Source: Candidatus Nanohalarchaeota archaeon (GTDB taxonomy: Archaea; EX4484-52; B79-G9). Taken from it: DNA of 40,662 nucleotides. The stretch covers positions 1 to 40,662 of the forward strand of contig DAOWAN010000008.1 of NCBI GenBank assembly GCA_030634545.1. Reading direction: 5' to 3'. The position numbers and the translations under genes were made by a program. Below, piece after piece: positions 1-40,662 of the stretch (its first letter is position 1; every line of letters starts with the position of its first letter). The notes beneath the pieces are model-generated. The model was not told the DNA's origin, ran no database searches, and saw nothing but the letters and a program-made list of their open reading frames with translations.

Positions 1-1817
1 CGGTCAATCATCTGCCTGAAAAAACGAATCATATCCCCCTCAAGAAAGCTCGTATTCTTCATGATCTCAAAAATGCTGGACCCGTAATAGCACGGATAGA
101 CAATCGCAGTAAGATCCCTCATACAAGCGAACTTCTTCACCCCGGCAAGATAAGGATCAGAATTGATCTTCCCCATAAGCGCCCTCGTAGCCCTGTGATT
201 ATACTTCTTGAAAAACTCATTCCTCGGCTTATGCTCATACGCAAGACACGCAATAACCAGAAGCATCTCATAATCACTCAATCGCTTATAGAACCGCGTG
301 CCGAAAATCTCACCAGTATCAATCTCATCAGAATATATCCTCGAAGAAAACTCACCCTTAGCCGTAAGATTATCTTTCTCTATATACCTAAGAGCCACAA
401 GCTTCTTGCGAATATTATTGAAATTACGATAGATGACAGCCTTCTTCTCCTTATCGAACCTTTTGCCGTACTTTTGGTATGTACTGAAATTCTTACATAA
501 TATATGCTCTATCTCCCCCTTATTATGCTGCTTGACAAGATTCAGCACAGTATTCACAGAAAGCCTGAACTGCGACGTGATAGGCTCCGTATCCTTGGTA
601 GTCATCTTCTTAAGCACACCATAATTGAAATCCCGCGCCTCAACAACAGCATACGCAAACCCCTCCTTATCAATACCCCGTCTTCCTGCGCGCCCCGCGA
701 TCTGGAAATACTCCTTGGAATTAAGATACCGAAAATTTATACCGTCAAACTTCATCATAGAATCAAAACACACGCTCTTCGCAGGCATATTGATACCCAC
801 AGCAAACGTCTCAGTAGTATAAAGCACATTGATAAGCCCCTCAGAAAAAAGCTCCTCAACAAGTTCTTTGATTATAGGCAAAAGCCCCGCATGATGAAAA
901 GCAATCCCGTAAGGCAGAACCTGTCGCAGATCCCGCGTAGACTTCAGGTCATTGATCTCAGGCACAGCATCACTCAGCTTCTTACGCACCCGGGCAGAAA
1001 TCTCAGAATTAGTATCAAACATACCCGACCGTGCAAGCTCAAGCGCATTCTCCTGGCACTTGCGCCTTGAGAAAGTGAAAAAAAAGCAGGGCAGCTTATC
1101 CCTGATAAGCGACACAAGCTCCACATGCGCCTTAACCTCATCCCTTTTATTCGACTTACTTTTACGCAATCCCCGGTACCATACATTCTTAGCCTCATGC
1201 TTCTTCTTTATCTCATCAAGCGTAGTGACCCCAAGCTCAGAATCAAAGAACGTCCGGTGAAGCGGCACCGGCCTCTTATCATTCATGATCGTATCAACAT
1301 CATGTCCCTTGATTGCCTTGATCCAGTCCGCAAACTCGCGCGCATTAGGGATGGTAGCAGAAAGGCAAAGCATTCGCACACGTTCATGCGAAAACATGAT
1401 CGACTCTTCCCACACATAACCCCTCTGCACATCATTGATGAAATGTATCTCATCAAATATCACATAAGCCACCCGCTCAAGCGCAGGATCCCTGGTAATC
1501 GCCATATTGCGGTATATCTCAGTCGTCATGATAATCACAGGCGCCCCGGGATTGATAGTGACATCACCGGTAATCAGCCCGACACGATCGCGGCCATAAT
1601 CCTTCGAGAACTCCTTATACTTCTGGTTAGACAGCGCCTTGATAGGCGCAGTATATATCACAGTTATGCCTTTGTCTATATACTTATTGATAATATAATC
1701 AGCGATAAGCGTCTTGCCTGACCCCGTCGGCGCAGAAACGACAACAGAATGATTATTCTCAATAGAAGAGATGGCATCGACCTGAAACTTATCCAACACA
1801 AGCCCTTTATACTCCAT
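1..1817 (-). CDS. Ski2-like DEAD/DEAH-box helicase, C-terminus cut off by window edge
   Basis: Reverse complement from ATG at 1817 reads MEYKGLVLDKFQVDAISSIENNHSVVVSAPTGSGKTLIADYIINKYIDKGITVIYTAPIKAL (Walker A APTGSGKT; motif Ia TAPIKAL). Plus-strand ORFs here are antisense shadows. Confidence 0.88.
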   Translation of the reverse strand, partial: MEYKGLVLDKFQVDAISSIENNHSVVVSAPTGSGKTLIADYIINKYIDKGITVIYTAPIKALSNQKYKEFSKDYGRDRVGLITGDVTINPGAPVIIMTTEIYRNMAITRDPALERVAYVIFDEIHFINDVQRGYVWEESIMFSHERVRMLCLSATIPNAREFADWIKAIKGHDVDTIMNDKRPVPLHRTFFDSELGVTTLDEIKKKHEAKNVWYRGLRKSKSNKRDEVKAHVELVSLIRDKLPCFFFTFSRRKCQENALELARSGMFDTNSEISARVRKKLSDAVPEINDLKSTRDLRQVLPYGIAFHHAGLLPIIKELVEELFSEGLINVLYTTETFAVGINMPAKSVCFDSMMKFDGINFRYLNSKEYFQIAGRAGRRGIDKEGFAYAVVEARDFNYGVLKKMTTKDTEPITSQFRLSVNTVLNLVKQHNKGEIEHILCKNFSTYQKYGKRFDKEKKAVIYRNFNNIRKKLVALRYIEKDNLTAKGEFSSRIYSDEIDTGEIFGTRFYKRLSDYEMLLVIACLAYEHKPRNEFFKKYNHRATRALMGKINSDPYLAGVKKFACMRDLTAIVYPCYYGSSIFEIMKNTSFLEGDMIRFFRQMID

Positions 1818-1939
1818 GACAACTATCTGGACTGCACACATATAAATACATAGCCAAAACTATCAACTCAACAACACAAATCAATATATACCCGACAAAC
1901 CTAATATCACTGATAAAAATATTCAGATAGGTGAAAAAC

Positions 1940-2152
1940 ATGACAAAAATAAAAACAGAAAAACTATTCGGCACAAACGCAGGAAAAATCTGGAAAGCAC
2001 TAAACAAAAAAGGCGAAAAAACCGCAGCAGCACTTGAAAAAGAAACAAAACTAAAGATAACCGAAGTCCACTCAAGCTTAGGCTGGCTCGCCCGTGAAGG
2101 AAAAATAAGTGCCGACAAGACAAAAACAGGAACAATCTTCAGTCTTTTATAA
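1940..2152 (+). CDS. Small winged-helix protein (DUF2582-like)
   Basis: MTKIKTEKLFGTNAGKIWKALNKKGEKTAAALEKETKLKITEVHSSLGWLAREGKI; matches the family pattern of small archaeal/bacterial wHTH proteins. Confidence 0.75.
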   Translation: MTKIKTEKLFGTNAGKIWKALNKKGEKTAAALEKETKLKITEVHSSLGWLAREGKISADKTKTGTIFSLL

Positions 2153-2154
2153 AA
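2114..2154 (+). repeat. Direct repeat A1: 3' end of the wHTH gene, duplicated at 2271-2311
   Basis: gacaagacaaaaacaggaacaatcttcagtcttttataaaa vs gacaagacaaaaacaggaacgactttcagcctttcataaaa; first 20 nt identical, about 5 mismatches overall. Confidence 0.85.
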
Positions 2155-2270
2155 CCACACATACCAGAACAACACAGTCTTGTGACCTAAACGACATGTG
2201 GACAGAACAGACAAGTGACCTAAACCGAAGGTTTACGGTCGCTCTAATCGCCAGCCTTTTATAAGGCTGA
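2155..2270 (+). repeat. Two-hairpin cassette C1 (3'-end inserted)
   Basis: Core GTGACCTAAACCGAAGGTTTACGGTCGCTCT (hairpin GACC-TAAACC/GGTTTA-GGTC) followed by CAGCCTT-ttat-AAGGCTG; same core as 3240-3294. Confidence 0.8.
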
Positions 2271-2311
2271 GACAAGACAAAAACAGGAACGACTTTCAGC
2301 CTTTCATAAAA
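2271..2311 (+). repeat. Direct repeat A2 (copy of the wHTH gene 3' end)
   Basis: See A1 (2114-2154). Confidence 0.85.
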
Positions 2312-2347
2312 AACTTAATAATAAACCATCCCAAATAATCATTCATT

Positions 2348-3208
2348 ATGGACATATCAACAGGCATAATCTTTGGAATCATCGCAATGCTTAGCTGGGG
2401 CACCTGCGATTTTTTTATAGTAAAAGCAGTAAGAAAGAGCAATGTCTTAAAAACAGTTATCTGGAGCCAGACCATTGGTCTGATACTATACTACATAATA
2501 TTCTCACTCTTCTTCAAACTGCCGATCCTCTCACCAACCACAATCATCATAATTTTAACCACAGGACTTCTCAGTGTCATCGGATTCCTCTCATTCTGCA
2601 AAGGTCTGCAGGTAGGAAAAGTATCGATCATCAGCCCTGTCTCTGCCTGCTGGGCTGTAATCACAGTAATCCTTAGCCTCATATTTCTCAACGAAACACT
2701 GACATCTATCCAGTCCGGCGGCGTTATACTGGCAATTTCAGGCACTGTCCTGACATCTTTCAAATTGCGCGATGTATTGAAACTAAAGCTAAAAAATCGT
2801 GCAACAGGCATAGAATATGCAATAATCAGCGTCTTTGCAACAGGCATCTATTTCGTATTCATCAGCATACTGGTAAACGAACTAAGCTGGTTCCTGCCAA
2901 TATTCTTTATGAAAAACGCCGCACTCCTTTATTTACTGGCTTATTCTGCTGCAGCAAAGAAAAACATCTCCCTCCCAAAAAATATTACATCATCCATAAT
3001 ACTGATAGGAACCCTTGAAGCTATCGGTTTCCTGGCTTACGGCATAGGCGTAAACTCAGAATATACCTCAATAGTCGCCCCCATAAGCGCAACATTCCCG
3101 ATGGTCACGATAATCCTTGCAAGAATCTTCTTCAAAGAAAGATTAGAACTAAACCAGAAAATAGGCATAATCTCAATCCTGTGCGGCCTGGTTTTGCTCT
3201 CAATATAA
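2348..3208 (+). CDS. EamA/DMT-family 10-TM transporter
   Basis: Hydrophobic duplicated EamA pattern (MDISTGIIFGIIAMLSWGTCDFFIVKAVRK...; VVAPISATFPMVTIILARIFFKERL-like second half). Confidence 0.8.
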   Translation: MDISTGIIFGIIAMLSWGTCDFFIVKAVRKSNVLKTVIWSQTIGLILYYIIFSLFFKLPILSPTTIIIILTTGLLSVIGFLSFCKGLQVGKVSIISPVSACWAVITVILSLIFLNETLTSIQSGGVILAISGTVLTSFKLRDVLKLKLKNRATGIEYAIISVFATGIYFVFISILVNELSWFLPIFFMKNAALLYLLAYSAAAKKNISLPKNITSSIILIGTLEAIGFLAYGIGVNSEYTSIVAPISATFPMVTIILARIFFKERLELNQKIGIISILCGLVLLSI

Positions 3209-3209
3209 T
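3177..3209 (+). repeat. Direct repeat B1: 3' end of the EamA gene, perfectly duplicated at 3295-3327
   Basis: tcctgtgcggcctggttttgctctcaatataat occurs twice, 33/33 identical, 118 bp apart. Confidence 0.95.
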
Positions 3210-3294
3210 ACCAGTCCATACAACTTAAACAAAGCGCCTGTGACCTAAACCGAAGGTTTACGGTCGCTCTGATAGCCAGCCTTTCTGAAGGCTG
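3210..3294 (+). repeat. Two-hairpin cassette C2 (3'-end inserted)
   Basis: Contains GTGACCTAAACCGAAGGTTTACGGTCGCTCT, then CAGCCTT-tctg-AAGGCTG; shared with cassette C1. Confidence 0.85.
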
Positions 3295-3327
3295 TCCTGT
3301 GCGGCCTGGTTTTGCTCTCAATATAAT
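3295..3327 (+). repeat. Direct repeat B2 (copy of the EamA gene 3' end)
   Basis: 33-nt perfect copy of 3177-3209, abutting the trpS stop codon. Confidence 0.95.
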
Positions 3328-4425
3328 TCAGCGCTTCAAAAACTTATCCAACTGCCCGCGCGCTTTCTCCCTCTTCGCCTGATGCTTCTCAAGAAACCCG
3401 ACAATCAGCTCAATACAGCACCCCTTGCACTCCCCGCACATCACCTTGCCGCCCTTGCACTCATCAAACACTTTTGATAACTCCTTATCATCATCCATAA
3501 AATGAAACTTGTAAAGCTCAAACACAGTACACTTGAGAGGACTTCCCCCAAGCTTCTTCTGCTCATCAAGCGTATCCCGACCGCCCGTAAGCGCTCTTTT
3601 GACCTTCCCCTCAACCTCTTTCCTCGAATCAGTCAAAGCGATATAAGTAGTAGGATCACTCGAACTCATCTTGGAACCAGAAAGCCCCTTCTGGTACCGG
3701 TGATACGTAGAAGAAGGCAAGATAAAATTATACTCCTTCTTAAACCGTGCAGCAATATCCCTCGTAAGCCGAAGATGCGGATCCTGGTCAGTCCCCACAG
3801 GCACAACAGTAGGCGTAGGTTTCCCCATATCAATCTGCGGATACAAGATATCCGCAACTTGCGTAAGCGCAGAAACAATCTTCCCTGTCGTAAGACTCTC
3901 TCCCCCGTAAATCGCCTTAAGCTCATTGAACGTAACCTTCTTCGAAAAATACTTGCTAATCACATTATACTCATTAGAAAAATCACTCTGGAAATAAAAC
4001 CTGCACTTCTTAGGCTTAAGCCCAAGCGCGATGTAATTCAAAAGATACTCATTAATAGCAAGCTCCCGCATGACTTTAGTATCCATCCCCCGCGTAAGAT
4101 ACGCCTCAACATCCGCCACGCACACATAGCAATGCGCCCCGTTCTCCTGGAAATAAATCATCTCATCAGCGACCATCTTATGCCCAAGATGCATCTTTCC
4201 CGACGGCATAAGCCCTGTAAGCATGACAAAAGGCGCCTTATTCTTCATAGCAAGAGCAATCCGGGAAAAATCCCTATGCCCGTAGATAATCCCGCGCCGC
4301 ATATACTTATGCACAACAGGAACAGACTTGATCACATTAGAAAACGGCTCGATGCCGAACTCGCGCATAAGCTTATCATAATCAGATATATCATCTGCGC
4401 CCCAGGGGTCAATCCTTTTATCCAT
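3328..4425 (-). CDS. trpS: Tryptophanyl-tRNA synthetase
   Basis: MDKRIDPWGADDISDY...FVMLTGLMPSGKMHLGHK... KMSSSDPTTYIALTD; class I HIGH-like and KMSSS motifs, archaeal/eukaryal TrpRS style. Confidence 0.92.
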   Translation of the reverse strand: MDKRIDPWGADDISDYDKLMREFGIEPFSNVIKSVPVVHKYMRRGIIYGHRDFSRIALAMKNKAPFVMLTGLMPSGKMHLGHKMVADEMIYFQENGAHCYVCVADVEAYLTRGMDTKVMRELAINEYLLNYIALGLKPKKCRFYFQSDFSNEYNVISKYFSKKVTFNELKAIYGGESLTTGKIVSALTQVADILYPQIDMGKPTPTVVPVGTDQDPHLRLTRDIAARFKKEYNFILPSSTYHRYQKGLSGSKMSSSDPTTYIALTDSRKEVEGKVKRALTGGRDTLDEQKKLGGSPLKCTVFELYKFHFMDDDKELSKVFDECKGGKVMCGECKGCCIELIVGFLEKHQAKREKARGQLDKFLKR

Positions 4426-4539
4426 AATAACCACACATAATAAATAATAGCTAAGCAAAATAACTTTAACTAATTTCCTACTTTCCTATTTAGAAGAGCG
4501 CATATTTATAGGTTGCTTTTAGCTCCACTCTCCATCAAT

Positions 4540-5307
4540 TCAAGCATTATTCTCCCGAGGATGTCTACCCCTCATAAGGTACAAAGGATGTACAAAAACT
4601 GAAGAAAGCGACAGATCGTGTTTCAAAGGACTTTTTGGCATATCCAAACCATCACTATCAGGCATAATCATAACATCAGGATAAGCACTATTCATCTCCT
4701 CAACAATATTTCCGAAAGAACTTTTCATTTTCTCCAAATCAGAATACATTATATCAGTAATATCTCCAAAAGCATGTCTAACATAATTCATAAATTCCAA
4801 CTGATTACAATTTCTCTCTTCACATTCAAATACGATTTGATTTTTCGGAACATAAGAAACACGATTCTTTGAATAACCAAGAAATGAATGATAGTATGCA
4901 AACAACTCCTGAGGCAACTTCTCATCATAATAATCACTCAACTCTTTCTCAACAATTTCATACAAGCCCTTATAGAAAGTAAAAACATCCTTAAAAAGTT
5001 CAGTATACGACAATTTTTCCGTATCACAGGAACCAGACATAGAAGAAAGCAAATCATTCGACAACTTCCCCATACCAGAGACCACAGCATTTAGATTTTT
5101 AACATCATCTGATAAGAAAATATACCCAACATCGCTCTTCACCTCACGTATTTCCTTTAAAGGATGTAAGTCTGACTCTATAGTATTTTTAAGGATTCTT
5201 AGCTCAGAATACATTCGTTCCCTATTTTCTATCCATACGGAACTGACTGACGGTATATACGTAGATTCTTCTTCATAATCACCACCAGATACCAGATCAT
5301 GAAACAT
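4540..5307 (-). CDS. Uncharacterised predicted helical protein, paralogue of 8758-9294
   Basis: Shares DVKNLNAVVSGMGKLSNDLLSSMSGSCDTEK / NVNDIYEVLRDISDVSADLFSRMSVSRDVQK pattern with the other ORF; no recognised domain. Confidence 0.7.
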   Translation of the reverse strand: MFHDLVSGGDYEEESTYIPSVSSVWIENRERMYSELRILKNTIESDLHPLKEIREVKSDVGYIFLSDDVKNLNAVVSGMGKLSNDLLSSMSGSCDTEKLSYTELFKDVFTFYKGLYEIVEKELSDYYDEKLPQELFAYYHSFLGYSKNRVSYVPKNQIVFECEERNCNQLEFMNYVRHAFGDITDIMYSDLEKMKSSFGNIVEEMNSAYPDVMIMPDSDGLDMPKSPLKHDLSLSSVFVHPLYLMRGRHPRENNA

Positions 5308-5325
5308 ACATACACTAAAAAGTAC

Positions 5326-5342
5326 GAATATTTAAATAACTA
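5326..5342 (-). promoter_or_regulatory. TATA-box promoter of the 4540-5307 gene (leaderless)
   Basis: gaatatttaaataacta centred about 26 nt upstream of the ATG; nearly identical to 9314-9330. Confidence 0.6.
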
Positions 5343-5437
5343 CTTCGTGGTAGATTTCGTAGTGTTCGATTCCCCCATATCAAACAATTCCCTAATAATC
5401 CTCGATTCACTCATGCCAACACAAAACCCCAAAATCG

Positions 5438-5923
5438 TCACTTATCATCAAAACAAACCTTAGAAACAATAAAAGCAACAACAATCACAAAAGGCACAGT
5501 CAAAAGAACCCTTAGCACCAGAAACCTCGGACCCAGAAAATGCAGCTCAAAAATCTCCTCGACAACCTTAAAAGACGACCATGCGCCGATAAAAAGCACA
5601 ATATTAAACCTGCTGATCCCCTTGCGCAAAAGCGCACCCGCAAGAGGAAACGCAAGATACAAAGGCCCCGGGATCAGGCACCCCATAACAAAGCTATACG
5701 CCGACCCTTTCAGCCCCGACTTCTCACCCATATGAGTGACCACAAAATCCCTGGACACCCACGCCTCAAACAACCCGATCAGCACAAAAAACCCGGGCAG
5801 ATACAAAAGAATCGACAATACCACCGAATTATCAGCAGCATACCCGGGAAACATCACACATCCAAGAATGACCGCAATCAAAGCAGCCACACCAAATACT
5901 CCCTTGACTCTTGAGGACTTCAA
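5438..5923 (-). CDS. Membrane permease, second half (DUF318/UPF0718-like), TTG start overlapping the upstream stop
   Basis: Multi-TM; TTGA overlap with upstream stop; internal PGPLYLAFPLAGALLRKG resembles the PPFITFPIAGQFLASG motif of the upstream ORF. Confidence 0.65.
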   Translation of the reverse strand: MKSSRVKGVFGVAALIAVILGCVMFPGYAADNSVVLSILLYLPGFFVLIGLFEAWVSRDFVVTHMGEKSGLKGSAYSFVMGCLIPGPLYLAFPLAGALLRKGISRFNIVLFIGAWSSFKVVEEIFELHFLGPRFLVLRVLLTVPFVIVVAFIVSKVCFDDK

Positions 5924-6396
5924 TACAACACCCCCATAATGACACCGATAACAATCGCGAAAACAAGACACAAGAAATTGCGAACCAAAGCAAACTTAAG
6001 CCCAAGCTCCTTGACCTCAATAGGTATACTGAAAGTATGGACCATCACAAGCGAAGTAACAAGAACAGCAATATACCCGGGATTCACACCTGATGCAAGA
6101 AACTGGCCGGCTATAGGAAACGTAATAAAAGGCGGCACATGCACAATCGCACCTACAAAAGCCGCCACCAGATACCCCCAGAGCCCCGAAACACCCGCAA
6201 CATAAGCAAAAACAGCATCCCCGGAAAACAATCCCTGCGCAAAAACAAGAAGCAAAATAACAACAACAAATACCGGCGCAATCCTCTCAAAAGACCGGAC
6301 AGACAACCGCAGCGCATGAACAGACTTATCTTTATCCCTAAAATAACACACAAGAAAAACAACAAGTACAACAGCATTAAATATCAAAGCAAGCAT
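5920..6396 (-). CDS. Membrane permease, first half (DUF318/UPF0718-like)
   Basis: MLALIFNAVVLVVFLVCYF...; multi-TM, motif PPFITFPIAGQFLASGVNPGYIAVLVTSLVMVHTFSIPIEVK. Confidence 0.65.
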   Translation of the reverse strand: MLALIFNAVVLVVFLVCYFRDKDKSVHALRLSVRSFERIAPVFVVVILLLVFAQGLFSGDAVFAYVAGVSGLWGYLVAAFVGAIVHVPPFITFPIAGQFLASGVNPGYIAVLVTSLVMVHTFSIPIEVKELGLKFALVRNFLCLVFAIVIGVIMGVLY

Positions 6397-6530
6397 AGAT
6401 GAAAGATAGTCACCAGCACTTATAAATAAAAAAAATCGCCTGAAATTCGTTATACTCACGGTAAATACTGCACCAAGTGAAGTATGCGGCAAAGCCATAT
6501 GAGAATATCTGGCTTTGACTGCATCCCAAT

Positions 6531-6552
6531 CGGAGCAAGCTCCGGGGTATTA
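6531..6552. repeat. REP-like palindrome CGGAGC-aa-GCTCCG-GGGTATT
   Basis: Perfect palindrome with the same loop and GGGGTATT tail as 6673-6694. Confidence 0.6.
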
Positions 6553-6605
6553 CGCGAATTTCCAAGACGGCGATTTTTAATTGCATCAAATAGGTACATG
6601 CAATT

Positions 6606-6650
6606 AAAAAGCTTGGAATAATCCCATTGGTTCCAGATTCCATGATTTTT
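6606..6650 (-). promoter_or_regulatory. Leader motif upstream of permease, similar to the eL15 leader
   Basis: Minus strand AAAAATCATGGAATCTGGAACCAATGGGATTATTCCAAGCTTTTT vs eL15 leader GAAAATCATGGAACCTTTGCGACATTGGAGAATTCCAAGCTTTTT. Confidence 0.5.
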
Positions 6651-6654
6651 AGTC

Positions 6655-6709
6655 TTCCCAAGTGAATTATATCCGCAGCAAGCTGCGGGGTATTGAACCC
6701 ACTTGGGAA
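6655..6709. repeat. Nested palindrome: TTCCCAAGTG...[CCGCAGC-aa-GCTGCGG]GGTATT...CACTTGGGAA
   Basis: Perfect 10-bp outer stem (6655-6664/6700-6709) enclosing a 7-bp GC-rich hairpin. Confidence 0.75.
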
Positions 6710-6758
6710 TAAACAGATTTCTGCCCGGTTTGAGCGATTGAAGAGAGCGGAAACTCAA

Positions 6759-8306
6759 TCAGATATTATCAAGGCATTCCTGTGTGAAGCAATTGGCATT
6801 TACTGCCCTGTGCCCCGAATTTATCCAGCATGATCTTCCATCTTCTGATATTTCCCCGTCTTCCTGTTCGCATAGTGCGGACGCTTCTGTACCCTCGGTT
6901 GACATCATCTTCGATATGACTCTTTCCTTGCATTCCCTTATCTTATATTCCAAGCGCTCTTTGCCCGAGTCCAGAGTGTTCATGTTCTCCATCCTTTCTG
7001 ACATATCTTCAGAAATATCTATGCTTCTGCAGAGATCTATGCTGCCTGCTGACGGGTTGCTGAGGGCGACCTCTGTCATGCAGTCTGCTATCAGGTTCAG
7101 CTCTTCAGAAACTGACCACTTTCCTGAGTATATTTTTTTGCAGACATTCGGATCTTTCTTGACTATCGCTTCGCAAAGAATCCGGCTCGGCTCATGCTTT
7201 ATCTTTTCGCATGTGCCGATACTTTCTGCATTTTTCGCAACAGAATTGCTGCAGATCTTCCATATATTTTCATCATCTTCAAATCGAGTGCATGCTTTTG
7301 GGCTGGTCTCAAGTGTGAATGCTGTCGTGTAACATTCCCTGTGCTCAATATATGTATCCGGTATGTTTTCGCATATCTTTGTGTCTTTTTGTTTTTCTGC
7401 GAAAGCTATCATGCAGCCGTATCTTGTGATGTCTTCTGGTATCTTTTCACAACCAGAGACTTTACCGGCATCTATTATTTTTCGAATAGTCGATGTATAG
7501 CATCTTTTTTTGTATGTGCTTGTCCCTATCTGTGCGCATATGGATACGTCTCCTGTCATCTCAGATATCTCAAACAGGCACTCATCAACGTACGCAAGTT
7601 TCATGCAGCCTTCAGGATCTTTTGCCTTTATTGATGAGCGCATATAACAGTCTTTTCTGTCCCCGCTTGCAATTATGTCTGCACAGTATTCCCATTCCCC
7701 ACTTGATGCTGCGTAATTGAGATAGCAGTCATCTCTTTGTGACTCTTTTGGTATCATCCTGCAGTATTCTATATCACCGGTCACATTTGCCGCTGCCAGA
7801 TAGCAGTAGCTTTTCGCAATCTCGCTTGAGAGCTGTTCACATATCTTCGTGTTTTTGGTCTTCTCGACTATGAATGCATAGCATGTGCCTATCATCATAG
7901 ACTGGCCCATGCCTCCGAAAACCTTGATCTGGTCGCAGTATTTCGTATCAAGGGTTATCATCGCCCTGCACATCTTATCCTGCGACGTGGCCTCTTTTGT
8001 CATGTTGCTCATAAGATCGCATATATCTTCATCATCTTTTGCTATGGCGACCGCCATTATGCATCCATCCTGCAGAGGCCCGGCATCTATGTTTTCTATG
8101 CAGATATCCACATCTTTTTTGTATGCAGCAGCTTCAGTGAAGCAGGCAACCTGTTCCGCATCACCAGTCATGCCGATGCAGTCTGATGGATTCCGTATCC
8201 TGTTTTCTGATGAGTCCTGCGCACCTGCGCCGCCGGACCCTGTGCAGCCTGAGACGAACAATAATGAAATCATTATCGCCGCAATAAGAAAATTCTTGTT
8301 CTTCAT
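6759..8306 (-). CDS. Secreted lipoprotein with Cys-rich ~20-25-aa tandem repeats
   Basis: Lipobox LLFVSGCTGSG; repeated units such as DIEYCRMIPKESQRDDCYLNYAASSGEWEYCADIIASGDRKDCYMRSSIKAKDPEGC. Confidence 0.85.
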   Translation of the reverse strand: MKNKNFLIAAIMISLLFVSGCTGSGGAGAQDSSENRIRNPSDCIGMTGDAEQVACFTEAAAYKKDVDICIENIDAGPLQDGCIMAVAIAKDDEDICDLMSNMTKEATSQDKMCRAMITLDTKYCDQIKVFGGMGQSMMIGTCYAFIVEKTKNTKICEQLSSEIAKSYCYLAAANVTGDIEYCRMIPKESQRDDCYLNYAASSGEWEYCADIIASGDRKDCYMRSSIKAKDPEGCMKLAYVDECLFEISEMTGDVSICAQIGTSTYKKRCYTSTIRKIIDAGKVSGCEKIPEDITRYGCMIAFAEKQKDTKICENIPDTYIEHRECYTTAFTLETSPKACTRFEDDENIWKICSNSVAKNAESIGTCEKIKHEPSRILCEAIVKKDPNVCKKIYSGKWSVSEELNLIADCMTEVALSNPSAGSIDLCRSIDISEDMSERMENMNTLDSGKERLEYKIRECKERVISKMMSTEGTEASALCEQEDGEISEDGRSCWINSGHRAVNANCFTQECLDNI

Positions 8307-8348
8307 CTATGATAACCTCGCAATCATTTATTTCTCTTCATCTTTTTA

Positions 8349-8453
8349 TTATAGTTGACGTCGTTACTAGATGGACAAACACTGCCAAAAACAAATAGAC
8401 TTCAATCTATATGGAAAAGACATTTGTCCAAAAAGTTATATCTTTTACTATAA
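8349..8453 (+). ncRNA. Kissing-hairpin element E1 (novel structured family candidate)
   Basis: TATAG-TTGACGTC(8350-8362)/GACTTCAA-T-CTATA(8398-8411); AAAAGACAT(8415-8423)/ATATCTTTT(8438-8446, 1 mismatch); loop complement TGGACAAA(8372-8379)/TTTGTCCA(8423-8430); ACTATAA end. Confidence 0.7.
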
Positions 8454-8757
8454 TTTGCAAGTTTAAGGCTGTTACGACATTCATCTATACAAACGCGTCC
8501 TATTAACCTGCAAAACATGACATGGCAAGTTCAACATTGCCCTAGTATAAATTCTGTGTAGCATTTTTCCTGCAACACCCACAAACGCAACACTGCAATC
8601 TTTCGACTTTTTAATCATAACCCCGCAAGAACAAGAAGGTTTATCAGTCTCCTTCTTAACCCATCAGAAAAATCCCAAAGTATCATCCGAAACATTCTAG
8701 AGAGAGCATGATTCACAGACCTAATTTCCGTACAAGTTCATCAGACAATCAAATATA

Positions 8758-9294
8758 TTATTTTGGTACAGCCAAGCTCTTCTCATTGCCGCTAACATCG
8801 CGTGTAACAAGCCCATAAGAATCATTCATATTTTGCAAAGCACCATACATATGTGCAACAGCACCCGCAAAATTGTGCTCATTTCTATTCTTGCCCTGAG
8901 TTTCATAGTTCTCTATTTCTTTCACAGTAAAATCATATAACTCCACATAGCACCTAAAGATATTCTCAAAATCCCCACCATCAAGATATTTCTGCACATC
9001 GCGAGAGACAGACATACGACTAAATAAGTCAGCAGACACATCCGAAATATCACGAAGGACCTCATAAATATCATTAACATTTTGAGGCGAACAAATACCC
9101 TCTGTATCATTCCATTTCTTGTCTTTCAAAAAGCCAGAACAATCATCCAACGTCTTTTTCGATCCCTCAAGTAATACTTCCTTATATGGATTAATTGCAG
9201 TTATAAGCTGCCCAACATAAGCATTCATCCACTTTCCATTATGAGCCCAACTAGAACTAACCCCAATTAACTTATCAGCACCCATATATCCCAT
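8758..9294 (-). CDS. Uncharacterised predicted helical protein, paralogue of 4540-5307
   Basis: See 4540-5307; own TATA promoter. Confidence 0.7.
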   Translation of the reverse strand: MGYMGADKLIGVSSSWAHNGKWMNAYVGQLITAINPYKEVLLEGSKKTLDDCSGFLKDKKWNDTEGICSPQNVNDIYEVLRDISDVSADLFSRMSVSRDVQKYLDGGDFENIFRCYVELYDFTVKEIENYETQGKNRNEHNFAGAVAHMYGALQNMNDSYGLVTRDVSGNEKSLAVPK

Positions 9295-9313
9295 AAGACA
9301 TATTAGAACGCAA

Positions 9314-9330
9314 GAATATTTAAATAATTA
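9314..9330 (-). promoter_or_regulatory. TATA-box promoter of the 8758-9294 gene (leaderless)
   Basis: gaatatttaaataatta centred about 27 nt upstream of the ATG. Confidence 0.6.
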
Positions 9331-9334
9331 TTGA

Positions 9335-10120
9335 TTAGTGATAACTCCGTTCAAGTCCTTCCTTCATCCCACGCACAAACTCCCCAATCTCCCCTATCAT
9401 CTTCTCCTTATCACCCAGATTCCTCTCAATAATCTTGACAATAGCACTCCCCACAATAACCCCATCCGCTCCCGCAGAAACCAGTTTGCGCGCATGCGCA
9501 GGCTCAGAAACCCCGAACCCAACAAGAACCGGAACATCAGTCTTCCCCTTAACCTTAGAAACAAGCTCCAAAGTAGAATCCGAAACACCACTACGCGCCC
9601 CCGTAACCCCAAGCACAGACACAAGATAGACATACCCGGACACTTTCTCCAAAATCAAAGACATCCTGGATGAAGTAGTAGTCTGCGCAACAATGAACAC
9701 AGCATCAATCCCGTGCTTTTTCGCAGCATCAACATAAGGCCCTGCCTCCTCAAGCGGCACATCAGCCACAAGCACATAATCAACACCAGCAGCCGAAGCA
9801 TCAGCATAAAACTTATCAATCCCCCTCTTATAAACCAAATTAGAATAAACCAGAAGACTGATCGGAACAGAAGAACAATCCTTTATCTCCCGAATCATCC
9901 TAAACGAAGAATCAACACAAGCCCCATTATCAAGCGCCCTTTTGTCCGCAAGCTGAATAGTGGGCCCGTCAGCAATAGGATCAGAAAAAGCAAACCCAAG
10001 CTCAAGCATATCAGCACCCTCATCAATCATCTTCATGATGATCTTCCTGGAAGTATCATAATCCGGATCCCCGACAACCACAAAAGGAACAAATAATTTC
10101 CGCCCGTCAAACACATTCAT
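9335..10120 (-). CDS. trpA: Tryptophan synthase alpha chain
   Basis: [58 protein letters not shown]; ELGxPFSDPxADGPxIQ motif. Confidence 0.97.
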
Positions 10121-11283
10121 TTCATCACCTTTATCACATGCTCCATGTCCTTATCGCCCCTTCCCGACAGATTCACAACAATGACATCATCCTTCTTCAT
10201 CTTCTTTGCGACCTTGAAAGCATAAGCAACAGCATGCGCAGACTCAAGCGCAGGAATGATCCCCTCTGAAACCGAAAGCTCCTTAAACGCAGACAACGCC
10301 TCCTTATCAGTAATGCCCCCGTACTCAACACGCCCTGCATCCTTAAGCGCACTATGCTCAGGCCCCACACCAGGATAATCAAGCCCTGCAGAGATTGAAT
10401 ACGCCTCATTGATCTGTCCGTCCTTATCCTGCAGGATATATGAAAGCGACCCATGCAATATCCCGGGCTCCCCTTTACATAGAGACGCACCATGCTTATC
10501 AGTATCCATCCCAAGCCCTGCTGCCTCGACACCATAAAGCTTTACATCATCTGACAGAAACTCAAAAAACATCCCGATAGAGTTCGACCCGCCCCCGACG
10601 CACGCAACAATCGCATCAGGCAGCCTGCCTTCAACCTCCATGATCTGCTTTTTGGTCTCCTCACCGATAACCCTCTGGAAATCGCGCACAATCATAGGAT
10701 ACGGATGCGGTCCCACAACAGACCCAAGCACATAATAAGTATCACGTACATTAGCGATCCAGTCGCGCAAAGCCTCATTCACAGCATCCTTAAGAGTACC
10801 GGCACCGGACGCAACCGGAACCACCTCTGCGCCGCACAACTTCATCCGAAAGACATTCAGCCTCTGGCGCTCAATATCCAGAACACCCATAAAGACACAC
10901 GTCTTGATGCCAAGCAGCGCCCCGACAACAGCCGTAGCGACACCATGCTGACCGGCCCCGGTCTCAGCAATCAGGCGTGTCTTGCCCATATGCTTCGCCA
11001 AAAGCCCCTGGCCAATAGTATTATTTATCTTATGCGCCCCCGTATGGACCAGGTCCTCCCGCTTAAGATATATCCGGCATCCATACTTGCGCGACAGGTT
11101 CTTCGCAAAATAAAGCGGCGTAGGCCGCCCTGCATAACTTGCAAGAAGTCCATGCAACTCCTTATTAAAATCTTCATCATCCTTCAGCCTCGCGTACGCA
11201 CCCTCAAGCTCTTCAAGCGCAGGCATAAGCGTCTCAGGCACAAACATGCCCCCGAATTTACCGAATCTCGTATCCATCTTCAT
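10117..11283 (-). CDS. trpB: Tryptophan synthase beta chain
   Basis: [22 protein letters not shown]...[25 protein letters not shown] (PLP lysine motif). Confidence 0.98.
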
Positions 11284-11285
11284 AA

Positions 11286-11912
11286 CTACACCTTTTTTTT
11301 CACAATCTCAATAAACCTCTTCATCTTATCATGATCCTTCCTGCCGGGCTCAGACTCAATACCACTGGAACTATCGACAGCATACGGATTAACACTCACA
11401 ATAGCAAGCTCGACATTAGATACATCCATCCCGCCTGAAACCACAACCGGCTTCCCAAAAGAAAACCCGTTAAGCATACACCAGTCAAACACATCCCCGG
11501 TCCCGCCGAAAGCATCTTCCTTATAGGTATCAAAAAGAACAGCAGAAACATAAGGCTCATATTCCTTGACCTGAAAAAGGCTGGTCTCATCTTTTACCCT
11601 GAATGCCTTGATGACATTAGAAAACCGCGCACAGTACTCCTTTGACTCATTGCCGTGAAACTGCACAGCAGTAAGTCCGCAATAATCCTGTATCTCGCGC
11701 ACAACATCTTCCTTCTCATCCACAAACACCCCGACTTTTGCAACAAAAGGCGGAAGAGATCTTATAATTTCCCTTGCAGTCTCCTTATCCACGCAGCGCG
11801 GGCTATTTTTATAGAACACAAACCCGAGCGCATCAGCCCCAAGCTCAACTGCCGCAATAGCATCCTCAATATTTGTAATCCCGCAGATCTTAACTTTCAC
11901 CATATGCATCAC
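11286..11912 (-). CDS. trpF: Phosphoribosylanthranilate isomerase
   Basis: [37 protein letters not shown]. Confidence 0.97.
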
Positions 11913-12687
11913 TCAACTCCTTCAGTTTCTCCTCAATATCTCCTTCCATGATCGCAGTCCCCACAAGCACAGCATCAATATTTGCTTCCTGTAAAAACAC
12001 TATATCCTCCTTTGTCTTAACTCCGCTCTCACTGACGACAACTACACCAGAAGGTAAATGTTTCGATAATTCAATCGTAGTGCCCAAATCAGTAGTCATG
12101 GTCTTCAGGTCCCTGTTATTTATACCGATTATATCTGCACCTGAGCGGATAGCAACATCCAGATCACTCTTATCATGCACCTCGACAAGACAATCCATAC
12201 CCAATCCCTTTGCGATATTGATGAAAGTTTTCAATCTGGTCTCATCAAGTACAGAGACAATCAACAATACAGCATCAGCACCGTAATATCGCGATTCATA
12301 TATCTGGTATTCATCGATTATGAAATCCTTCCTGAGCACAGGCAGACTCGTATTCTCTTTTGCAACAGGCAAATACCCCAGAGAGCCGCCAAAATACTTT
12401 TCGTCAGTCAGCACTGAAATCGCACTTGCATATTTATCATAAAGACCCAGTATCCTCAAAACCTCATCGTCACCTGCATCTTTTATCCTGCCAGATGACG
12501 GTGACGCAAACTTCAACTCAGCAATCAGTTTCGGTAACGGGGTACCGTCCCGTATTACTGCCTGCTTGAACCGCCCATCACCCTTCTTGATCCCGCCAAC
12601 AAACGACCCAAGAGGTATCTCTACTTTCCGCGCATCAACTTCCTTTTTCTTGTTTTCTATAATTTCAAGAATAACATCAGTTTGCAT
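11890..12687 (-). CDS. trpC: Indole-3-glycerol phosphate synthase
   Basis: LIAELKFASPSSGRI...VLRKDFIIDEYQIYESRYYGADAVLLIV...GINNRDLKT...VVSESGV. Confidence 0.97.
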   Translation of the reverse strand: MQTDVILEIIENKKKEVDARKVEIPLGSFVGGIKKGDGRFKQAVIRDGTPLPKLIAELKFASPSSGRIKDAGDDEVLRILGLYDKYASAISVLTDEKYFGGSLGYLPVAKENTSLPVLRKDFIIDEYQIYESRYYGADAVLLIVSVLDETRLKTFINIAKGLGMDCLVEVHDKSDLDVAIRSGADIIGINNRDLKTMTTDLGTTIELSKHLPSGVVVVSESGVKTKEDIVFLQEANIDAVLVGTAIMEGDIEEKLKELSDAYGES

Positions 12688-13687
12688 TTGTAATCTCCTT
12701 CAGTTTTTCAAGCGCCAACAGCGCCTTCCCGCTTTCTATCGAATTTATCGCAATAGGCAGCGCATCTTTTATTGTCTCTGCGCCGCCGCCCGCAGCGATT
12801 GCAGCAGCAGCATTCAAGACAGTTATATCATACATAGGACCTTTTTGGTTGTTCAGGATATCGAGTGTGATCTTTGCATTTTCCTCTGGTGTCCCGCCGA
12901 TGATTGTCGAAATGTCTTGTGTCTCAATACCAAAATCCGAAGGTCTGACAGTATATGTGCTTATTTCGCCACCTTTTAACTCTGTGATTCTCGTTTCCCC
13001 GCATATGCTTATCTCATCAAGCGGATAGCCATGAACTATATATGCGCGCTTTCCTCCGAGATTCAAAAGCACGTTTGCAAGCGGTTCTGTAAGATTTGGA
13101 TCATAGACTCCGATGACCTGCGCACCTGCCCCCGCAGGATTCGTAAGCGGTCCGATAACATTAAATATTGTCCTTATGCCTATTTCTCTTCGTGGACCTA
13201 TTGCGTATTTCATTGCTGTGTGAAAATGCGGTGCAAAAAGAAACCCGATACCTGCCTCCTCAACGCATTTTGTGACAACCTCAGGCGAGACATCAATCTT
13301 GACACCAAGTGCAGAAAGCACATCACAAGACCCGCTCTTACTGGATACAGACCTGTTCCCGTGCTTGGCAACATAAATACCTGCACCAGCAGCCACAAAC
13401 GCAGCAGTAGTAGATATATTGAACGTACCTGTACCATCCCCCCCAGTACCGCATGTATCAACAAGCACACCAACTTTCGGCGCAATCTTCACAACCTTCT
13501 CCCTCATGACACGGACCGCACCTGTAATCTCATCTACAGTCTCACCCTTCATGCGAAGCGCACACAGAAAAGATCCAATCTGCGCATCAGTCGCATCTCC
13601 ATCCATTATCTGCATAAAGACATCAACAGTTTCCTCACAGGAAAGATTCCCGCCATCAACAACCTTGGATATTGCCTCTTTAATCAT
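12677..13687 (-). CDS. trpD: Anthranilate phosphoribosyltransferase
   Basis: VDTCGTGGDGTGTFNISTTAAFVAAGAGIYVAKHGNRSVSSKSGSCDVLSALGV. Confidence 0.98.
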   Translation of the reverse strand: MIKEAISKVVDGGNLSCEETVDVFMQIMDGDATDAQIGSFLCALRMKGETVDEITGAVRVMREKVVKIAPKVGVLVDTCGTGGDGTGTFNISTTAAFVAAGAGIYVAKHGNRSVSSKSGSCDVLSALGVKIDVSPEVVTKCVEEAGIGFLFAPHFHTAMKYAIGPRREIGIRTIFNVIGPLTNPAGAGAQVIGVYDPNLTEPLANVLLNLGGKRAYIVHGYPLDEISICGETRITELKGGEISTYTVRPSDFGIETQDISTIIGGTPEENAKITLDILNNQKGPMYDITVLNAAAAIAAGGGAETIKDALPIAINSIESGKALLALEKLKEITNAN

Positions 13688-14280
13688 AATCTACCACCTT
13701 TAACAACAGAGATCATATTCTCAACAATCTTCCCGCCAACAGGCGTAAGTATCGACTCCGGATGAAACTGTACACCCTCAACCATATATTTCTTGTGGCG
13801 CACCCCCATCACAACCCCACTCTCAGTCTTCGACACAACAGACAGACAATCAGGCAGCTCCAAAGCAGCAAGCGAATGATACCTCCCGCACGCAAACGGA
13901 CACTCAATCCCCTCATACAGCGCCTTCCCGTCATGAAACACAAGCGAAGTCTTGCCATGTAGCGTCTCATCTGCCACACCGACTCTCCCCCCGAACGCCT
14001 CAACAATTGCCTGGTGCCCAAGACATATCCCAAACAAAGGAACCTTACCAGAATACTTCCTGATGACATCGATACACACACCGGCATCACAAGGCGCCCC
14101 CGGTCCCGGCGAAATCACAATCAACTGAACTTCCTGCTCACGCACCACATCACAGATACGCTCCATAGAAACATCATTCCTGTAAGTGACCACATCATGC
14201 CCCCTCTTCTCAAACTCATCCACCAGATTATAAGTGAATGAATCAAAATTATCAATCAACAGTATTTTCATACTCCACAC
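13684..14280 (-). CDS. trpG: Anthranilate synthase component II (glutamine amidotransferase)
   Basis: MKILLIDNFDSFTYNLVDEF...PLFGICLGHQAIVEAFGG...VEGVQFHPESILT. Confidence 0.97.
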   Translation of the reverse strand: MWSMKILLIDNFDSFTYNLVDEFEKRGHDVVTYRNDVSMERICDVVREQEVQLIVISPGPGAPCDAGVCIDVIRKYSGKVPLFGICLGHQAIVEAFGGRVGVADETLHGKTSLVFHDGKALYEGIECPFACGRYHSLAALELPDCLSVVSKTESGVVMGVRHKKYMVEGVQFHPESILTPVGGKIVENMISVVKGGRL

Positions 14281-15880
14281 CGCCAGTCATTTCAATTGCC
14301 AAAAGGCACGCCTTAGCTTTCTTCAAAGTCTCCTCAAACTCCTTCAGAGGCACAGAATCATAAACAACACCAGCCCCGGACCGAACATAAGCAACCCCAT
14401 CCTTCATCTGCATAGACCGGATAATAATAGTAGAATCAAAATCCCCATGCGGCGTAAGATAAGCAACAGCACCCCCATAATAACAGCGCTTATTCTTCTC
14501 TGCTCTTCGTATCAACTCCATCGCCCGGATCTTAGGCGCCCCCGTAAGCGTACCCATATTCATAGACGCAAGATAAGCATGAAGCGCATCCATATCATCC
14601 TTCAAAATTCCGCTCACATTAGACACAATATGCTGCACATGAGAATACTTCTCAACAATAAACGGCTCATCAACAACGCGCGTACCGGGCTTTGACACCC
14701 GCGCAACATCATTGCGCGCAAGATCAACAAGCATCACATGCTCAGAAACCTCCTTCTGATCAAGCTTAAGCTCAACCTCATACTTGCCATCAAGATCATG
14801 ATCAATCTTCCCATCCACTATCCCGCGAGGTCGCGTACCGGCAATAGGTCTAATCTCCACTTTTTTATCCTTATCACCCTCAACCCGAAGCGCCATCTCA
14901 GGCGATGCACCAAGAAGAACAGAATCACCAAAATTGATGAAAAACATATAAGGCGACGGATTCAGACGCCTAAGCGTACGATACACAGAAAGCGGCTCAG
15001 CATTATATTCCACCATCAACGTCCGCGACGGCACTGCCTGAAATATATCCCCGCACCTGATGTGCCCTTTAAACTCATCCACAATACCCGTAAACTTCTC
15101 TTTTGACACATCACTACAAATCCGCACCTTTTTTTTATTGTAACTGCGCGCCTTTGGAACCGAAGATTGCTCCATAACCCGTACATACTCATCAATTATC
15201 TTCTTGCAGTCTGAAAGAACCTTCTGACTATTTTCATGATTGACAAGCGCATTAGCAATAAAATAAGTGACATCATTCTTATGATCAAAAACAAACAGAT
15301 TATCAGCAAAATACAATTCATAATCCGGTGTATTGAGGACATTGTGCTTATTTTGAGGCAGGTCCTCAAACTGATCAATAAAATCATAAGCAATAGCCCC
15401 AAGCAGCCCCCCGTAAAAAGTTAGTGGTTTATCTGTTGGCTTGAATCTGTATGCGATAGCGCGCAAAATATCAACATGCGTCTTTTGGCTCAGGCGCTCT
15501 CTCTCAGAAAGCTTTTTATCGCGCTTTGGCTCCAACGTTCCGGTGATTTTTGTTTTTTCATATTTTATAGAATCGCAAAAAGATAGATTGTCTTTTATCA
15601 TCTCAAGAAACTTTTCTCCAGTTTCATTAAATGCAACAATCTCAAAATGACTGCCTGTCCCAGACACTTTTAAACAAGGCGCAGCAGTCCCCATACTGAA
15701 CTGCGCATACTTAGCAGAAACAGATGCAGACTCAAGAAGCAGGCAATGTGGATTGCGCCCATAATCAGAAAGTTTGGCAAAGAATTCAACAGGACACTTA
15801 AGCCCTTTTACGACTTTATAGACTGGAACAATCTCTCCAGACTTCGCATGCGCGAGTTTTTCCGCGCCAAAGATATCCAC
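14252..15880 (-). CDS. trpE: Anthranilate synthase component I (GTG start)
   Basis: IRCGDIFQAVPSRTL...PSPYMFFINFG...IRPIAGTRPRG...TLTGAPKIRAMELI. Confidence 0.97.
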   Translation of the reverse strand: MDIFGAEKLAHAKSGEIVPVYKVVKGLKCPVEFFAKLSDYGRNPHCLLLESASVSAKYAQFSMGTAAPCLKVSGTGSHFEIVAFNETGEKFLEMIKDNLSFCDSIKYEKTKITGTLEPKRDKKLSERERLSQKTHVDILRAIAYRFKPTDKPLTFYGGLLGAIAYDFIDQFEDLPQNKHNVLNTPDYELYFADNLFVFDHKNDVTYFIANALVNHENSQKVLSDCKKIIDEYVRVMEQSSVPKARSYNKKKVRICSDVSKEKFTGIVDEFKGHIRCGDIFQAVPSRTLMVEYNAEPLSVYRTLRRLNPSPYMFFINFGDSVLLGASPEMALRVEGDKDKKVEIRPIAGTRPRGIVDGKIDHDLDGKYEVELKLDQKEVSEHVMLVDLARNDVARVSKPGTRVVDEPFIVEKYSHVQHIVSNVSGILKDDMDALHAYLASMNMGTLTGAPKIRAMELIRRAEKNKRCYYGGAVAYLTPHGDFDSTIIIRSMQMKDGVAYVRSGAGVVYDSVPLKEFEETLKKAKACLLAIEMTGGVEYENTVD

Positions 15881-16559
15881 CCATAATTTTCACCGTAATT
15901 CTAAAACTCCTATAGAACAAATACCTTTATATATTTTACTGCGCAAGCTATCGTTTTTCAGACAGCGCCAACACTAAGAACAAACAATCTAACATACCGC
16001 CTTTCAGAAGTTTGGGCGCCAAAAAAGCAAAACTAAAGAAAGAAAACATTGATAAATAAGAATAAGAAAGTCTACAGGTTCCGAACAAAGCGCATCCAAT
16101 CCATCGGCATCACAAATCACCTAAATGTAACTACTAATTAGCGCATAAAATTTATAAGGCTTTCGGAAGCGCAAAAAGACTAAAAAACCAAAGACCCAAA
16201 CAAGATACCTCAAAGTAGCCTACTCAAAAGTATCCGAATCATCAAAACAGAACCGACATATTCTGAAAAAAATGTGTGGCGCTATTAGCATTCCCTAAGA
16301 TAGCACCATGGAATCATTGCTCCAAGCTCTTACTTTTAAAAATTTAAGTCCAATACAGATATGTCTTATCACTATAGTATTTAAGCATTGTTGTAGTTTA
16401 ACTGTATTTTTTTGTCGCATATAATGTATTGTGGATACCATTGCACAAACTACACAGATGAGAACTACTCTGAATGAAAGCACAAGCTAAGCATTTAAGA
16501 TATCTAAAAATATACCTTGCAACATTCCATGACTAAAAGCCAGACAGAAACAATCTGCC

Positions 16560-17141
16560 TTACTTTCCCTTACCGGATTTGGCTCTTATGCTTGGTCTTA
16601 GTTTCTCTGCGCCTGTGCCTTTGTTGTTTAGACCTCTTGATTTCTTGCCAGCTGGTGTCAGTCCCCGGTGTACACGACCTTTATGAACATCTTTTGTTAT
16701 CCATGAAAGGTTCTTGTCACTTTTTATTGCATTGTGTGACGGGTTTACAAGTATTGTCTCATACCATTTGTGCTTTCCGTCTTCACCCACATAGTAACTT
16801 GCAAGAACTTCGAGATTAGGGTATTTTCTTGACACTTTCTCTTCTGCAATGACCTGTCTTGACTTTTTAGGTGTGAAGTGGACAAATCCTGCTTTTTTTG
16901 GTTTTCGCCCTTTCTTATGGCGTTCCCTTTCCCTTCCACCGCGACCTACTTTGACCCTTGCAATCACAATTCCCGGTTTTGCCTTATATCCTAAAGAACG
17001 AGCCCTGTCAAGCCGTGTCGGTTTTTCCACGCGGGTCACTGTTGTTTCCTGACGCCATTGTATAAGACGTTCCTGCCATACACTTCCGAGGTTAGCTTTC
17101 GGGTTTTTCCATGCTTCTTTTATGTATTTGTACATTCCCAT
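16560..17141 (-). CDS. rpl15e: 50S ribosomal protein eL15
   Basis: [83 protein letters not shown]. Confidence 0.97.
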
Positions 17142-17190
17142 GTATATCATCTCCTGTGATTTTTGTTACGACATCAAACGCACCAAGCAA

Positions 17191-17236
17191 TCAAAAAGCT
17201 TGGAATTCTCCAATGTCGCAAAGGTTCCATGATTTT
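17191..17236 (-). promoter_or_regulatory. Structured 5'-leader motif of eL15
   Basis: Minus strand TCATGGAA...TTCCAAGCTTTTTGATTGCTTGG with alternative pairings; similar block upstream of the permease at 6606-6650. Confidence 0.5.
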
Positions 17237-17360
17237 CTCCGTTCAGCGCTCTTTGCGCCACATCCTGGGAAAAATTTATATCTATTTGTTTGCTACTAAG
17301 TAAAAGTGTGGGAAATATTTAAATAGTTAACGGACACTATGTTAGTGCTATACATTATAG

Positions 17361-17510
17361 TTATAGTTAACGTCGTTACTAAATGGACAAATTTAACCTA
17401 AGACCAAGAGACGTTAATCTATATGGTGAAGACATTTGTCCATTTTGAAGACGATAGTCTTCGAAAGCTTGGCATGTAATGCCATGAAATAGTTATGTCT
17501 TCAACTATAT
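17361..17510 (+). ncRNA. Kissing-hairpin element E2, directly upstream of the rpoL RBS
   Basis: TATAG-TTAACGTC(17362-17374)/GACGTTAA-T-CTATA(17410-17423); GAAGACAT(17428-17435)/ATGTCTTC(17495-17502); loop complement ATGGACAAAT(17383-17392)/ATTTGTCCAT(17434-17443). Two extra hairpins sit in the second loop. Confidence 0.78.
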
Positions 17511-17528
17511 TTGAATTAAGGTGAGTTT

Positions 17529-17801
17529 ATGGATGTTACTATGAAAAAAAGCGGAACTGATACACTAAACGTTGAGATTAATGGAGATGAGCATACTCTT
17601 TCTAATATTTTGAGAGAAGAATTATGGAATGATTCAACAGTAAGTTTTGCTGCTTATGAAAAAAAGCATCCCTACCTTGGTAATCCTAAGCTTATTATTA
17701 AGTCAAAAGACCCTGTGAAGTCTCTGAAAGGTGCTGTGAAGCGCTGTTCAGATAACGTTTCTGAATTCGAGAAACTGTTTGTGAAAGCATGCGGGAAATA
17801 G
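17529..17801 (+). CDS. rpoL: DNA-directed RNA polymerase subunit L
   Basis: MKKSGTDTLNVEINGDEHTLSNILREELWNDSTVSFAAYEKKHPYLGNPKLIIKSKDPVKSLKGAVKR. Confidence 0.93.
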   Translation: MDVTMKKSGTDTLNVEINGDEHTLSNILREELWNDSTVSFAAYEKKHPYLGNPKLIIKSKDPVKSLKGAVKRCSDNVSEFEKLFVKACGK

Positions 17802-17823
17802 TTTGATTCTTAAGGGGAGTTTC

Positions 17824-18339
17824 ATGGGGATAAGAGAGATTAATGACTATCTAGAGGCTAATGAATTTATAGGTAGCATCGTGTATATACTTTTTGGCAT
17901 GTTTCTTGCAGTAGTCGTCTACCAGACACTTGGATTTGCACTTAGTACCGAAGATCCGATTGTAGTTGTAGTATCATGTTCTATGCTGCCCAATCTCGAC
18001 CGGGGCGACTTGCTGGTATTAAAGGGCGTAGATACCGATACACTCAAAGCAGGCAGGATTGATGGAGATATCATAGTTTATATCTGCCCGTCAAATAACC
18101 CGGGATGTCCTTCCGGAAATAAGTTGATTGTGCATCGACTGTATGAAATTAACGAGGACGGAACCCTTAGTAGTTGGGGTGACAATAATCCAGTTGCTGA
18201 CGCATGGAGCATACAGCCGGAATGGATAAGAGGCAAGGTACTTTACAGGATACCCCTTTTAGGTGAGCCTAAACTGATATTGACTGAGATTCTCAGCGGC
18301 AACATCGACGGTCTCCTTTCTTATCGATTTACATGTTAA
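17824..18339 (+). CDS. Signal peptidase I, Sec11/SipW type
   Basis: VVVVSCSMLPNLDRGDLLVLKG (catalytic Ser), LIVHRLYEINEDG (His in place of Lys), GDNN motif. Confidence 0.88.
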   Translation: MGIREINDYLEANEFIGSIVYILFGMFLAVVVYQTLGFALSTEDPIVVVVSCSMLPNLDRGDLLVLKGVDTDTLKAGRIDGDIIVYICPSNNPGCPSGNKLIVHRLYEINEDGTLSSWGDNNPVADAWSIQPEWIRGKVLYRIPLLGEPKLILTEILSGNIDGLLSYRFTC

Positions 18340-18522
18340 TACACATAAGTCACGATAAAAGGTTTAATGATAACGTTTAGTGAATTACCATCAGGACATT
18401 AAAAACAGCAACACCCAAGACAATTCCTAATAGCTGCAATCGTTTTGGACCTTTTGGATACATTTATATATTTATTTGTTCAAATTGCGCATAAAGTTAT
18501 TGTTTTCCGGAAGGTGTTGATT

Positions 18523-18852
18523 ATGAAATTGTGTGAAAAATGTGGCAGTTTAATGGCGCCAGTAAAGAAAGAAGATGCAGTGGTCCTCGTATGTAACAAG
18601 TGTGGCAAGCAGACTTCTATTGAAAAAGGTAAAGTTTTTAAATTAAAGGAAAAGATGACTCATGAACCATTAGACTCTATTCCTGTTGTGGACGATACTC
18701 GTGAGACATTACCAATTACAAATGCTGAGTGTCCTGAGTGCGGTCATAATAAAGCAGGATGGTGGACACAGCAGACACGATCAAGTGACGAACCAGAAAC
18801 ACGATTTTATCGCTGTCAGAAATGCAAGAAGACTTGGCGGGAGTATAGTTGA
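18523..18852 (+). CDS. tfs: Transcription factor S (TFIIS/RPB9-like)
   Basis: N-terminal MKLCEKCGSLMAP...CNKCG; C-terminal CPECGHNKAGWWTQQTRSSDEPETRFYRCQKCKKTWREYS. Confidence 0.95.
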   Translation: MKLCEKCGSLMAPVKKEDAVVLVCNKCGKQTSIEKGKVFKLKEKMTHEPLDSIPVVDDTRETLPITNAECPECGHNKAGWWTQQTRSSDEPETRFYRCQKCKKTWREYS

Positions 18853-19064
18853 ATCCAGGCATTGCAAAATACCATGCAACAACCCCATAAAAGATTGGCG
18901 ATCAGGTGCGTTTCACTTCATTCAATCGCACACAGATGTTATTCTGTAATTACGATATTGCTTCGCTCAAGCACACAGACGATGATTATTTATTCCTGTC
19001 CCGAACATCGAAATGACACTTTTTCTTGCGCAAGGTATTTAAATTTCAGTGTGAAACTCACAGC

Positions 19065-19388
19065 ATGAACTACAGTAGCAATGTTTTTATCGAAAAGAAA
19101 ATCAATGAAATAGATATCTCTTCTGAGATTAAGATAAGAATTCTTGGCACGATCGTAAGTAAAATTGATGATTCTATTTTTGTTGATGATGGCACAGGAA
19201 CCGTTCAGGTCGCAATTAGTCCGGATATGGCTTTAAATGTCTCAGAAAATCAATTGGTTCGTGTTTTTGGGAGACTGAGGTCATCTGGAGATGGTTTCGA
19301 TTTATACGGAGAGATTGTTCAGAATATGAGCAAACTAAATCTAAAACAGTATAATGCAGTTATGGAACATTACAATAAGATGGTGTAG
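19065..19388 (+). CDS. OB-fold nucleic-acid-binding protein (RPA-associated-like)
   Basis: IKIRILGTIVSKIDDSIFVDDGTGTVQVAISPDMALNVSENQLVRVFGRLR is a typical OB-fold; TATA tatttaaatttc about 26 nt upstream. Confidence 0.75.
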   Translation: MNYSSNVFIEKKINEIDISSEIKIRILGTIVSKIDDSIFVDDGTGTVQVAISPDMALNVSENQLVRVFGRLRSSGDGFDLYGEIVQNMSKLNLKQYNAVMEHYNKMV

Positions 19389-19458
19389 ATGTTATTTAAA
19401 TAATTTTATGGTTAATTATATTGTGTATTAATATGAGTTATATATGAGGTGTTTTATA

Positions 19459-20211
19459 ATGTCATTCAAAGCGACTTTAACAGATGTGGGATTATTGAGA
19501 GATAGTCTGGCGGCTATTTCTGAGTTAGTCACTGAAGGGATATTTCAGGTCAAAAAAGATGGACTGAGCCTTGGTGCTACAGATCCTACAATGGTGACTA
19601 TGGTAAAGTTTAAGTTATTATCATTAGTTTTTGATGACTATCAACTGGAAGATGAAGAGGAATTGAGCGTCAATATTGAGAGCCTGATGAATGTACTTAA
19701 ACGAGCAAAAGCAGGAGATACCGTAGTTCTTGAACTTGAGAAAGATGAAAATCGATTGAGCGTTACACTGAAGAACTCTTCTGTGAGGACATTTAAGATA
19801 CCCTTGATTGATATTGAGAAAGCAGATGTACCTGATATGAAACTGGATTTCAGTGCGACTGTTGAGGCGAAGAGTTCCGTTCTTACAGACAGTATTGGCG
19901 ATGCCTCGATTGTCACAGATACAGTAGTTATGTCTGCTACAGCAGATAAGTTTTCAATGGCGGCAGATGGCGATTTAAGTCAGGTGAATGTGCAGCTTGG
20001 CAAGGATAGCCCGGATATCGTAGGCATCACCGTATCTGGTGATTCAAAATCAAAATATTCTCTCGATTACCTCAAGAAGATTGAGAAAGGATCTAAGATT
20101 GCAGATACTGTAAAGATGCAATTTGGAAAGGATTATCCAATAAGATTTACATTTGTTGCAAAGGACAAGGTCGAACTGAGTTATGTGCTCGCACCGAGAG
20201 TTGAAGATTGA
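19459..20211 (+). CDS. pcn: DNA polymerase sliding clamp (PCNA)
   Basis: MSFKATLTDVGLLRDSLAAISELVTEGIFQVKKDGLSLGATDPTMVTMVKFKLL...; ends DYPIRFTFVAKDKVELSYVLAPRVED. Confidence 0.95.
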   Translation: MSFKATLTDVGLLRDSLAAISELVTEGIFQVKKDGLSLGATDPTMVTMVKFKLLSLVFDDYQLEDEEELSVNIESLMNVLKRAKAGDTVVLELEKDENRLSVTLKNSSVRTFKIPLIDIEKADVPDMKLDFSATVEAKSSVLTDSIGDASIVTDTVVMSATADKFSMAADGDLSQVNVQLGKDSPDIVGITVSGDSKSKYSLDYLKKIEKGSKIADTVKMQFGKDYPIRFTFVAKDKVELSYVLAPRVED

Positions 20212-20370
20212 GTAAACAGCCTTCAAAAAGAGGGGCCATAGCCTTCTGAAAAACGTGCAGATTCACAAGAATGATTTGTTTCGTTCAAGTATGCAAATCA
20301 CTATCGCTGAAATAAGACTATCTACGTCTAGGTAAGATATTTTAATTACAGTATCCAGAATATTGTACAT

Positions 20371-21435
20371 ATGAAAGAGAAAAAATCAAAGCCAGCCATA
20401 GAAGGAACAATCAGGATTAAAAGTAAGAATCTGAAAGTCTATGAAAAGACAAATACTTCATGGAAAAAATCATGCCAGAATTTCCCTGAAGCAATACAGG
20501 TGATTGAACTATTTGTAGCCCATGATAATTTTGAGTATCTCATAGACAAGAAGAATCCAGGCTTCCTCAAAGGACAATTATCTCCAGATGGAAAAGTACA
20601 GGGTGCGAGAATCAATATTCTACCGGACAGGCAAAAGTTAGATAAAGCATATTCATTATTTTCCAAACATCTGATCATTCATGACGAGACTTCTAATGAT
20701 CACTGGGATGTATTATACCGTAACCCATGTGGCAATTATTCTTATGTCTACACAATTGAAAAAAGGAATCTCTCTATTAAAAAAAAGTACAAAGCAGTGG
20801 AGGAATTCGAAAAGCATTATGTAAAACTGAAGCATAATGTCTTATCTGCCTTAAGAGACAAAAGCGACCATCTTGCAGTACCCATGTATACATTGCTTAG
20901 AACCCATATGAGAATAGGAAATGAGATTTATTATAAAGCTCATGCCCATAAGGGATTGACAACACTGAAAAAAGAGGACATCTCAATTAATGGCAACCAT
21001 GTGACATTTGATTATCTGGCAAAGAACGGCGTACCAATGAAGATTACAGAAAAGTTTCCAGACATATATGTAGAGAGATTGAACAATATTCTTGATCAAA
21101 TCGATAAATCATCGTTCGTCTTTGTGAATCCCTCTACAGGACACCCAATTTCAGATATACAATTTAAGAAGGCATTCAGGCAATACTGCGGTGAAGAGTT
21201 TTATCCCCATATTGTGAGATCATATTATGCAACTGCTCAGGCAAAGAAATTTCTGAAACTACACAATTCAGCAACAAAGCAGGAAGTTCGTGATTTATTT
21301 TTGTCAATTGCTGAGAAACTCGGTCATAAGAGATTTGTAAAAAAGGACTGCATCTGGAAAGATAATTATAACGTGACCATCCATCACTACATACAGCCAG
21401 AACTTGTTGAGAAGATAACGTCACTTGTTGAATAG
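20371..21435 (+). CDS. DNA topoisomerase IB (poxvirus/bacterial type)
   Basis: RIGNEIYYKAHAHKGLTTLKKEDISINGNHVTFDYLAKNGV aligns with the vaccinia-type [33 protein letters not shown]; conserved R, K, R (VRSYYAT), H (EKLGHK) and Y (HHYIQPELVE). Confidence 0.8.
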   Translation: MKEKKSKPAIEGTIRIKSKNLKVYEKTNTSWKKSCQNFPEAIQVIELFVAHDNFEYLIDKKNPGFLKGQLSPDGKVQGARINILPDRQKLDKAYSLFSKHLIIHDETSNDHWDVLYRNPCGNYSYVYTIEKRNLSIKKKYKAVEEFEKHYVKLKHNVLSALRDKSDHLAVPMYTLLRTHMRIGNEIYYKAHAHKGLTTLKKEDISINGNHVTFDYLAKNGVPMKITEKFPDIYVERLNNILDQIDKSSFVFVNPSTGHPISDIQFKKAFRQYCGEEFYPHIVRSYYATAQAKKFLKLHNSATKQEVRDLFLSIAEKLGHKRFVKKDCIWKDNYNVTIHHYIQPELVEKITSLVE

Positions 21436-21479
21436 ATACAGACGATAATGCTTAAGAACCACAGAAATCATATCCAAAG

Positions 21480-22121
21480 TCACACAACAGGATTTTTTAT
21501 CCTATAGATAATACCTGCAAACAGACCAAGTAGAAAGCCACCGATATGTGCAAAGAAAGCAATATTAGAGGCACTGTCACCGATTATACTCAAAGCCCCA
21601 AGAATAACCTGTATCGCGAACCATAGAGCTATAAGATATTTGGCTTTTACCCGGTATATCTTATAAAATGGACCTATTGTTTTTACTTCAACTTTCGGGA
21701 AGAGTATAAGGTATGCACCGAGCAGACCAGATATTGCACCACTTGCACCGATCACAGGTATCTGTGATACCGGATCTGTCAGGTATTGAGCTGCCAGTGC
21801 AATCATCCCAGATGAGAAGTATATTACAAGATATTTGATTTTACCGAATTTATCTTCTATATTGTCACCAAAGAGCCAGAGATACCACATATTTCCAAGA
21901 AGATGACCAAACCCCCCGTGCAGGAACATTGATGTAAACACATTACTTAATGCAGGACTGGCTGCAACAAATCCATATGCATATATTATCTCCTTGAAGT
22001 TAGCGAGGCTGATTGCGAAGAGGATTATATTTGTGATGATTAGTGCAACAGTTATTGTAGGTTTATGCTCTGCTTTGTTCAGATCTTCATAAGGAAAAAA
22101 TTGTCTCGATATTTCAGTCAT
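21480..22121 (-). CDS. Rhomboid-family intramembrane serine protease
   Basis: HGGFGHLLGNMWYLWLFG, VIGASGAISGLLGAYL (GxSG), AHIGGFLLGL. Confidence 0.93.
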   Translation of the reverse strand: MTEISRQFFPYEDLNKAEHKPTITVALIITNIILFAISLANFKEIIYAYGFVAASPALSNVFTSMFLHGGFGHLLGNMWYLWLFGDNIEDKFGKIKYLVIYFSSGMIALAAQYLTDPVSQIPVIGASGAISGLLGAYLILFPKVEVKTIGPFYKIYRVKAKYLIALWFAIQVILGALSIIGDSASNIAFFAHIGGFLLGLFAGIIYRIKNPVV

Positions 22122-22509
22122 GCAATTTTATCAGGTTTTGATAAATTTAAATGTTGATTGCTTTCCCGACGTTGAGTATATACGAACAATAGAAAACAAG
22201 TATAGAACCATTTTGCTAAGTTGATATATTATCATTATTTATGCTCTCATCAGTTATTATTGAGGTGATTTCCGCCCAGATATAATCTTCAAAGAGTCCA
22301 GTTTTACCGCATTTGGATGAGTAAACTCAAAGTTAATTGTGTCTAAAGTCATGCGTTTTTTCTTATTTTATAGATGTTCGTTATTAGTCCACCATATAGT
22401 ACGCTATACAAACATATATATAGAGGCTCACTTAATATACTATAATCCAATTATATAATTGTCTTGATATATTGAGGTATATAATTTGTTCTATGTTAAA
22501 GGGAATATC

Positions 22510-22752
22510 ATGGGTGAAGAACAACTTTTCAATATGTTGAAAGAGAGACCCATGTCTGTTTCTGAACTTGCAAGGCGCTTAAGCGTCAGACGTGAGTACC
22601 TTGGCGGATATCTTGAAGCACTGCGCGATAGCGGCAGGCTTGAAAGGATTATGGTCGGCAGATCTTATGTATATAGACCAATCTATAGTACTGCTAGTGA
22701 CCCTACTGGTAATAGACGCCAGATGACCGTGGTTGCAGAAGAGGAAGAGTGA
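22510..22752 (+). CDS. Small winged-helix transcription factor
   Basis: MGEEQLFNMLKERPMSVSELARRLSVRREYLGGYLEALRDSGRLERIMVGRSYVYRPIY; stop abuts the giant gene start. Confidence 0.75.
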   Translation: MGEEQLFNMLKERPMSVSELARRLSVRREYLGGYLEALRDSGRLERIMVGRSYVYRPIYSTASDPTGNRRQMTVVAEEEE

Positions 22753-22754
22753 TC

Positions 22755-25700
22755 ATGGGTTCAAAAACAGATTGTCGGATAACTGGAATGGTTTTTATAA
22801 TTATAATTATGTCCTTGATTGTACTGGTTAATGCTGCTCCTCCAAGTTTATCTGGTGTAGTCGCGCGATTTAATGGTACGCCTATTGAAGGAGTGAATGT
22901 CAGCCTTTATAATAGCAGTGACGGGTCGTTTGTTTCTTCTAACCTGACAGATTCAGATGGCACATATTTTGTAGACCTCTCAGATGGCGACACATATCAT
23001 GTTATCTTCAATAAGACAGGGTTCATTTTTAGAAATGATACATACAGGAATATGACTATCACTATTGGCGGGGCAGAGGATATGACGCTTAATACAAGTT
23101 TGTATCCAGACAATCACGGAAGCTACAATTTCACAGTCTATAATCTGGCAACAGGTCTTGGAATTGAAGGTGTTAATATCACAATTACTGCATCTACAGG
23201 CGAGATTGAAAATGGAACAACCAACACAGACGGAATAGCTCTTATCCAGATCATTGCAAATAATTCAGATTTCAATGTAAGCCATAACATTACTATCAGC
23301 AAGTCCGGGCATAAATCACAGACACTGACAGATTATATTATGAATGAGGGATTTAATGAGAACCATGCAGTGTATCTTGACAATTACCGTAATATATCCG
23401 GGAAAGTTACAAGATTCAACAATAATAACATTTCCAGTATAAATGTTAGTGTTTATAACTTATCTACAGGTAATTTTCTTGCTTCAGGCATAACTGATTC
23501 TTTTGGGAACTATTTTATTAATCTTCCAGTTTGGGGTGACTGTTTTGTAATATTTAACGGATCCATCAGTGGCTTAGATGCATATATCTACGGGACAGAT
23601 AATTACAGGAATTATACTATTACAATTGGTCCTAATGATGCCTCGATTTTGAATGCAAGTTTATATTTTAAGAGTTATGGGAGTTATAATCTGACCGTAA
23701 GAGACACATGGAATGGAAGACTACTTCAAGGTGCAAATGTCACGATTTATCCTTCAGGTAATCCATCGGTATCAGGGATTACAGATGAAAATGGCAATAT
23801 CTTGCTTGAGGTAATTGCGAATTCTACAGAAAACGCCGGCGTGTTGCACAACATAAGCATTGTTTTAGCAGGTTACAAATCAGACATGATTTATTCCCAT
23901 TCTATTATAGAGGGAACTAATGAGGACATTTCTATTAACCTTACGGGTGCCTGTGAGATACATGGCGAGATTTCAGATTCAGAAAATAATCTCTTAGCAC
24001 CCATGATTGAAGATGCATATCTTGAACTATGGGACAACCTGAATACATACAGAGTTGGCTTTGGAGGAGATCATTATTACAGTACATATTCCAGTGCTTC
24101 AGGTCAATATTTACTTAATTATCCAAGCACTCTTCCAGGGACATTGAATTGCAGTGCATATCTGCATGTAAATGCTTCAGGATATGTATCCAGAAATAAT
24201 ATTTTGATAGAATCAAGTATCATAAAAGACATCAATCTTACCGGATCTGCTTATGTTTCCGGAAACATTGTTGATGCCAGCAATGTAAGTCATCTGATTC
24301 AGGGAGCGCTTATCAGAATCATCAACAACGGCTCGACCATGCATCAATTATATAGCGACTCATCAGGCATGTTCAATATTTCTGTAAGAGACAGTGTCAA
24401 TCACACAATCGAAATATCTATCCCAGATTATGCAATTTATACAAATTCAACAATTTACAATACATCTATAGATTATGGCACAATTTCACTTTACGGACTC
24501 GGTATCCTGAATGGCACATTGATGGATGAGACAAATAACTCAATATTGCTTGATGGAGTTGATGTCAAAATAGCAAGTACAAGTAATATATACAGTACAA
24601 CAACAGATTCATCAGGACAGTTCGGGATTATTGTAAAGGACAATACCCAATATGATATCTCTTTTGAATTAAATGGTTATTTTGACAATTCCACAGTACA
24701 ACAGGTATTGAATGAGACAGATATCGGAACAGTAACACTTAGGGGAAAGAACCAGGTACATGGTATTGTAACAGATTCAGATAATCTACAGAACATCCAT
24801 GTAAACGGCACGAAAGTGGAATTGATAAGTCAGATAGATACAAAGAGATATACCACATATACTGACGGAAATGGTGCATACTCCTTCTATGTATCATCTA
24901 TGATCAACGATTATCTGATGAGATTTGATAAAGCAGGATACAATGTGTCACTCACGAATTACTCAATGATCAATAATGCTTTGATTAATGCGAATCTTAT
25001 TGGTGCAACCCATATTGAGGGCACTGTAGAAGATGTTTATTCTCCTGTTGCAGCAGAGATTTCTTCTGTTCTCATAGAGGTTATCGATGAAAACGATACA
25101 GTTCATTACAACACATTATCAGACATTGGTGGACACTATTCATTTGATATTGGCATTGATTTCAATTATACTCTGAAAGCAACAAAGGACGGGTATCAGG
25201 AAGAGAGAATTACAAATTTACCGTGGGATCATGACCGGAGTGGCACAGGCGGCGCTGACAGGATACAGGACATTTTTATGAATGGTACAATTAGTGTTTA
25301 TGTAAGGACCATTGATGGTTTTGACAATATGGACATTGATAACTCACTGGTATGTGTCCTGTACGGACCATCCTATTCTGATTGTTTCTATGTCAAGACC
25401 ACAGGAGATGAAGGAGATGTCAGATTTAATATCCACAGCAATGACTATCGCCTGAAAATTACAAGAGATGGCTATCCACAGGCATTTAGACCGTCTGAAA
25501 GCGGGTCATTGAATGGCGATTTTTCAGGCAATGTTACACTTGAGGCTTATGCAGAGATTTATGTTTATGATAATTATGCTTTGAATAATGAAGACATATA
25601 TCTTGCGACAATCGAGCTTTATACATACAATAACCAGACAGATTTTGCTTATAACCTGAATGAGACGCTTGTAAACATTACTGCCGCATGCAATGGTGTA

Positions 25701-28700
25701 CAGAGGGACAATATGAACGTAACACTCGTAGGCATCACACATCCATACTATAGCTCACAAAACACAGTAGGCGGTAGTCCTCTCGTATCTTTCAGGACAG
25801 TACCTACCGGATATCACAATCTGATAATTGACGGAACTGCATTTGGGTGTGGACATTATGAAGAGACCATAAATGTCATTTCAGGCGGCGTTACTTATAC
25901 GCAGGATTATGACACAGACACCGTACCACCTTCATTTCTTAGTCTTACTGAAAGCGCTGATCCACTTGAATTTGGCAGTTCTGTAACAGTATCGATTGAT
26001 GCTATTGACTCACAGAATCCCATAGATACAGTTCTTATTGAAGTATATGGAACTAATCGAACTATGACTGCAGTCTCTGGTGATACATACCAATACGCAT
26101 GGTCACCAACAGCAGTAGGCGTTGTAGCATATACAATTTATGCTAATGACACATGGAACAACATAAATCAGACAAGCGGAAGTATTACAGTCCAGGACAC
26201 GACTGCGCCAGTAGTGACACTGGTTTCACCAGATGACCAACTGTTCTATACAGACAGCGTTACTTTCACATATAATGTCAACGATCTTTCAGCAATCCAA
26301 AACTGTGAATTATGGACAAATACCACAGGTACATGGACATTAAATATGGGCAATACAAGCACAATCACTGTTCCCGGACCGAACACATTTAATATGAGCA
26401 GCATAGGTGACGGCAATTATATCTGGAATGTAAATTGTACAGACACAAGCAGCAATGATGATTTTTCATCTGCGAATTATGTATTTACAGTAGACGAAAG
26501 TACACCGATTTTGACCATCGCGTCACCGGAAAATAAGAGTTATAGTTCCGGAGATGTGATGTTCTTCAATATTTCGAGCAACAAGGCGCTTGTCAGTGCA
26601 GATTATTCAATAAATGGAGGCGCCAACATCACCATGTATAGTACTTCAATTACGCAGTTTTATGGGCTGCAGTTTCTGATGAGCGATGGCACATATAATG
26701 TGATGTTTTATGGATTGGGATATAACGGAAAAATAGGAGCCACAGGCTCAAGAACCTTTAGCGTAGATAGTGTCAATCCAAATGTAACCAGTGTCGACCC
26801 GGCAAATGAGTCAATCTTTGTCGAAATTGCGACAGTAGGTTTTACTATCGATGCTGATGAGTCAGTTAATCTTACAATAGTTTACTGGAATGATTCTGGT
26901 TTATGGACTGCGACAAATGCAAGTTATGTACCCAATCCATGGGCAGCATCAGCAGGACTTGCAAATGACACATACCTTTGGAATTACACTGTATGCGACC
27001 CTGCCGGCAACTGTGTATCCAGCGGTAATTTTACATTTGATGTTTTACCAGCTCCAGCAAGCATCACAGTATATGTAAATGACACAACAGCAAATAATCC
27101 AGTTGGTGCCAATAGCAATGGAGATGGTGTGAATGTCAGGATTTCTAATGCAACATATTCTGAGACAAAAAATACAACAGATGTAGGTTATGTCATATTT
27201 ACAGGTCTTTGTGATGACGAATACGACATAAGTGTAAACGGCACAATGCAGGGTTACGGGATGAACAGTATTGTGGATTACGCTCTTACAGGCGACATTA
27301 AGACTACAATACTATTGAATATCACGAGACTGACTGTGAATGTCACCGATGCCCTGTTCGCCCCAGTTGCCGATGCAAATATCACTGTGTATGAATCAGA
27401 TGACACCACAATTGCAAAAGATGCAGCAGGCAACAATCTTGTGGCACAGTCTGGTGCAAGCGGTATCATTGTCTTTAATAGGGCACTTCCATGCAATAAC
27501 TGCAATGTAAGTGTGAGGAAGAATACCAGCGGCATGACTTATGAGAACTCGACACCAGTAAATATTATTGCCGGGAATCTAAGCAATTACGCATGGGTTG
27601 ACCCGCCGCAGTCCATATCACACACATTTGACTTGAATTTTACACTGAACAGCGACATTGTTCCCGTGGGTGTAACTGTAAGTATAAGAGATTATAATTC
27701 AAGTGTTATCCGCTGGTCAAATACCACAGATGCCAATGGCAACACCATCATATACAACATACCGTCCGGAGTATATGATTTTATTATAGATGGCGAAGCT
27801 GTAGGTTATTCCAAAGATATTCACTACGCAAACTCTGTCGGCGTGATTATACAGAATACAGATGCAACTAACATTAACGGACGAGTGAAGATAAATATCA
27901 ATGGCTTATTTACATATTATGTAGCTGTCAGTGCAAACGGATATAATCAACATGATGATCTACTCGTCAATTCTCCAAGAGTAGGCACCTATGATGATTC
28001 CATTAATACAACAGGCATAAGTCCAATGATACAACTGGGACTTGACGGCAATACAACGCTTTCAGGTTATGTGTATGATACTAATTTCAAGACACCTATG
28101 AATCTATCTTATGAGCCAATATCCAATGTTACATTAAGTGTTTATACAACGACATCATGCGAAGTTATTCCTTCGCCTGCACTTCTTAGATACAGAGCAG
28201 TAAGTGCAGAAAATGGCATCTATTCTATGATCGTGTCACCAGTACAGCAAAGTGACCCATCAGCAACTCAGGATTATTGCGCAAATGTAACTGCCTCTGG
28301 CTTTATCAGTGATAATGCGAATGACATCAATGTCTACAATAATCTCAATGTAGGACTTACAGGAGATGGAATAGTTAGCGGATACATTCGATCGCAGGAC
28401 AACAATACATTTTTAGGTGAAGCTACAATTCTTTTGAGATCCAGCCAGTGTTACGGGGGTCTCAGCGGACCCGTTGCGCAGTGCTCTGCCTATGAGAAAA
28501 TTAGTGATGCCACAGGATATTTTTCGTTTAATGTCAATTCAAGAAGTAGCAATCCAAGTTATGTACCATATTCAGTAAGAATTACTAAAAACGGGTACAC
28601 TATTTTTAACGACGGCGTAATATCTGCTTTGCCGAGTATTGGCAATTACTTTTACCTTGCACCCGCTACTATGTCTACTATTAATGTGACTGTAACCTCT

Positions 28701-31073
28701 GAGTTTAGTGAATATATTTCAGATAACGTAACATTGAAATTTGAGAATAATGATATTACTGTAACTGAATCTGATTGCATACTTCTAGGTAATGTATTTG
28801 TGTGTAACATCAATAATGGGGTTTATGATTTGACGGTTAATGGTACTTTTATAGGATATGATTATTATTACGAAAGTGGTGTAATTTTGATTGGACAGAC
28901 TATTGAGAAAAACATAGTACTCAATATCACAAAGGCAAATATTACTCTTTTTGATGATAATGGTCAGCCCGTTTCAGGTGTCAATATCACTATAAATTCA
29001 GTACCGACAATCACTAACACTACAGTTGATGGCTCTGCTTTGTTTTACAAAGTCCTGCCCGGGACACATACACTGAGCTTTACAGGACTTGCAGATTACC
29101 TGGGTGTCTCTAACAGTACCATTGACATTGTGAATATTGGTAGTACAAACACCAAGACACTGTATGCAAATGAGACGCAGTTTTATGTCAATATTAGTAA
29201 TGGCACTGCAGGTATAGAAAATATCAGTATGACCATAGGCGGACTTTTTAATATCACTAATTCAACAGGTGAGATTTTGTTTGACAAGGTGAACAATTCT
29301 CTCTCAGGAACGTACTTTGTAGAATTTAACCGGACAGATATTTATTTAAGAGGTTATATTGCACCCTATCCAAATATTTCTGTCAATGTTTCAGCAGGAC
29401 TTGACCGTATGAGCGGAAACAATCTTACTGTGATACTCAACAGGACAAACGGATATGGAATCCTGAGAGTAAATACCAACCTCAATGGTGTAAACGTCAG
29501 TTTGTGGCATAATAACACAGATTACATAGATCAACAGATCTGCGGTAGTGACGGATTTGCATTTCTTCATACAAATATAAGTTCGTATAATTCATCCTTA
29601 TACATAAGAGCTGAGATGGAAGGCTATAATAATGAGACCATTGGTCCATATAATGCAACAGATGGAAATATTACTTACATTGATGTGACTATGACTTCCA
29701 CATATAGCAATTGTGCTCATGGTGCGATTACAACGACATGCCTGTGCAGCGGTGCGCCTTACAGCTTTGGATATTGCTGCAGCGGCTCTTACCAGACAAC
29801 GACATGCGATGTCGGATACAACCCCGGCGGCGGTTCATCGTCTACAAGTAGTGGGAGCAGTCCTGGAGGAGTTACAATTATTGATGATCCCATAGAGACT
29901 ACAGAAGAGGTTTATAATTTTTCAATTCATGCTGGAGACTACTATATTTTCAATATTGCGAAAGATGGAAGTGGTTGCGTCAATATACCTGTAAGGATTT
30001 CAAATACAGGAAATACGATACTTAATAATATAGACATGAAGATTTCCAATCTTTCTTCTGTGTTTAGCGCAGATTTTGACCCTTTCACCATTGTACTTTA
30101 TCCACATGACGAAACATTCTTAGTTGTCCGGATATGTTCTTCAGACAGTGTTATCAGGAAAGCAGACTATGAATTTAAATTATCTGTTTCCAGTGGCAAT
30201 GTAAGTAGAAGTGCTTCTATAACATTGAGAGCAATTCCGAAAAGTGATGACACTCTTTCACGCCTGAAAGAAAGACATGAAAAACAGGGTTCAATCCTAT
30301 TTGATATTAATGTCTCTTCCCTGACCCCAGAGTTAAAAGAGTATTATGATACTGCGATGAGAAATCTGAAAGATGCAGAAGATTACATGGAAAGCGGGAA
30401 TTATGAACAGGCAGGTCATTCACTTGATGAAGCTGAGAGGAATATACAGTTGCTGCTTGATGGTATTGATGATGTACCTCCTGTTATTGAGGATTCCATC
30501 AACTGGTATATTCTTGGCGCAGTTGCTTTTACACTTGCCATTCTTTCCGGATTGTTATATTGGTTCTTTTTGCGCAAGAGGAACATATTTTCAAAAGAAC
30601 CGATTTTACCATGGGATTTATCAGCAAAGACACCCGTACTAAAACTGCCGAAGATTGATTTCTCTTCAATCAAGGTTCCTACAGCTCTTTTAAAGGTAAT
30701 GGGTAAGCATGATGTATATTACACCCATTCAATGAAAAAGAAGAGGTATCTTACAGATATTATTGAAAAGGTACTTGAACTTAAGTGCCCGAAGTGCGGC
30801 GGCAAGATATACCAGAACAGATGCGTATGGTGTGGATATAAGATTAATGCTTCCTTGAGGATGGACAATGCTAAAGCGACTCCAAAAAAGGATGATGATG
30901 ATAAATCTTTCAGGCAAGTTACCAAGAGCAATGTATATTACACTCACAGGTCGCAGAAAAGCAATGGAGTAAGTGACAGGTTTGTGACAGATGATATTGA
31001 GCAGGTTATCGAAAAAAAGTGTTCTAAATGCGGCGGCAAAATATATGCTGGCAAATGCATCTGGTGCAAATAG
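22755..31073 (+). CDS. Giant surface protein: signal peptide, many carboxypeptidase-regulatory/Ig-like repeats, TM helix, zinc-ribbon tail
   Basis: N-terminal hydrophobic segment; repeats of I(S/H)GxVxxxxx..I.gvnVsvyn; dense N-x-S/T; Cys-rich TTTCLCSGAPYSFGYCCSGSYQTTTC; TM WYILGAVAFTLAILSGLLYWFFLRKRN; two CPKCGGKIYxxxCxWC motifs. ORF track starts at GTG 22749. Confidence 0.9.
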   Translation: MGSKTDCRITGMVFIIIIMSLIVLVNAAPPSLSGVVARFNGTPIEGVNVSLYNSSDGSFVSSNLTDSDGTYFVDLSDGDTYHVIFNKTGFIFRNDTYRNMTITIGGAEDMTLNTSLYPDNHGSYNFTVYNLATGLGIEGVNITITASTGEIENGTTNTDGIALIQIIANNSDFNVSHNITISKSGHKSQTLTDYIMNEGFNENHAVYLDNYRNISGKVTRFNNNNISSINVSVYNLSTGNFLASGITDSFGNYFINLPVWGDCFVIFNGSISGLDAYIYGTDNYRNYTITIGPNDASILNASLYFKSYGSYNLTVRDTWNGRLLQGANVTIYPSGNPSVSGITDENGNILLEVIANSTENAGVLHNISIVLAGYKSDMIYSHSIIEGTNEDISINLTGACEIHGEISDSENNLLAPMIEDAYLELWDNLNTYRVGFGGDHYYSTYSSASGQYLLNYPSTLPGTLNCSAYLHVNASGYVSRNNILIESSIIKDINLTGSAYVSGNIVDASNVSHLIQGALIRIINNGSTMHQLYSDSSGMFNISVRDSVNHTIEISIPDYAIYTNSTIYNTSIDYGTISLYGLGILNGTLMDETNNSILLDGVDVKIASTSNIYSTTTDSSGQFGIIVKDNTQYDISFELNGYFDNSTVQQVLNETDIGTVTLRGKNQVHGIVTDSDNLQNIHVNGTKVELISQIDTKRYTTYTDGNGAYSFYVSSMINDYLMRFDKAGYNVSLTNYSMINNALINANLIGATHIEGTVEDVYSPVAAEISSVLIEVIDENDTVHYNTLSDIGGHYSFDIGIDFNYTLKATKDGYQEERITNLPWDHDRSGTGGADRIQDIFMNGTISVYVRTIDGFDNMDIDNSLVCVLYGPSYSDCFYVKTTGDEGDVRFNIHSNDYRLKITRDGYPQAFRPSESGSLNGDFSGNVTLEAYAEIYVYDNYALNNEDIYLATIELYTYNNQTDFAYNLNETLVNITAACNGVQRDNMNVTLVGITHPYYSSQNTVGGSPLVSFRTVPTGYHNLIIDGTAFGCGHYEETINVISGGVTYTQDYDTDTVPPSFLSLTESADPLEFGSSVTVSIDAIDSQNPIDTVLIEVYGTNRTMTAVSGDTYQYAWSPTAVGVVAYTIYANDTWNNINQTSGSITVQDTTAPVVTLVSPDDQLFYTDSVTFTYNVNDLSAIQNCELWTNTTGTWTLNMGNTSTITVPGPNTFNMSSIGDGNYIWNVNCTDTSSNDDFSSANYVFTVDESTPILTIASPENKSYSSGDVMFFNISSNKALVSADYSINGGANITMYSTSITQFYGLQFLMSDGTYNVMFYGLGYNGKIGATGSRTFSVDSVNPNVTSVDPANESIFVEIATVGFTIDADESVNLTIVYWNDSGLWTATNASYVPNPWAASAGLANDTYLWNYTVCDPAGNCVSSGNFTFDVLPAPASITVYVNDTTANNPVGANSNGDGVNVRISNATYSETKNTTDVGYVIFTGLCDDEYDISVNGTMQGYGMNSIVDYALTGDIKTTILLNITRLTVNVTDALFAPVADANITVYESDDTTIAKDAAGNNLVAQSGASGIIVFNRALPCNNCNVSVRKNTSGMTYENSTPVNIIAGNLSNYAWVDPPQSISHTFDLNFTLNSDIVPVGVTVSIRDYNSSVIRWSNTTDANGNTIIYNIPSGVYDFIIDGEAVGYSKDIHYANSVGVIIQNTDATNINGRVKININGLFTYYVAVSANGYNQHDDLLVNSPRVGTYDDSINTTGISPMIQLGLDGNTTLSGYVYDTNFKTPMNLSYEPISNVTLSVYTTTSCEVIPSPALLRYRAVSAENGIYSMIVSPVQQSDPSATQDYCANVTASGFISDNANDINVYNNLNVGLTGDGIVSGYIRSQDNNTFLGEATILLRSSQCYGGLSGPVAQCSAYEKISDATGYFSFNVNSRSSNPSYVPYSVRITKNGYTIFNDGVISALPSIGNYFYLAPATMSTINVTVTSEFSEYISDNVTLKFENNDITVTESDCILLGNVFVCNINNGVYDLTVNGTFIGYDYYYESGVILIGQTIEKNIVLNITKANITLFDDNGQPVSGVNITINSVPTITNTTVDGSALFYKVLPGTHTLSFTGLADYLGVSNSTIDIVNIGSTNTKTLYANETQFYVNISNGTAGIENISMTIGGLFNITNSTGEILFDKVNNSLSGTYFVEFNRTDIYLRGYIAPYPNISVNVSAGLDRMSGNNLTVILNRTNGYGILRVNTNLNGVNVSLWHNNTDYIDQQICGSDGFAFLHTNISSYNSSLYIRAEMEGYNNETIGPYNATDGNITYIDVTMTSTYSNCAHGAITTTCLCSGAPYSFGYCCSGSYQTTTCDVGYNPGGGSSSTSSGSSPGGVTIIDDPIETTEEVYNFSIHAGDYYIFNIAKDGSGCVNIPVRISNTGNTILNNIDMKISNLSSVFSADFDPFTIVLYPHDETFLVVRICSSDSVIRKADYEFKLSVSSGNVSRSASITLRAIPKSDDTLSRLKERHEKQGSILFDINVSSLTPELKEYYDTAMRNLKDAEDYMESGNYEQAGHSLDEAERNIQLLLDGIDDVPPVIEDSINWYILGAVAFTLAILSGLLYWFFLRKRNIFSKEPILPWDLSAKTPVLKLPKIDFSSIKVPTALLKVMGKHDVYYTHSMKKKRYLTDIIEKVLELKCPKCGGKIYQNRCVWCGYKINASLRMDNAKATPKKDDDDKSFRQVTKSNVYYTHRSQKSNGVSDRFVTDDIEQVIEKKCSKCGGKIYAGKCIWCK

Positions 31074-31186
31074 CAGCTTAGATGCACAAGAGAGAATATA
31101 TTTTATCTGATATCACTTAATAGAAGCTGGTATACAGAACAGAACCAAACATCTCAATTAGAAAAGACACCAAGACAAGACACACG

Positions 31187-31876
31187 TTATATTTCGTCTC
31201 TTAATATTTTTATTCCTTTATCAGTAATCTCAAATGGAAATGTCCCGTGCTTATAGTTTGTGAGACGCAACTTTCGAATAGCAATATTTCTACATACTGC
31301 ATTTTCCATACCTGTATAGTAAAGAATTATTACACCATCAACCACATATTCTTCAACACCATATCGTGACAGTTTATCGCTATTTTCCGGTATCTCTGAA
31401 GACAACAGAGCAGTACAATTGGCAGCTTTTAGAGCCTGGACAAGTTTGTAAAGCTTTTTTCTGACTTTATATGGATCATTTATATACATTCCAAAAAGCG
31501 ATGTTGAATCTATGACAACTCTTTTATAGTCATTTACAATAATAAGATCTTTCAGACGACTTGATATATCACCTAATTCAAACGGATCAAAAAATTCAAT
31601 ACTGCATTCTCCTGCTTTTTCGAATTTCTCGAAATTCCATCCATATTGCAATGCATCTTTTCTTATCTCATCTGGTGTCTCTTCAAGAGTTATAAAGAGA
31701 CCATTTTCTTTTTTCTGAAGTCCCTCCCAGATGAACTGAAGTAGAAATGTTGTTTTAGCTGTTCCAGCAGATCCTGAAACCAAAGTGACTGATGGCTTTG
31801 GTAGACCTCCACGGGTGAGCTTATCTAGTTCATCACAACCTGTTGTTGTTCTCTCAATTTCTACTTCTGAACCCAT
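31187..31876 (-). CDS. KaiC/RadA-like RecA-superfamily ATPase
   Basis: TGCDELDKLTRGGLPKPSVTLVSGSAGTAKTTFLLQFIWEGL (Walker A). Confidence 0.88.
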   Translation of the reverse strand: MGSEVEIERTTTGCDELDKLTRGGLPKPSVTLVSGSAGTAKTTFLLQFIWEGLQKKENGLFITLEETPDEIRKDALQYGWNFEKFEKAGECSIEFFDPFELGDISSRLKDLIIVNDYKRVVIDSTSLFGMYINDPYKVRKKLYKLVQALKAANCTALLSSEIPENSDKLSRYGVEEYVVDGVIILYYTGMENAVCRNIAIRKLRLTNYKHGTFPFEITDKGIKILRDEI

Positions 31877-32061
31877 GTTAAATTATTGGCAGAACCGGTA
31901 TATATACTTTTGTAGAGTCTGAAGAATTTTTCTGTGATATCAAATATCCAGTATTCTTGATCTCTATTGAAAACCAAGTCATTAGCTTACGTTTTATAGC
32001 GAATGCACAATAAAACACTCAAGAAAATACGATTTTCACAGAAATATCTTTGATATATGTA

Positions 32062-33129
32062 TCATATATCCCGTTCAATCAAATAAGTAGCAAATTCTGA
32101 TAACATATGTTTTGATTCAGACTCCGGTAAAATTGTATCAACTTCAGACCATGCGTCTTCTATAATCCTTTTTGCAGTGTTTTTCGCGAATTCGATTGAA
32201 TCATATTTCGTTAGTATCGCTAATGCTTCGTTTATTTCGCTTTTGTCTCTAGTATGTTTATTCAGGATTGCAATCAGCCTTTTTTTATCCGTTTCACAAG
32301 CGTTGTTGACAGCATGGATCACCATAAGAGTTCTTTTTCCTTCATGAATATCATTTCCAAATGATTTACCGAATTTGTCGCGCTGACTTGTTGTGACATC
32401 CAATATATCATCCTGTATCTGAAAGCCTATACCCACTGATTCTGCGAATTTACTTATCTTTTGTTCCTGTTCTTTTGTACCATGTGAAAGAATTACTGCC
32501 AGCTTGGCTGTGAGTCTTGCAAGCGTCCCTGTTTTGTACGCGCACATTTGCAGGTATTGTTCAATTGTTACGTTTTCGTTCTTCCCCTTATGCCACCAGA
32601 TATCCATAGCCTGACCAAGTGATAGGTTTGCCATTTCCTGAACATATGCTTCGTACGCACATGACATCATATTAGAATCTGCAACATCCTTTTTTTCGCA
32701 CATTATTTTCATGGGAATATAGTAAAGTGCATTGCCCACGTTTATTGCAACATCAGTCCCGTATATTTGATGGATTGTAGGTTTGTTTCTTCTTTTATCT
32801 GAGTCATCTTCCACATCGTCGATTATAAGTGTTCCATTGTGAATCAACTCTGGTATGATTGCAAAGTCAATAAGGTCATCTGCCTTTTTGCCTAATGATT
32901 CAGTGATTAGAATGAAGAAACTGGGACGCCACCTTTTGCCTCCGCGATCAAGTAGGTTCCAGATAGGATCAATGATACATTTCTGGATTGAATCTATTTC
33001 ATACTTATATCCTGTGGGTCCTGCAAGCCATTCAAGATAGGCTTCATCTATCTTTCTTGGAGTGTACTTTTCAATTGTTTTGTCAATAAGTTCTTTGTTC
33101 TTTTCGAGAAAGGATATGAGTTCTGTCAT
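32062..33129 (-). CDS. Polyprenyl (geranylgeranyl-type) diphosphate synthase
   Basis: LIIDDVEDDSDKRRNKPTIHQIYG (first Asp-rich motif), GIGFQIQDDILDVT (second Asp-rich motif). Confidence 0.93.
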   Translation of the reverse strand: MTELISFLEKNKELIDKTIEKYTPRKIDEAYLEWLAGPTGYKYEIDSIQKCIIDPIWNLLDRGGKRWRPSFFILITESLGKKADDLIDFAIIPELIHNGTLIIDDVEDDSDKRRNKPTIHQIYGTDVAINVGNALYYIPMKIMCEKKDVADSNMMSCAYEAYVQEMANLSLGQAMDIWWHKGKNENVTIEQYLQMCAYKTGTLARLTAKLAVILSHGTKEQEQKISKFAESVGIGFQIQDDILDVTTSQRDKFGKSFGNDIHEGKRTLMVIHAVNNACETDKKRLIAILNKHTRDKSEINEALAILTKYDSIEFAKNTAKRIIEDAWSEVDTILPESESKHMLSEFATYLIERDI

Positions 33130-33190
33130 GAGTTCACCTTACGATGTCTTAATGTAGTAATTTTATATATTTGTTGGATATGTGTCCATG

Positions 33191-33295
33191 CTATAGTCAA
33201 GGCATGAAATAAATGAGCAAACATCACAAAAAACCAATGTGCCTTGATCTATATGAGAAGGCACTCTACTCAATTTATTAGTGCCTTCACTATAG
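33191..33295 (+). ncRNA. Kissing-hairpin element E4 (most diverged copy)
   Basis: CTATAG-TCAAGGCA(33197-33204)/TGCCTTGA(33240-33247)-T-CTATA; GAAGGCACT(33257-33265)/AGTGCCTTC(33280-33288); loop complement AATAAATGAG(33208-33217)/CTCAATTTATT(33269-33279, one bulge); ACTATAG end. TATA-like tttatatat centred near 33166. Confidence 0.78.
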
Positions 33296-33467
33296 GTATT
33301 GCTATTACACAAGCCATAACCATAGATCACACTGATTCTTAGCAAATATATAAATACTTAAACACACCATCAGCCATGCAACAGCACAATTATAATTTAC
33401 GAATAAGAACAACCACCAGTTATATATATATGAAATAGATATAATAATTATCATCAGGTGTAATTAA

Positions 33468-34277
33468 ATGGTCTTTGAATTATTGATGAATGCGAAAGAG
33501 GCAGAGTCTAAGCCAATCGAGATGTTTTTTTATGGACTTTTAATCACAACTGTATCTTTATTTGCTGCTTACTATATTTTCCCATCTTCATCTTCTGTGA
33601 TTTTTCTTTTCCTGATTACTATTGCTGCATTTCCAACAATTTCTGCAATCCTAAGAGATGATGAAGCCATTGATGAAGAGACAGAGAATATTGATTTGAG
33701 TTTTTTTGCTCATCATGAGAAGACAATCATGGTTTATGCGTACCTTTTCATGGGTGTCTTGATTGGTGTTTCTTTCTGGTATACTATTTTACCTGAGAGT
33801 TATACATCTTCACTTTTTTCACAGCAGATGAATACTATTGCAAGCATAAGACTTAGTGGCTCAGCAACTGCATCAACCATGACTTTCTGGACAATACTTT
33901 CAAATAATCTAAAAGTTACCACAATTGCTTTCTTGATGTCTTTTTTCTTTGGAACAGGAGCAATATTTATCCTGTCATGGAACGCATCCGTCATTGGTGT
34001 TTTCGTAAGCGATCTTGCAGGTAAATTTTCACAGCAGCATTCATATTCGCTTTTGCAGGGACACTTGGATGCGCTTCTGTCAATAGCGATTCACGGGGTA
34101 CCGGAAATTGCTGCATATTTTATTGCAGGCATTGCAGGAGGTATCCTTTCTATCGGTATGATTCGCGGTGAAAAGGATTTAAGAATTGCAAAGGACGCAG
34201 GCGCGCTTTATCTGGTATCTTCACTGATTCTGATAGCTGCTGCTGTAATAGAAGTATGGATAACTCCAAATCTTTAA
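33468..34277 (+). CDS. SpoIIM-like membrane protein (stage II sporulation protein M family)
   Basis: Multi-TM with NASVIGVFVSDLAGKF...AIHGVPEIAAYFIAGIAGGILS (HGxxEI motif). Confidence 0.85.
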   Translation: MVFELLMNAKEAESKPIEMFFYGLLITTVSLFAAYYIFPSSSSVIFLFLITIAAFPTISAILRDDEAIDEETENIDLSFFAHHEKTIMVYAYLFMGVLIGVSFWYTILPESYTSSLFSQQMNTIASIRLSGSATASTMTFWTILSNNLKVTTIAFLMSFFFGTGAIFILSWNASVIGVFVSDLAGKFSQQHSYSLLQGHLDALLSIAIHGVPEIAAYFIAGIAGGILSIGMIRGEKDLRIAKDAGALYLVSSLILIAAAVIEVWITPNL

Positions 34278-34292
34278 CTTTATGGATTTTAC

Positions 34293-34453
34293 TATAGTTC
34301 ACGCCGTTACTAAATGGACAAATATGACCCAAAACCGAGAGGCGTTAACTATCCGGGCGAATCTCAAAGATTCGCTGGATCATAAAAATCACACGGTGAT
34401 TTTTAATGATATGGAAAAGTCATATCGTCCAAAAAATTATGACTTTTACTATA
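34293..34453 (+). ncRNA. Kissing-hairpin element E3 (expanded junction arm)
   Basis: TATAG-TTCACGCC(34298-34305)/GGCGTTAA(34341-34348)-CTAT; AAAAGTCAT(34415-34423)/ATGACTTTT(34439-34447); loop complement TGGAC(34315-34319)/GTCCA(34427-34431); ACTATA end; extra hairpins GCGAATCT/AGATTCGC and AAAAATCAC/GTGATTTTT. Confidence 0.75.
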
Positions 34454-34558
34454 TAAACAGACTTCAGAATACATAAAAAAAAACACCAGATTAAGAAAAA
34501 ACAGCCACAATAACATAAAATCTCAGATTATCACACAGTTCCGCCTGCAATACCACAC

Positions 34559-35275
34559 TCATAGTTTTATGAGTTTCAGACCATCAGGTGTTATATCAAA
34601 TGGATGTATTAATGTCGAATGGTCAGTACGCCTCATTTTTCTGATTGTCATTGTTCTTTTGAATTCCTCTGATACAGGTACGAAATCAAGTTTGATTACT
34701 GTATCAACAAGATATTCTATTATACCACTGCCAGTAAGCCCCTGGCTGGTTTCCGGGATTTCACCGCTGATTACTACTGTCACCTGCATGGCTTTGAAAT
34801 ATTCCACCAGCCCGAATAGCATCACTCTTGCCATATATTTGTCCTGCATGAACATCTCAAGCACAGAAACAGAGTCAAGAACGACTCTTTGCGCATTTAC
34901 ACATTTTATAGCCTCTGCTATCTGGCTTCGTATACTGATGAGATATGACTTTGTTATTCTTTGCAGCTCGTCACCGAGTGGCTTTTCAGGAAAGATTGCT
35001 TTGATTGACAGAAATTTTAGCAGTCCTTTTTGTTCTAATTCTGTGAAGTTCCAGTTGAACATGGACCGTATATCTTCTTTTATGTCTTCACTTCTTTCTT
35101 CTGTGGTTATGTAAAGCCCTGGCTCACCACCCAAAGCCCCTGCGTATATAAATGATGAACAGAATTGTGTTTTTCCAGTACCAGTTTTTCCGACAGCGAG
35201 AATGATTGAACCTTTTACAAAGCCGCCTTCAGTTTTTTCATCCAGCCCCACAATCCCCGTTTTTAAACGTTCCAT
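34559..35275 (-). CDS. KaiC/RadA-like RecA-superfamily ATPase (paralogue of 31187-31876)
   Basis: MERLKTGIVGLDEKTEGGFVKGSIILAVGKTGTGKTQFCSSFIYAGAL. Confidence 0.88.
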   Translation of the reverse strand: MERLKTGIVGLDEKTEGGFVKGSIILAVGKTGTGKTQFCSSFIYAGALGGEPGLYITTEERSEDIKEDIRSMFNWNFTELEQKGLLKFLSIKAIFPEKPLGDELQRITKSYLISIRSQIAEAIKCVNAQRVVLDSVSVLEMFMQDKYMARVMLFGLVEYFKAMQVTVVISGEIPETSQGLTGSGIIEYLVDTVIKLDFVPVSEEFKRTMTIRKMRRTDHSTLIHPFDITPDGLKLIKL

Positions 35276-35381
35276 GTTAATCTCCCGACAATAAGTATAC
35301 TCTAAAATTAGCTTTTACCCTTTTTATACTTGATATGACTTTGCTGCAAACCTTATAAAACTAAGAGCCCAACTAAGATTT

Positions 35382-36104
35382 ATGTTTCGGAAGTATTATG
35401 ACATGCATGTGACGACGAAGTATTCATACGGCGTAGATACTGTTGAAAATGTAGTAAAGTACGCCGAAAGACTGGGATTTGATACTATTGTTCTCTTAGA
35501 TGGTATAGACACTATTGATGTCCTTAATACAATAAAAAAAGATGTCACGTCAGTAGAGAGTAATGTTAATGTGCTGGTCGGTGTGGAGATAAAGACCGAG
35601 AACCCAAATGAACTTAGCCGGCAGATAAACCGGTTCAGGGACAACGTAGACATTATCGCAGTTCACGGGGGATGTTTTGAGGTCAACAGGAGTGCAGTTG
35701 AAAATCCACGGGTAGATATTCTGACTCACCCGGAACTTAAGAGGAAAGATTCAGGAATGGATCATGTCATGATGAAACTTGCAGCAGAGAACAATGTTGC
35801 GATTGAACTGAATTTTCGGGAGTATCTTCATTCTTACAAAAAGATAAGATCTTATGTACTTTCTCATATGCGCCGCAATGTAATGCTTGCACGAAAATAT
35901 GGTACTCATATCATTGTCGCAAGCGGAGCTGAAAGTGTATGGGATATGAGAGCAGGTAGAGAACTTGCTTCGCTTGCATACATGTGCGGATTTGACAGGG
36001 AAAGAGCAGTGAAGACCGTATCAGAGGTACCGGATTTTATTGTGAAAAGAACTACTGAAATAAAGAACAGTACATTAAAGAATGGAGTAAAAGTGATTGG
36101 ATGA
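35382..36104 (+). CDS. rnp3: Ribonuclease P protein component 3 (Rpp30)
   Basis: YYDMHVTTKYSYGVDTVENVVKYAERLGFDTIVL...VDILTHPELKRKDSGMDHVMMKLAAENNVAIELNFREYL. Confidence 0.9.
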   Translation: MFRKYYDMHVTTKYSYGVDTVENVVKYAERLGFDTIVLLDGIDTIDVLNTIKKDVTSVESNVNVLVGVEIKTENPNELSRQINRFRDNVDIIAVHGGCFEVNRSAVENPRVDILTHPELKRKDSGMDHVMMKLAAENNVAIELNFREYLHSYKKIRSYVLSHMRRNVMLARKYGTHIIVASGAESVWDMRAGRELASLAYMCGFDRERAVKTVSEVPDFIVKRTTEIKNSTLKNGVKVIG

Positions 36105-36457
36105 GACTGAATACACTGCCGCCTACTCTGAGAGATAACCAGAGATATATTGTGTTTGAGGTTATTTCAAACAAAGATGTATGTCTTGAGACTGTTGTCA
36201 ATGCTATATGGAGTACTTCCTTGCAGCTTTTTGGCGAAGTTGGAACCTCAAAGTTTAAGATGTGGGTTCCCTCTATGCTCTTTGATGCGAGCAGGAAAAG
36301 AGCAGTCATCAGGACCACGCATGATTCAGTAGAGGAAGTAAGAGCAGTACTTGCATCAATCAAGGAGATTGAAGGTGAAAGTGTCATCTTTTTTGTACAT
36401 GGTGTAACCGGTACTATTAAATCTGCGAAGAATAAGTTTCTGGGACAGGATTTATAG
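36101..36457 (+). CDS. rnp2: Ribonuclease P protein component 2 (Pop5)
   Basis: MRLNTLPPTLRDNQRYIVFEVISNKDV...LFGEVGTSKFKMWVPSMLFDASRKRAVIRTTHDSVEEVRAVLASI; overlaps the rnp3 stop. Confidence 0.88.
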   Translation: MRLNTLPPTLRDNQRYIVFEVISNKDVCLETVVNAIWSTSLQLFGEVGTSKFKMWVPSMLFDASRKRAVIRTTHDSVEEVRAVLASIKEIEGESVIFFVHGVTGTIKSAKNKFLGQDL

Positions 36458-36505
36458 GGATCAAAAGAGAAAAAGTTTAAATACACATAAAGCCAAGAAT
36501 AACTC

Positions 36506-36997
36506 ATGAAGTTCATTTTACTCGTGTTTTTTTTAGTCATTTCATTAGGCACCCCAGCATGCGCACATGAGATTACTGTCGGGGTAGCGTCTCTTGGTAA
36601 TGAGTATTCCAGAAATGACTATATTGTCTCAGAAAGTAACGGAATCATTACCGGAATTATTTCGCGGGGGCTTACGACAAGTGTGGATGTACAGGGAGAT
36701 TTTGAGTTGACACAGGATTCAGCAGGGAATAAGTTTTATGTTTTTTTTACAAGAGGAACCAGAGACAGTATTGATTCCCGTGCAAAGTACTTGATGGACA
36801 ATACATTTGAGAAGTTTTACAGCCCGAGTTTCGGTTTTGAACTTGAGGATAAGAAACAGATTCTGATTAGTACGATTTATGATACTTTCGATATTATCGG
36901 AAATGAGAGACTCAGAGCAGGCAATTATAATCTCTTGATAAGATATGAGAGACTTGCTTTTGGCAGACCGCAGATCAGTATTACAAAATCAAACTGA
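36506..36997 (+). CDS. Secreted protein of unknown function
   Basis: Signal peptide MKFILLVFFLVISLGTPACA; TATA aagtttaaatac about 27 nt upstream. Confidence 0.65.
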   Translation: MKFILLVFFLVISLGTPACAHEITVGVASLGNEYSRNDYIVSESNGIITGIISRGLTTSVDVQGDFELTQDSAGNKFYVFFTRGTRDSIDSRAKYLMDNTFEKFYSPSFGFELEDKKQILISTIYDTFDIIGNERLRAGNYNLLIRYERLAFGRPQISITKSN

Positions 36998-38068
36998 GAC
37001 ATAGACCGCCATTGTCTTTTTTGCGATTGCAGACCAGTCATCTATCTTATCTAGTCTTTCTTTTGCGCTCTTTGCAAGAGTCACTCTGAGTTGTCTGTCT
37101 TTCAGGAGTTTTATAGTCTTTTTTGCCAGATGCTCCTTCGACGATGGTTTGTGAGTAAGAATACATCCTTGAAAAAGTTCTTTTGCACCGACATTTTCCG
37201 ATAGGATGACCGGGAGATTTGCATCTATTGCATCAAGACATGCGATACCAAAAGGCTCATGGACAGAAGGCATGACGAAAATGCTCGCACTTCTGAAGTA
37301 TGCAGCTAACTCTTTGTCCTGTACGAAACCAGGAAATTCAAATGAATCATATACTCCAATCGTTTTTGCGAAGTTCTCCAGACTTTCTTTGAGATGACCA
37401 TCTCCGACAACAATGAATCGACAATCCGGTATTCGCTTTAAGATGTCTACTGATGCATATATAAGATATTCAATTCCTTTCTGGAAAGTAAGACGTGATG
37501 CACACATGACCAGAGGAATTTCTTTCCTCATTCCAGATACTTTGGGAAGAAGGGAGGAATAGTTGTAAATCACACTTATTTTTTGGGGGTCTGTATTGTA
37601 GTGAAACAGGATTTCCTGTTTCATGAGGTTGCTCACAGTGATTACAGCATCAGATTCAATAATTGCTGTTTTTTCAATATCAGATATTACGCTTTCAGTA
37701 GGTGCATCTTTTGCGCATCTCATATATTCAAGAGAATGAACAGTATGAACCCAGCGAATATTTATTTTTTTTGCAGCATTGACGCCGAACCAGTCATGCG
37801 TATGGATAACATCGAAATCAGTTGATTCTACCAACTTAACAATTGCGCGAGTATAGTTTTTGTCCAATTCTCCAGAATCTTTCATACTTGTGTTTATCTT
37901 ATGGATTATCAGATTTTTAGGAATAATTTCAGGTACATTTTCTTCTGGAAGAACAAGATGGACTTCTGCACCCTGCGCGCACAGGTTTCTTACGATATGC
38001 GTTATATGGATATCCATACCACCAGTGATTCTCCTATCAAAACCCCAGCCAGCCATCAGTATCTTCAT
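36989..38068 (-). CDS. Glycosyltransferase family 4 (GT-B)
   Basis: MAGWGFDRRITGGMDIHITHIVRNLCAQGAEVHLVLP...ASRLTFQKGIEYLIYAS...SVHEPFGIACLDAIDANLPVI. Confidence 0.93.
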   Translation of the reverse strand: MKILMAGWGFDRRITGGMDIHITHIVRNLCAQGAEVHLVLPEENVPEIIPKNLIIHKINTSMKDSGELDKNYTRAIVKLVESTDFDVIHTHDWFGVNAAKKINIRWVHTVHSLEYMRCAKDAPTESVISDIEKTAIIESDAVITVSNLMKQEILFHYNTDPQKISVIYNYSSLLPKVSGMRKEIPLVMCASRLTFQKGIEYLIYASVDILKRIPDCRFIVVGDGHLKESLENFAKTIGVYDSFEFPGFVQDKELAAYFRSASIFVMPSVHEPFGIACLDAIDANLPVILSENVGAKELFQGCILTHKPSSKEHLAKKTIKLLKDRQLRVTLAKSAKERLDKIDDWSAIAKKTMAVYVSV

Positions 38069-38141
38069 GGATATTGATTGAAATCTAATTTATATTAATT
38101 GAAGCATGCATAGAGAAATTAAGTGTTAAGCAGATGATGAT

Positions 38142-38453
38142 ATGAACATTACAAGTATTATAGAGCGCATGAAGGAGTTTCTTGAATTAACAGAAGCTAA
38201 GATCACTGTTTTTTTTATTCTTTTTGTAATTTCGTTTTCAATATTTGGTCCGTTTTTTTCCGGGTTCTGGTCTTTTGTTTTATTCCTGGTATATACTTAT
38301 GTATATTCATGTATGATGGGCAAGAAAATAGAGAATATCATCAAAAAAGGAATGAAAGTATCAGAGCAACAGATTGTAGGATATGGCACAATACACCTTA
38401 TATCCATATTACTGATTGTTTTGGTTGCGAAGTATTTTTCAGCAAGTGGTTGA
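38142..38453 (+). CDS. Small membrane protein, unknown
   Basis: Hydrophobic segments VFFILFVISFSIFGPFFSGFWSFVLFLVYTYVYSCMMG and YGTIHLISILLIVLVAKYF. Confidence 0.6.
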   Translation: MNITSIIERMKEFLELTEAKITVFFILFVISFSIFGPFFSGFWSFVLFLVYTYVYSCMMGKKIENIIKKGMKVSEQQIVGYGTIHLISILLIVLVAKYFSASG

Positions 38454-38691
38454 GAATATAGATTATTTCTTAGATATGCCACTGACGCAACAGATTTATA
38501 ATATTGTAAAGTTACATAATCCGAAGTTCCATGGTGAATCTTATGATTACAGGAAAGGTACTTTGTGACATATATCTGCCACAGGAAAACTATAAATCAA
38601 CATATGATGCAGGACCATTGAGCATGAAGAAATATTCTATACTTAATGTGAACTTCTTTCAACAGAACAAATAGATGACCTTATTGATAAG

Positions 38692-38967
38692 ATGGTTAAG
38701 GGTTTTACAGATTTCAGTCCTTATGGTTTGTGTAAATCTATTCGTATACGAGACATTTGTAAAGATGAAGATGACAGCAGGGCAAGATACATTACTGTTT
38801 GTGGAGAGTGTCCAAGAGACTATCATAGTACTATGATAGATAAAGTGAAAGAAAAAGTACACAAGATAGCAGGGACATCTGTGATCTATGTGGAAAAGCC
38901 AGTTAATTTGTCTGTTAGCGAGAAGACTAATAATCCGAATCTTTTCGTTTACAAATCCAGAAGATGA
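38692..38967 (+). CDS. Small uncharacterised protein, possibly 5'-extended or frameshifted
   Basis: MVKGFTDFSPYGLCKSIRIRDICKDEDD...VCGECPRDYHSTMIDKVKEKVHKIAGTSVIYVEKPV; coding-like sequence continues upstream without an ATG. Confidence 0.5.
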   Translation: MVKGFTDFSPYGLCKSIRIRDICKDEDDSRARYITVCGECPRDYHSTMIDKVKEKVHKIAGTSVIYVEKPVNLSVSEKTNNPNLFVYKSRR

Positions 38968-39082
38968 TTTACAGAACTCTTTTCATTCCAATTACCGACA
39001 TTAACTATAAATAATTTCTTCGTGATTATATTGTAATATATTTAATTATATGAGGATATAAAGTAATATTATATGTGATTCT

Positions 39083-39784
39083 ATGAAAGCAGTAATTCTT
39101 GCAGGCGGAAAAGGCACAAGGCTGCGCCCGCTGACCTATGCCATCCCAAAGCCACTGTTGCCGATAAACGAGAGACCAATGCTTGAGCATATACTTCTCT
39201 ATCTTAAGAAGTATGGCATAACAGAGGTTTTTATGACTATAGGATATCTTGGATACCAGATAAAGAGCTATTTCGGTGACGGGTCAGAACTTGGAATAAA
39301 GATAAAATATGTTGAGGAAAAGAAGCCGCTTGGCACTGCCGGATGCCTTAACATGATCAAGGGTGAGCTGGACGATACATTCATCCTTATAGGCGGCGAT
39401 AATCTTACGACACTTGACCTTGACAAGTTCATTGAATTTCATAAGAAAAGCAATAGTATCGGAACAGTTGCCTTATTTAAGCTTGAGGAGAAGATTGAGT
39501 ATGGCATATACAAATTAAATAACGATTCTTCTGTAAATGGATTTCTTGAAAAGCCAACGCACACACATCTTGCAGGTACTATGATTTTTGCACTGGAGCC
39601 AGGCATATTTGAGTTCATACCAGAGAATAAAGAGCATTCAGTCATTAACCTGACAGACGACATAATCCCAAAAGTCTTAAAAAGTGATAAAAAGTTTTCA
39701 GGATATGCTTTTGGCGATTATTGGGTAGATATCGGAAGGCTGAGCGATTATGAAAATGCGCATACCCACCAGCATTTTAAGTAG
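39083..39784 (+). CDS. Sugar-phosphate nucleotidyltransferase
   Basis: MKAVILAGGKGTRLRPLTYAIPKPLLPINERPMLEHIL; VNGFLEKP; YWVDIGRLSDYENA. Confidence 0.95.
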   Translation: MKAVILAGGKGTRLRPLTYAIPKPLLPINERPMLEHILLYLKKYGITEVFMTIGYLGYQIKSYFGDGSELGIKIKYVEEKKPLGTAGCLNMIKGELDDTFILIGGDNLTTLDLDKFIEFHKKSNSIGTVALFKLEEKIEYGIYKLNNDSSVNGFLEKPTHTHLAGTMIFALEPGIFEFIPENKEHSVINLTDDIIPKVLKSDKKFSGYAFGDYWVDIGRLSDYENAHTHQHFK

Positions 39785-40197
39785 GATGGGTTTTCTTTTT
39801 TACTTTCGGAAGTATTGCGGAAGTACTTTACTTTAGTATTTGTGTAAAGTAAGCTTCAAAGGTTTACACTTTGTGCTGAGTCGTTTCGCATTGACATTCT
39901 GGATCATGAACTTTGTTTTTGAAATAATAATCAAGGGTTATATCTTAATGCCTAACCTCTCAAAGTGTACTTAACATTTTGGCTAATGTCACCAAATGAT
40001 AACATAAGTGCCTTGGGCAGTGATTTGTGCAACAACACCGGCGCGGATGATGAAAACAATAGATTTATAAATATAGCGCCAATTATCTAATCATTAATAA
40101 GTAGTAAGTATTGTATGGTGACAAATGGAGAAAAAATAGAAAGAGTCATGAAGGTAAGCAATCGAAAGTTCATACAAAAATTAAGGTGGAATGATTT

Positions 40198-40662
40198 GTG
40201 AAAACTGATAATAAAGAAATAGAAAGGGCATATTGGAACCAAGAAAAAAATAATGAACAATATGAAGATAATAATTTTACCGTTTGGACTGACGAGATGG
40301 CACGAGGAAAGCTTATTGGTCATCTGGATAAAATTTTGCGCGATCCCAAATATATTGTTGCTGATTTGGGCTGTGGACCAGGACATATCTTGCCGTATCT
40401 TTCTTCGTTATGTAAAAAGGTAATAAAAATAGACTACGCAGAGAATATGTTAGAGGTAGCCGAAAGGAGAAATACTGATTTGCCAAACATTACTTACATA
40501 CAGGATGATATGAGGAATCTGCAAAGGTGGTATGATACATTTAACATTGCGATAGCAACAAATTCCATATTGCCAAATTCTATAGACGATGCAGATCAAA
40601 TGGTGATAGAAATTTTTAAGTCTCTTAAAGAGGGTGGAGTATGCGTTGCTGTCATGCCTTCA
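40198..40662 (+). CDS. SAM-dependent class I methyltransferase, 3' truncated by window (GTG start)
   Basis: VKTDNKEIERAYWNQ...IVADLGCGPGHILPYLSSLCKKVIKIDYAENMLEVAERRN; motif I DLGCGPG. Confidence 0.8.
   Translation, partial: MKTDNKEIERAYWNQEKNNEQYEDNNFTVWTDEMARGKLIGHLDKILRDPKYIVADLGCGPGHILPYLSSLCKKVIKIDYAENMLEVAERRNTDLPNITYIQDDMRNLQRWYDTFNIAIATNSILPNSIDDADQMVIEIFKSLKEGGVCVAVMPS

Follow-up and report, generated by a model that had tools for sequence, protein, structure and literature searches.

A probable MITE-like, TA-inserting element of high copy number in Nanohalarchaeota, with compensatory changes in its two hairpins

The analyzed stretch of DNA (the window, 40,662 nt) is contig C10 of G000, a 2.18 Mb archaeal bin of Candidatus Nanohalarchaeota. 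The sequence studied here, E4, is located between two divergently oriented genes, one encoding a polyprenyl synthase (ORF 33129..32062, minus strand, PF00348) and the other a SpoIIM-family protein (33468..34277, plus strand, PF01944). The region is flanked by two genes for KaiC-family ATPases (PF06745), both on the minus strand (window 31187-31876 and 34559-35275), and an open reading frame of 2774 aa is present at window positions 22749-31073 on the plus strand. Three related copies, E1, E2 and E3, are found in the same window. The features are as follows:

8350-8452, plus strand: E1-type compact copy, 103.9 bits
17362-17509, plus strand: E2-type copy whose loop B contains a double-hairpin module, 98.5 bits
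33162-33179, minus strand: stretch of about 17 nt, TTATATATTTGTTGGAT, conserved in three congeners lacking E4
33192-33294, plus strand: E4, very probably a compact two-hairpin mobile element with a 103-nt core (cmsearch 115 bits; dispersed copies; ends set by empty sites elsewhere)
33192-33197, plus strand: left end of E4, TATAGT, the first TA being the presumed target duplication; near-invariant and non-compensatory in 41 cores
33198-33204, plus strand: 5' strand of helix A, CAAGGCA, partner 33240-33246
33208-33217, plus strand: loop A segment AATAAATGAG, complement of the loop B segment
33240-33246, plus strand: 3' strand of helix A, TGCCTTG, partner 33198-33204
33247-33256, plus strand: linker ATCTATATGA, in other copies the insertion site of hairpin modules (CTAT^ATGG)
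33257-33265, plus strand: 5' strand of helix B, GAAGGCACT, partner 33280-33288
33269-33279, plus strand: loop B segment CTCAATTTATT with one bulged A, complement of the loop A segment
33280-33288, plus strand: 3' strand of helix B, AGTGCCTTC, partner 33257-33265
33289-33294, plus strand: right end of E4, ACTATA, the last TA being the presumed target duplication
34293-34453, plus strand: E3-type copy whose linker contains a double-hairpin module, 63.3 bits; fold z = -6.9

The original prediction assigned positions 33191-33295 to E4. The pairing segments are present there, and the element proper extends from 33192 to 33294 with a TA at each end. The predicted 8-bp helix A was confirmed, consisting of seven Watson-Crick pairs and a T.G pair at 33205 x 33239, as were the perfect 9-bp helix B and the match of 10 pairs with one bulged A between the two loops. 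Considered as RNA, E4 folded better than 200 of 200 shuffled sequences (z = -4.5). Its minimum-energy fold was a long stem between both ends and not two hairpins, because AAGGCA is present in both stems. This end-to-end stem lay about 9-10 kcal/mol below the two-hairpin fold, for which neither the loop-loop contact nor any other pairs were included in the energy. Energy alone therefore cannot select the predicted fold and it is the comparison of copies that does so.

Blast searches of the own genome revealed 43 places for the E4 type (201-bp query), its complete copies stopping at CTATAG ends, and 54 places for the E1-3 type. A pattern made of the common ends and the linker gave 15 matches in comparison with 0 in the reversed control. 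A covariance model built from 41 copies identified at least 65 copies in the own bin, 50, 41, 55 and 34 copies in four congeners, 9 and 3 copies in members of a different genus of this family, and a few in 9 further genomes; overall, 16 of 61 genomes were positive. Relatives found by the pattern scan belonged mostly to Candidatus Nanohalarchaeota, many of them from the Guaymas Basin. Pattern matches in Bacilli, Clostridium, Mycoplasma and Cloacimonetes were considered as chance, since the covariance model gave no match there, and viral contigs were rejected as hosts, as none of four pattern matches was matched by the model. Some of the most distant model matches were 91-96 nt long and had other stems and loops, with similar ends and two hairpins. 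Four of these, in distant archaeal genomes (L191, L202, L203 and L193), combine ends resembling TATAG/CTATA with two hairpins unrelated in sequence and possibly represent a wider class. At one locus (L008, either side of 333-435, minus strand), an E4-type copy was apparently inserted at a TA in the TATAGTT end of an E1-type copy, yielding a head-to-tail pair of the two types.

The claim that E4 has little primary sequence in common with E1-E3 proved too strong. The 41 compact copies, encompassing both types, aligned column by column without gaps over 103 nt, with the TATAGT/ACTATA ends, TAAATGnnCAAA, CAAAAACCAA and ATCTATATGG in common, and this alignment indicates that E4 is homologous to E1-E3. 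The related claim, that the stems were rewritten with the fold kept, was borne out as real compensatory change between homologous elements. Among the 41 cores, 99.3% of the helix A cells were paired and 7 of 7 pairs showed double changes; for helix B the values were 99.4% and 6 of 8 pairs (99% of cells and 13 of 15 pairs for both stems together). The covariation score was reached by none of 500 shuffles, and sliding the partner by one column reduced the pairing from 94.8% to 30-34%. Because of the relatedness of the copies, these counts do not represent independent events, and the stronger point is the variety of stem types, with 37 distinct helix A strings and 17 distinct helix B strings. The TATAGT/ACTATA columns varied solely by unmatched changes, and the ends are thus kept as sequence. 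At the feet of helices A and B in E4-type copies (columns 7/55 and 66/97), the orientation of the C/G pair usually switched in both helices at once (C:G in combination with G:C, or the reverse), due to which the two ends mismatch there in about 91% of these copies.

In the loop-loop match, 81.7% pairing was detected for columns 23-28 x 76-81. Columns 25-79 and 26-78 changed jointly between the E1-3 and E4 types, and columns 27-77 and 28-76 were often unpaired, chiefly in E4-type copies, in which the match extends the other way. In the minimum-energy fold, about 24 positions of one end of E4 are paired with the other end, mismatches and a bulge included, and the loop segments constitute the inner part of this long terminal inverted repeat. 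As the complementarity of the loops follows from the inverted repeat, it alone cannot prove a kissing contact and was rejected as independent proof of tertiary structure. A kissing contact between loops A and B is plausible, the best argument from the sequences being that the match is retained in E1-E3 though the stem parts of the ends have diverged. The position of the loop segments within the end-to-end stem, as well as the minimum-energy fold of E4, would also agree with an element in which this long terminal stem is the maintained structure, similarly to a Correia-like MITE, and not the two hairpins. We regard this as very unlikely, because the end-to-end pairs of columns 7-13 held in 75.3% of cells, in comparison with 99.3% for helix A, and both hairpins were present in the minimum-energy fold of 45 of 58 cores.

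The compensatory changes could be explained without selection of a folded strand if each hairpin were corrected by palindrome repair at the DNA level (template switching or conversion), the element still being mobile. Stems that stay near-perfect despite sequence change are in accordance with such repair, which is nevertheless an unlikely source of the pattern: TAAATGnnCAAA, CAAAAACCAA and ATCTATATGG, all unpaired, were better conserved than the stems, and the joint changes of columns 25-79 and 26-78 link two different hairpins. Mismatches gave a further indication. Among distinct helices, G.T exceeded A.C in helix A (17 vs. 6, two-sided p = 0.035), as expected if one given strand folds, and 19 G.T versus 8 A.C mismatches were counted for both helices together (p = 0.052), whereas helix B alone had no G.T excess (2 vs. 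2), which speaks for palindrome repair. The excess in helix A leans towards folding of this one strand, as modest evidence.

Additional hairpins were detected in many loci. Among the 66 complete copies first extracted, 20 carried extra sequence of 52-289 nt between ATCTAT and ATGG. These linker inserts consist of hairpin pairs separated by AT, with further pairs nested inside. Modules were also located in loop A (L030, L035, L206 and L209) and in loop B (E2, L079, L080, L083 and L093), and a copy of 392 nt (L024) had a fold z of -10.6. The added modules occupy unpaired sites and the core stems stay intact. Free-standing hairpin modules were rejected, as every module match among the loci read was situated inside an element.

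The insertion site was established from four independent occupied/empty pairs (L148 vs. L132 and L127; L028 vs. L176; L132 vs. L127; L105 vs. L163). The comparison of flanks revealed flank-TA-flank at the empty and flank-TA[TAGT...ACTA]TA-flank at the occupied sites, and no target duplications of 4-12 bp were found outside the element ends. Three congeners lack E4 itself between the same two genes, and the divergence of these gaps prevented an alignment of its own empty site to the base. The L163 contig (QNCM01000052), binned as Omnitrophota, carries a copy of the archaeal element as well as a region with 81-84% identity to L105, and was probably mis-binned. With a 103-nt core and 65 or more copies in the own genome, the element has the size and abundance of a MITE (<500 bp, AT-rich, many dispersed copies). 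The terminal inverted repeats TATAGT...ACTATA were present in all copies, the repeat extending to about 13 bp with one mismatch in the E4 type and being degenerate beyond 7 bp in the E1-3 type. The TA target was duplicated at the four pairs, as in the IS630/Tc1-mariner group, and no ORF-bearing (autonomous) copy was found within 5 kb, in agreement with the absence of coding capacity in MITEs.

These data bear on the proposal that E4 forms a self-contained non-coding RNA gene, having a kissing-hairpin fold and being transcribed independently from 33190 by its own archaeal promoter. The strong covariation of the stems is in line with it, and the TATA-like tttatatat about 25 nt upstream of E4, also cited in its favor, does exist. 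Its role as the E4 promoter was not upheld. The TTATATATTTGTTGGAT stretch is conserved where E4 is absent and, read on the minus strand, lies about 30-50 nt before the start codon of the synthase gene, the distance at which an archaeal promoter is expected. It is likely, from this position and conservation, the TATA/promoter of the minus-strand prenyl synthase gene (start 33129) and not of E4. A TATA-like hexamer 18-38 nt upstream was identified in 5 of 66 complete copies (61 lacking it); the opposite side gave 5 of 66 and control stretches 3 of 66. An E4 promoter at about 33161 was rejected, as no promoter linked to the element could be recognized. If E4 arrived by transposition, the sequence upstream of it is simply the one that was already present at the insertion site. 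A search of Rfam families at gathering and permissive thresholds gave nothing credible. Together with the dispersed copies and their TA duplications, which mark E4 as a transposable sequence rather than a solitary RNA gene under a promoter of its own, these results make the RNA-gene proposal scarcely tenable.

A mobile element without a gene has to be moved in trans. IS630-family transposases insert at TA and duplicate it (ISY100: PMC2170065), and the TA duplication points to the IS630/Tc1-mariner group. A single IS630-family transposase gene was found in the own bin (L177, G000:C139, ORF ~961-2013, plus strand). The terminal repeats of this IS630-family element, TA-TAGCAAwCCAAkGAAGT, have only TA-TAG in common with the element studied. 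Since the inner ends differ, L177 is not established as the mover, and it may belong to another organism because the own bin is 7% contaminated. No resident IS630-family element with terminal repeats in common was found in the own bin and four congeners, which are incomplete bins, and DDE_3 had no match in the four congeners (bins 68-81% complete).

Beyond TATAGTT, the arms of the E1-3 type match at alternate positions only, which is odd for a transposase reading a long terminal repeat. The mobile form might instead be a single strand (ssDNA or RNA) recognized by its shape, as in IS200/IS605, REP/RAYT and attC sites. The free stem sequences with a fixed fold, as well as the ends of the E1-3 type, in which only about 7 nt are fully common to left and right, would fit such recognition. 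It seems quite improbable, because a TA duplication is unexpected for IS200/IS605-type insertion and Y1 transposase domains are few: the own bin had two Y1_Tnp domains and a single one was detected among the four congeners (2 of 6 genomes). A Y1 transposase was rejected as the mover due to this sparsity, and the element does not group with REP/RAYT or IS200/IS605 derivatives, considering the duplicated TA and Y1_Tnp in only 2 of 6 genomes. It is likewise doubtful that the copies represent a class of transposable elements that still duplicates TA and is recognized by the shape of the folded strand (two hairpins and loop-loop contact) and not by terminal sequence. If this were true, the stems would be freely rewritable and hairpin modules could be added.

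Taken together, E4 very probably represents one copy of a non-autonomous, MITE-like transposable element that occurs in high copy number in Nanohalarchaeota (DPANN), inserts at TA, is mobilized in trans and has a fold under selection. The element corresponds to TA[TAGT...ACTA]TA, 103 nt including both TA copies, and at other loci it was seen to insert at a TA that becomes duplicated; its mover would most likely be a transposase of the IS630/Tc1-mariner type. The fixed ends enclose two hairpins joined by ATCTATATGG, the stems of which drift in sequence and stay paired, suggesting selection on the folded single strand. Likely reasons for such a fold would be that the folded strand is recognized or protected, or that read-through transcripts stay compact and harmless; folded-strand recognition, read-through tolerance and palindrome repair are the candidates to account for it. 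Subfamilies gain self-folding hairpin modules in the linker and loops with the core stems undisturbed.

Small mobile sequences made of two hairpins are known from fungal mitochondrial DNA as double-hairpin elements; the likeness concerns the two hairpins in outline only, organelle and sequences being different. RUP of Streptococcus pneumoniae (107 bp, 108 copies, inserted at TA) is similar in size, copy number and target (PMC2229807), but its terminal repeats are common with IS630-Spn1, whereas the only IS630-family gene found here has TA-TAG in common but differs in the inner part. Correia elements (CREE) of Neisseria belong to a 104-108 bp class with long inverted repeats, often a TA target and folded transcripts (PMC2649163). 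They resemble this element in size class, long inverted repeats, TA target and folded form, but their stem-loop is formed from the inverted repeats, whereas two separate hairpins are kept here, and host and sequence differ. CIR of Caulobacter, about 110 bp with two arms joined by a linker, a GANTC motif and unproven mobility, is comparable in size and in the arms with linker (PMC2229807); matched stem replacement of this extent is absent from the available part of its description. BOX of S. pneumoniae is a high-copy intergenic repeat with fixed end modules and variable inner self-folding modules (PMC3049150). The likeness lies in modular growth in which inner modules hardly disturb the end fold, and is one of organization: BOX has a tandem boxB array between boxA and boxC, whereas diverse hairpin pairs occur here in the linker and loops.

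The accessible portion of a 2024 review of prokaryotic MITEs (PMC10969869) contains no DPANN example and no mention of compensatory change, and no earlier description of the element was found in the open-licence literature. Judged from that literature, the DPANN archaea seem to harbor here an abundant mobile element not described before. For a miniature transposon, its compensatory change from stem to stem is exceptionally clear. Should mobility or tolerance depend on the fold, the element would provide a natural test of the selection of small transposons as folded RNA or DNA, and its added hairpin modules would record the growth of a structured nucleic acid without loss of the core.
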